This document shows, piece after piece, positions 1-64,000 of a stretch of DNA of 64,000 nucleotides. The notes under the pieces were generated by a model, which saw nothing but the letters and a program-made list of their open reading frames with translations, was not told where the DNA came from and did no database searches. A program made the translations under genes and the position numbers. Source of the stretch: Owenia fusiformis (taxonomy: Eukaryota; Annelida; Polychaeta; Sabellida; Oweniidae); NCBI GenBank assembly GCA_903813345.2, contig CAIIXF020000002.1:8949555-9013554 (forward strand), in the 5' to 3' direction. How positions within the stretch are numbered: the stretch's first letter is position 1; every line of letters begins with the position of its first letter.

Positions 1-104
1 AAATAGATTCTGTATTGAGAGCAGGCAGGGGTAAACAACCACTTGGGTTTGTTCGGCTTATACTGATACTGATTCAAGTAAAATATATTTGTTTTTGAAG
101 AAAG

Positions 105-515
105 TTAGAATGAGTTAGGATAATAATACCCTGCGTGCAGAGTCTAGTTAAACTACACTCTGCCTAGTAGAGACCATATTACAGTTTAGTAGCCCCGCCC
201 CCACGACGGGTACCGGTGACAGTTTGGGTAATAATATAAATCACTTCTGACCTATGCGCTGACCTTTCTTCCACCATTCAGCGAGCCTGAACAAACATAC
301 GCCAAATGCGTTCTAATTAAATATGCGCATGTCATTGGTCAATTCCGGGCTCAACGATGACGTCAGAATGAATGACCATATATAGAACGTCGGTCAAATT
401 TGGCCGACGAACACTGATTGGCGCGGTGAGTTCACAGGTTTATTTTAGTTTGAAAGAGTGAAGACGAAGCTCTCTTTTAAGAAGTGAAGTCAAACGAATG
501 CAAAGGGTAGGATAA
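105..515. repeat. Dispersed repeat A, copy 1
   Basis: About 400 bp that recurs, diverged, at 14,140-14,485. Shared blocks run in the same order: an 'agtctagtt' start, 'accatattacagtt', 'cgctgacc', 'catatat' and a terminal 'gaatgcaaagggtag'. This copy contains a CRE-like TGACGTCA near 358 and a TATATA about 20 bp downstream, a promoter-like pair. Its last part (GACGAAGCTCTCTTTTAAGA) also occurs near 1,070 and, reversed, near 4,325 and 25,390, so the family is mobile or modular. Class is unknown; an LTR-like or non-autonomous element is possible. Confidence 0.6.
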
Positions 516-3500
516 TAAAGTTTCTCATGTACTTATACTAACTTACAGGCCCGTAGACAGGATTTACACGGGGGGAGCGGTTTTGCCAAGGGGGACTTTT
601 TGACAGTTTTTAGCAGAAATCATGCAAAATGTGCTCAGAATAGTGAAAAACTGCATGATTTTGAAAGAATTTCAGGTCAGGGGAGGGGGGGGGGGGGGCG
701 CGACTTACATACTTATACAATCATATACTTGTTAAAATGAATGACTGGAAAGCCATCTTGATTTTCCGAGGTTTGAAATTAAAAAATTGAAATCAAACAT
801 GTAAGCCAGTATGCCGGAAAAAAAATACATCCAATATAATATTAAATCAATTCATCACCTCTTATGTTTAGATGAGATATAGGATGTTAATCCTAAATGT
901 AATTAGTTAACAACTGATGTTTATACCTCATGATAAACCAAATCATTTCCTCTCCAGTCTCACAGATGAATAACAGAAAAAAGTGATGAGTATCAGAATG
1001 TCAAAATAACCTTTAAATTGATTCATTAGAGTGATACATTCCCTATTAGACCCCTACCCTGCAACGACGAAGCTCTCTTTTAAGAAGCAAAGTCGGACAA
1101 ATGCAAGGGGTATAAGACCCCTTGGTGTAAGATAACATTGGTCAATTAGCTAGTTAGTATAGAATTTATTTTTGTTATTAACTGAAAGCAGGTTTCTCAA
1201 ACCCTTTTCAAGAAATGATTTTGCAATTTTGAAAGATATTCATATATACTCTTTCAATAAAAAAATAAAAATAATCATTGTTGATATAAAAATAACCTCA
1301 CCCGATCAGATTAGACAAATCAAAATATGACTATGATGTATTCTTTATTCTTTATAGACTGAATTAAGCCTATTTTGAAGAATTTATTTTTACACTAACA
1401 AGGTCCATTTTAGTCAACTTAAAGGATGTACTATAATATCCAGAATGGCAGATGGCATTTCCATAAAAAACACTCCCTCATCGAAACATACACAATACAA
1501 GAACATTCTTTCCAGGTAGACCACATAATACTGGAATAGTTCCCTTCTGTTTTATATTAAAACCTGACCTAAGTTTCAGTCTGTTGCTTCCCTTTTCAAT
1601 CATCAAATTTGGCTCCTTTAAAAGAAAGATTCACCTGCACTTTTTGAATAAGAGATAATCCTTGTATCTAGCCTCAGTCAGATATTAGGATCAATATCTA
1701 GTTAGCTAACCAATCAGAATTGCATTTCACATTACAACTGTCATTTAACATTCAAAATATTACCACTAATACCACCTGCCATTTGTTACAGACACGGAAC
1801 ATCAACTGCCAACCACCAAATGACAACAGCCGAACACCGTCGATAGAAAATTTAGACTATGACAATATTTCACCACATCTGACGGTGACATAAAAACAAA
1901 TGAAACATGAAAAATATGAAATTAGATCATATCAGCTATAAAATTTTCTTTCCTAATCAGAGGTTAAAATTAAAACTAATGTTTGAGCACCAGGGTAATA
2001 AAACCTGACCTTACTTCTAGTCTGTTATAAAGGATGTTTCCCATTCTGAGCCATGTCTACATGTTCAAACCTACTAAAAGTATCCGGTTTTGTGATGAAA
2101 GATAAACGTGTAAAAGTATTTGAATAATAAAGAACCTGCTAACCCAATATATTTTGTTCCTGTACATTTTCTATGGTTGTCTGATTTACAATTGGAAGTG
2201 TGCAGACGTGAAAACAAATATGCCATTAAATATCTATTAAGCATTTATGTATAATGTTATCTATAATGTTTTGGAGAATGAAATAACTACAGAATGTTCT
2301 ACTTTATATTTAACTTGAAAAAAGTTCAATTAATACTGTCCCTCCCACACACTAGATACCCCCCCCCCCGTCCCAAACAATAACACAACAAAAAGCATAA
2401 TAGCTGTTCAACTGTCCTTAATCGTATATTCTAAATTTTACCCTATACAAATACTGACCCTCTACCACAAGTAACACTGCCCCCCCCCCCTTTAAGCTAT
2501 CCTCCCAAATAACATGACGAACCTCCATCAATTTTAAATATGAGTAATTTCATATAAAACTGTGAACTGAAGCAGAAAATTCATGTACATGTACAAATTT
2601 TTAAGGAAAAGTGTGTCACAGACAGGTGTGTGTATTCACACAAAAAAACACTTCTTTTGTGAAACTTATAAATGCTAAAGAAAGCACTACCGTTGAAGAC
2701 CTCCCATAGAAACTTATCGAGTGCAATTATGTTATTCTTTATTCATAAGATTTGATGGCACGGTGGTCCGTGTTTTTCTTATAAACAACACCCTACAAGT
2801 TCTCAATGCCTGCTCCCTTGGGGAAAGTTACTCCAACAAACAATTCAGGGGTAGCTGCCAGTGATCATCAAACACAACAATTATTGGATTTTTTCGTGAA
2901 AATTTTTTAATATGTGTGATGGAGTCATTCAAAATCCCCTGATTAAATTTTCTAATAAATGCAACGATGATTTTGGCCATTTTTGGACCAAAATTGTCAC
3001 AAGTGAACCCCCCTATGGAATTTTTCAAAAAGTGAACCCCCTTGGCAAATACTGGCTAAAGGCCTGCTCTTTGTCTTAGGGTAACAATTTTTGAGATATT
3101 TTTGGTCTAATCAAACCCTTAAACCTGTTAACCCCAGACACAAGCTTAGTATTGACTGTGCTCTCAATATAGGTAAAAAGCTAGCACCTAAAAATGTTTT
3201 AGTTTCCGAACAAGAACAACAAGACAGATAAATATATTTTTACTCTTTTTCAATCACTTATCTGAACTATTGACCTCTAAAGTCTTTGCTACACAGTCTT
3301 GAACAGGTAAAACATAAAATAGATGCAAGATACACTCTTTGGTTATTTGATTTGACTTTATCTGAGTATTCTGGTGAGAGTCGTTGATAATCCCTAGCTC
3401 AGACTCAGAGTGTAGATGAAAGTCTTCTCAAACTAGGAAAGGGTATAACAAGTGGGTGATTCCATAGGTTCATGAGTCAAAAAACTAAGATATAGAAAAA

Positions 3501-5422
3501 CATCAACATGCACATTTTACCTGTGATTATACATGTACTGACAGACTGACATAATCAAAGTGAACTAACACGTTGGCATGATTCAAACATAAGGCAGATT
3601 CATCATTAAAATAACATCAATTTACCAATGTTCATAGACAGATTGTTGACATGCTTTTATTTCTCCTGTCTAAAATCAAGCCTTTGGAACATCCCCCTCC
3701 CACTCTCTCCCCCCCGCATCTGAAACTTGTATATCTCAACCTTTTAACATTTCATATTCTGTTTTGTCTTTCCCAATTATTCTAGTATTTCTAACCATAT
3801 TTTACATTACAGAACATATTATACCTCTCTCTAAGATAATTTATTTGATTAATTTGAATAAACGGCCAGATTTTTGACATTTTCATATAATTCAGAGGAT
3901 GCAAGACAAACCTGATTACTTTATTCCTTGCTAATTCCACTCTTTTCCACTCTATTTATATTTAAAAACATGACCACCAAAACTCCCACAAAAAAACATA
4001 ATGAGATCATCACAGATATTGAATCCTGCTGACTTGAACATATTCAACAACAAACTGTCATCCAGGTACAAAAGTCTGAACCAGGCCCGTAGCCAGGGAG
4101 GGTTCAAACCCCCCTCCCCCCCCTGGCCAAAAAATTTCAGAATCATGCAGTTTTTCACCATTCTGAGCACTTTTTTTTAGTGATTTTGGCCATTTTTGGA
4201 CCAAACAAACTTTTATTCGTCTACAAAAGTCTGAACTAAAATTGAATGAATCAATTCAAGTACTAAAAGTAATTCATTAAATACTCAAATACTCTAACCA
4301 AATTAATAGTTTGATTTTGCTTCTTAAAAGAGAGCTTCATCTACACCCTTTGAGTAAGGAAACAAACCTTTGAATGAGACTTTAACCCTAACATACTAGG
4401 CTCCAACACTCTGGGTATAAACTAAGTTGCTCTTCTAGATCTACTGAGTTTCTAGTTTCTAACTTTTCAAGAGTTTGATTTCCAACTTAAAAGATGGCTT
4501 CATCTACAGAAGTGATTTCTATTAGCCACTGTTCTTCAGGATAAGTTTCAGTATTTAATCATAAAGGGTTAATTCATATATCAATATCAAATTTTTTCGT
4601 GAAACTAATTATGTGCTGGAGGTAAAGCCAGGGGGTACAAAAACATTGAACCTAAGTTGGAAATATGAAACTTAAGGGGTTTAGAACATTTAATTAATGC
4701 AAGAAGAGGTTAATAAGACCCTGAGTTAATAAACTTAATATTGGATTAGACACTTTATTCTAGATGCTGTTGCCGATTTCAGCATGTAGAAATAGCTTAG
4801 AATATAATGGTTAAGACAATAAGTTTCAATTATGCTTGACAAGTAAGAATGAAAACAATTATCAAATTCAATTTACAGGGTTATTGGTCCCATTACCCAG
4901 TGTTAATTTGATACTGGTAGACTCATGATGTCATGGCAACCTTTGAATGTTGACCTAGCGACTGAAACAACATACAGAATGACCTAGCAACAATGCCAGA
5001 CAAAATTAAGGTGGCTTCTGGCAAGGGTATATGCATCCAGTTTGCAAAGGTGGCAATCTGTTTTTATGAAATATTTTTGAAATGCTGCAAAAATATGAAA
5101 ATGCATCTTAGTCTTAAATTTTTTTTAATCTATAATTTTGACTGTCTAGAGGTAAGCATTCTTAGAAAAATTGGAAAACATATTTGTAGAAATATCAGTT
5201 CAAAATAATTTATCAAAATGTTCTAAGATTTTGAATATACATGATGCTTATTATCCTGCTTCTCTACCATATAGGGGGGGGTCAATTTCTCTAAATATCC
5301 ACATGAGTATGGACCCATAAATCAATTCTGAGAAAGATCAATTGATTTGTGGATCCACAGAATGTTATAATGAAATTTGAAGAAAATGGCCACTGGACAG
5401 TAACTTCAATAATCATATTGCA
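516..5422. other. Gene-free AT-rich stretch with fragments of dispersed repeats
   Basis: I see no supportable gene. Open frames are short and without recognisable domains. Around 545-690 and, inverted, 4,084-4,200 lie two related pieces containing 'cccgtag' next to G- or C-runs and a shared stretch around 'actgcatgattt'. They look like relatives of the CGTAGCCAG-ended MITE at 5,423. A block near 1,774-1,830 (containing 'tttgttacagacac') recurs near 9,773-9,825. Poly-C runs are frequent (for example 2,360 and 2,480). Confidence 0.5.
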
Positions 5423-5702
5423 TGGGCGTAGCCAGGGGGGGTGCGATGGGTGCGATCGCTCCCCCCCCCCCATAACCTTTGAAAATATGACCATTGGACA
5501 GAGGTAGAAAAGAGCTTTAAAATGCTTTTTATTTGAAGCTTCTAGCTCAATTTTGAAGGAAGTTGCATCAATTTTTGTAAAATTCAAAAGAAATCTTAAT
5601 TTTTTGTGTTGCTTATGGCAAAATAGCACCCCCCCCCTGACCGAAAACTGAAAAATTTTCGGCGATCGCACCCCCCCTGACTGAAAGCTGGCTACGCCCC
5701 TG
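5423..5702. mobile_element. MITE with GGGCGTAGCCAG inverted ends
   Basis: The left end reads GGGCGTAGCCAGGGGGGGTG. The right end, read on the minus strand, is GGGGCGTAGCCAGC followed by a G-run and TGCGATCG. Length is about 280 bp with no transposase, so this is a non-autonomous DNA transposon. Related ends occur at 545, 4,084, 21,541 and 42,712, marking a family in this genome. A 149-codon minus frame across it is the element itself, not a gene. Confidence 0.7.
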
Positions 5703-8700
5703 TATTGACTAATGTCAGATTTGCCTTGTAACCTCAACAAGCTTTAAGGACATATAGAACTTAAAAAAGGTGCGATACCAGATCTTAAAATATACAATAC
5801 GAAGCAAAAGTAATGTAAATAATGCCACTATCATCAAAAGTTAATAAAATGTCACCCTTGCCTTGCCTGCATCATGCCTGGCTACCTCCATGCCTGATCT
5901 GAAAATCTCTCAAGAAACTTCAACATAGCCGAATCACTGGGGTGTTCCCAGAAAAAAATGGGCCCTAAAACAATTTTGGGCCATAAAAGGCCTTAAGGTT
6001 CCAATATGTGGGCCTTTTGGGCATCACTGGACCTTATTTTTAATTTTAGGCCAAACTTTGAAAGCGCGAACTGTTTCTTATCAGACCTGAAATTTGCCCC
6101 CCCCCCTTGTTGGTTCCCAGATCCGTCCCTGCGAATAGTAAATGCATGTAATAAATAAGCTTGTCATGTTGGCGTGAGCAGACTGACCTTAGACATTAAC
6201 ATAACCAGTATTTATGATCTAATCTGTTCATGGGATGTGAACATTACATGACAAAATATGTCAACTACTTACTTACCATTTTGATTTTCAAACATGAAAA
6301 TGGTATATACCTTAACTGAAAATCCAAAATAAATAACGCTTGGGTTTTCTTTTTTTGGTTTATTTTCTAATTTTTAATTCAAAATTACAGAAAAATCCTG
6401 ATATAATTTTCACATATAATTTTCACATCCCTATCACACACACACCTACCTGGCTGCAAATGTCCATGGAATTAAATGTTCATGATTGAAAATCTATTTT
6501 CCAGTACACCCTGATCTAGCATGTAGCGAAACACAGCAAGTGATTTAGCTCAATATGACATCACATGGGAACAGAATTAGTCACACCCAATGTAAAAGCA
6601 CGATAATTACTAGATGTATTTTCCAATCAGAATATTCATTGATCTTTCGTAACGAGCTTGATCTCAATTGGGATGGTTTAATTCAGAATATACCAGTGTT
6701 TGATAAATGAGAAGAGCTATTAATTTAATGAAATTGGCACGAAAATGCAAATATGTAGAATTGACCATAGTTTGAGATCAAGACATGAGGTCTAATGCAT
6801 TTTACTAATTGAAAAAGGACGAGGCACAGGGCAGTGTAGAAAAATGTGGGTCCCAATGAGGGAAAATGTGAAAAAGTGAATCACACCCAAAAAAGTGGCC
6901 TCCAATATAAGCTAATAAAGGGGTATTTTCAAAGTTGGACAATTTGTGCCAAAAATGGCTACCTAAAAATTTACCCAGCATGTCTAGAAAACGAGTCCAG
7001 TTCTTATTTTTATCCCAACAAAACAACCCTGAAATTTTAAAACCAATTTGTCAAGCAATTTGTCTGGAAATACACAGACGGGTAAGTGAGAACGCAATTT
7101 GCTGTCTGCCAAACTGACACGAATATTGTATAATTTCAGTCAAATAAAAATTTGTGAAGTGTCAGAAAAGAAATAAATACAAGAGACCTTAATTTACCAA
7201 AACAACATTTATATAAACTGGAATTATTCATTGTGAAATTATTTCAATATGAAATCATTATCTGATAATGGATAATTAGAAAATACAATTTGTTAAATGA
7301 TCAACTTATGCCAATTAAGACATTATAATAAACCATGTCATCATGCTTCCTTTTTAGTCTTGAACTCATATTTTTCTATAAAAGTATGTAACTTACATAA
7401 TTATGCATATCTGTAGCCTATATAAAGGGACTCTTGTTTAAATATATAACTTTGCACCCTATACATGTACATGTAGTTGCCAAAGCAATGCCATACTTTT
7501 ATACGAAACGAATACTAAAAAAAAAGAAAATTTGAAAAAATATCACAGAACAGTCATACATTTCAATTCCGCTGGGACAGACAACCTCTAGAATACACCC
7601 TCCATGTAATTACACCCACACTTCCAGTGTCATGCATATCTCCCAAATGCAGGCACCCAATCTCAAAATGGATCCAAAAACCAACAAAATGACATGCCAT
7701 TTCTTCATTATCATGATTGATCAGATTGAAGGCAACTAATTCCCTGGAGAGAAATTCAATGACGGTCATGTTTTAAAACTGAAAATAAAGCAACAAATAG
7801 TGGAATCAGCAAGGAATAAAGTAATTGGGCATGTAGTCAACACTCTAAATTGTATGGAAATGCAAGAAAATGATGCAGTTCATTCAAGTTTTAGAGAGAA
7901 ATAGAGTGAAATATAGAGGCATGGTCAAGGAGAAATTTTGCTCAAGTGGTTCCTCAGTAAATCTAATATATTGGATGAGATAATTACAACTAATATAATC
8001 ACCCCCAAAGAGATGGATTACCACAAAATCTTAAATCAATAATCTAGTCTTAAATTCTCTCCAACATCTAAACAATCAAAGTAATTTTCTGGTAATTTGT
8101 TACAATTCTCAGCATAATTCAACAATCATTTAACAATTGTCTTGCTTATTTAACAATTTTGCCTCAATTTTGCATTGAAAACAGACCCAACTGTGACAAT
8201 TTTTGTAAGGGATGAGGACATCATTTTACAGTGAGTCACTTTCATGTCAATAATCTTAAAGAGTTCCTTACAGAAACAAGATACCAACAAATGTGATGCT
8301 TATAAATCGATTCCATGGAGTCATAAAATCAAGTCTTTTAATGGACAGTTAGTTCAAAATGAACACATAGTTCAAAACTCAAAATTCGTCAAATTCTTGG
8401 ATGTTTTCAACAATATCAAAAATAGAACAATAACATGCATATTATTATGGTACTGATAAGATTTCAATCATCCACTAGGAAGGAACATAAGTTAAGGTAC
8501 TTGGTATATCATCTGAAATAAGGCTATAAGAAACAATACTGGGCCAGAACACGTTGTTTCTCCACTACTAGCTTGAAACTATGCTACCCCCCCCAATATC
8601 TCTTCTTACACAAGGCAATCGAACTTTACAAATATTATGCAATCTTGCATTTAGCCCATGACCATCCATCATGCCTCCCCCTTCACTTCTACCCCCTCTT

Positions 8701-11700
8701 ACCATATAAAGGGCTAGAGCATCCCTGGTCCCAAGGATATTTCACTTCTTTCCTGAATTTAAGGATAAATGAAGTCCTTTGAAGAAGAAAGATCTAGAGA
8801 TAAATGAGGGGAACTTACAAAAAATTGATGCAAGAGCAAAATTTTATACAGAGAGCTTTAAGAAAATCCTTTGACATTCCTTCATCAATTCCTCAACTAA
8901 TCACAGTATGATTCGATATTTGTCATATTAGCGCAGCTTTAATATCAAAAATACACCAAACTAATCAAATATATCAGAATAACAAAACCGAGTTGGTATT
9001 AGTCAACCATTCCATTTGGTTGAAGTAATCCAAACACAGAATATATAGAACAGACAGATTTTGTTTTATATTAAACCAAACGAGGAGAAAAAATCAGTAA
9101 CTCAAATATAAAACAGTAATAAAATGTCAAATCATTTGACAGCTAAAACATGTGGAAAAAATCACTCTAAATGACCTCTTATCCTGCCCAAAAAAAACAA
9201 TAAAAATGACATAAAACACAAACACTTTGTATGATACTATCCTCATTTTTATCTGTAATTGTTTTCATCTGGGATACATCAATCCTGGTTCTATCTCTCA
9301 AATCATCATTCACAATAGGCTTCATTCTGTTAGTCTCTTTATCAGATGTTTCTTTATGATCAGTTTCCTATCTAACTTAACACATTTCATCATCATAGAA
9401 AGCCAAGCCTTTTCCGTTTCTCAATGCAATAAAGACAGATGCTATGAGTCTCAGAATGACATTTTATAGTCTTTCTTCAAGCCCTTTTGATACCTCCCCC
9501 CCCCCCTCTCCCATACACCTCTTCAGCTCTTCTTAGAGTCGATGGGGCTGTTTCAGAGCCTTGATGAAAGACTACACAACTAACTTCTATATTAAACTTT
9601 TTATTACAAGTCTACATACCATAAACACAACCATGTACGTTAAACACCTTTGCAAAAGATGGTGAACATTTACCTACAATGAATGAATCACTTATTTCAT
9701 CAAACGATAAATTTACTTGAAAGTATCATTTTCAGAATATAGGAGCTTGTAAACAAATGTGTGAAATGTCACTACCTGCTATTTGTTACAGACACCAACC
9801 ACCAAATGTCACCTGCCAAGCAATGTCCACCAAAAAGTTAGAAACTATAACAGTGAAAAACCAGTGAACACTCACCTACCAACAACAAACCATTCTGTAA
9901 AATATATTAATGAACATCCACCGACTACGAACACTTTTTACTTATAAACCTCTACGACTTTAATTTACTTTACTTATAAGCTATATAATATCATTTTCAG
10001 CATGCAAGACCTTTTAGAAAACCACAATGTTAAACATACAAACATCCATCATCAATTCTTTATTTTTAAATCAAACATCAACAAATAAAGAATTTGTGAT
10101 CACAGACAGGTCACAGTGACCTATAAAACATTTCAAAAAAATAAAAAAGCTGCATTAGATCTGATCTCATGATTTATTGAAATAAAAGCACTTAGGTTTG
10201 CAAATTGTAAATAAATATAAGCTACCCCTGAATAAAACTTTTGTAAACTGTAAAAATATCTTTCCAAGTCAGATTGTAAGAATTCACCTCTGATTTTCAG
10301 GGTTGGTAATTGTAGGCTGTTTGTCATTTATGAGATAACACTTATCTGAATATGAGGAGGGAAGTTATCCATATCTTGTTTTTTGTCTGATTCTGGTCTG
10401 AGGTTAAGACCCCTAAATATTAAATTGGTCTGGTATCTTTCCAGTAATGTCTTCCAACTGAGATTCCTGTGAATCACATTAGAAACCACCTTACCAAGAG
10501 CAAAAGAGCAAAGAAAATACGGATCAGAATGTAGCATTTATACAAAGAGAATATACTGAACTTAAAAATCAAAACCTTTTCTTTGCTCTAGTTGATTTAT
10601 TTCATATGACGTGTGTGCATGAATAAAATGTAAAATAAAATTATCAAGAAAATGGGCCGTAAATTTTCATACTTTGGGCCCAAGTTTTGGTTTTAGGAGC
10701 CCAAATCATTTTTTTGACTTGTAATATCCCCCTCCCCCCCCCCCTTAATAGTTTTTAGATCTAGCCCTGGACTGGGGGAGAGAGTCTGAAACTGAGGGAG
10801 GCAAGAGAGGGGGACTGGAGAGACCTGGAGACTGGAAATATTAGAATACATTTCATCTGACCTTCCTCAAATAACAACCCTTTAACCAAAATAAAATACA
10901 AGAAAAACATCAATCTATTAAATTACATTTCATGTGTGCAAATCATTAAGATAGTCCAGTGTGTATTATTTATAGTTTCCCACATATTTGTGTTCAGTGT
11001 ATTATACTCAAACACACACACCCATGGTAACCAGATAAGTAGCCTTCCCATTTTCAAACAGTCATGATTGTCATGCAAATTTTCCACTTTTCCTCTTTAA
11101 ATATGTAAGACCTGCCTGATTTTCTTTCATTTTTACACAATTTGACGTGTTAGCTATAAAACTGTTTTGTTTTTTCTTGCTGATTTCATGTTATTTCACT
11201 CTATTTTGAGTTTTAGAACATGACCACCTGGGTGTATTCAATCCCAGGTAAGTGCAGTACTACAACCACACCCATAGCATAGCATGATAATATCACATCA
11301 CCTGGAAGTATGAAGTATCAATGATTACTTGCCCTTTGCAATCATATAATTTTCTTTCTTAAAAGTGAGATTCAACTTCACTCTTCACATCAAAAAGCCT
11401 CTCCAAAAATTTGATTTTTACCCTTTAAATAGTACACTGAGCCTGAGTTTGGTTCTAATTTAAAATGCAAAGTTTATCAAAACAGCTCTAAGAAACAATT
11501 TTCTATCACAAGTTTTAGATATAAAGAAGATCTCTGATAAATTAGAATGATCACCTTTGCTAATTAATAGTAAATAGAGAGGGAGTACATCCACATTAAT
11601 GAACCCAAAGGTATGAGATAAAATATCAGCTTTGCTGATGGGGCCAGTGGTTTGTTTATTTTAGACTCCACACCTTTCCCTTGTTCCTCCCAGACTGTTT

Positions 11701-12656
11701 AATAACACAAGAAAGCTGCTGAAAAAATGTTTATTTAACAAATTGATATGGAACACATTTAATTGCTATAAACCCATTAACCTCTCAGTGAATAAAACAG
11801 TTATGTGCTAGGTGGTTTTAGATACAGGGTTTATCCAAAGGGAAATAGGTGTATCCCCTGAAAGTCCATGTATCTAAAACAGGCAAACATGACAGATATA
11901 CCCCAAATCTAAAGAGAGCTGCTAAGGCATTGGGAGCTTTGATACAGAGTTTATCTTACAGGAAAATATATATCCCCCAAGGGACTAAAAAAAGACAGAC
12001 GAGGGTTAACCATCGCGATAGCCGCGCCCCCTTTGTCTTTATCCTTCTCGCAAATGGCATATAAGAGGGGCTCTGGCATACCAGAAAGGGGTTAACTTTT
12101 GTTTTGAAATCCGTTGGAAATATTGACATTAATTGAGTTGAGTAAAATGGGACAAGAATGAACATATTCTCTGTATGCCATGGACCCAGGACATTCTGAT
12201 TAGCCATACCCCTTCAGGGCTCTCGCCAGGCTTTTAGATTGTGGCGCAGCACGACACTCTATTTAGCTCCCTCCACACCCTATTGGCAAATCATGACTGT
12301 TTTCAGTCTAAACTTGACTAAATATACAACAATTGCAAGTAAAAAGGATAAAACATAACATAAATATGATTTATCACAATTGAACGGTTATTCTGAAGAT
12401 GTTAGCACCACACCCTAAATATTTCCTGGGGAGAGCCCTGCCCTTTCTTTGAACTTGTTAGTTAATTGGTTGGATCAAAACAATGAATTCTGTCAAAAGA
12501 CAAAGTCCTTTAGTTTTATGCTTGCATCAATATGTTGACTCAAAGAATGTGTAAATTTGAAGAAGTGAAATACTGTCTCAATACATCATACTTCTTCTTT
12601 GCCTCATTGATAAACATTTTCCTTTACTGGTCAAAATTTGCTTCAAAAGTGCTACA
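5703..12656. other. Gene-free stretch, no recognisable coding exon
   Basis: No domain or convincing splice-bounded exon was seen. A repeat block around 8,724-8,800 (containing 'aatgaagtcctttgaa') recurs near 56,809-56,885. A neighbouring segment with 'agtatcagaatg' occurs near 985 and 56,790, so these are parts of one dispersed family. Poly-C tracts lie near 6,100, 8,585, 9,496 and 10,730. This could be intergenic or a large intron. Confidence 0.45.
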
Positions 12657-12765
12657 AGAATTGCCTCAAGGTACTAAAAGATTTGTCTCAAAGTACTAAA
12701 AGATTTGCCTCAAAGTACTTAAAGATTTACCTCAAAGTTCTAAAAGATTTGCCTCAAAGTATATA
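12657..12765. repeat. 24-bp tandem repeat, about 4-5 copies
   Basis: Imperfect tandem copies of a unit like 'aaagatttgcctcaaagta' plus 'ctaa', running through 12,657-12,765. No coding interpretation. Confidence 0.75.
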
Positions 12766-14139
12766 ATATATACAACCAGGATGTATATATCCTTCTAGAA
12801 ATCAGAGGTCACCATTATATTAAGAAAAATAGCTTTCTTAAAAAGCAAAATAGAATGTTTGATTATTATTTAAATGTAAACTTGAATAATGCTATGTAAA
12901 CAAAATAGATTATTGGATAATAAATGCACATTTAACTTCCTTGTTGGCCATAATTTTCACAAAAAACATATTAATATATAGAAAATCCAGTTATGCTTCA
13001 CCTTCATACAATCAGTCAAAACACTAAGAATTAATAGGGAAATTCAGAGACTTGAAACTCGATATAAAAATCAAGGATCTGTGAAACATATACATATACC
13101 TTTTATAATGGAACACTCTTAGTTCTACTACCATGTTCCATGATTTGATACACATTAAAGTCAGTTGGTCACAGGACATTGAAAACTGATGTGTTCTCCT
13201 TACAAAGGTATTCTACTTATAAAGGTTTTCTACTTCAAAGAATTTACTGGATACAGATTTCTCAATGAGGTAAATAGTGAGCGAAGATACCATCAATATG
13301 TCAGATAGAAGTTGCACCACTAAAGTTTAGATTTGCACCACTCATTTCACCATTATTTTAGATGAAGCTCAAGAAAATCAACATCTAAGCTCATAAGACT
13401 CAATTTCCTTTTTGCACAGAAAACATTCTCACTATTAAAATGATAACTTATAGAAGATCCTCCCAATTATAGTTCCCCAGGCAGCCAAGAGCCATAAAAT
13501 GCACAAGGCACAATCAATGCTTCTGTCACGTTCAAAATATAACTCATATTACAAAATCAATAGACCCTAAGGGGTTTCAAACATTTCCTCACAAGATTTA
13601 CATTGTATAATTGGGGTTATAACGAGAATGCATCACTCTTTGCAGATCATAGAAATACCCATGAAAATAATTCAGTCCGGCATGTTTTAAAATTGCAAAT
13701 AATGCACAGAAAACATGAAGCCAATGAAAAATAAAGTAATTTTCCATAGAGTTATAGCACTAATTGCAAAGAAATCAGAAAATCTGTTAGTATATTCAAT
13801 TTTAAGAGAGAAAATATGTAGAATAGGAGTGAAAAGAGAGAAAATTTAAGCATGGGAAGTTATTGATCACCATGGGTTTTGGCAAATAAGGATGCGTCCA
13901 GATTAGTATTGATTAAATGAAGTGGCACTGTTTTTGTTATTACAATTATAGAGTGGTTGAGAGAAACCCTCCTCTTCAAAAGTTTGGTATGGCAAACTTC
14001 CATGCTGGACCATGAGTACAGTTAAAACCAGTTTGTGTTAAGCAATTGTTAAAAATACTATATTTTCATATATTTTTTTGATCTAATATAACTGAAGAGA
14101 ATTTCAATCGCCACATGCGAAGAGAAAACTACAAGTGAT
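12766..14139. other. Unassigned AT-rich stretch
   Basis: I see no gene or clear element here. Confidence 0.4.
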
Positions 14140-14485
14140 GAATTCTGATGAGTCTAGTTATAAACTACCCTCTGCATGGTATAGACTATATTACAGTTAA
14201 GCAGCACCACCCACATGACCTATGCCCAGGACAGCCCAGGTCAAAATCATTTCAAACCAACCACGCTGACCCTTTTCCAACCAATCAGCGAGTTGGGAGG
14301 AATATGCTAAATGCGTGCTCATTAACAATGCAATCACGTCAGAGGACCATATATTGAAAGTCGTCCATATTTCAGCAAAAAATTCTGATTGCCTCGGAGA
14401 GTGAATTCAGAGATTTATTGTAAACTGAAAGAGTAGCTATCTCATAAGAGGTGAAGTCAATTGAATGCAAAGGGTAGTGATGAAT
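14140..14485. repeat. Dispersed repeat A, copy 2
   Basis: Diverged second copy of the repeat at 105-515, in the same orientation. The CRE-like site is reduced to a CACGTCA form near 14,335, followed by CATATAT. It ends with 'gaatgcaaagggtag' as copy 1 does. A region just downstream (near 14,567) contains 'ttgccaaacttttagagggg', a relic of the ACACTCCCC-ended transposon family. Confidence 0.6.
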
Positions 14486-14927
14486 AGTACCAAAGTGTTT
14501 AAAGTCAGCATTACAGTGCCAATAGTGTCACATGGACACTTAAAAAGATCAAGAAGAAAAAATATCAAATGGAGGGTTGCCAAACTTTTAGAGGGGATTG
14601 TATCGTGATTAGTCTGGGAATTAATAAATATTATTCAAGTTCACTATAAATAAAAAACAAGTGGGAAGGTATCAAGTTAAAATTACACATTATTCTAAAA
14701 ATAATTCAGTAAGATTAAAATAGATTGACACATGATAAATTATAAGATTTAAACCCTTTGTTAATTTTTGAGAACTTTTTGGGTAAAATAGACATTTTGG
14801 TCAAACCAGGCATTAATTATGTAAAAATTGTCAATTCTGAAATAGAAAGGATTTTTCATATTTTGAATAATTTCATGTCTCAGACCCTTTGTGATGTATT
14901 TTGTCATAATAATCCTTCCTGTTACAG

Positions 14928-15361
14928 GGTTCCCTGACGCAGTCGTCAGTTCCGACCTCGCTGACCACATTCCTTCCACCCAAACCACATTCTCACAACG
15001 CGAATATCAGTTCTTCAGTCGGGTTCCACCAGTTCCTCTCCACACAGAGGTGCATTCATGCACCCGCAAATCCATGAGACAATCCAACGCATTAGAGGCG
15101 GTGTTCACCATCTACTCCACACATCGAGCGAACAACTTGTACAATATCATCCAGGTATGTGGGAATCAAAGAGCAAACCAATGTGGCAGACAATATCAAT
15201 GAATGGAGTGAAATCAATCAGCTGTATTGTTCGCAATGTGGGAACAAGTGGAGATATAATTTCGGGACAGAGGGACTGGTGATTCGCAACTAAAGGACAA
15301 ATATTTCCGTTGTGAGAAAGAGGTTTGGATGGAAGGAACGTGGTTACTAAGATCGGAATTG
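14928..15361. repeat. Imperfect inverted repeat overlapping an exon-like open segment
   Basis: A left arm (about 14,947-15,010) and right arm (about 15,297-15,360) are imperfect reverse complements, sharing blocks such as 'ccttcca', 'caaacc' and 'tctcacaacg'. The left arm lies in an open segment bounded by 'gttacag' at 14,927 and 'GTATGT' at 15,155, like an exon of about 227 bp on the plus strand. The translation matches nothing I recognise, so I call the inverted repeat rather than a gene. It could be a decayed fold-back transposon. Confidence 0.4.
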
Positions 15362-15797
15362 ACCAATGTGTGGGTCGAAATCTTTGAAACATGTGTTAAC
15401 CAAATTCACACTTATACAAAAAATCACGGACATCTAATACGTAGTTCTTCGAACTGCCCTGGAACTATATCAATAACAGGACTGGCATCAGATCCAAGTA
15501 TTTTTCAAGACCGCCGACTCTCGTTGGGCTATTTATCCCTATTGACTCAGTTGTTCATATAAATTTACGTACCTTAGATGCTTTGTAATCAACGTAGATA
15601 GAAAATATTGTTTCCTAAATTGTTCTGAAAAGCGATAATTATTACTAAATGTACTTTGAACAGGTCGACTGACCAAAAAGCCGGGATTCTGGCACTAGTC
15701 TCGTTCTCGCTCTCAAACAAAACGTGAAGAACGTGACGTCACTTCCGAATCATAACTTCCAAAATAAGTAGCGTTTAATTTCTATCACCTTCGTAAA

Positions 15798-15872
15798 TAT
15801 ACGGTGGTCTAGTGGGAGAATCCTGGCTTAGCACGCTGGAGGCCCGGGTTCGAATCCCGTGCTCGCTTTTTT
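15798..15872 (+). other. tRNA-like Pol III unit (tRNA pseudogene or SINE head)
   Basis: There is an A-box-like TGGTCTAGTGGG (15,805), a perfect B box GGTTCGAATCC (15,847) and a T6 run (15,867-15,872) just after the tRNA-length body. The anticodon arm folds as CTGGC/GCTGG around loop TTAGCAC, giving AGC. The T stem has 4 of 5 pairs, but the acceptor strands (TATACGG against GCTCGCT) do not pair. The body resembles tRNA-Gly more than tRNA-Ala. A functional tRNA is therefore unlikely; a tRNA-derived element is the better reading. Confidence 0.55.
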
Positions 15873-15919
15873 ATTTTGTGCAGCTCGTTGAGAATTTCTT
15901 TCGAGAAGTGACGTCATTG

Positions 15920-17050
15920 CAAAACCCCCCAGCTTTCGTTATCTTCATCGTCTAGTTTACGAATACCACATGTCGATGTGATGTTTTAATTGATAAATAC
16001 GAATTCCTTACACATTTCGTTATCTTATTGTGAAATAGCAAACTAAGAGATATCTTTACTCGCTAGGAATTAACATAATTTTATTTGAAGCGATTTTAGA
16101 AAATTTTGAAACCGCCATCCTGGTAATATTGATGACGTGATCACCATCGGTCAAGGTCAGTTCAAAAGTCATCCATCTTGCCATTAGCCCCGCGGATTGT
16201 TACCAGTCGACAAAAAACGATGAAATCACGTTGAAAATAAAATATACACTTTAAAATTGAGGGTGATCGAATATGACAAGACTCCATTGAATACAGCTGT
16301 GCAATTTACAGTCACCAAGATGAGCTAATTTCGGAGAGATTCGGTGAGATTCGGGAATTGAAAAAGGTAAGCCCTTCCGGTTTCCCAACTTCAAAGTGTT
16401 TGAAATCCCAGAATTTCGCCAGAAACATTCTCTCTGACTGTGCAAAAAATGTCAAGATCCAACTCCACCATGCTTTGGTGAAACAAATTCCAGAGTGATC
16501 AAGTATGCTAAATATAAATAACTGATGTGCAATTATGTTCAATGGAAATATAGCATCTGATTACACATGCAAATCATGAACAATTGCTCTCAGAGAGTGA
16601 AATAACGAAACTCCACCCAAAGCCAATGCATCCAAATGAATCAGATTCAGAAACCAAAAACAACAAACTTTGCTCAACTTTTTGATTTGTGTTAACAGCC
16701 CGAACCTAAATCTACAACATTTGAAACAACAGGAAAGTTATGAAATATATACTTATCTAAACAATAAGTATAAAAATATTAAGGATTAGTACTTACCGAC
16801 GCAGTAATCGAGGGAACAAGAGAGAACAGTTTTAAAACATTTACTTTCCGCCTTGTTGAGTTTTGAACAAAGCTAGCGTTTTGTTTGTCCAAAAATTACA
16901 GTGATTTAAAAATATTATTTTGGAGTTAAAGACACAGTATATGCAATTTAGAAATGCTGTTGCAATTTTTATTGTAGGAGTGATACTTAAGTGATTTTGT
17001 GTGTGGAAAATATTAAATTTCAAATGTGCGAAACTAAACAATTAAAAAGT
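15920..17050. other. Upstream region of the potato-inhibitor-I gene
   Basis: No coding exon recognised. The sequence contains the presumed promoter and 5' UTR of the gene starting at 17,051, but no convincing TATA box was picked out. Confidence 0.35.
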
Positions 17051-19534
17051 ATGGCGACCAAAACTTCTTGGCCAGATTTGGCTGGCAAGGTAACATATTA
17101 TTTTCGAATATTCAGACGAACTTTTTTATTTATTTTCTTTGTCGCTTTATAGATTACTATATAACCAGTAAATTTATGTGAAATACGATATCAAGGAACA
17201 TTTATTGACATTGTAAATATAGAATTCATTTTTTTAAATATTTTGGTGGGTGATAATAGACCACATGTCCAATGTTTAGGCTCATTTATAAGATCGAGTT
17301 CCGCAAAATGCCATCGAATGGCCTTGTTTTGTAAACATACATATTGGAATTTCGTATTTAATTATTTTTAACTTTATTCTGGCCATCTATTGACAACCAA
17401 GATTTAACATGAACACTCATCAACATCATATTTGCTTTCAACAGTGACACCGCTTGTCAACATCTTTTATAGCCCTCACTGAATGCTTCGTAATTATGAT
17501 ACGTGTGCTATCTTTTATTTGACTTTTTGATTACTAAACCTTCGGGAAAATATGTTAATTTACAATTTTACAAATGATGTATACTTAGACTATATCCTAT
17601 TTAGTCTGAATTATATTCAGACTATAAGGCACCTATGTTAAAGTTTGGCAATTCTAAATATTTGTTTACATAGGAAGTGCTATTCAAAATGGCCGATTGG
17701 GTAAAATTAATTTGCACATTTGTTACTTCAGCTAGCTTTATTTCCACTTGACAATATGCTGTGTTACTTTTTATTGCTTTTAATTGTACCTTACTATTTA
17801 ATTAAAATTTTGTAATGTTTATTTCATTGAAGAAATGTTTCCTCTAATTGATAATTTTGTGCAAAGAATTTCACTGCAATTTCCACAGGAAAGTAGTACA
17901 TCATAACAGACTGACTCCTAGTCAGTCTGTTGGATACATACTAGATGTATACTGAATGTTATCTACCAGTACCAACACACGGGTGTTAAGCCACGATGAT
18001 ACCATGAGCACATACTTTGAGGATCTGCGTTGTTTGAACCTACCGCCGAGCTCACTTATACATTAAGCCCTGTTACACAGTCATGATACCACTGAGCAAG
18101 CTCATTGCATCATCGGGTCTGCTTTACCCTTGTGAACACATGTACCTACCTGTATTATAATTTCAATTTGCAGACTTGGAAAGAAGCAGAGACAGTGATA
18201 CGCATGCATTACCCAAAGATAACTGTAAGTTTTAATTTAATTAAGGTCATTTTGCTCAAATTTCTTTACATCTGTTTTCTATTCTATTAAGATTACTTTT
18301 CTTATTTTTGTTTTTAAAATTAATGGATGACCAGTGAGATATTATCAATGGAGTTATGGCCCTAGTGGCAACTAGACTTTTCATCAATCACTTTTGTATT
18401 ACTACCCACAAGTGGTGACATATTGCTATAGTTTCCACCTTTTTTGTGGATGGTGTTCAGAAGTCAGAGTTTGGCTGTCGGTGTCTGTAATGAATGACAG
18501 GTGCCTTTATCGTTTATAAGGTCATTGGAGGAGCAATTTGAATTATGATGCATTTCCTTCCAAAAGTTTGGACCAAATATTAATGGAATTATAAAGCATA
18601 GAGTGTGAAATATTAGACACATTTTTAAATCATGCCAATTTTTCTTACAATCTTATTTTATTTCTAAAACAAAAATTAGAAATCTGATCAAATATAGAAG
18701 TTATTTAAAATTTAAAATACGGAAATGTTTTTCTCATTTTCTTACCTGTCAACCTTAAACGTCAATCCTGAAATAGTGTTGAAAATGTTGGATGTTTTAG
18801 AAATTAGTCATGACATGACACCTTTAAATAGATAATGCTCAATTCCGTACTTGTATACCTGGGTTGGTATCTTAAAATAGATAGAACCACTATGGTATTT
18901 AATAGGGCTGCTATACTTTAGGAGGGGAATGTACCAAATAAAGCTCCATGTAGTACTGGCATACTTGGTGTGACATCTATAAATAGATAGAGTCACTATT
19001 TTATTTAATAGGTTTACCATACTTTAGGAGGGGAATGTACCAGATAAAGCTCCATGTAAGTTGCATACCTTGTGTGACATCTATGGACCACTATGGTATT
19101 TAATAGGGCTGCTATACTTAAGGAGGGGAATGTACCAGGTAAAGCTCCATGTAAGTTGCATACCTTGTGTGACATCTATGGACAGATAGAGTCACTATTT
19201 TATTTAATAGGTTTACCATACTTTAGGAGGGGAGTGTACCAAATAAAGCTTTGTGTAGTACTTGCATACGGTGTGACAAAACAGCAGGAAACAGTCAGGA
19301 AGTTTCATTTTTTTCTTGATAGACCCAAGAAGGGGTCCTCCTACCATCATACCGTGTATCTATGATTTTTCTTTTTTAGAGACTACATTATAAGAAAATA
19401 AATATATCATTTTTTTCTTTCAGATACAGGTCCTACCTGAACAGACTAAAGTGGCCTTAGACTATTCCCCTGACAGAGTGAGAATATTCATAAATGGTGA
19501 TGGAAAAGTACTTAAGGCTCCTGAAATAGGCTAG
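17051..19534 (+). CDS. Potato inhibitor I (eglin-type) serine protease inhibitor
   Basis: Three exons: 17,051-17,089, 18,174-18,224 and 19,424-19,534, all joined in phase 0 at clean GT/AG sites (GTAACA, GTAAGT; tttgCAG, tttCAG). The protein is 66 residues, close to eglin c (70), with no signal peptide or cysteine. Family landmarks appear in order: SWPDLAGK at the start, TWKEAETVIRMHYP for helix plus strand, then the binding loop and DRVRIF, ending in G. By alignment to eglin c the reactive bond falls in VALDYS, giving P1 Leu and P1' Asp, which predicts inhibition of subtilisin/chymotrypsin/elastase-like enzymes. The arginine in DRVRIF that braces the loop is kept. Without a signal peptide it may act in the cytosol or be released another way. 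It lies about 4 kb from secreted serpins. The fold and motif match make this confident. Confidence 0.93.
18850..19272. repeat. Minisatellite of about 100 bp, four copies
   Basis: Lies in intron 2 of the potato-inhibitor-I gene. Four imperfect units each contain 'aggaggggaatgtacca' followed by 'aaagctccatgta' and 'gtgtgacatcta'. Unit lengths are about 95-105 bp, with two alternating subtypes, suggesting duplication of a dimer. Confidence 0.85.
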
Positions 19535-19905
19535 ATTGTACCTAATGTATCATACAAACTGGATATAGCTGAAACAGAGCTCGTAAAAAGTTGCGCCAAA
19601 TCAAGCGATAAGTTTGAGAGCCAAAATGTGAAGAGATTCTCAAAAACTATCCATGAATCAGAGGATATTTTTAACGCTAAATGATAAAGAACGATTCTCA
19701 AGAATTGTCCATGCGCCAGATAATGAACAAGATGGAATATCTGAAAGCCTTAATGATAAACAAAGAATTACAAAAACTGTCAGTGAACCAGATGATATCT
19801 CTGATAGACAAAATAATAAGGAAGAATCTCAAAATCTTTCCATGAACCAGATGATATGTCTTAAAGAACATTTATCTGAACTCAAAGATTTTTCAATGTC
19901 AAACT
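19535..19905 (+). other. Degenerate repeat-coding tail downstream of the inhibitor stop
   Basis: Directly after the TAG at 19,532 the same frame stays open for 49 codons, to a TGA at 19,682-19,684. The reading then continues in the next frame to about 19,905. Across both frames the translation repeats a motif like RFSKTIHESED / RFSRIVHAPDN / RITKTVSEPDD, in DNA units of about 57-72 bp. Either this is the 3' UTR containing a tandem repeat, or it is the relic of an acidic, repetitive C-terminal extension now cut off by a stop and a frameshift. Confidence 0.45.
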
Positions 19906-20446
19906 GATTTTGTTTTTGCTGTGGACCAGTGTTCAATGTACCATCAGGTATCCTTTGCAAAGGCCAGTTACCAAAAGACAGTATTACATTTCATATATGT
20001 TATTAATACTCATTATATAATTATAGAATTTCTAGTCAGAGAATCATCAAAGAGTTTTCAGAATTAAGATTGAACTCATAATATTGTTAGCAACTAGGTG
20101 GTGACATTTTGTCATGTTAATGCCTTGTATATTGTGTTATATTGTATAAACTGTATTTATTTTGTATAGTGCTATATATTTATCCCATCGAACGAAGTTT
20201 CAGGGATATAGAGAATGGCTCCTTCCATCCATCCATATGTCAATCAGTACTCAAATACGTACAGACGTACATGCCCCATAAGAGTACAAATTCTGCTTTC
20301 AAAAATGGTCTCCAGTTTCAAAATGGCCACCATTATGGTGTCAATTTTACAGTATTTTAGGTACAAAATATAAAACTGTAATATTAGTATGGTTTAAATG
20401 CAAAAAGACAAATGATATTGATTAAGTTGAAAATCTTAGTATTTAA

Positions 20447-21072
20447 AAAAAGATTGAGGCAATCTTGAAAAATGGCAAAATTCACTGTTACCTAGTTATT
20501 TTTGGTCATCTTTTTAAGAACAAGACCATCTATCCCCCCATCATAAAAAAAAAAATATCATCATCATCAAAAATATTTTAAATGGCAAGAAAATATAAAT
20601 AAAGGTTTATTATATATTATGTAATGTTTGAGGCAATCTTGAAAAATGGCAAAATTCAAACCAATACCTGAGAAATTTGTTAAAATGATGGCCAATGTTA
20701 TGTACTAGTATGTTATTTTACGATTTTTGCTGTAACTGGAAAAGTAGTGGAGTGATTTTGTAAATATAGCAGCCATGACTCTACAATGGGATTTACCACA
20801 CCTTGGCTTGGCTGTTACCTAGTTATTTTTGGTCATCTTTTTAAGAACAAGACCATCTATCCCCCATCAACCCCCAAAATCATACTTTCGTGCTTGTAAG
20901 AATGTCTTGTGTAATATAAATATGTGTCTTAATTGTTTAAAAAACCTGGATGGTAATTTAGGTCTGAGTTGGCTTGAATCCAAATTAACTAGTTAGATCA
21001 GAGGCCTCCAAAAATATTTTAAATGGCTAGAAAATATGAATAAAAGTTTATTATATATTATGTAATGTTTTG
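20447..21072. repeat. Tandem/segmental duplication with three shared blocks
   Basis: Three blocks occur twice: 'gaggcaatcttgaaaaatgg' (20,455 and 20,629), 'ttacctagttatttttggtc' (20,490 and 20,814), and 'aaaaatattttaaatggc' followed by 'ttattatatattatgtaatg' (20,568 and 21,010). The second copy is stretched by inserted sequence. No coding content seen. Confidence 0.7.
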
Positions 21073-21540
21073 AGCCTTGTTTTTGTTATATATTTACTCT
21101 CATTACAAAAGCTGTTCTGTTGATACATCTTTCAATTTAAAGGGGCTATAACACTGTAATCCTTGCACAAAATAATACCAGTTTATTTTTCCATTCATAT
21201 TGATCATTATGTACCATTTAGTAGATATTTGTACCTACGTATCAAAAAATATCAAACCGTTAAAAGTTCTAAATAAATTCAAAAAGTTTCCCTTTTGAAT
21301 AAGATTTATTCTCAAATAACCTTTTTGAGTTTTATGCATGATGTACATGTGCCATTTAAAATCTGTAAAAGCACATTCTATCAGGGATTGCAACTACAGA
21401 TACTGGTCCTTTAACTTTAAAATAGTCCTCTTCCTCACTTGAAATGGACATCATCAAACTGGACTGCTCCCTTTTCAAGTCATTTTGATTCCAGATATTA
21501 TTTGCTGTTTTTTGTATCATGCTGTAATGACCTTCGATAT

Positions 21541-22008
21541 CAGGGCCGTAGGGAAAGGGCGTTCGGAGGGTCCCCCCCCCAAATCTTGACTAAAAAAATT
21601 CGAACCCACCTTTTAAGTTAATATTTTGCAGTATTTCAGTAATTTATCGTTTTTAACATTACTGAGAATACAGAAAAACGATTTATTTTGAAATGGGAAT
21701 ATGTTTGCACTTTAAGCCTGAAATACTGTTCTAGTTTTAATAACATCAAAATAAATTCAATTGTAAAAATAAAGCATATTTACCGAGTATAAACTGTCTT
21801 TCAAAATTGTTTTCTTTCATTGGAACTCGCCAGTTCTAAATTTTGTCCTCAAATTTTCCAAATGAACGAAATTGGTTAAAAATTGGGATATTTCACAAAT
21901 TCCAGTAAGCAAATTTGGCAAAACTGGCAAAGTTACCGTAGGTGGCTCCAAAAAAATTTGCCGAAAATATTCGAACCCTCTCCTGTCAAATCCTGCCTAC
22001 CGCACTGC
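21541..22008. mobile_element. Probable MITE with CAG(N)GNCGTAGG-type ends
   Basis: The left end is CAGGGCCGTAGGGAAAGG. The right end read in reverse is CAGTGCGGTAGGCAGGA. Both ends carry 'attcgaaccc' inwards, in opposite orientation. No transposase inside. Ends resemble the CGTAGCCAG family at 5,423. Confidence 0.5.
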
Positions 22009-22057
22009 ATATGAAGTCGCTACTACGGTCCCCCGGGGTACAGTCCATAGTGGCTTA

Positions 22058-22230
22058 AGCCCTTTATCTCAATTGGTAGAGCGTCTGCCTCTAGAGCGGA
22101 AGGTCCTGGATTCGATTCCCACACTGGACGTTGAATTTGACACACTCCCTTCCGAGTCTAGTATAGGAGTTACACTCCTCGACGGTCGTGCCCAAGCATC
22201 GTTACATGCAATACTTATTGCAGATATTTA
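22058..22230 (+). mobile_element. tRNA-derived SINE-like element
   Basis: The head looks like a tRNA: A-box-like TATCTCAATTGG (22,065), B-box-like GATTCGATTCC (22,109) and an anticodon arm TCTGC/GCGGA with loop CTCTAGA, so the anticodon would be CTA. The D stem has 3 of 4 pairs and the T stem about 3 of 5. The acceptor strands pair only partly. The tail (to about 22,230) is not tRNA. This fits a SINE with a tRNA-type promoter; a working amber-decoding tRNA is unlikely. Confidence 0.55.
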
Positions 22231-23341
22231 TTCAAATCTAACTTTAGAATTATATTTTTCTATATTTATTCCAACTGTACGTGCTATTCATATTTGACAT
22301 TTCATGAGAGTAAACTATATGCCGTACCAAATTTTTAGACCGTAATGATGCCATAAGATAAAGATGGCGCCTTGTACATTGTAGCCCTGTGTTTTCCTGA
22401 TTATCTGGACCCACAAAGGGGGAGGGCCGGGCCCCGTCCCCCCCCCCCTGGATCCGGGTTTGCCAGTGGTATGGATATGCTAAGTTACATTTTATTTATT
22501 TTCCTTACCATATCACGATCTCCAACAGGTGCTTATACACTTGACGTACACCGCAACTGTTTTTATAATGTAATTCAATAAAAAAAATAGTAATTTATTG
22601 AAATGAAGTCTATATGTGTTTGCTTTGTTAGTTCAATTGTCTCGTTAGTAGATCCTGTTCAAATTTGTGTTTGATCATATTCATTATCAGAATAATTAAC
22701 TTCATATAATGTTCAATTGACTTTTCAATATTGTATAGATGCATATGGTATTTGTAAAGTATTGGAAATAAGTAAAAATACTGAAGCAATTTTTTTTAAA
22801 TATGAACAAGAAAAAATAATACCCTCCCGCACCATCACCAGTATTACACCCTTTTCGATATTTTCGTTCGAGCTTTATCTTCACTCTTTGAGTGCTTAGA
22901 CCCAGCCATAAAAATGAAAATAAACCCTGGGAATACGCTAAAAATCCAGCTACCACATCATAAACCACAACATTCACTGAATTTTATGGTATTCAATTTG
23001 TAATGAAGCTCTCATTCGGGCCATTTTTAGAAAAAAAAATCGAATTACTTAAATTCTGTCAGCCTCATAACTATTTCATTTAACGAATCACCCCATTGAC
23101 ATAATGAAGGTCCCATCCTGTCCCATTGTTGTATGATAGAAGTTATTTTCTCTCTATTAACTTCGGTGTAAGCGGGGGTGTAAGACAAAAAAATTGAAAA
23201 ATCAACAAGCAAAGGACAGGGGATTTGAATCAATATTACACGAGTATAAATGAACAAAGCTTGCTTTAACTATGCACCAAAATAGTTGTATTTTTAATAC
23301 TTTTGTTCTCAAATCAAAATTCAATATTTTCCCTTGTTCCC
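22231..23341. other. Unassigned stretch between SINE-like element and serpin A
   Basis: No gene or clear repeat recognised. It should hold the 3' UTR and polyadenylation site of serpin A (minus strand). Confidence 0.4.
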
Positions 23342-26300
23342 CTATGTTTCATCTGTAAAACATGGGTCTACATTTACCCCACCACTGCGTCCCATGGGTC
23401 CGGGCGGCGTCCGTTTGCAATTGCATCTACCCTTACAATTCCTCAAAAAAATAAAATCTTTTCGGAACAGATCTGCAAATGGGTCGCTTTGAGGGTCTTT
23501 TTTAATTTGTCTGCACATTTTTTTCCACTGCATCCATTTTTCGCATTCTGGGTTCAACGGTCTTGATTTCTGTCCATCCGGTTTGGGTTTCGGCTCCTTA
23601 CGAGTTTTACTATTTTTCTTCTCGGCAGTTTTGTTAAGAAGCTTGAAGTAGCATTCCTCTCGGCACTTTGCTCTACAGTTTTCAACCTCTTTCTCTAAAA
23701 AAAATGATTGTTCATTAGAGTAAAACATTGTACATATATGTTAACATAACGTTTACAAATGTAGAGAAAGTGTAATGTATATAAAATTGAAAAACAATTT
23801 ATTTTTGTATTTCAAAAATTGCATAGATTCCAACAAATTTGACAATTAATTCAATCATGGTGTATTTGCGCTTAGCCCTCGTCTCAAAGAAAGATCTTGA
23901 TATTACTGAGAATATTTTCAAAGGCATGTACGAACTACGAACTTTGCAAACTTGTACTGCTGTTTTAGGTGAATTATCTGAAAAAACTTACCCTCCACCG
24001 GTTCATTTCCTTGACTCTCAACAGGGCCTGAAAAGTACAAGATACAACGTATACGAGGGGTGATCAATAAGTAATGGACGCTTTTTTACACAGATGCTTT
24101 TTATAGACCAATCCCTTCGATTTTCTTACCAGTGATACATCATTCAATTATCTATCAACTCTGAAGATTTGAAGACAGTATATACATTACATGTTGATAT
24201 ATCTTTATTTCCGTGAAGGAGGTACAGGTACCCCGGGACCGACATTTACGTCACATATTCTGAAGCTATTTTATAGATTGTTTAACATGCAATGCAGTTG
24301 AATGCAGGCTGAACAAAACAAACCATTATGGTCATGAATTAACCCATTTTGTTATGCCATAGTAATAATGTAATAATTTTGAATATTTTATCATTACTAT
24401 GTGGTATTCATGCCACATTCATTCCACAGGGCCCTCTAAATAGTTTCCATCAAGTGCTACATGTACACAATTCCTCATCCTCTTAACTCAAGATTGTGAG
24501 ACAAGGCTGAATCCATTCTCTGTCATGGTAGCAAGATGCAGTTGCACGGGTTGTTTTATTTCATCAATGTCAATAAACCTGCGTCCTTTCTCTATAGAAA
24601 TAAGTAGTATAGAAATAAACAAGTCACATATGAGCAAATCTAGACAATATGGTGCATTGGCCAAGGGCTCAATTTTGAGGTCCAGGGATATTGTTTTCTG
24701 AACATTTTGAGATCTATGGGCAGGTGCATTGTCCATATGGAGTAGGGTATTCCCTTCTCTCACCACCCCTTTCTTCCACTGAATCCTTTCTCAAATTGAC
24801 CTGCAAACCCCTTCCATACAACACTCTGACATTACAATACTTTCTGTTTATGTGTTACCAGTCAGCAACATTTTTTAAACAACACAACACTTGTTGCATA
24901 TAAAACGTTCAAATCTAACTGAAATTTACCAAACTGGCTAAAATCTGAATATGTGACGTTAATGTCGGTCCCGGGGTACCTGTACCTCCTTCACGGAAAT
25001 AAGGATATATCAATATGTATTATATATCTTGTCTTCAAATCTTCAGAATTGATAGATAATTGAATGATGTATTACTGGTAGGAAAATCAAACGGATTGGT
25101 CTATAAAAAGTATCTGTGTAAAAAAGCGTCCATTACTTATTGATCACCCCTCGTATAACTTGTTAATTTAAAAATTTGTTTTTGTACAGACTTTGGTTCA
25201 TGGTCATGCTTTGGCCACTCTGTCTCGTGCCGAATTTCACCATATTGATTAGCCTATCATCATTTGTGTTCTAATTAAAACTCGTATGTATATTATTATG
25301 TAGTTTGGTTTTCGAATATACATATTATATGTATTAAGAAAGTACCATGGATGCTACGCTTTGCATCTATTCGACTTTGCTTGTTAAAAGAGAGCTTCGT
25401 CTGATAGACTCTGCGCGCAGGGTACATGATTGCCATTCTTTGAGGTTGATTCATCTACTTTCCTTTGAAAATTTCCACAGAATAAAGAAAGCCTAGATTT
25501 TTGTATTTCTACTTTTTCTACTTGACAAACTCCATTTACCTGTCTTGCCTTTTGGACTTGTCGTATTACTGGCAGATGGAGGGTTCGTGACTTTCCCAAT
25601 GAACAAAATCACGCCGCATGTCTTGTCGTAGATGAGGAACATGAACGGGTGGTTACAGTTGACTTTGACAGGCGGAGGAACATAGCCGGATCGTCCTCCT
25701 GCAATCACGGTAACTGCAGCGGCTTCTGTCCCTAAAACATTGTTGAAAGCAAAACTATAATTCTCCAACAAAATTAAATTGTTTTATCACATAAAATGGC
25801 GAGAGCTTACAATTTGAGAATTTGGTACCACTGCTCTGATATTACGAGATATATTTTATGTGATGGGAAGTTACAACGATCATTATGGGAATGGTTATCA
25901 TATAATTATTGCCCTTGATACCCATATATCACATGATAGGCATTGTATTCACAATTCACAATTTTTATTTGGCTGCCATACACCAACATATATTTGATTT
26001 TATTATTTTTTATGATGGGGCTGTAAATGGAACATAGGCATGTAGCAAAATACCTTTTTCATTTACATCAACAAATGCCTCGTGGATGACCTTGGATACA
26101 TCTAGTCTTGGATCCTTGCTGAATCCACTGAGGTCGACAGCAGATGAGAATAGTTTTTCCATTCCCATTTCTTCCAGTATCGATGACAATTCATTTTTCC
26201 ATTTAAACTTCATCTTTGGTAGCGACACGTAAACGTCTCTCCCAGCGTTGGGCGCCTGGAGATAACGCAATGCGACTTCGAGGTTTTTATGAGTTATGCC

Positions 26301-27155
26301 TTCTATTAAATCTTTCATGCCATCTTTCTCATCTGGAAGGATTATGACCATACTCAATCTATCGCCGATGTAAGGGAGGTCCAAGAACTGGGCCTTCAGA
26401 CCAAAGTCGTGGAAATACTTGAAAGGGGCTTCTTGGTACATCATATCGACCTCGACTGTTACATTATTTTGGACATAGAAAGATTGAACATTGGTATCAC
26501 ATGGATTAAATTGCGTAACCCAATCTCCCCTGAAGTAGATAGCATTGACGAGTGCAAATACTGTCATGGCACTGATATCTCCCGGTTGAAGAACTTCTTT
26601 GATCAACTGGTTCGTTTGGTCAGCTACCCATTTATTTATAATATCGGTGGCCTGGGCTGATTGTTTAAAATCAAGTTCTTCTATCGAACCTTTATAGTAC
26701 GTTTCTATTGCTGTGATAAACCTTTGCCTTACGGCCAAGGTTTCATCCGGATACAGCTTGTTCGCTGATCTGAGCTCCGTGCCATTTGTTTTACCATACA
26801 GGTTTTTATTCAGACACGAGTACATAGAGTGAAGGCCAGAATTCTTTTGGATATCAGTAACATGTAGAACATCTTCCATTTCAGATTTGGTATCCCCATC
26901 AGCTCCCAGAAGTACCATTGCCAATGCGGTTGCTATACTCACAGGGCTGAAGAAAACATTGGTGCCGTTTTTCTCTTGTTCACTTATCTTCTTGCATATC
27001 TCAATCCCAAACTTGTTAATAGCATCGGCCAGTTCTTTTTCTTTTGAACAGTCTTCTTTACACTTTATTCTATCCTTGGTATCTCCATTACCCGCACCTA
27101 CAGTCCCTATACAGACTACAGCAGCAGTCAAAATAGCAAACCACGCTAAGGACAT
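23342..27155 (-). CDS. Serpin A: secreted serpin with cysteine-rich C-terminal tail
   Basis: Exons on the minus strand: 27,155-26,054, 25,731-25,540 and 23,694-23,342, both introns phase 1, giving about 548 residues. Exon 1 carries a signal peptide (MSLAWFAILTAAVVCIG), an extra CKEDC motif and the core motifs NVFFSPVSIATA, LVNAIYFRGDW and DVSKVIHEAFVDVNEKG. Exon 2 carries the reactive loop (GTEAAAVTVIAGGRSGY) and the end of the fold (HPFMFLIYD ... ILFIGKVTNP). The alanine-rich hinge is that of an inhibitory serpin. Arg-Ser is the likely scissile bond, predicting a trypsin-like target. Exon 3 adds about 117 basic residues with nine cysteines, unlike known serpin ends: CRAKCREEC, then DPFADLFRKDFIFLRNC, then CNCK and a last DPC. 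Serpin identity is certain. The tail's function is unknown. A mariner relic sits in intron 2. Confidence 0.93.
24054..25153. mobile_element. Decayed mariner-type (Tc1/mariner) transposon
   Basis: Inverted ends of about 200 bp begin CGAGGGGTGATCAATAAGTA and are flanked by TA on both sides, the target duplication of this superfamily. Inside, minus-strand codons around 24,488-24,766 give MDNAPAHRSQNV and a YCLDLLICDL segment, matching the HxDNAPAH and YSPDLxPxD catalytic blocks of mariner transposases. The N-terminal domain is missing, so it is not autonomous. It lies in intron 2 of serpin A. Confidence 0.9.
25350..25425 (-). repeat. Short copy of dispersed repeat A ends
   Basis: Read on the minus strand it joins the start-like block TACCCTGCGCGCAGAGTCT to the end-like block GACGAAGCTCTCTTTTAA of the repeat at 105-515, so it looks like an internally deleted copy inside intron 2 of serpin A. 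Confidence 0.55.
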
Positions 27156-27399
27156 ATTTCTAATCTTGATGAGTAAAACGTTTACCTTCCCATTCCTAGT
27201 GTGAGTTTCAACGAACTAATATATTTTTCTATAGTCGTGTGCTATAAACGAGTCGGTTTTAATTTGCCGTTATCTATTGTCTATCGTCAATCCACTATTT
27301 GTACAGTTGGCTTTGAATTGCATTTAATATCATTTTATTTTGATATTTGCATTTATAGCAAAATATATTGCGACATTACCCCTTTCAATTGATTTGATG

Positions 27400-28205
27400 G
27401 AGCGTTTTTATAAGAAAACCTCAAAATATTTGAGTTTTTTCAAAATGTGTTGCTTAACACTGTTCCAAAACTGATTTGTATATTCACAAAGATAAAACAA
27501 GTGATCAATCGTTTCAAATGCAGTATGACAGAATTCGCACATCGGCGATTGTATTACATTATATTTAAACAGATCATTGTTTGTATAAAATGCAATTTAT
27601 AAGTTTAAATTGAAAAGCCCTGTGTTTAGAATACGTTAAAATGTAATGATAATATGTATAGTAAAAATTCCAGTCTTCTTCGTTTAATTCATATTTTATA
27701 CTAAGCTTTCCTTTTGCTGTTGGTTGTTCAACAATGTGTGACAATAAAATAGAATAAAATAATGTTGATGTACATTTGTTAAACTGATATATATTTTTTC
27801 CATGTACCAATATCAAAATTACAGTGTTTTACATCTAAATTGACATTATTTTCAAATACATTATTTCTTATAATCCAAGTTCTTGGGATGCCTTTTAAAA
27901 TTCCAAACCATTTCAGCATGTATACATCAGATAGACCTGTTTGTACCTTAATCTGGTGCCATGTTTTAATTGATCCATCTATAAATAAATCTTTAATTTT
28001 TATTATGCCTCTATTGAAAAATTCTATCCAGAAGAGTGATTTATTTTGTAAATTGTGATTTTTTTGTTATTCCATATTATTTCCTCTGGTATATCAGTTT
28101 GTGAACGAGGCAATTCCATAAATGTTTGAAGCATGTGTATATAATACTTTGGCATATCAATATTCAATTTAGTTATATCATACTTGCAATTCAATACAAA
28201 TTACT
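27400..28205 (-). mobile_element. 5'-truncated LINE fragment (3' part of the RT polyprotein)
   Basis: Minus-strand translation, with frameshifts, gives a typical LINE C-terminal region: NKSLFWIEFFNRGIIKIKDL, WFGILKGIPRTWI and a terminal C-x2-C zinc knuckle in MCEFCHTAFETIDHLFYLC, followed by FWNSVKQHI. The fragment starts abruptly at about 28,205 next to a MITE. It is dead and occupies the intergenic space between the divergent serpins A and B. Confidence 0.85.
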
Positions 28206-28252
28206 AAACCATTCTTACATCAACTAAAAATAGATAATATAAGCCCAAATAC

Positions 28253-28651
28253 CAAAGGACGATTCTCGGTTTGGAGAACGAAGTTCATCAATCTAAATGA
28301 GCATTATCTCTGCTTCGGACAAATTTGATTTTTTTTTACATAACATAGATTTGAGTGTCTTCTTTTGAATAGTCATAATTTAATTTGGGTAATATTTCTA
28401 GATTTTTCGCAAAAAAAATATTAGCGCAGCACACTGATGAACTTCTTTCCTCAAATCGAGACTTGTATTTTATTGAATCTGTCTAATTGAGCGTTATCCC
28501 TGCTTCAGACCAAGTTGTTATTTTTACATCTTGTAGATTTAAATGTCTTCTTTTGAATATTCATAATTTAATTTGGGTAATATTTCTATATTTTTCATGA
28601 AAAAAATTATTAGCCCAGGAGACTGTTCTCCAAACCGAGAATCGTCCTTTG
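28253..28651. mobile_element. MITE with perfect 27-bp inverted ends and internal tandem repeat
   Basis: The ends begin CAAAGGACGATTCTCGGTTT and are exact reverse complements over 27 bp. Inside are two direct copies of a segment containing 'gtcttcttttgaat', 'cataatttaatttgggtaat' and 'atttct'. No coding sequence. It lies about 280 bp upstream of the serpin B start. Confidence 0.85.
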
Positions 28652-28929
28652 AAAACATTCCAGAAGAACTTATACAAGTAACACATCTATTGAGTATTTA
28701 TTCAATGAACTTTGTAATATACACTAGTATCTGAAACGATATCATAACATGAAAATGTCTATAGCAAACAATTCATATTTATTGTGTTTGTAATGAAACA
28801 TTATTCTTGCTTAATGATGTTATATACTTTGTTCACTATTTGTACAACACTATTACATGCAATTGATATATACTGAATGAAAAAGAAATTTAAAGTATAT
28901 CACTTCGGATTGAGCAGCGGCTTTTTAAT

Positions 28930-31071
28930 ATGTCTATATTTCTCTTTTTTGTTTTGTGTCTTAGCTTCCACGAGTGGGACAAAGGAAACACAGTTGTAGG
29001 TGCTAGGGTCAGTTGCCCTGGTGACTGCGGAAAACAAAATGATCTGGTGGAGGGCATCAATGCATTCGCTGTTGATATGTACAAACACATCGAGAAACAG
29101 AATAAAACTAAAAATGTGTTTTTTAGCCCGGTAAGCATCTCGACTGCGCTATCAATATTGCTTATGGGGGCAAGGGGAGAAACAAAGTCTCAGATGGAAG
29201 ACGTATTAGGTGTCTCGTCAATAACAGGAAATGTGGATTCAATGTATACATGCCTCAATCGGAACTTGTACGGAAGAACCAAAGGAACCGAGCTCAGATC
29301 GGCGAATAAATTATATCATGATAAGACGCTCAAAGTAAAGACAGAGTTTATAAATGCCATAACGAAGTACTATGAAGGTTCGATAGAGGAACTTGATTTT
29401 AAAAAATCTACTTGGGCCACAGCCAAAATTAATTCATGGGTAGCCAAGCAAACCAACCAGTTGATCAAAGAAGTTCTTCAACCGGGAGATATCGATGCCA
29501 ATACTGTATTTGCACTCGTCAACGCTATCTACTTCAAGGGAGATTGGCTCGCGCAATTTGAAAAATCCGATACTACAACACAGCCATTTTTGTCATGCGC
29601 TGACTGTTCGACATTTGATGTTGCAATGATGTACCAAGAAGCCCCGTTCAAGCACTATCACGACAATGTATTGGAAGCCCAATTTTTAGAACTCCCATTT
29701 GTGGGTGAAAAATACTGTATGGTACTAATTGTCCCGGATGACAGATGTGGCATTGACATGTTAACAAATGATTTGACCGCAGAGAATCTTAAGCAAAGTT
29801 TGGACACGTTATTGCAAGACTACTCTGGGAGAGATGTGTACCTTTCACTTCCAAAATTAAAATTCAAATGGAAGGACGAACTTTCAAAGATACTTGAAGA
29901 TATGGGGATGGAAGATTTGTTTTCATCGAAAGTAAACCTGGGTGGGTTTAGCAATGATTCTAGGCTAGATGTTTCGAAAGTTATTCACGAGGCATTTGTG
30001 GATGTGGACGAGAAAGGTAAGCCTTTGTAAAATAAATATATAAAATGTTTTGATGGGTGAGATGTCTCCATTATTCTCGATACAATTAGTGGATATATAT
30101 AAGTAAAATGTAAAATCGTTCAACCTGCCAATTAGATTTTATTATCTACTTGGGTAACTTGGATCTATGCAACCCCCATTTATAGAATCAACAACTTTTG
30201 TCTTCGTGTATTTACATTGTTAGCAGATTAAATGCTGTGGAAACCACTAACTTTTCTCATTTGGTGCAAAATGGCTTTGTTCACTAAAAGTTGGGAATTT
30301 ATAACTTTTTGTCTATCCCTATAGCTGATTGTTTAATTTACTTTTATTCTGTTAACAGGGACTGAAGCCGCTGCAGTTACCGTGATTGCTGGAGGACGAT
30401 CAGGCTACACGCCCCCGCCTGTCAAAGTCAACTGCAACCACCCGTTCATGTTCCTAATTTACGACAAAACATGCGGCGTGATTGTATTTCTTGGGAAAGT
30501 CATGGAACCTGGAAAAGTCGAAAAGATAAATCAATTATGTAGCCTAATTTTATTCACCATTTTTAAAAATAGTCATGTTATTTTATTTCAATTCCATGAA
30601 CAGTAAAAACCTATATATCTGAACACCTCTCGATAGGACTGCTTTTAAATCGGTCGAGCTTTGCTACCTCCACAAAATGTTAGCCATTGATTAATGTTTA
30701 CTTTTCCGCCAAACATCTCATCTTTCAAATAATACATTCAAATTGATTTAGAAATATAAATATTAAATAATTGGGATTCAAAAGAATGAGCCTCCTAAAA
30801 TCTCTACTAACAGCTTAATAACTAATATTTTCTAAAAACTATTATGTGTATTTTAGCTGCTGATGCAATTGTTGAGTGTAGAGAAAACTGTAGACAGTTA
30901 TGTTTTGACAAATTGGTGAAATCAGGGAGAACAATCAAGTCGTCCAAACAGAAACTCGGTGCAAAGAAAAAATTTAAAGCGGAGTTCAAAGGAATGAGGA
31001 AATGCAAACGTGAAAGTGAAGAGTGCAAATGTAAACCATCTGGAGGAAGAAGTGGACTCAATGTGTGCTAG
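28930..31071 (+). CDS. Serpin B: secreted serpin with shorter cysteine-rich tail
   Basis: Exons 28,930-30,016, 30,359-about 30,538 and 30,857-31,071, giving about 493 residues. The first donor (GTAAGC) and both acceptors are good. The exon 2 donor is uncertain: a weak GTAGCC at 30,539 keeps phase 1 and joins to the tail. Exon 1 has a hydrophobic start (MSIFLFFVLCLSF), an added CPGDC, and core motifs NVFFSPVSISTA, LVNAIYFKGDW and DVSKVIHEAFVDVDEKG. Exon 2 repeats the loop of serpins A and C (GTEAAAVTVIAGGRSGY) and closes the fold with HPFMFLIYD. The tail of about 71 residues keeps the CRENCRQLC start and a CKRESEECKCK block, has seven cysteines, and lacks the LFRKDF-like segment of A and C. 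It is divergent to serpin A, about 1.8 kb apart. Likely trypsin-like target (Arg-Ser). Confidence 0.9.
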
Positions 31072-31499
31072 AAAGACTCAAAAGATGAATATATGCGTTT
31101 CGAAGAGGATGACTAAAAAGCCGATTTGATTTAACGTTTCAGCATTACAATTCTTATTTAATTGAGTTTATTGAGAAATAGAAAAAGCCTATATTCAAAA
31201 GCTTGCATATTAGGAGAGTTTTCATTTACAGGGCGTGCTAATACGGGCGGGTGTCAGACCCCCCCCCCCCCCCCGCCCAGCGTTTCCAAAGTTGTTCGAA
31301 TTCATATCTAATTGAATTTATTGGGAGAAATAAAAAATGTCAATATTTACAAATTGCATTAGGGCTAGCGTTTCCAAAGTTGAAGAGGTACCGTAAAAAC
31401 TATAAGGTACCATATTATAGCCCATTCAAAAGTCTCGAGAGATATCAAAATCTCAAAAAGTAGGTCAAAGTAACATTGCGGTGGTACATTATACCTCAT

Positions 31500-31944
31500 G
31501 AAGTTCCACAATTCAAAAACGTAAAGTCGCAAGTCGACCGCAGAACAATTAAATCGGTGAATTTCTGCGGCGAGCGTAGAAAAACTACGCTCGCCTTGCG
31601 GCCTCCGTACGGCGAATGCAGATTTTTACAGGCCGCAGGGAACGCGTAGAAATTATAACTCGGAGTTATAATATTTGTTCATTTCATATTTGTCAATGTT
31701 TCACGATCACTTTTCATTTGATATTACATCCTAGCACTATGAATAACATTTATAAATTGTCCTGATGTAAATAAAATGAAAAAAGTATTATTTATCAACA
31801 GAAATTTAAAATTCACCGTGCGGCTGCCGTGGGAAATGTGACTGCAAAAGTATGAGAGCGCAGAAATTCTGCGGCGAGCGTAGAAAAGCAACTGGCCGCA
31901 GAAATGATAGACCGCACGGCGGCCGCAGGAAATGTGACTGGGGT
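31500..31944. mobile_element. Non-autonomous element related to the one in serpin C intron 1
   Basis: The right end (GGAAATGTGACTGG) and internal blocks such as 'tttttacaggccgcaggg', 'gtagaaattat' and 'agaaatgatagaccg' match the element at 43,346-43,966 in the same order. The left end is eroded. Rich in CCGTACGG-like and GCGGCC-like GC pockets in an AT-rich setting. Just upstream (near 31,250) is a long poly-C tract. Confidence 0.6.
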
Positions 31945-33163
31945 GTAAGTCTCAAAAACTAGTTTTTAAGTTTGTAAGATTTTCACACTCATATATGGAT
32001 TGATTATAAAATTGATATTGAATTTGAAAACAACATAAGTTTGAAATATAATCTTTATTTCGTGAATTAAGTAAAACGTACATTGATTTTGCTCTACAGG
32101 AGCGGGAGCGGGATGCATACAGCGCGTATCCGTCCTGGTCCCGGACCTTGGCGATAGCTCCCTAGATACTAGGCCATGTACCTATAACATCAGTAGGTAT
32201 GGAATAAAACATCGAACTAATTTAATCTCTTAAAGAAATAATACTCTTCAGATTTGGAGGAAATAAAGATACAAACAAAATCAGACTAACAATTTCTCCA
32301 AAATAATTACATCCAACCTTACGCATTGGCATTGGTTTAATTTGATAAATGTTACACCCTAGTTTAAGAGGGCTTGACAACTTAAGTAAAAAATGTATAA
32401 CTGAGATAGGCTTTGCGAATTCAACTTGAAATGTAGATAAGCAGGATTAAAGCCCATTTGCATCCCCATGTTAAGTCAATACACCTTTGCTGAAATCCGC
32501 ATTTTCTCAGAACTCAAGTTGATCGAGTACATTCAACAAGTACATTTATGTGAGAGAGTATTGGAAGAATCCATTTCCAATAGTACGAATATCGGTTCTT
32601 AAACTGGACATTAAAGCTTAACTAAGGCCTTTTTGAAATTTTTTATTTATGTTTCTATCTTTCATATATACTGTTGCAATATGGTCCGTTCATTACGTAT
32701 CTTTTGGATTCAAAATTGTCAATGGAATTGTTAATTTATCAGAATCAATAGAATTATCTCAGCCATCTAGATCTAGATCTTTTATAAGATACAAAAGAGA
32801 GGTTCATTGGACAGGTATATGATGTCATAGCACACCGGAATAGCCTGACTACAGTAAAGTCAGATACCGTTGTCACAAATGGCGGACATAACCGTCGCTT
32901 TTAGCACCGGGGCATACTGTCGAGCAAGACCCGCTTTTACCATCGTTTTGCCAATAGAGATTGACGGGACGGAGGAAAATGCACAAAACAAGAACTATTC
33001 ATTCTTATCCAGCATATTTGCAATTTCGATGTCTTCGATATTCTCGACGGAATCAGATTAATCAAAAAAATACATTTCAGGATTTCAAAATTTCTGATTG
33101 TCATTGAAAAGAAAAATTTCGATCTTCCATATTTTCCAGAAGTACTCGAAGGCAAAACCACTT
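31945..33163. other. Unassigned stretch with one dispersed repeat
   Basis: Around 32,840-32,884 a block containing 'cagtaaagtcagataccgtt' plus 'gtcacaaatgg' recurs in inverted orientation at 41,417-41,460. A short open frame starting ATGGCGGACATAACC at 32,879 directly follows it but shows no known domain. Confidence 0.45.
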
Positions 33164-34412
33164 TTACAAACTGTCTTTACATACTACAGAAGCCGGCTTC
33201 TGCAGTCAACAAGAAGCCGGCTTTTAAAAGCCGGCTTCTTAAGTACATCAGAAGCCGGCTTCTACAGGGTGGTCCAAAAAATTGGAACATTTGATAATTG
33301 AACGCAAAACCTTTATTTTTCTTCTAAAATGCACCAAATTTTAACTGAGCTTAGTTCAGTCACTTATTTATCTGATGGAAAGTTTATGGGTGCAAACAAC
33401 AAAGTTAATGCATCAAACTAGACAATGTTTGATATGACCCCTCAATTCCTGAATTACAAGTTGAAGCCTGGGATTCAGTTTTGAAATGATTCATTCACAT
33501 TGCTGTTCGTTTAATTTTGTCCAAGCCATTTTGAGCTTGAACAAACTACTTATATGTTTGCCTTGGAAGATCAAATATGTGAACACATTCAACATTTTTT
33601 ACCCAAATTGATGGGTATCAAGCATATTTTGATGGCTATTGTTAGGTGTATTACTGATTGAATATTCTCAAGAAAGAAGCCAGGGCAGTCTGTTTTGACT
33701 GGTAAATGAGCCCCCCCCCCTTTCTTGTTCTAATATGGATAATATTCATTGAATATATCAATATATATGTATATCAATATCATAAAGGAGTTTCCCAGAA
33801 CACAAATGATATATTATATGTGCTTAGATGTGGTCTTGAATAAAGCCTTGTAAATAACTGGTCAGTTTCCCCTTCACTGAAAAGTGGAAACAATGATTTT
33901 ATCACTTTAGTAGCTGCATGGGTTATGCAATCATTCACCTTTTACGTGTTCTTTCTTTCCAACTCTTAAATAAAAATAATGATTTGGGGTATTCTTAAGT
34001 TAACAATAACACAATAGTTTTCTAGTAAACCATAGATGTTAATACCTCTTTTCAACTAAATATGATTTTATAAAATGTGTATAGCAATCAACATGTTCAT
34101 TAAAGCGTTGAAATAAAGAAAACTTGAAAAAGTAGCGGCGAAATTGACAAGTGTATATTTGAGAAAAGGGGGTCATATCAAACATTGACTAGTTTAATGC
34201 ATTAACTTTGTGGCCTGCACCTATAAACTTAACATCAGAGAGATAAGTGACTGAACTATGCTCAGTAAAATTTTGGTACATTTCAGACGAAAAATAAAGG
34301 TTTTGTGTTCAATTAACAAATGTTCCAATTTTTTGGACCACCCTGTAGAATCACGAAGAAGTCGACTTTTACAAACTGGCTTCTTACACACTACAGAAGC
34401 CGGCTTCTGGAG
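33164..34412. repeat. AGAAGCCGGCTTCT palindrome cluster split by a transposon
   Basis: The 14-bp perfect palindrome AGAAGCCGGCTTCT occurs at about 33,187, 33,250 and 34,394, with variant forms between. The flanks repeat too: 'cttttacaaactg' then 'actacag' precede the palindrome at both 33,163 and 34,367. The array is interrupted at a TA by the element at 33,265-34,345. Confidence 0.75.
33265..34345. mobile_element. 1.1-kb TIR transposon (Tc1/mariner-like, no transposase seen)
   Basis: Ends begin CAGGGTGGTCCAAAAAATTG and are flanked by TA at each side. The inverted arms stretch about 180 bp inward with small differences, containing 'aaggttttg' and 'gtcatatcaaaca'. No transposase motif was found in the centre, so it is probably a large MITE. 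Confidence 0.85.
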
Positions 34413-34726
34413 TCTCTTAATTGGAGGTAAGAAGGATGAGGTGGAAGATGAATCCTAAAGGAATTGAGAGCACGAGTTGAAGTCGTGAAACTGTTTATAG
34501 ACTTATGAAAATGCACCACATCCAACATGAATAAAAAGAGGGGGGTAATTATGTCATGAGAGGCGATATCGAAGGAAGAAATACACAAAACTATTCTGCT
34601 TGGAAAAGACTGAATTTAGTGACTTTTCTGATGAAATGGGATATTTTGGCATGCTGTTTTAAATTTGAAAATACTCGCAAAATATGAAATCGATCTCTTT
34701 CATATTCATTCAAAATACCACTAGTG

Positions 34727-35812
34727 ATCCGCTCGATTTAATTACGCTGGTTGCCGAAACAGTTCGTTTCGGTAACAAAATGTCGGAGGTCGAAGATACG
34801 ATTTTGTTTGTTCCTTATTTCACGCGTTGTAGGCAGAATACCCACGACATTTTTATCAAAAAAGTATGTTAATATGATATACTTCAGAAAATGTACATGT
34901 TTGCGAACAAATAGTTCAGAAGACAACAGAATCGTCGATTTAATACCTCACTAAAGTTACGTAAACGAAATTGGTTAAAGGTGCAGGTCTTAACCATTTT
35001 TCGAAGTTTCTGACAATTTCAAAATTTCAAAGCTTCTTTCATTTAAAGCAATAAATTGGGCACGCTTTTGGGAAAATACAACATATCTCTCTCTGTTGAA
35101 TCATTTGTGAGGGCGTGGCTTACAGCATTATTGTTATCGAAGAAGGAAGAACTTAACAAGGTCAATTACTACATGAAGTATTTTTTATTTAAATCATCAT
35201 CATTAACAACATCAATTTCAAGTACTTCAGATACCAGTTGATTAAGCTATTTCCTCTAAGTGATGATGTGTGGATCTGTTATAGACTGCTCTTTATCTAG
35301 CAAAACGGTGGACAATTATACCTAGGGGGCTGATCAGCAGACAGGACGTCCCTTTTGATTCTCGAATCTTCTTCATTAACATCGTCGATTAAAACATCAC
35401 TTTCCTCACCTGGATAAGAAAAAAACAAACATGTTTTAAGATTCGAAATCATAAGATTTTGGACATTTTAAATAAAATTTATCTTGGGAGATTTTTAGAG
35501 CAATTTTTACATGTTAAAGTAATATGCTATTAAACCTACTGGATCCTATGCCATCCTGAAGGCCATTCATGAAACATTCCTCTACTTACCATAGTTATAG
35601 CACCATAGACGTAGATAGTCTATATGCTATTTCCGAGAAGGCGCACTTCGACGCCAAACTTCTCAAAATGGCAGTAACATTGGTGATACATTTGCATGTG
35701 ATAAAAATGTCGTGGGAATTCTGCCCACAACGCGCGAAATAAGGAAAAAAGAAAAATCGTACCTTCGAGGTTCCGACATTTTGTCAGCGTAATCGAGTGG
35801 ATCACCAGTGAG
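34727..35812. repeat. Inverted duplication with arms 34,727-34,930 and about 35,605-35,812
   Basis: The plus arm and the reverse complement of the other arm share 'aaaatgtcgga', 'ccttattTC(A/G)CGCGTTGT', 'ggcagaat' and 'cccacgacatttttatca'. Both arms can be read to give FLISRVVGRIPTTFLS; on the minus arm this lies in an ATG-initiated frame (35,779-35,663, 38 codons). The spacer holds the terminal exon of the peptide gene. Origin unknown. Confidence 0.7.
35169..35236 (-). pseudogene. Degenerate second copy of the peptide gene terminal exon
   Basis: Minus-strand reading gives EVLEIDVVNDDDLNKK followed by a quick stop, parallel to ESDVLIDDVNEEDSRIKR of the exon at 35,297-35,409. The mature-peptide part is gone and the position of the AG acceptor has changed to TG. 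An AATAAA on the minus strand (35,189-35,184) lies inside, so it may now serve as 3' UTR of the intact gene. Confidence 0.55.
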
Positions 35813-38410
35813 TAACTTAGAAAAAATTTCTTTCTTACCTAATAAGTCAGTTTATCATATTTGACAAAACTATTTCAGAAAAATGGGTAGATGTATTATA
35901 TCATTGACAGCAATCCAGATGGAAATGACTAATTAATGGCCAAGACAGAAATCTCAATTCCAGATAATTGCATCTTTGAACATTTTAGAGCCATGACCAC
36001 CTGGAGCGAAATCGAGATCACTCTAAGTCTCAAGACCATTGATGTAATGCAAGTTCACCCCTGTATTTTGAATTAAATATTCTATCTACACAAAAAAAAC
36101 GTTAAAATCCATCATATTTGAGAACGTTATTTCAAAATGAGAGAGCGCCTTTACATTCTTTTAAATAGAATATATACTGATTGGCCCATTTTTGTCCATA
36201 TTCTATTTAAGCTATGATTTTTATAAAATGGTTTTGAAATCAAACACTTAACTTCTAGCCAATTTTCGTATCATGAATTTTCATATTCTATATTTTACTT
36301 TACTAATTTAAAACGATTATGATGATAAGATAATTGATAACACCATCGTAAATATTGTTGAATTTCCCTTAGTTTTAACATCATTGTTCGATATCCCTAA
36401 GTTATCCTTTATTTCAGAAAAGTAATTGCAATTTAATGATAAGAATAACGAACATATACTGCGCATTTACTGAATTCCCCTTTCCCCGAAAAAAAGAAAA
36501 CAAATTGATTAACATTCAACATTGGAAAATCTTAATGCGAGTCTGATAATATAATAGGACACGTGTACGCTAATGATTTGTAATATAGTTACTTCGTTTT
36601 CCTTTATCTTTGAATCCGTCTCCGAAACCTTGTCCAGAAACTGTTGACACCAGTAACATCACAACCATAATGCAACATACCATTTTATGTACGCTAGTGA
36701 GTTGAAATACAATTACCCCTTTTAATTATTCCATAATGTTGTCCAGAAACTGTTGACACCAGTAACATCACAACCATAAGGCAGCATACCATACGTGTTG
36801 TATTCATTGTTCTATAAACACAGAATAAAACAATCAAAGGGATTGCGATTATCTGATACAGATCCGTCAGACATCTACCAATCCTAAAATTGTTGTGTGA
36901 GTCTACTAAGTGTAGCCATTTTGCATGGTTACCTGTCAAAACTTAAGTGACTGTCACATTTGATCTACGGCAACCGTACGACGGCTGTAGCTTCCCCAAA
37001 TCGAGTAATATGCAGCATAAAACATAGGGATAAGCAGTATTGTGAAACTACAGCCTCCGTACGGTCGCCGTACAGCACATCTGACTTATTGGACATCCGA
37101 CCAATCGCATAAACAAAAATGTTTACAGGTTCGGTGAAAATATATTTTTAATATTGATATAATGAACCCTTTTCCAACTACAAACACTAGAGACAATGGA
37201 TGACAAAATAGCATCCTGATTGTGACATAAAGTGTATGTCATCCTCTTAGGTGAAGTGATATGCGCGAAATCGAGGTAAGAAAAGACAACATATTAAAAA
37301 TGAAAATCACATATACAGATTTTTTATTGTATTTGTATTGTATTTGTGAAGATGAATTTTTTAATAAATACTCATTTATTTCCTTAAATCATTAAATAGA
37401 TTTACATTGTTAATCACGGCGTAATCGCCCATAAAGGGCATTTTAAGTGCCGTTTTAAGTGAATTTAAATTACAATAAAATTATATATTCATAGTTAGTA
37501 TAAAAAATATAAAATTTGAATACAATCTGTTTTACTACCTGTCTGTACCCCCGTTGATGCTCTGAAATTGAATTACTGTTATCGATGGTTTAATTGTGTT
37601 TAATGAAGTTTATAACTGCCTTAAAGATTTTGGAATTGTTTTCATTTGACAGATCCTTGTCGCCAAAAAGTAGGAAATTTGTCTTATTTTTAAATGTTTT
37701 GTATTTAGTTATATCTAAGTTTAGTTCATGTTTAACCACCGCTAGCGCATTTGTTTCTCTCAGAGGGCAGGACAGGAGTTTATGTTGTGCTGTCTCTCGA
37801 GCTCCACAGTCACAATATGGATCGTTAATGAAAGAGAAATTATGGTCAAAAAGATCGGATTTAAAATATTAAAATTTATTCTTATCTTATCATCTGTTTA
37901 GTACAAATTTAGTACAATTTCGTCTTTTCTATCAAGATTCTGTATGTAGGAGGTTGAAATTGTAGGTTCCATGTTATTAGTGAGATGATCGTTTAGTTGT
38001 TTTTTGAAAAAGTGATCCGTTTTGCGTAAGATGGTACCAAATTGTTTTGAATCTTGAACATAACACGCAGTTTATGTTCATCCCGTCTATTTTGAATATT
38101 ATCCCAATTTAATATTTCAAGGGTTTTTTCGGTGCTTTCACCTTGCATAACACCAGGACAAATAACAACTGCCCTATAATGTACACGTAGCTTGTCTAAC
38201 TGGTCTAGGATGGTAGCTGGAGCAGCGTCATATACAGATTGCTCCAACTATCTATAGTTTTGCCTAACTTTGAATGCCAATGTAACCAAAATGATTCGTC
38301 TATCTAAATATTTAATATCTGGTAGAAATAAAATCAAATTAATCACTTACCTCCTTCCTTACCTTGTTCCTTAGCGATTGCGTAAATTGCGAGTTGACAG
38401 TCGACACCGT
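35297..38410 (-). CDS. Putative small secreted peptide precursor with two alternative signal-peptide exons
   Basis: Proposed model on the minus strand: a TATATAAA box, a 5' UTR exon ending at 38,351 (GTAAGT donor), coding exon b (36,811-36,717, ATG at 36,807) or exon a (36,693-36,593, ATG at 36,683), and shared exon 35,409-35,297. Both coding exons give 30 codons plus one base (phase 1), and the last exon supplies two bases plus 36 codons and stop. Either product is 67 residues. Each begins with a strong signal peptide (MVCCLMVVMLLVSTVSG). A variable segment follows: QHYGIIKR in b, QGFGDGFKDKGKR in a. Then comes an acidic spacer, a Lys-Arg site, and a C-terminal part ending RYNCPPFC with two cysteines. 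This is neuropeptide/hormone or defence-peptide architecture. No known family recognised. The shared phase, lengths and motifs support the model; expression is untested. Confidence 0.62.
36593..36693 (-). other. Alternative exon a of the peptide precursor
   Basis: Bounded by an acceptor (actcactAG at 36,694) and a donor GTAACT at 36,592. It encodes the signal peptide and a segment ending in GKR, which in neuropeptides marks an amidated peptide before a dibasic cut. It is a near-copy of exon b over the signal peptide, and diverges after it. Confidence 0.6.
36717..36811 (-). other. Alternative exon b of the peptide precursor
   Basis: Acceptor with a good pyrimidine tract (ttctgtgtttatAG at 36,812) and donor GTAATT at 36,716. 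It encodes five extra N-terminal residues (MNTTR) and the signal peptide, then QHYGIIKR. Ends in the same phase as exon a, so the two cannot usefully be spliced together but can be used alternatively. Confidence 0.6.
36946..37088. mobile_element. Short MITE with CCGTACGG-bearing inverted ends
   Basis: Left end contains GTCACATTTGATCTACGGCA then ACCGTACG. The right end in reverse reads GTCAGATGTGCTGTACGGCG then ACCGTACGG. Both continue into 'GGCTGTAG'. The ends are related to those of the element at 43,346-43,966. It lies in the intron of the peptide gene. Confidence 0.7.
37590..38262 (-). mobile_element. 5'-truncated LINE, C-terminal end of the RT ORF
   Basis: Minus-strand translation matches the tail of CR1/Jockey/RTE-like LINE proteins: LDKLRVHYRAVVICPGVMQG, LEILNWDNIQNRRDEHKL, FKIQNNLVPSY, and, after a frameshift, a zinc-knuckle segment DPYCDCGARETAQHKLLSCP, ending at a stop at 37,590. 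It lies in the long intron of the peptide gene, and its truncated 5' edge is about 90 bp from the proposed first exon. Confidence 0.85.
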
Positions 38411-38435
38411 TGTTCAAACTAAGGAATTGCTGTGG

Positions 38436-38443
38436 TTTATATA
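38436..38443 (-). promoter_or_regulatory. TATA box of the putative peptide gene
   Basis: TATATAAA on the minus strand, placed so that transcription would start near 38,410, just before a short exon ending in GTAAGT at 38,350. A second donor (GTAAGG) lies 12 bp upstream. Position and quality support a promoter; it is inferred from sequence only. Confidence 0.45.
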
Positions 38444-38773
38444 CTTTTAGAATGGCGGACGACTCATAAATCCTTCCGCGGCGTATTAATTTCTTAGACT
38501 TTACACGTAACTGTGTGTAACGGTGTCATACAAGGTGTTTCAAATGGACAGACGTCTATCTCTTTAATTAAAGTTACAAAGGAAAATTGTATTGAAAAAC
38601 ACTTGTTTATTCTTTCAACTGCGTAAACTGTGAGAATCAGAAATCGGCATTCTGAGACTAGTGTATATTGAGATGTTTTAGAAAATGTTACATTCTCAGA
38701 CTACATTAAGATTGCTAATTTCTGGTAAGCGTGAGCCATCAAGTTTATACGTCAATAAAACATAATATTAACG

Positions 38774-39649
38774 TACACTCCACACCATGAGTTTGGCAAC
38801 CTTAGCTCCCCATTGAACTACGTGTAAAAGCCTCTAGATCTTTACCTTTGAATTTTCATTCACTTAACCTGCAAAGAAATAACTTATGATATTGATAAAA
38901 ACGCAACTTGAGTTCATTTCCAATACCTTCAAATTTTCCCAATTTTTTTCCTCGATTACAATACGTCGAAAATTGATGATTTTGATGATTTTTGAAAATC
39001 GTAATTCCCATGTAAACCAATGGGAAATGTTGGGTTCGGGCCAAATCAGAAATCAGGATATCTATTCAGTAAAAGAGTCAGCAAAAAATAGTTTTATAGA
39101 GAAAATTGAAATTTCCTTTTTTTATACACTAAGTGTTTAGCTTACTCGAGGAATACTAAAGTTACAGAGCTTCAAAGTCATTTTTGAAAATCATTTTTCG
39201 CCTCCTGTGTTATTTCAATTGGAGAGGTTTTTTGAAAAATAATTTTGACTTTAAAGACCTATAACTTTGCTGATCCTGAGAAAAGGTATCAATTTTTAGT
39301 TAAATAAAGTTAGCTAATTCAATTGCCTACCTAACTTAGCTTGTATTTTTTGCGAGGACTCAGAGTGATAGATATTCTATCATATGACTTGCGGCAAACC
39401 TACCATTTTCCATTGGTTAACATGGGAATGTCGATTTTCAAAATTTCATCAAATTCATCATCAATTTTCGATCTATTGTAATTGAGGAAAAAATTGAGAA
39501 AATTTGGAGGTATTGGAAATAAGGTCAAATTACGTATCAATCAATAGTATAAGTATTAGGTTAAGTAAATAAAAATTCAAAAGTAAAGAGGTTTTAACAC
39601 GTAGTTCAATGGGGGAGCTAAGGTTGCCAAACTTATGGAGGGGAGTGTA
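38774..39649. mobile_element. Fold-back transposon with long inverted arms
   Basis: Ends TACACTCC and GGAGTGTA lie at TA sites. The arms are near-complementary for roughly 250 bp, with shared blocks such as 'ttggcaacct', 'agctcccc', 'attgaactacgtg', 'ccaatacctcaaatttt'-like and 'cccatgtaaaccaatgg'-like sequence. The unpaired centre is only about 350 bp. No coding content. It belongs to a family with TACACTCCCC-type ends also seen at 60,700. Confidence 0.85.
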
Positions 39650-42314
39650 TTAATAGATTCGTGGACCTTGTTGTTACATTTCTTGGTGGGACGTTGATTT
39701 TTTGTCAACTTATGCTTGCATGCTTAAAATGTAAAAGCCATACGTTTGATATTTTACGCGTTGGGCATGTTATACTTTGGATCCCTCCAAATTAAGCACC
39801 CTGTAGATGTCACATTTCGTTAGAATATAGTCCACTTGTCACTCTCAGATGCCACAAATGCTTGGATACTGGTACTGACATTGCACAGTATCTAGGGTCG
39901 ATTCAAGACACTCTATATGGGGCCGTTTAGGTATTATCATAACCATTTCTATATTCCCTTTTATTTAGTAAATAGCATCTGTTTAGTAATGCATGGATCT
40001 GTACTTTAACACGGATAAAGAATTAACGATCTTTATAGAGTGTAAAGCCAATGCTTCTCTTATTTTCAAGATTCTGTATTAACATATTTTCGAATTTCTT
40101 TTTGCTAAACCTTTCGTTTTCCAGATGTTGACCATTTTTTCAATCTTCACTATTCTTCGAAAAACACTCCAACCGTTCATTTTTAGGAAACCAATGATTT
40201 GGACTTTTCAATTATCTAAAATGAAAAAGATGTTGGTTTTAGCTAGTCTTGGACACACAGTGTAGACAAATAAGTTAGGTTATGCCTTGGAAGTGCAATA
40301 TGTTTCCATGTATTCTGGCGGCCCTACCAACACCAATGCTGCCGTCTATTTAATTATATTAGAGAAATAGTAGATTTTGCTACCGCTATCGTACGGTCTC
40401 GTGTTTTCACGGCAAATAGCAATCCTACGCAGTTACCTTTGGTACGGCAATGGTAATCGAAGGTATTTTAAAGATATTTATCATGGACCGCGGTATTTCG
40501 GAATTTATCAACAATATAATTATATCATGCCGTGAAGTCGATTTATGATACGGTAAAAGACAAAATGCTTTGTATTTATTCGATTTCAATAAAATACTTT
40601 TCATATTAGAAAAAAACAATCTTTGCAACGTGTGCTAAGTGACATCCCTTATCCCGCATTATTTCATTTGTTTGGATGCGAGTGTAACATATTGTTTTAA
40701 ATAATTTGAAATAGCGGCATGGAGGTGTAAACTTTGACATGTCAAGATAAAAATATCTGAATCTTCAGGTGTATGAAGTTAAGACCTATAATGTGGATGT
40801 CTTATTTTCACTGTTCATCATTTTCCCCATTTCTTTGTTTGCATTCTTGACTATACTATGTATTACAGCATCGATGTCTGATTGGAATGACATATATACA
40901 ATTGACCATTTCTATATACTTAGATATATGGAGATGAATCAAAGGATGGCAGTGTGAGTGTTAGTAGGGCCAGAATACCATTCATTTACAAAGAGAACTT
41001 GCAGAAAGTCATTTGATTTCTCGATTGATCAATATTTCCATTTGGATTCACGTGAACCTCCATAGACATGTAATTATGTGATCTTGTTCACATGTAGATT
41101 AGATTGTGATTTAATATTAAAGGTGTGATCCTCGAAAGAGTAAATGCATATTCTAAGCTTTTTCAACATTGTGTCAATGTGAATTTAGCCCGACCTTTTT
41201 TCAGAAAACATCAAAATCCTGGGAATAAAGGGAAATAATTGCAAATCAAAGTTGTTTTAATAGAAAATTACAAATAGAATTCAAATATCATCAAATACCA
41301 TCAAAAAGAAGAAAATGTTGGATGGTAAAAATGTAGATCTCCTAATATCTCATTAAAAACGAGAGTTCAACGAGAGAGATCTCAATTATTTAAACAGTTG
41401 AAGCAACGGTTATGTTCTCCATTTGTGACAACGGTATCTGACTTTACTGTTGTCAGGATTTTCCGGGGTGATAGGTTGTAGGTTCTAATGTTCATAAACC
41501 TTTTAATTAATGTTTATCCAATTTCTTATTTTGCTTGCAATTATTAGTTCCTACAAGGGTCGATCAAAAAGTTTCTTCCCATTGGCTCTACATTTTATAA
41601 TAAAAGGATGGCCAAATTTTAACACGAGACAGAGTAGTTAGTTTTCTTGAAACTGTATGAGTGTCATATAAATTGGTTCATTTGTAGTGCCACGGAGTCA
41701 ATTACATGTTTTCCATAATTGAGTTAGGTGGAGCTGCGTTATTCTGGAGAAATCTGCTAAGCTGCGGTTCTGTAGTTTAACCTATGACGTCACCCTTAGC
41801 ATAGGACTACGTTCTGTTCAAGGAGGATTATTCTAACTCGATACTCCGTTGCCTGCAGTGGAACAATTTAGTAAAAATATTTCTATAAGGTTCTCTTCAG
41901 ACCAAGTTTTTCGTTGAAAGATTGTCATTTGAATATTTTTGAAGTATTCCTCAGCAGTCTAGTCGTCAAAATATGAGTAATATTGTTACCAAATTGGTCT
42001 ACGCCGGGCAATGGAGTATTGGGTTTGAATAACAGCTGCCAATCCTCCTTTGTTCTGTTGTCATTAACTGGGCAATAGATGGCGGAATTTATTGCGATAG
42101 TGCGATTTTACCAGCGACTTACAATGCATGTATACAGGCTACTTGTTTTTTATTAATCAATATAAACAAAGTATTAAACAAAACAATTTTCAGGTACAGG
42201 TATGCATCAATGCAAATACATTATCAATAATTCTGTTAACAATGTTTTCTATGAATAAAAAAGGAATAAAAAAAAGATTCAAATTCTCCCCAGGGAATTC
42301 TCCATCGTTCGCCG
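39650..42314. other. Unassigned stretch downstream of serpin C
   Basis: No gene recognised. It contains the inverted copy (41,417-41,460) of a block at 32,840, and a single Tc1/mariner-like end (GGGTCGATCAAAAAGTTT) at 41,557 with no partner found. Confidence 0.45.
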
Positions 42315-45300
42315 TCACACATCACAAGGGTCAGACTTCCCGTTACGTGTTCGTTTTTTCCATATTTTCTTGCACTTGCATCCATTTTTGCAATCTCTCA
42401 AAAACGTAAAATCTTCCCTGAATAGTTTTGCATATGGGTCAGCCATGCTTGAACGTGAAGCTTTTCTGCATTCTGTTCTAAATCCTCTGCATTCGACACA
42501 TTTGTCAGTGACTGGATTTTTCCTAGTTCTTTCACCAAGTAGCTTCGCATAACAATCATCCCGGCATCGATCCCTACAGTTTTGAAGAGTTGTCTCCACA
42601 AGCTTGTCAGAGACCACTTCGACAACTACAAAACATGAATTATTGACAAAATACTGAATGGATATCGAGGCACATCTATTAAACCATGTAAACGGCCGGC
42701 AGAATTTTAATCATGGACGTAGCCTGGCATGTGGCATGCGAAACCTCGCCAAGTTCGGCCCGCCTAATGTTAGATCCATGGCTACGCCCTTGTATGATCA
42801 AATCATGAAAAAGGGAATTCTAGATGAGGGCTAACTATACGAATAGCATTCAAATAAATATACTAAATTATCATTCAGACTTATTATCATCTATCTCAAA
42901 TCAATGTTTCTTACCCGTAGTTTATCAAACATATAATGCAATGTATTGTTCCAAAATGCAATTGCCATCCGTTGCCTGTTTAAAAAGGCTGTCAAATTAA
43001 AACAAGTCTGACACCTATTGATGTGAAAACTTGGAATTTAAGCACGAACAGACTTTTAAGGCGCATTCCATCTAGGATTTTTGGGGTGTATAACAATGCT
43101 CCCAATTGCAAGTTCGGGAGTCAAACCTTTTTGTTTGGGCGCAGTGGCATTCGATGATTGAGGATTCATAACTTTCCCGATGAACAAAATCACGCCACAT
43201 GTCTTGTCGTAGATGAGGAACATGAACGGGTGGTTACAGTTGACTTTGACAGGCGGTGGCGAGTAGCCGGATCGTCCTCCAGCAATCACGGTAACTGCAG
43301 CGGCTTCTGTCCCTGCAAATCAAATGATTCAAATAAACTATACCTCAGTCACATTTGTTGCACGGCAGCCGTACGTCAACCACAGATCAATTAAATCAGT
43401 GAATTTCTGAGGTGAGCGTAGGAAAACTACGGTCGCCTTTCAGTCTCGTATTCAGTTTTTTACAGGCCGCAGGGTAGTCGTAGAAATTATGACTCAGAGT
43501 TTCTTATTTGGTCATTTCTGCGGTCGATGCCAGACAGCTCAGAAAGGTCCAGCGATGGCCGTATATTGGGCTTGCAGTTGACTTGCGTCTGCTGTAGGAT
43601 TTGATGGGTAATGTACCTTTGGAAACAGTTTTTAAGTCAGTTTCGGTCATATATTTTGCTGTAAACACAACACAATTTGTAATACTGTTTAATGTAAGGT
43701 CATTGATACCACAGCAATTTATATTTCATTAACACTTTTTATTTGATATTACATCCTACCACTATTAATAACATTTATTTGTACTGATGTAAACAAAATA
43801 AAAATAAGCATTAACGTCTATCATCAGGAATGCAAAACTCGCAGTGCGACTGCCGTAGGAAATGTGACTGCAGATGTATCCGATCGCAGAAATTCTACAG
43901 CGAGTTTAGAAATGTTACTGGCCGGAGAAATGATAGACCGTGCGGTCGCCGTTGGAAATGTGACTGGCGTGTAAGTTGGTTATTCCAATAACAACGCAGG
44001 AATTTACTATGCATCTTACTATAAAGGACGGTGGTCTGTCTGTCATTTTGTCTGTCCAGACATCTCCTACTAGACTGTTTGACTTTAGGTCCGCATACTT
44101 GGTCAACATACTTAGTAGATCGGTGGGCATTCTACCAGATTAGAGGTCAAGGTCCATTCCAAGGTTAAAGTTCAGTATCTAGGTATTTGACCCTTAACGA
44201 CCAATTATTAGGTGACTTGAGATCAAGGTCAACTTTATGGGCCAAAGTCATTACAAGGTCAAATGTCTCTTGGTATTTGGCTTCTAGATGAATTTGGGGG
44301 CTGCTGTGACCTTTGGCGACCATGATAAAGTAACCTGGGGTCAAGGTCATTCTTAGGTCAAATGTCAATCTAGGTATTTGGTGATTTAAGGTCCTTGGGG
44401 CTGCTGTGACCTCTGGTAACCCATGATAAGTTGATCTGAGGTCAAAGCCAATGTTTATGGTCAAGGTCATCTCGAGGTTACAGGTGAATATCTAAGTTTT
44501 TGGCATTTTAAGGACCTTTGTGGCTACTGTGACCCTTAGCGACCCATGCTTAGGTGGCCTTAGGTCAAGCTCATTCCAAGGTCAAATGTCAATATCTTGG
44601 TATTTTGGTCAACTTTATGGGGCAACGTCATTCCAAGGTCAATATTTAAATATTTGGCGTGTTTAGGCTCTTGAAGGATACTGTGACCCTTGGCGACTCA
44701 TGATTAGGTGACCTGAGGTCAAAGTCAATGTTTATGGATTGGCCAAGGTCATCTCAAGGTCAAAAGTCAATATATAGGTATTTGGCGTTTCAAGGCCAAG
44801 TTCTCAATTCAAGCTTCAGTCAAGCTTAAATGAGCAATATAAAGATTTAGCATTTTATGGGGGCTGCTGTCATGTGGAGACTGCTGTGACCCTTGGTAAC
44901 CCACTCAAACGGGTAGATCGCTAGTTCAAATAATGGAGAGGTTAAGCTAACGATGTTTTTCACAACGTAACCGTGAACGCAAAGTACAAAAATTAACAAA
45001 GGAATGTATCGAGCGCTCATAGTTTTATGCGCGCTTAGTCTACTTCAGATACTCTTCAGCTTCATAGTTTCGGGTTTAGAACGGGAGATTTTGAAATTTC
45101 ACGTTGGGTCAACGGGAACCATTTTACTCGTGTCTATTGAACACTATGCTGTCAATTTTGATTTCGATGCACAGTTGAATTCTTGCTGAACACGATGATG
45201 TATGTCATGCATGATTTAGCGCCAAAAATCTTACGAAACGAGCTCGTTTAAAATGTGTATTAGAAAACCAGCTATAAAACCGCATCAATGACATACTATA

Positions 45301-48143
45301 GAATCATTACACGCTATGGTGTAGTCTAAACAAACACTGGATTTGAACGGCTATTTATATGAGAAGGCTACATGAATTTGTATATGGTCGAGTGATACGT
45401 ACAGGTTCAGTTTCGATTATATATGCAAAGCTTAACCTCTCAAATATAAGCTTGCAGTACCGGTGAGAACTCTCTATATTGCTTATTTATTGCAATTTTT
45501 AAAATCTTTAATTATAATTAGTGGAATCGATCGGTCTTGTGACGTAATGTCAACAGGTACATATCGAGAAGACACAGATTCAAAAGCCAACACTGGTGTA
45601 TCTGTGGTTTACGTCAAACACTGTTTTATCAAGGACTCGTTGGGTTTGTTGAAAGTGGTTTGACAACGTTCTCAAGATTCCAACTTTACACGGTCCAATT
45701 TACACCGTTCCGTATTGATGGAGAGGTTAAGCTAACGATGTTTTTCACAACGTAACCGTGAACGCAAAGTACAAAAATTAACAAAGGAATGTATCGAGCG
45801 CTCATAGTTTTATGCGCGCTTAGTCTACTTCAGATACTCTTTCAGCTTCAGAGTTTCGGGTTTAGAACGGGAGATTTGAAATTTGACGTTGGGTCAACGG
45901 GAACCATTTTACTCGTGTCTATTGAACACTATGCTGTCAATTTTGATTTCGATGCACAGTTGAATTCTTGCTGAACACGATGATGTATGTCATGCATGAT
46001 TTAGCGCCAAAAATTTACGAAACGAGCTCGTTTAAAATATGTATTAGAAAACCAGCTATAAAACCGCATCAATGACATACTATAGAATCATTACACGCTA
46101 TGGTGTAGTCTAAACAAACACTGGATTTGAACGGCTATTTATATGAGAAGGCTACATGAATTTGTATATGGTCGAGTGATACGTACAGGTTCAGTTTCGA
46201 TTATATATGCAAAGCTTAACCTCTCCAATGTCAACAAAATCACTAATACGGAACGGTGTAAACGAAACCGTGTTTACTTGCAGGCAAATTTTTTTCATAA
46301 AAAATGGTCAAGGGAACGATCAGATACTCCCTTCCTTGCTCTATTTGAAACCATCAATAGAATATCAAAACCAATTGTATAGGGTGTCCCAAAATATTGT
46401 ACAGACACAAACGTAGAATAACTCATCTAAAAGACAACTTTATCATAAGCATCGAAAGGTTTTACTTAATAGAGGAAAGCTTGTTTGAACATGATCACCC
46501 ATTTTTCCATGTTTAGAATTGCATTCATTTCTTTATTAATCGTGATGAAAGTCACTTAGAGTATCTCATCTAAAATGTCAAAATGTTCTGGAAAACGTTT
46601 CTATGAATCTTTAAATGCAAACTGGAAAATGAGTTCTCTTTATCATATGAAAGTTTTTTGGGATGATGAAAAAAGTTATTCCAGTTTCATTTGGGTACAC
46701 TTTTGCGACTTTTGGTTCAATAGAACATTTTGTTCAAAGACCTTTTAGGAAAATTTGACTCAGTCAAGAGTAAATAAGGAGACTGGGGTCACGTATTTTG
46801 GCAATATTGAATTATAACTCAACATTGCCAGCAAAACTTTAAAGTCTCCATATTAAAAGTGTCTTTGCCGAATTCACCTGAAATAAGAACAATTTACCTG
46901 ATTATTATAAATTCTCGTTACTTTTAAAGAAATAAATGGCATGTGTACATAATTTGGACCTTCACATCTTAACAGCAACCCTTCCTATCTTTGGAATAGG
47001 TTAGATGAAATACAGAGAGGCATTAAATACCAGAACATTACCTTCCTCGTTTACATCAACAAATGCCTCATGAATGACTTTAGATACATCTAATCTTGAA
47101 TCATTGCTGAATCCATTGAGGTCGACAGCAGATGAGAATAGTTTTTTCATCCCCATGTCTTCCAGTATCGACGACAGCTCATTTTTCCATTTAAACTTCA
47201 TCTTTGGTAGTGTCACGTAAACGTTTCTCCCAGTGTGAGGCGCCTTTAGAGTAAGTAAGGAGTCATAGAGATTATCTGCTGTGATGTCTTTTACCAAATC
47301 TTTCAAACCATTTTTCTCATCTGGAAGGATGATGACCATGCTCAGCCTATCACCGACGTAGGGGAGATCAAGAAATTGAGCCTTCAGCCGTATATTGTGG
47401 TAATATCTGAATGGGGACTCTTGGTACATCATATCAACTTTGACTGTTTCATCGTCTTGGACATAGAAAGATTGAACATTGGTATCACATGGATTAAATT
47501 GCGTAACCCAATCTCCCTTGAAGTAGATAGCATTGATGAGTGCAAATACAGTCATGGCACTGATATCTCCCGGTTGAAGAACTTCTTTGATCAACTGGTT
47601 CGTTTGGTCAGCTACCCATTTATTTATAATATCGGTGGCCTGGGCTGATTGTTTAAAATCAAGTTTTTCTATCGAACCTTTATAGTACGTTTCTATTGCT
47701 TTGATAAACTTTTCCCTTACGGCCAAGGTTTTATCCGGATACAGCTTATTCGCCGATCTAAGCTCTGTTCCTTTTGTTTTACCGTAAAGATTTTCGTTCA
47801 GACACGTGTACATAGTATGAAGCTTGGCATTTCTCTGAATATCCTCAACATGTAGGACATTTTCCATTTGTCTCTTCGTATCACCTCCTGCTCCTAAAAG
47901 TAACATTGCCAAGGCGGTTGCTACACTCACAGGGCTAAAGAAAACATTACTGTCAACTTCCTCTTGTTTATTTATCTTCTTGTATATATCTATCGCAAAA
48001 TTGTTGATTGCGCTGGTTAGATCATCGATAGCTTCACACTGTTTTGCACATTTTATTGTATCTCTAGTTCCAGCCTCACCCAGAGAAATTACCGTTACAA
48101 AGACTAATACAACAGCCAACCCGATTTTCCTCTCCTCAAACAT
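42315..48143 (-). CDS. Serpin C: secreted serpin with cysteine-rich C-terminal tail
   Basis: Minus-strand exons 48,143-47,042, 43,312-43,127 and 42,625-42,315, introns phase 1, about 532 residues. Donors are GTAATG and GTTTGA; both acceptors are clear. Exon 1 starts with a signal peptide (KIGLAVVLVFVTVISLGEAG), then CAKQC, then core motifs NVFFSPVSVATA, LINAIYFKGDW and DVSKVIHEAFVDVNEEG. Exon 2 has the loop GTEAAAVTVIAGGRSGYS and HPFMFLIYD. The 103-residue tail has ten cysteines: CRDRCRDDC, KCVEC, DPYAKLFREDFTFLRDC, CKCK and a final DPC. The tail is clearly homologous to that of serpin A. Exon 1 is the same length as in serpin A (1,102 bp) and partly almost identical in DNA. Intron 1 is 3.7 kb and filled with repeats. 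Role as in serpin A, by inference a trypsin-like protease inhibitor. Confidence 0.93.
42712..42792. repeat. Short inverted repeat with CGTAGCC/GGCTACG ends
   Basis: ATGGACGTAGCC at the left and GGCTACGCCCTTGTATG at the right lie about 80 bp apart, in intron 2 of serpin C. It is probably a remnant of the CGTAGCCAG MITE family at 5,423. Confidence 0.5.
43346..43966. mobile_element. Non-autonomous TIR element in serpin C intron 1
   Basis: The left end CAGTCACATTTG is followed by CACGGCAGCCGTACG. The right end in reverse is CAGTCACATTTCC followed by AACGGCGACCGCACGG. Length is about 620 bp with no transposase. A diverged relative lies at 31,500-31,944 downstream of serpin B, and a short one at 36,946. 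Confidence 0.75.
44090..44910. repeat. AGGTCA-rich degenerate tandem repeat
   Basis: About six imperfect units of 110-150 bp share 'gaggtcaaggtca', 'aggtcaaatgtcaatat', 'aggtatttggc' and 'ctgctgtgaccc'. The repeat lies in intron 1 of serpin C. It contains many copies of TCAAGGTCA, the binding sequence type of monomeric nuclear receptors, though repetition alone may explain this. Confidence 0.8.
44935..45440 (+). mobile_element. Duplicated 506-bp TIR element, copy 1, with 61-codon ORF
   Basis: Bounded by GGAGAGGTTAAGCT and its reverse AGCTTAACCTCT. About 95% like copy 2 at 45,720. Contains an ORF (45,004-45,189) beginning MYRALIVLCALSLLQILF, a hydrophobic signal-like start, and ending in VNFDFDAQLNSC. 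Relative to copy 2 it has a one-base loss and a one-base gain that compensate, so the ends of the protein stay in frame. No family recognised. Confidence 0.65.
45699..46262 (+). mobile_element. TIR element copy 2, with additional outer inverted repeat
   Basis: The core 45,720-46,226 matches copy 1. Outside it, TTTACACCGTTCCGTATT (45,699) and AATACGGAACGGTGTAAA (46,245) form a second perfect 18-bp inverted repeat, so the true element end may be here and copy 1 is shortened. The ORF (45,789-45,974) is 61 codons, as in copy 1. Confidence 0.65.
46263..47041. other. Remaining intron 1 of serpin C next to exon 1
   Basis: No gene. A Tc1/mariner-like end AGGGTGTCCCAAAATATTG begins near 46,382, but I found no matching second end. 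Confidence 0.4.
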
Positions 48144-48941
48144 TTTTAAACCTGAATCAGTAAGCTATTAAGCTTCTCATTCCTATTTCAATTAACTATT
48201 ATAATGTGTGTTATAAATGATGCTGTTTAATCCCTGTTTAATACATTGTTGTCTAACTATCATAAATTGTTTACACAGTTTGATTTAAGTTATATTAATC
48301 GTTTAAATATAGACAAAGGCTATTCATTGTAGAATATATTATCAAAACACTATAAGTTATTGAATGATTTAAAGTGCAATACAGGATATATTCTGCTCGT
48401 GAAATTCCGTATTGAAACGAGACGTCAATGCACCCTTGCTGAACACCTTAATATATTCTAAGAACTCAAGTTGATGGAGTCTCAACAAGTAGATTCATAT
48501 TGGATAGTATTGCTAGAATGAATTTTCAATAATAAGAATTAGGTTCTAAAACGGGACATCGGACTTGCTTTTTAGAACTTTTTGTTGGTCCTAATTATTT
48601 CAATAATGGCCTTCCTAATAAGCCTATATAATTTTTTGCCCAAACAAACTTTTTGGCAACCCAGTTAAATCACTTCAGAAAACCCTTATTGTTATAAATT
48701 GACCATAAAACATCGTACTTTTAAGAAATCAAAGGTTCACTATAGGATGTATGGGGGTGACAAATGGACTAGAAGTTAGATAGAATCGCCCGACGAACTT
48801 ACTATGAAACACAGACTCTCAAGTGTTATACATTATGAGGTGAAATATGGTTGCACTAATTGTATGCTACTAGCTCATCCACTGGAGTTCATAGCTTATA
48901 CAATTGATTAATATTATAACCATAGATTTTTGGCCGGTATA
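48144..48941. other. Region upstream of serpin C
   Basis: Presumed promoter and 5' UTR of serpin C (minus strand). No clear TATA box chosen and no other gene seen. Confidence 0.35.
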
Positions 48942-49067
48942 AAGATGGCAGCAAATGATTTCCTCGGTTTCTATTTCGACCTGTCAAAGGCATTTGATAC
49001 AATTGGCCAGCAGACATGCATCGAATATTTGCACAGTTTACTATTTAAACTATCATGCAATCTATGA
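48942..49067 (+). mobile_element. Small LINE reverse-transcriptase fragment
   Basis: The reading from 48,942 gives DFLGFYFDLSKAFDTIGQQ then CIEYLHSLL and a stop. FxDLSKAFDT is the A motif of the LINE/retroplasmid reverse transcriptase palm, with its catalytic aspartate. Only about 40 codons remain. Confidence 0.75.
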
Positions 49068-49307
49068 ACTATCATTGTGGGATCCACAGCCTTTACTATC
49101 CCTTTGGAATAGTTCAAAAGCGTTAGGTAAAGAGGGGCTCTGATAAATCAGAATGATGAACTATAGTTCATATGCCTTAATAAAAAATGTAATATATTCT
49201 TACTAATTCTTTTTATATATGCGCTGCGATGTGCTTCTTATTGAGTATCTCGTGCCGATCATGCAACAGCAATTGTAGGGAAAGATCAATGGATAGAAAA
49301 GAATGTT

Positions 49308-50239
49308 TCACTTAAAAATGTTTCATTTCATAATGTAACTTTACATTGTTACAATGAAGAAATGTTTAATTTTATAATGTAACTTTACATTGTGACAATG
49401 AAGAAATGATTCATTTTATATTTGTAACTTTACATTGTGACGATGAAGAAATGGTTTATTTTATATATACTTTACATTGTGACAATGAAGAAATGATTCA
49501 TTTTATATGTAACTTTACATTGTGACGATGAAAGATTGTTCCATTTTATATATGTAACTTTACATTGTAACAATGAAGAAATGATTCCTTTTATATATAT
49601 ACTTTACATTGTGACAATGAAGAAATGTTTCATTTTATATGTAACTTTACATTGTGACGATGAAAGATTGTTCCATTTTATATATGTAACTTTATATTGT
49701 GACAATGAAGAAACGATTCATTTTATATATATACTTTACATTGTGACAATGAAGAAATGATTCATTTTATATATGTAACTTTACATTGTGACGATGAAAG
49801 ATTGTTCCATTTTATATATGTAACTTTACATTGTGACAATGAAGAAATGGTTCATTTTATATATACTTTACATTGTGACAATGAAGAAATGATTCATTTT
49901 ATATATGTAACTTTACATTGTGACGATGAAGAAATGGTTTATTTTATATATACTTTACATTGTGACAATGAAGAAATGATTCATTTTATATATGTAACTT
50001 TACATTGTGACGATGAAAGATTGTTCACTTTTTATATATGTAATTTTACATTGTGAAAATGAAGAAATGATTCATTTTATATCTGTAACTTTACATTGTG
50101 ACTAAGAAGAAATGATTCATTTTATATATGTAACTTTACATTGTGACGATGAAAGATTGTTCCATTTTATATATGTGTAATTTTACATTGTGACTAAGAA
50201 GAAACGATTCATTTTATATATTAAACTTTACATTGGGAC
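49308..50239. repeat. 44-bp minisatellite, about 20 copies
   Basis: The unit contains 'aactttacattgtgacaatg' then 'aagaaatgattcattttatat'. Two main variants, 'gacaatgaagaaatg' and 'gacgatgaaagattg', interleave, implying a higher-order pattern. Long open frames within it come from the repeat, not from a gene. Confidence 0.92.
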
Positions 50240-53145
50240 GGAGCAAGACCACGGTTTTAAATATAATGAAATATTAAATCAAAGAAAATACAAAGAATAG
50301 AAAAGAGTATTTACAAATATCCGTTCTCACTTATCGACGAAATACAGTAAACAACATTGCAGTTTACCAGTGCTCATAAATGATACGCCCCTTTTGATTC
50401 AATGGTTCAGCCCCGGCTTCTGCACCTACATTTGCTTGGGTGGTCGAGGTATGTTGTTTCAAACGTGTGTGGTCTTACATGACTAGTTTACAACTGGGGA
50501 TGTATCATTTGCTGTTTGTATGGATATATGATTTGATATTTTTACACCGCTATAATAACTAATAAATCCACCTAATATACTCGAGCATATATATGAAAAA
50601 GAAATTCAAATGCACTACGAGTGCTTATTATATACTTTAGGTTATAAATATAATGCATTTCATTGCTTAAATCCCCACAAATATTACCTCCCATGTCTAT
50701 AGAACAGTCATGCCTTTAAGCAACTATGGTACTGAATACAAAAGATCTAACCGTTTTTTCAATGATATTTGACATTTTGATTTGTATAAAGTATGCTATA
50801 ACAAATTATCTATTGTATCAGTTGTTCCCGATGTGTTTTTGAATTTAAAAAAATAGTTACAACCACTTGGAAGGCATATTCGTTCACCTGTCATAATAGG
50901 AATTTCTAATATCAGTTTCTCTAAAGAGGGAATAAAAGTTACGCCCCTCAAGGTAGATAACTCGTGCTAAAATGCGATTACTAATATTCAATCTACGGAA
51001 TTCCTACCTCTAAATATGAGTTTTCATTTTCAGATTTTCGGAATAGTTAAGGTAACCTAAGTAGAATAAGTTTATCTTTATGATTCGTTTATACCTGTAA
51101 GACATGCCCAAATATCGTCGCGCATTTCTCACCTAAAGTAGACTTAATGAGTATTGAATTATAAAAAATTGCGTGCTGTGCATGGTAACAGTGAAATATT
51201 GTAGTATTTCATATTTAATTAAGATGATTTACATAGTCCTGGTGCGATACACTCTGAAACCATTTTCTGAACCATTAAAAAACTACATAAATAAAATCTT
51301 ATTTAGTTTTTTATTTGAGCATCTTGGTAATAATGACTTATCCAGTGGAGCAATTATCGTTTGGGTAAATAGACCACTGCTCATCCTTAACCTTTAAACA
51401 CACATAAGCACTCGTCTGGATTAATCTTCAATGAGGATAAATACTGGAAAAGTTGGATTATCATAGGATAGTTGGATTAGCGAGAAGGATTAAAATGTTC
51501 AACTTGGGCGGTCCATACTCGTGAACCAAGGGCCCTAAGAACAACGTTGGTGTTCGACACTGATTAATTTTTCCATTTTCCCTTCTTGAATATTTTGCTT
51601 ATGATTATATTTAATTAAGATTCCCCAAACGATTTGGTTATGATTTCGTATCATTTCGTGATAGTGGTGTCGTCTGCATCAAAGAGAGTGTCTTCGAAAC
51701 ATTTTTTGGCGACGTATTGGCAAAATTTGAGAAGTGTCATTTTAAAGGCATCATACATATAGCGAGGCAGGAGCCAGAGCTGTCGTGTTTTAAAAGTCAG
51801 AATAGCGTGAAAAAGATAAGTATTATCGATAAATAAAGTCAACAGATGCGAAGTCAACATTTCAAAGGGTTTAGGTGCGGATGATAATTGTATGCCGCCT
51901 GTAACTACCTTTACGCAAGGGTGGATATATCCGACCGATATCTTATCTATTGGCGATATGTTTTGTTACTGCTCATCGCTCCTTGCCAACTGTTCGGGAA
52001 ATTGGATTCTCATTTACGTCAAATCTGTGCTGCTATCAAAACATATTTGCGAATTCATGACGAGATTGTTTTCAAACATTTGAAGAGAGCCCTAAGGGTA
52101 CTAGAAACGTTTAAAGAAAAATTGTCATGCACAATAAAATATTTAGCTTTCAATTTTGTAGACCAAAAATATGCTGTTGGTGAATAGGCGTTGAGACAAG
52201 GGGCCAAGAGCCGGCTATTAGGCACTTTTTCAAAAATTCCCGAGGTTGAATATAAAAGAAAAAATGTTTGGCTTGGTTTAAACAAAAAATCCCATTGTCT
52301 TTTACTTCGTGTGTGAGGATTCGTCTACCCTTTCGCAAAATATATTTCGATTGTTTAAAAGAGACTTAGAGAGCTTCATCAAAATAAGTATTCAAAAGAA
52401 ATTTGACACAATCTGGTCGAGGATAAAAGGTGAACCCCTAAAGATTAAACTTATGTCCCGCCCTTATCACATCGAAGACAAACGTCATAAAATAATGCCA
52501 TGAAAAGTCCCAGGTGATACGTTGTATCCATGGCGAGCCACCCAATCAACCAGTGCCCCTTCTCAATTAATATGCCATTTTTCAATGTTCATATTAACTC
52601 AAGTATCAATCGTCCTTAAAAATAATTATATACATTATGTGTGTCATACGAAACTCCATCATCGATTGGGCAGATTTTGCGAGATACAACTGCACCAACC
52701 AGGCCGTGAACTGAAGCGGCATTTGACATGTTCTCGAGATACCTTGAATTCCAATTCGCCACTTCGCACGAATCAATTTTCTAAAAGGCTTTCGAAGGGG
52801 TACTCTTAGAATCACGTTCCTGATGGTCGGATATGAAACGAGAAGGCATTTAGTCAATTAAAGCAGAGGGGATAGTTTCATATAAAAACTTTGGAAGAAA
52901 AAGTCGCATTCAACTTCGAAACTTGATTGAATAGAGTCATACTTACAACGCATAACTAAACGTAATAAATTTATTATTTTATTACCATGATATAAAATGA
53001 ACGAGCAAAGGAAACAAAGATAACAAAATACAATAAATAGAAACAGCGAGGAAGAATCAAATAAACGAAACTATTATTTTGAAAACGAATAAATAAAAAG
53101 GGGAAATCTTTAATTTCGTTTCGTTTCTGATACGCATAGAGAAGG
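50240..53145. other. Unassigned stretch upstream of the GM2-activator-like gene
   Basis: Several open frames of 60-100 codons (for example 51,888-52,187 on plus and 51,860-51,651 on minus) show no domain I can defend. The last few hundred bases should contain the promoter of the gene starting at 53,146. Confidence 0.4.
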
Positions 53146-56100
53146 ATGAATCTGCTTCATTGTATAGCGCTAGTAATTCTAGAAATAATTTTAACAGAAG
53201 GAAGGAAGCGGCATTCGAGAGCGCATAAGCAACTAGAATACTCAGATTGTGGTAAGGAATGATTTAGTTCATTGATTTAGAATTTGAAATAGTACTTATG
53301 TAGTTATTGTCATTTCTAAAAGATTTAAGCCATTGTAATTTTATTACTATAAATAGGCAATGCAAGCAACAGTACATACAAGGGAGAATGATTCTATTTA
53401 CTATATCTTAATATTTATTTCGTTTCTGGTTACCTACTTGAGCTTCTATCACATATTTTAGCGGCAATGTTTCGATTCTATAGGGATTTCTATTTTTTAA
53501 TATTTTATAATTATATCTTGATATACTCGTCATTTGTGACTATCAAAATGTGTTTGTGGTCGATTCATATTTTTTTTATTTATATACGATGTTTCTATGA
53601 AACAAATATCGGCTTTAATTTAATAAAGTTATATGTTGGGTTTTATTTTATTTATTTGTTGTTCCAATTTGTGTTAATCAGATACATGTACCCTCCAAAA
53701 TATTTTTTCCAAAATTGAATAGCTTATAACACTTTTAACACTGTATTTAAAGACAGAATCTGATCTATAGGGGGTGACAAAATTACAAGCAACATGTATA
53801 ATTGACCTACCAATCTATTCCTTACAATAACAAAAAATATCTCCCAAAAGATTCACCAGATGTTATAAATTGGTGAAGTTATTAATGATTCAAAGTGCAA
53901 AAATGTTTAAACTCTCCCAAATAATAAGAATGGTAACCATTCTTTTAGAAAAATGATAAACCATTGTAAAAATCTTTAGTTTTCCTGGAATAAAGTATGC
54001 ACTTTTGTGATTTTTAGAAAATAGACATGACAAGGAATGACATGAGCCAAAAATATTCTAAAATTGAAACAATTTTTGTTAAGCCTGCTCGCTATATCTG
54101 ATTCTCTCTTTAAGAAACCACAACATTTAAATCAAAACCACACAAATACAAATTATCTTAACAATATGTACAATATAAAATCTGGTGTCCTTGATATTCA
54201 AGTAGGAATTTGTGGATTTGTATTAACCATGGGTACATCTTGACCTTAAAAAGGATTACACCATTTGAGGTTAAAACAAACCATGACCATGCAATACTAG
54301 GTATATTATTTACCATATTTCTGTAAAAAGAGTAAGCATGCTACACCTTTGGTCATATATCAGGTCGATCAATAAGTTCTGAGAAAATGTCTCGCAATTT
54401 CCACAGGGTCACAGGGGATGTTAACAAATATCACATATTAATATTCCCAGTTTAATTTAGTATCTGTCTTTATGAAGAAAGATATGGTTTCTATGGTTTC
54501 TCAGAACTTATTGATCGACTTGGTCCACGAATATTTTCAATCAATTTTTAAATGAATTGAGATTTTTAAAAAAAACGTCCGGTGGGTTACAATGAATCAA
54601 AAGCTTTTGTAATGTGCAACATTGTTCATTTCCCGGGAATTAATTCGTTGTAATCCACAGAAAACTTATCCACAGAAAAATATCCTGGTAAAGGCGAGTA
54701 TATTATTGAGACTAGCTGAACTTTGTAAATTGCGGTATCTTTTTGGTATTCAGGATATAAAATTAAGCAGCGTTCAGACACGATACGTTTTGACATGAAG
54801 TAATTATGACATTAACTTTCACGCACAATGTCTTTGAATCATCGCTTTGATAAGTCTTTATGATCTTTAGTTTCAAATAATTCAGCTTATTAAGATTGGG
54901 ATAAATAATGTTGTCTCCATTCCTCCATCAAGAAACGAAAACAATATTACACCGTATATTTACGCCGGCATATGTGTTGTTTGAACGCCTGTAGAATTTA
55001 CTTCTTCACAGGCGTAATTTGACGTTCAACCCCAACAGGCGTAATTTGACGTCTGCACAAGCGTAATTAGTGCCTAAACACCCGTAAACAACGCGTGTAT
55101 TCTTTGGGTTAGTTGGCAAACTATAGAAAGTGGTTCTGGGCGGCTTGTGCCTTTCCCTTTCTTTGATTCAGTCGCCGCATGAGCAATAAGCTCTCGGTAT
55201 GCCCCTGCCTGTTCGCGCCTGATTAATTGGATACACACTCCCCTCATTTCTGACTCCCCGTTGGGCAACCAGTAAATTAATTTCATATTTGAATTGTTTT
55301 CCCTCAATAATATGAGGTCGGAAAATTGGGATGTTAATTTTAGGATTTTCATCGCCAAAATCAGGACAAAAATAGGCTTTTAATATTGGTATATGTGATT
55401 CGAAAGGGGTCTATTTGAGTTTCCATACTTATCAAGGGGGTGTAATTTACTGATTGATTGGCATAGGTAGGATTGGGGCGCCTGGACCACCAGAGATGTT
55501 CAAACCACATACGTGCATTATACATCTTATTTGCGCACTTGTTTGTTTGTTCTCTGTTGTCTTGACAACACATGTGACGTACATATGTTTAATGTGCATC
55601 TTTAAGAGTCTTTCATACAGCGTGCTTACGTAAATACACGGACTGTTTGTTTGTTTGTCTGCTGGCTTGTTTGTCTGTTTGTTTTATTTTGTTTTGACAA
55701 GCCACGTGGTCTCATTTCTAAACAGTCACTCAAAATAACCATAAACCGAATAAAAATACACAATACGCAAAGTAACAAATGAATAATCTAACAACTAGTA
55801 ACAGTAAAATAAGAAAAAAAATTATGTTTTCAATGATGACAAACAAACACCTGCATGAATCCAAAAATCAAATATGTGATATAAGCAAATTATAAGTCAT
55901 TTTTCAATCGAATCTCTGTGCGATGTTTTCATTCCCTTTGTAATAGTGTAATTTGTCATCTTTAATAAGAGTATAATTTACATTAATTACATAGTTCTGT
56001 GTTTTCTTTTCAAGAGTTTGATTCGAATTCCATTTAACATAATTCCATGGGCTCATGATAATTCTAATTATTTGTTTGCATGCGTACATATATATTGCGT

Positions 56101-59100
56101 ACGAACTTTGCCCGTCGCATCTCAGGATGCGCTTCTGACGACTGACTTCGTCGTAGATTTCGACGACGTAACATAATTGATCGATGACACCTGTGTAATC
56201 TATTTATGACACCTGTGTGTTTGATTTATGACACCTGTACAGATGAGCGTGTCAAATTGGACATATCTCAATGACGATGATGATAACGCCATAAGGGACG
56301 CCCCATTAGATTCTATAGGGTTCTGGGTTATCACCAAAAGATTATTTTCCGAAGCGATTAGACAAAACTCTGAAGTCCAAAATGTTTCTGAATCTCTATT
56401 TATGATATGCAGGTGTTCGATTTGTCAATTGTCACTGCAATATATTGGTGATTAAACACCTACTGTGTGCAAAAATTAAACAGATTTTTTAAATATAAAG
56501 CCTCCTTTATATTTGCGGGATAATTATCAACACAGTGGGAAGTTATCGCCGTTTGCGGAACAAATCGCGAAAATTCCCTCATTTGGATCATTGGATATCC
56601 TCATACTTAGCCAGCAGAAAAAATAAACAGATAACACCATCCCAATAATATGTCGGGGTATTTTTCCACCTTACTTTTGCATGTACACTTTGTCTCGGAA
56701 CTTAGACCAAAGAGTCGTCCTTGCATCATGATAAACCATGATATCTCATTTCTTCTCAGCCCTGAAGGTGAAACAGAAAGATGCTATATGAGTATCAGAA
56801 TGCCATCCTTGGTCCAAGGGTATTTCTCTTCTTTCCATAGAATTTAGTTATAAATGAAGTCCTTTGAATGAAGGATGCAAAGAGCGAGTTGGATCTCTTA
56901 TGTGGAAGCACTGTTCCTCAAACAGCGCCTTCGTGACAAGCCTCCAGTGTACGATTGCGCACCACCCTCGGTGACTTAGACCCTTTTGTCAGATTTTTAA
57001 CCTTTCGCCTTTTTTCCAATTGTCATGCCGCTGTATGCAACCTCGGTGACAATCCATTTTATTGTATGTAAAACCTAAATGTCGCCAATGATTTAAGCCT
57101 TTTGACGACAATAATTATATGGGGAAATATGGAATGTGAATTCTTCCGATTGAAAAAAATCACATTTTTAAATATCACCTAATGACAATACATACATTTT
57201 TGATTTCACTTTTAATTCTTAAATTTTCTATGGTCGGTTTTTACAATAGTTCATACACTAGTTGCTGTTATCACGAAAATGAGTAATCGCAAAATTTGCA
57301 AGGATGACGGTAAATATATCAGGTGAATTCGGAAACCTGTTGATTTGTAAATTCTTGTCTCGGGTAACTAACCTCCCACATCGTCCAAAACATTCCCTGC
57401 CAGATATTCCCTTTCGAAAGTCTTTAACACATACTTACACTCTCGCGTTTAGTTTTAGTCGTTCTTCATTTTATGAATTCTTCCTTGAATCGATTCTCTA
57501 TTGTATAAATCTCCCGTTCATATGCCCTCTAAGTCTTCTCAATTGTAGTTACTCAACCTTGATACGACTAGCCCGTAGCCCCCCCCCTCGCTATATATTT
57601 ACAAGCACATATTTCCATTCCCTCCCTGACCCATTCCTCCACCCATCTTCTGCAGATATCATATTACACTGTATTAACGAACGATCATACTATCTAGTAC
57701 ATATACCATTTGTTTGCTTTATTTTTCAAGGAGATGGCCCGAACAAAGCTGTATTTATCAACCACGCCATCGCCGACCCACTGCCCATTGTGTCCCCGGG
57801 GAAACTGCGCGTATCAGCAGGAGTGAACATCACCCGGGCACTGCCTTACTCTATGTACCTCGACCTCACCGTCACCAAATACTTTCTAGGCCTCCCGTTT
57901 CTACTACCGTGTATAAATGGCATTGTCGGCACATGGTAAGTAACTTGTTTGCCGGGAGGGGGTGGGAATCAAGTTTCGTTTTTGGTCTTTTGTCAATTCT
58001 TATCATTTGGTATACCAAGGAATTTTCAACAATGGTTAGAAGAAGGAATGGTTCGTTTTCTATTAAACAGTATTTTTTTGTTTTCCAAGTGCCGGCCATT
58101 GTGATTTCAAAACTCATTCAAAACTCATGATGGTTGAATTAATCTTTTGAGACACTCTATTGTTTCTCAGACGGGCTTTACAAAGTTTGATAATCAATCG
58201 ATGAAAATTTCATACCTTGGTTATCCAAGATGAAAATATTATGATTGACGTTATCCAAAAATATACCTACTTATCCTTGGTTATCTTCCTATAGTACTTT
58301 ATACTATCAGTGGAAATCTGAAATGAACTCCATTAACGGTTGAGATAACCGAAAATTCAAGAGGCTTTTGTCTCGCGGCAAGCCCCATGTACGCTTCCCC
58401 CTCCTCTGAGCACTCTGACCCCCCCCCCCCCTCTTAGATATAAGATACACTATATAAAGTAGGGGAAATGTACAAAATATATGATATTCCGTTTAAATAT
58501 GCAATTGCACTATACAATACAATATACATACAATTCAAAATACAATACAATACAATTACAATATACATTGCTGAATGCACATTAAAAAACATAAAAGTCT
58601 CGGAAAATAGATAGTGATTCGAAATAGTTGATATTAGAATCCTCGTGGAAAACAATAAAGTTTGTTCGGAAAATGGATAAAGAATCGTTAAAATGCCATT
58701 GATGCATGTTTGTACGTACATGTAAGTGGCTAATATATATGTACCTTTCACAAGAGATTCATTCACAAGAGATTCACCTCATGGTGAATAGAGATCCATT
58801 TTCATGCCTCACCCTGTATATTCAGTGACATTTTCTACTCGTCACCAAAATTATATTCACATTCCGATAAAATGCCACGAAAACTGCATCGCTGTAGGCC
58901 TTATCAGTATCAACGCGTGAGACTTTAAAGGTCCCATATTGAAATAAATTCACATTTTTCGATTTTTTGAAATAAAATTGAAAAGCTCCACATAGCACCT
59001 TTTGAAGGACTAAAATATAAGTCAAAATCCTTTAACTTTATATGAAGCCTTTAAAATCATATGTAGTTGTTAGAGGGTGATGTGATTTGTCTATAGTGAT

Positions 59101-61647
59101 TCAGAGTATTGAGTGTGTTAAGTATCTTAATCTTTGCCACCAATCAACAGAACTGTGTGCGGCCTCATTCGTCTCAAAAAGTGCAAGTGGAAGGTATACA
59201 ATATAAGCCATCTTAATGAATACCTCTCTAGTGAACACATGTTCCTGGTGAACACCTCTCTTTCAAGTGAACACATGTCCCCAATGAACACCTCTCTTTC
59301 AAGTGAACACATGTCCCCAGTGAACACCTCTTTTTCAAGTGAACACATGTCCCCGGTGAACACCTCTCCTTGAAGTGAACACATGTCCCCAGTGAATACC
59401 TCTCTTTCAAGTGAACACATGTCCCCGGTGAACACCTCTCTTTCAAGTGAACAAATTCCCCAGTGAACACCTCTCTTTCAAGTGAACACATGTCTCCAGT
59501 GAACACCTCTCTTTCAAGTGAACACATGTCCCCAGTGAACACCTCTATTTCAAGTGAACACATGTCCCCGGTGAACACCCCACTCTAGTGAACATATGTT
59601 CCTGGTGAACACCTATCTTTCAAGTATACACATGTCCCCAGTGAACACCTCAACAAGACTGTTTGCGGCCTCATCCGTCTCAAAAAGTGCAAGTGGAGAG
59701 TATACAATAAAAGCCGTCTTAATGAATACCTCTCTAGTGAACACATGTCCCCAGTGAACACCTCTCTTTCAAGTGAACACATGTCCCCAGTGAACACCTC
59801 ACTCTTGTGAACACATGTCCCCAGTGAACACCTCTCTTTCAAGTGAACACATGTCCCCAGTGAACACCTCTCTTTCAAGTGAACACATGTCCCCAGTGAA
59901 CACCTCACTCTAGTGAACACATGTCCCCGGTGAACACCTCTCTTTCAAGTGAACACATGTCCCCAGTGAACACCTCTCTTTCAAGTGAACACATGTCCCC
60001 AATGAACACCTCTCTTTCAAGTAAACACATGTCCCAAATGAACACCTCTCTTTCAAGTAAACACATGTCCCAAGTGAACACCTGTCTCTCAAGTGAATAC
60101 GTGTCCCCAGTGAACACCTCTCGATGTAGTGAGCAGATGATGTCCCTTATAGAATACATGTCTCAGGAAAACATCTTACTCTAGTGAACACATGTTCCCA
60201 ATGAACACCTCTCTGTGTAGAGAGCACATGTCCTCTTTGAAAACGTGTCACTTGAGAACACCACTCTCAAGTAAACACCTATTACAGCGAGCACATGACC
60301 CTGGGGAACACCTTTTTCTTTAGTGGACGCATGTCCCTATTGGACACCTCTTTAATTTGTGAGCACGTGTCCTCATGAACACCTATTTCTAATGAACACA
60401 TGAACACATGTCCCAAGTGAACATTTTTCTTTCCGGAAAGAAAAGAAGATTGCATTCATGTTTTATTCAATGTCTAACATTTTCTTGATAATGTTTACTT
60501 TCAGCGAATACAGGAATATGTGCAGCTACTTGGAGATTTTCAAAGGAGGTAACTGTCCCAGGGTTCTTCAAGATCAGGGTCTCCCTTGTACATGCCCAGT
60601 GCAGCCTGGGACATACAAAGTAAAAGATGTCAATTTGAAAATACCCAAACTAGAAGGCATTTCATCTCTTTTAGCACAGGTAAATACTTTATCATTAATT
60701 ACACTCCCCTGAACAACTTTAGCAATCGGAAGTCGTTTTAGGACTAGGCCTATATGTTTTAGTCTGTTTATCTTTTGCAAACTTTACACATTTACCAAAA
60801 TTTGTAATAAACATCTAGCCTACTTAACTATATCAAAATTGAGGGGCAAAATTAAGATGAAAATATAAACAGGCGTTCACGCGTTATTCAATGTGGAATC
60901 TGGTTGTTAAACTTTTGGAGGGGAGTGTAAATATCAAATGATTGATGTTTGACATGTCCCCTTTTGGGTGGTCAGATATCAATCGTTTATTTGTTTTTTA
61001 TTTAGATAATATGAATGCGATATGACTTTTCCTGATTTGAGAAGCAGCATGCATAGGGGTGGGAGCTAGACCGTAGCACGATATACTACTTCATTTTTAA
61101 AATGTATATACACGTAGTGACATCTATCAACCGAATAAGAATCTATTTTATTATAAGCAGCTGTAATCTGAACGTTGGGGTATGGTTTTAATGGAGAACG
61201 TCAAGCTACTCGTTTTAAGGAAATGCGTAGAATTAAAGTACTGTAGGGATTAGTCCCCCGACTTCGATAAGAAAATAGTTAGGTCCCCGAAAAAAACTAA
61301 TAGAGAGGGAACAAAAATCACTAGGGGTTACGTCGACATATATGTTCTACTAAAGCTCTGACTAAGGACGTGTCGCTAAACCTCCCCAGTATCTTCTCGC
61401 TCTTTTTCACTAGATCAATTTTTATTTGAGATGTTTTTTAGAATCAAGTGGATTGTTGATATGATACTTTAAAGGCCATGATCTAACTAATTGCTTTCAT
61501 TTAAGTTACGAACGTATATATTTTCAGGGAGAGTACGAAATTACAGCAAAGTTAATGGATGACGTCACGCGGGGCGAACTCGGCTGCATCAAGATTAAAT
61601 TTACTATGAAAAGAAGAAAGAAGAAATCAGGATGGTTTTTCAAATAA
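53146..61647 (+). CDS. Ganglioside GM2 activator-like lipid-binding protein
   Basis: Four exons: 53,146-53,251, 57,731-57,935, 60,505-60,679 and 61,528-61,647, spliced in phases 1, 2 and 0 with donors GTAAGG, GTAAGT and GTAAAT. The product is 201 residues (human GM2A is 193). Exon 1 encodes a signal peptide (MNLLHCIALVILEIIL), a basic stretch RKRHSRAHK, and YSDC, matching the first conserved cysteine. The rest follows GM2A order: ADPLPIVSPGKLRVS, LPFLLPCINGIVGTC, a CPRVLQDQGLPCTCPVQPGT block, and LGCIKIKF. All eight cysteines of the four disulfides are present. The family forms a lipid-binding beta cup that presents glycolipids, classically to lysosomal hexosaminidase; invertebrate members may bind other lipids. 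Odd points are the basic KRRKKKSGWFFK ending and a furin-like RKRHSR after the signal. The identification is firm. Confidence 0.94.
54361..54522. mobile_element. MITE with GTCGATCAATAAGTTCTGAG inverted ends
   Basis: About 160 bp in intron 1 of the GM2-activator-like gene. Both ends contain GTCGATCAATAAGTTCTGAG followed by AAA, as exact reverse complements. No coding sequence. The end resembles the mariner-type end at 24,054 (GATCAATAAGT). Confidence 0.85.
55005..55075. repeat. Three short copies of a GGCGTAATTTGACG motif
   Basis: Close-spaced copies of 'ggcgtaatttgacg' (the third diverged) in intron 1 of the GM2-activator-like gene. Confidence 0.6.
56184..56240. repeat. Three ATGACACCTGT copies (E-box cluster)
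   Basis: 'atgacacctgt' occurs three times at about 22-26 bp spacing in intron 1 of the GM2-activator-like gene. CACCTG is the core bound by Snail/E-protein-type factors; whether it functions here is unknown. Confidence 0.5.
59222..60430. repeat. 36-bp minisatellite with higher-order duplication
   Basis: About 30 copies of a 36-bp unit containing 'gtgaacacatgtccccagtg' and 'aacacctctctttcaa', in intron 2 of the GM2-activator-like gene. Because 36 is divisible by three, frames on both strands stay open (SSEHMSPVNTSL on plus, MCSLEREVFTGD on minus). The leading non-repeat piece at about 59,150-59,225 ('gcggcctcat' to 'aatacctctctagtg') recurs at 59,660-59,740, so a larger block was duplicated. 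Copies decay after 60,120. Confidence 0.93.
60700..60929. mobile_element. MITE with TACACTCCCC ends
   Basis: The left end TACACTCCCCTGAACAACTT and the right end, in reverse TACACTCCCCTCCAAAAGTT, lie at TA sites 230 bp apart, in intron 3 of the GM2-activator-like gene. Related single ends appear at 14,567 and 62,218, and a long fold-back version at 38,774. Confidence 0.8.
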
Positions 61648-61786
61648 ATCTATCGTCCCGAATTCGTCAAACCTAGATGTATAAACTGTACATAAATAGA
61701 GTTAAATATTGATTTAAATATTTTTAAAATGAAATACGTTGTTTTGACGAACAATCCAGTTATGTGTATTGTACACGCACGGATGA

Positions 61787-61792
61787 AATAAA
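61787..61792 (+). promoter_or_regulatory. Polyadenylation signal of the GM2-activator-like gene
   Basis: AATAAA lies 140 bp after the stop codon, giving a short 3' UTR. It is the first such hexamer in a sensible position. Confidence 0.6.
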
Positions 61793-62927
61793 ATAACGAA
61801 CGATGGAATATTTATTAGTATAAATATTTATAAAACAAAAGGATATTTACTATTGTAGCAAAATGGCATCAAAAATACCTCAAATGATATTATGCCAGAA
61901 GCACATACCCCAGGAAGTGCACGGTGGCAGCTCAGTCATAATATATGGAGGTATAAATCTCAAATAAATTTAGCGACTGTAAGGTATCCTGTGAGTATAT
62001 GAATATGAAAACACATTCTGACAAAATTGTCAAAAATTAACAACTTCACTCTGATCAGAAAACAGTAGAGTTGTAAAACAAATCTCATTTTGTAATTAAG
62101 AAGGATATGGTATACCATTACAAAGAGCATATCGTTGTAGAGGGGACGAAATATCGACCACTTGGCTTCATCTTAGAAGGCTATATTGTGATCAATTCCT
62201 CATTCTGATCCACATTTACACTCCCCAAAAAGGTTTAGCAATTCCAAAATCAATAAGTCGTATTTTAATCCTTGAGAAACACAATGAAAATATAAATATA
62301 AACACGTTTAAAATAACAATTTTTCAAATTATGATGCTATTTCTTCAAAACTTGCTTGGAAGGACTATATTTTAATCTTGAGAAAACGTTCTTGAAACTG
62401 GATAAAATTACAGTCCAATATTGCATTTAATGTTATATATGAGCGATGCAAATAAATTAAAAAAATTATCAAACCATTATCACTAAATTCTGTTCTATTG
62501 GTCAGATTAATGAAAAACATGTAAGCTTATAATACCAACAAATAGATGTCGTTCAAAACAGGCTGTATTTCAAAATTGACTTCTCAATGAGGATTGGTAG
62601 CCAAAAATTCAAACTCGATATTCTGTTACATTGCATGGAATAATTTGGTTACAATATTTCCCATAGGTTGAAAATAGGACTGTCATAGAAGTTGAATATT
62701 ACTATAATATTCGTAAACTATAATATATCGACTAGATACTTGGTCCCAAGATGAACTTTATAGCAATAGTCTTACCAAATTGTGCCACGCCAGGCAACAG
62801 AATATCGAGTTTGAATTTTGACTTCCAATCATCCTTGATGACTACAGATAATATTGAATCGATTCCGTGTTACCTCTTCCCGCCGTTTTAGTTCATGGAG
62901 GAAGGGGTGGGGTGACCAAAGACTTGA
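61793..62927. other. Intergenic stretch between convergent genes
   Basis: No gene seen. A TACACTCCCC-type transposon end occurs near 62,218 without a clear partner. The region separates the plus-strand GM2-activator-like gene from the minus-strand VWA gene, so it holds both 3' ends. Confidence 0.45.
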
Positions 62928-63556
62928 TTACAGACAACCCGCGGCTTGGTCGAGGAACCCAAGAATCCTCCGAGTGGCAAATGGATCGTCATGATAGAAT
63001 ATCAATTTTTCCCCAGTAAATGGATCCTCTGAAACAACGTTTTCAATTTCATTCTCAATACCGTCAATGATTTTGAACAACCCTCGATTACTGGTCAGCA
63101 CTATCCATATAACAACACCACCGTTGTCACGTATTGACTTGGCAGCTCTAATCGTAGCTTTGCGGTACCTCATGGGATAAGTCCTTCCATCTCCGAAGAA
63201 AATAGCAACATCGCGATAAATTTTGTCGTCTCTGTCGTTCGGTGTTGCCAAGGTAGCAATTGTTTTATTGAACGCAATATCGGTCCTCGTTCTGCATCCG
63301 TCAACGGCATCACGGACGGCTTTAAGATCAGATAACAGCTTTACAACATTGGCTGGATTACCGTCCGGTTCGCCGGATGAGAAGTCGAATGAATCGACAA
63401 CATCTACGTTGTAGCTGAACCCGCTAATCCTTGAGCCTTTGGAGGAGTCGAGTGCCAGATTCATACTAATACCCTTGGCAATGTCCACCGCCGCCGTGAT
63501 ATTTGTCGCGTCAATCGAACACGATGTATCAAATGAAAAGACAATGTCGGCGCACA
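62928..63556 (-). CDS. VWA-domain protein, last exon (partial gene)
   Basis: A 629-bp terminal exon on the minus strand. The acceptor (tgtttttCAG) ends at 63,557 and translation enters in phase 1, which is usual for exon-shuffled extracellular domains. The roughly 209 residues form one von Willebrand factor A domain: ADIVFSFDTSCSID carries the DxSxS metal-site motif, then SRISGFSYNVDVVDSFDF, RTDIAFNKTIATL, and the strand-and-helix core DVAIFFGDGRTY and GGVVIWIVLTS. The end at GCL brings the C-terminal cysteine typical of such domains. Upstream exons lie beyond 64,000. The parent could be a collagen-like, matrilin-like or multi-VWA secreted protein; the window cannot tell. Probably binds a divalent cation and an extracellular partner. 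Confidence 0.88.
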
Positions 63557-63723
63557 CTGAAAAACATGACATCGACTTTAAGGCGACGCTATATTAAATA
63601 ATAAGTACAAAAAATGACTGCCATATTTTTTTGATAAAGACACATGTTTTTAAAATCTGTTTACCTTGTATATGAATTGTGTATCTTGACTAATGAAACA
63701 TGTCAAAGTTAACATCACACATA

Positions 63724-63959
63724 CAGTTGGGGACAAAAATAAATGACAGGTCGATTTTCGATTACCATTTCCTAATTATGGTGGTCTGAAAGCCCATAAT
63801 TTCCAATATTGTCTAGATACATATCCCTTAAAATTTGTATATTTTACATTTTGTATAATCTCATCCACTGATTTATGGCCTCTTGTAAATTCTCTTTTTT
63901 TAACATGGGAAATCCTCACTTCAGCAAATCCACCTGTCATTTATTTATGTCCCCAACTG
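63724..63959. mobile_element. MITE with CAGTTGGGGACA inverted ends
   Basis: Ends CAGTTGGGGACAAAAATAAA and, in reverse, CAGTTGGGGACATAAATAAA are flanked by TA on both sides, as in Tc1/mariner elements. Length 236 bp, no coding sequence. It lies in the intron upstream of the VWA exon. Confidence 0.88.
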
Positions 63960-64000
63960 TAAACGCATTTTTCCAAACTATGAATTGGAGGTGCATGGAT

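What the first reader, a model, noticed from the sequence alone, without database searches (positions are those of the whole stretch)
23342..23694. Serpins fused to an unknown basic cysteine-rich C-terminal module
All three serpin genes carry, after the normal end of the fold, a separate exon whose product starts C-R-x2-C-R-x2-C-[YF]-x-K-L, contains in A and C a DP(F/Y)A-LFR-DF-FLR-C segment and CxC, and ends near a lone cysteine. The same module occurs at 30,857-31,071 and 42,315-42,625. Serpin C-terminal extensions are known (for example in alpha2-antiplasmin) but are not cysteine-rich modules like this one. The high Lys/Arg content suggests binding to polyanions, matrix or a partner protein (inference).
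Basis: partly seen in the sequence, partly recalled or inferred. Interest (0 to 1): 0.85.

Follow-up and report, generated by a model that had tools for sequence, protein, structure and literature searches.

The report
Serpins with cysteine-rich helical-hairpin tails
Three neighbouring protease-inhibitor (serpin) genes are each followed by an extra, basic, cysteine-rich exon that probably makes a disulfide-stapled pair of helices, and most of the other serpins examined in this genome have a cysteine-rich tail of the same or another kind, which suggests one inhibitor head fitted with different address tags.

Summary
Each of the three window serpins has a downstream exon coding for a basic, Cys-rich tail. 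Tail codons are under purifying selection (pS 0.67-0.84, pN 0.40-0.47). Pfam and a PDB profile search give no match. The window tails belong to an 11-gene kind whose fullest form is CX3CX3CX3C, a loop, then CX3CX3CX3C. This reads as an antiparallel helical hairpin stapled by disulfides. The closest shape is plant Ole e 6 and the alpha-hairpinins, by analogy and not by homology. Most likely these are secreted, Arg-P1 inhibitors of trypsin-like proteases whose tail docks the serpin at its site, like the tail of alpha2-antiplasmin. Nearly identical loops with divergent tails fit that reading, but binding is inferred. A heparin-motif test was negative, and both structure models are poor. Gene B lacks a good splice donor, so its joining is uncertain. 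No transcripts and no second species could be examined.

The parts
26054..27155 (-). Serpin A exon 1: hydrophobic N-terminus (by eye) and most of the serpin fold
   Evidence: Pfam Serpin E 8e-100; donor AAAAAG|GTATTT, phase 1, score 0.6
25540..25731 (-). Serpin A exon 2: hinge, reactive loop GTEAAAVTVIAGGR|SG, end of the fold, linker
   Evidence: Pfam Serpin E 7e-12; acceptor -0.3 and donor 4.5, phase 1-1
23992..24027 (-). Proposed 36-nt micro-exon of serpin A (GPVESQGNEPVE), phase 1-1
   Evidence: Best in-frame acceptor/donor pair of the intron (score 12.1, next 5.4); 0 of 300 shuffled introns reach it, best 11.3. No counterpart found in B or C
23342..23694 (-). Serpin A tail exon with stop codon: 9 Cys
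   Evidence: Open frame with phase-1 acceptor TTTTTTTTAG|AG, score -0.8; purifying selection against C and B
28930..30016 (+). Serpin B exon 1
   Evidence: Pfam Serpin E 5.5e-97; donor GAAAG|GTAAGC, score 7.1
30359..30606 (+). Serpin B exon 2: reactive loop; open to a stop at 30606, no convincing donor to the tail
   Evidence: Pfam Serpin E 1.7e-11; donor scan
30857..31071 (+). Serpin B tail exon with stop codon: 7 Cys, shortest of the three, second Cys row degenerate
   Evidence: Phase-1 acceptor GTATTTTAG|CT, score -1.8; pS 0.84 against pN 0.43-0.47
47042..48143 (-). Serpin C exon 1
   Evidence: Pfam Serpin E 7.5e-103; donor GAGGAAG|GTAATG, score 3.0
43127..43312 (-). Serpin C exon 2: reactive loop and linker
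   Evidence: Pfam Serpin E 1e-12; phase-1 donor AAAAAG|GTTTGA, weak, score -1.3
42315..42625 (-). Serpin C tail exon with stop codon: 10 Cys; AlphaFold2 gives its longest helices at tail residues 5-36 and 64-81
   Evidence: phase-1 acceptor score -1.6; model m3c20029b6316, mean pLDDT 57.7, pTM 0.40

Best explanation
Genes A and C, and probably B, encode secreted inhibitory serpins with Arg at P1 (...AGGR|SG...), hence suicide inhibitors of trypsin-like serine proteases. After the fold, a phase-1 exon adds a basic tail that folds as an antiparallel helical hairpin. Each helix carries Cys residues four apart, and the two rows are stapled together by disulfides. The tail is a docking or address module: it holds the serpin on a partner (a protease exosite, a matrix or tube component, or a cell-surface ligand), so that one reactive loop can be used at different sites. 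Shown from sequence: the open tail frames, the Cys pattern, the coding constraint, the link to the serpin tree. Inferred: the splicing, the hairpin (poor models plus Cys spacing), the disulfide pairing, secretion, the P1 assignment and the docking role.
For: Inhibitory hinge GTEAAAVT and an Arg-Ser loop. The loop GTEAAAVTVIAGGRSG is the same in A, B, C and in paralogues with other tail kinds (L007, L008, L010). Within the window the loop exons are 90% identical in protein with dS 0.39-0.46, while the tails are 36-41% identical with dS 1.6 or saturated. Each of five tail kinds forms one group on a 33-gene serpin tree, five unlabelled genes not counted (5 changes for six groups, the least possible; shuffled mean 15.5, as low in 0 of 200); kind I has support 98/95. 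Window tails against seven other kind-I tails: probability 92%, E 6.5e-7 over 54 columns. Cys gaps 3,3,3-n-3,3,3 in L014 (two genes) and L005. The best open acceptor is phase 1 in 29 of 32 tail frames, and the best donor in 21 of 25 loop exons. Kind-II exons repeat in tandem with phase-1 acceptors and donors, three in L010 and two in L013, as expected of a folding unit. AlphaFold2 helices in C and A. Of 11 kind-I tails, 5 were used as tblastn queries of the whole genome; all confident matches lie beside serpins, leaving three scraps with internal stops at E 0.23-0.94.
Against: Both structure models are poor (mean pLDDT 57.7 and 43.5). The A and C tails have a long middle part and a CX3CXC end that do not fit a simple four-rung ladder, and B lacks CX3C in its second row. 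No heparin-type motif excess. No ligand, transcript or protein evidence. Splice sites of the window tails are modest: C has a higher-scoring phase-0 acceptor and B no good donor. Faster tail change could be relaxed constraint rather than retargeting, and the low loop-exon dS could be passive gene conversion; between A and C core dS is also low (0.49). Not all kind-I loops are alike: L014, L023 and L006 differ.
Confidence: 0.48

Rival explanations
1. The tail is a structural part of the serpin: its Cys pair with Cys of the core or with another molecule, so it stabilises the metastable fold or links serpins into oligomers or into a matrix.
For: Counted cysteines (core after residue 25, loop exon, tail) come to 16 in each of A (5+2+9), B (7+2+7) and C (4+2+10), although the shares differ (counted after the fact, n=3). 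Thermopin's C-terminal tail packs on the fold, and aeropin has a tail and two disulfides (PMC8233489 passages).
Against: Kind-II tails repeat in tandem as if independent; the eight kind-I tails outside the window have 8 Cys each, enough to pair within themselves.
Confidence: 0.2
2. The tail is a defence peptide: a basic disulfide hairpin that kills microbes or blocks a channel, carried on the serpin or released by cleavage of the linker.
For: Basic charge and Cys-rich hairpin pattern; plant alpha-hairpinins with CX3C...CX3C are antimicrobial, and scorpion and cone-snail peptides share the motif (PMC7191063 passages). Long linkers precede several tails.
Against: Tail kinds follow the serpin tree, and the 5 kind-I tails used as queries gave no confident match away from serpins. 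I did not look for processing sites.
Confidence: 0.17
3. The tail is a second protease inhibitor, like the trypsin-inhibiting alpha-hairpinins, so the protein has two heads.
For: Some alpha-hairpinins inhibit trypsin through an Arg between the two CX3C motifs (PMC7191063 passages); the tails have many Arg/Lys there.
Against: The distance between the Cys rows varies widely (8 to 41 residues in the eight other kind-I tails, counting an extra Cys inside three of them, and more in A and C), and no residue there is invariant in the seven aligned.
Confidence: 0.06
4. The tails are chance open frames or dead exons not joined to the serpins.
For: No transcript could be read; weak donor in C, a competing phase-0 acceptor in C, and no good donor in B.
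Against: Pattern restricted to the gene strand, phase-1 acceptors in 29 of 32 tail frames, purifying selection, agreement with the serpin tree.
Confidence: 0.06

Closest known systems
alpha2-antiplasmin (SERPINF2)
   Same: Secreted serpin cleaved after Arg, with a C-terminal tail of about 55 residues whose Lys residues make the first contact with the target (plasmin kringles) (PMC7785519 passages)
   Different: The passages do not describe its tail as a Cys-rich module; the tails here have 7-10 Cys and sit on a separate exon
Neuroserpin, pancpin and ER-retained serpins
   Same: C-terminal extensions, in neuroserpin and the ER serpins deciding where the serpin goes (PMC4476131 passages)
   Different: Short linear signals such as HDFEEL or KDEL, not folded domains
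Thermopin and aeropin
   Same: C-terminal tails; aeropin also has two extra disulfides (PMC8233489 passages)
   Different: Prokaryotic; thermopin's tail packs on the fold; no Cys-ladder module is described in the passages
Ole e 6 and plant alpha-hairpinins
   Same: Two antiparallel helices with six Cys (Ole e 6; PMC8198727 passages) or CX3C...CX3C helix-loop-helix (alpha-hairpinins; PMC7191063 passages)
   Different: Plant peptides; Ole e 6 is acidic, these tails are basic; no tail scanned matched Pfam Ole_e_6
Dockerin-bearing serpins of cellulosomes
   Same: Serpin plus a docking module (recalled; one search is only a listing of papers that name both)
   Different: Microbial and unrelated in sequence (recalled)

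Membership tests
Inhibitory serpin (PF00079) | Serpin fold by profile over both exons | tested here: met
   E 8e-100 / 7e-12 (A), 5.5e-97 / 1.7e-11 (B), 7.5e-103 / 1e-12 (C)
Inhibitory serpin (PF00079) | Hinge with small residues (GTEAAA) and a plausible P1 | tested here: met
   GTEAAAVTVIAGGRSG in all three
Inhibitory serpin (PF00079) | Inhibits a protease | not testable with these tools
   Needs an assay
alpha2-antiplasmin-type tailed serpin | C-terminal extension beyond the fold in an inhibitory Arg-P1 serpin | tested here: inconclusive
   Coding tail frames that can be joined in phase in A and C, with modest sites; B uncertain; no transcript
alpha2-antiplasmin-type tailed serpin | Tail binds kringles of the target | not testable with these tools
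   Target unknown
Alpha-hairpinin (XnC1X3C2XnC3X3C4Xn) | Two CX3C motifs with four Cys in all | tested here: not met
   CX3C on both sides in 10 of 11 kind-I tails (not B), but all 11 have 7-10 Cys. A kind-V tail (L008) comes nearest
Ole e 6 (PF09253) | Profile match | tested here: not met
   No match of any tail scanned at E<=10; a chance-level match (E 0.086) falls on the N-terminal part of serpin A, not on the tail
Ole e 6 (PF09253) | Antiparallel helical hairpin with disulfides | tested here: inconclusive
   Low-confidence helices
VWC domain (PF00093) | Profile match of the window tails | tested here: not met
   None for A, B, C; one kind-IV tail (L016) comes near the cut-off (25.7 against 27.6 bits), the two L021 tails give no match

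The most novel reading that the evidence does not exclude
This lineage runs a modular serpin system: a serpin head (in the Arg-P1 branch often with a nearly constant reactive loop) is joined through a phase-1 intron to one of several Cys-rich address domains. One of them, a cysteine-ladder helical hairpin (CX3CX3CX3C-loop-CX3CX3CX3C), would be an undescribed domain family and decide where each inhibitor acts.
Probability: 0.35. Interest if true: 0.72.

Novelty: new variant of a known kind. Interest (0 to 1): 0.57.

Why it matters
Serpins are usually treated as single-domain proteins whose specificity sits in the reactive loop. A genome in which 25 of 33 serpins placed on a tree have a Cys-rich final exon, in kinds that track the tree, would show targeting by different tails on a shared head. 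It would also supply a small, dense disulfide hairpin domain for which Pfam and PDB searches gave no match here. It is directly testable by transcript reads and by expressing the tail.

Tried and rejected
Heparin-type motifs (Cardin-Weintraub patterns, recalled): 5 against a shuffle mean of 4.3, so no support. PDB by sequence and by profile of the window tails and of seven related tails: nothing, or chance-level. NCBIfam at E<=1: one chance-level match. Bacterial/archaeal and viral collections with the window profile: no relative confirmed; these are not animal collections, so they say nothing on distribution among animals. The CSalpha-beta defensin idea (CX3C plus CXC) was considered and dropped, because related tails have CX3C rows on both sides and no strand is predicted in C. 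Fold search was not run, since the models are too poor.

Tail kinds were assigned by eye before the first tree. Between and I moved L028 to kind III, after a tail was seen there, and took L017 and L018 out of kind IV, because I had labelled them without seeing a tail. L009, L025 and L031 were left unlabelled, and L029 (two genes) and L032 were made a group of their own. All groups needed 7 changes and 5. Kind III's support (94/92) is below the starred level, and L006, L023, L030, L032 and L025 sit on long branches. L021 was put in kind IV by eye; neither Pfam nor my VWC pattern matches it. Serpin places that were not fetched or not placed (for example C9:23.18, C12:15.53, C7:27.89, C1:25.01, C2:29.63 and 32.65, C4:7.88 and C8:10.62 Mb, C3:31.039 Mb, the C483 copies, and the gene behind L015) are not in the count of 33. 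The Fisher numbers used site counts that I had estimated; one search replaces them. In one search the L011a rows were read in a wrong frame and are not used.

Full report
What is there. The window is C2:8949555-9013554 of a 498 Mb eukaryotic genome in 525 contigs. The size and the large contigs seen (31.9-62.2 Mb) fit the annelid Owenia fusiformis, described as 505.8 Mb with 12 chromosome-scale scaffolds (PMC9977687, passages seen). That identification is an inference and nothing below depends on it. Three serpin genes lie at 23-27 kb (A, minus), 29-31 kb (B, plus) and 42-48 kb (C, minus). Each has a first exon with most of the fold, a second exon with the reactive loop and the end of the fold, and a downstream open frame coding for the tail. 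Pfam sees serpin in both exons of each gene and nothing in the tails at E<=10.

Is the tail real. The three tails share CRxxCRxxC[YF]xKL; A and C also share the DP[FY]A-LFR-DF-FLR-C stretch. Their codons carry more synonymous than non-synonymous change per site in all three pairs (p 3e-4, 2e-6, 1e-5), so they are or were coding. Phase-1 joins are possible in A and C. By a simple recalled site table the sites are modest: tail acceptors -0.8 (A), -1.8 (B), -1.6 (C), with an open phase-0 acceptor at 1.3 a little upstream in C, and a donor of -1.3 in C. In A a 36-nt micro-exon has the best splice-site pair of its intron (12.1, next 5.4); 0 of 300 shuffled introns reach it, the best at 11.3. B and C show no such exon. 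B is the weak point: its second exon has no convincing GT donor before the stop. B's tail still shows constraint against A and C, so it may have lost its link recently or use an unusual donor. No transcripts were available.

More than three genes. One search lists 60 exon-level serpin matches, roughly 40 places. I fetched 28 loci around the closer ones and placed 33 genes, counting A-C, on a tree. A Cys-rich frame follows the loop exon on the same strand in 25 of these 33. Kind I (11 genes, including A-C) has CX3C rows. Kind II (2 genes) has tandem exons of about 12 Cys each. Kind III (6) has C-x5-C...CCGC followed by DP. Kind IV (4) is VWC-like: one scores just under the Pfam cut-off, L021 is placed by eye only. 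Kind V (2) has CX3C-loop-CX3C. L009 has a shorter CX3C pair with a phase-1 acceptor and is not counted. In three genes (L029 twice, L032) the loop is in the core exon and the frame ends just after the fold. In four (L017, L018, L025, L031) I found no tail in the fetched stretch. A kind-III tail also follows the gene in L015, which is not on the tree.

Controls. The kind-I pattern, written after seeing the tails, matches 7 frames on the gene strand and 0 on the other strand of the 28 loci, and only A, B and C in the window. A looser twin-CX3C pattern with K+R of at least 20% matches 14 on the gene strand and 0 on the other. In the window it matches one frame that overlaps A's loop exon in another frame, which I take as chance, and not A, B or C themselves. 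Patterns for kinds III and IV match 7 and 3 on the gene strand and 0 elsewhere. The best open acceptor before the module is phase 1 in 29 of 32 tail frames, the exceptions being C, L021b and the fourth frame of L010. The best donor after the fold is phase 1 in 21 of 25 loop exons, the exceptions being B, L011, L014b and L027; L022's is phase 1 but very poor.

Evolution. Tail kinds are tied to the serpin tree: 5 changes for six groups, the least possible, against a mean of 15.5 in shuffles, with five genes unlabelled. Kind I is one group with support 98/95; kinds I, II and V plus L009 form a group at 100/99. A profile of the window tails matches a profile of seven other kind-I tails with probability 92% and E 6.5e-7 over 54 columns, which is moderate support for homology. 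Within the window the loop exons are 90% identical with dS 0.39-0.46, although core dS between B and the others is 2.0-2.4 and tail dS is 1.6 or saturated. A and C are also close in the core (dS 0.49). Homogenisation therefore acted on the loop exon, and between A and C on the core, but not on the tails. By tblastn, the five kind-I tails used as queries (of 11) and one kind-II tail give confident matches only beside serpins. Kind III is different: weaker matches lie in gene arrays on C7 and C6. In the one of these looked at closely (L034) the frame follows a VWA domain, so that module is probably shared with another family.

Shape. In L014 (two genes) and L005 the Cys gaps are 3,3,3-n-3,3,3; L011 and L012 have 3,3 and then 3,4,3; L006 has 3,4,4 and then 3,3,4; the window tails keep 3,3 and then 3,1 (A, C) or 6,1 (B). 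Rows of Cys four apart are what two helices stapled face to face would need. AlphaFold2 gives the C tail four helices, the longest at 5-36 and 64-81 (pLDDT 70-80 in part, mean 57.7, pTM 0.40), and the A tail three helices at still lower confidence (mean 43.5, pTM 0.32). The hairpin is therefore a reasoned inference and not a result. The nearest known shapes are Ole e 6, two antiparallel helices with six Cys (PMC8198727 passages), and alpha-hairpinins (PMC7191063 passages). Neither is a sequence match.

Function. The heads look inhibitory with Arg P1 (the P1 is read by eye). The tail of alpha2-antiplasmin, cleaved by plasmin after Arg, makes the first contact with plasmin (PMC7785519 passages), and other serpins use C-terminal extensions for sorting (PMC4476131 passages) or stability (PMC8233489 passages). 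A shared loop on divergent, basic, disulfide-rich tails fits docking best. Polyanion binding in particular is not supported by motif counts (5 against 4.3). Stabilisation or cross-linking through the Cys (16 in each of A, B and C by my count) and a defence peptide remain open.

Print. Searches for serpins with such tails (listings seen, passages of five serpin or annelid papers looked up, the last without any mention of serpins) gave no description of Cys-rich hairpin tails on serpins. The library lacks most subscription journals, so this is not proof of absence. The wasp paper (PMC5691223) describes a Cys-rich C-terminal extension, but on an alpha2-macroglobulin-type inhibitor. The tubeworm Paraescarpia has expanded, tandem serpins (PMC8476170 passages); whether they bear tails is not stated in the passages seen.

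Noticed in passing
window 23992-24027 (-): A likely 36-nt phase-1 micro-exon in gene A's last intron, not seen in B or C; could be spliced alternatively.
   Followed up: partly
window about 24207-25000: By eye: a mariner-like element remnant (transposase-like frame at 24488-24790, minus) with inverted ends, lying in the last intron of serpin A.
   Followed up: no
L022, L027, L028: Two reactive-loop frames in tandem in one serpin gene, as in genes with alternative reactive loops.
   Followed up: no
L033 4708-4917 (-), L034 3473-3682 (+): The kind-III serpin tail module (CCGCPxMFxDPxxKV) also occurs in gene arrays on C7 and C6; in L034 downstream of a VWA domain.
   Followed up: partly
window 62931-63593 (-): A VWA-domain frame (Pfam E 1.1e-6) near the window's end, perhaps related to the VWA genes above.
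   Followed up: partly
G000 C483:224387-239216 and C2:17804236-17817495: C483 closely repeats the C2:17.8 Mb serpin cluster, probably the other haplotype left unplaced.
   Followed up: no
L010 4004-6671 (-), L013 2846-4299 (+): Tandem kind-II tail exons, phase 1-1, that would add three (perhaps four) and two Cys-rich modules to one serpin.
   Followed up: partly
window 49709-50056 and 59127-60162: Open frames made of short repeated peptides; look like minisatellites.
   Followed up: no
window about 22058-22130 (+): By eye: a tRNA-like stretch (TTGGTAGAGCG ... GATTCGATTCC), perhaps a SINE.
   Followed up: no
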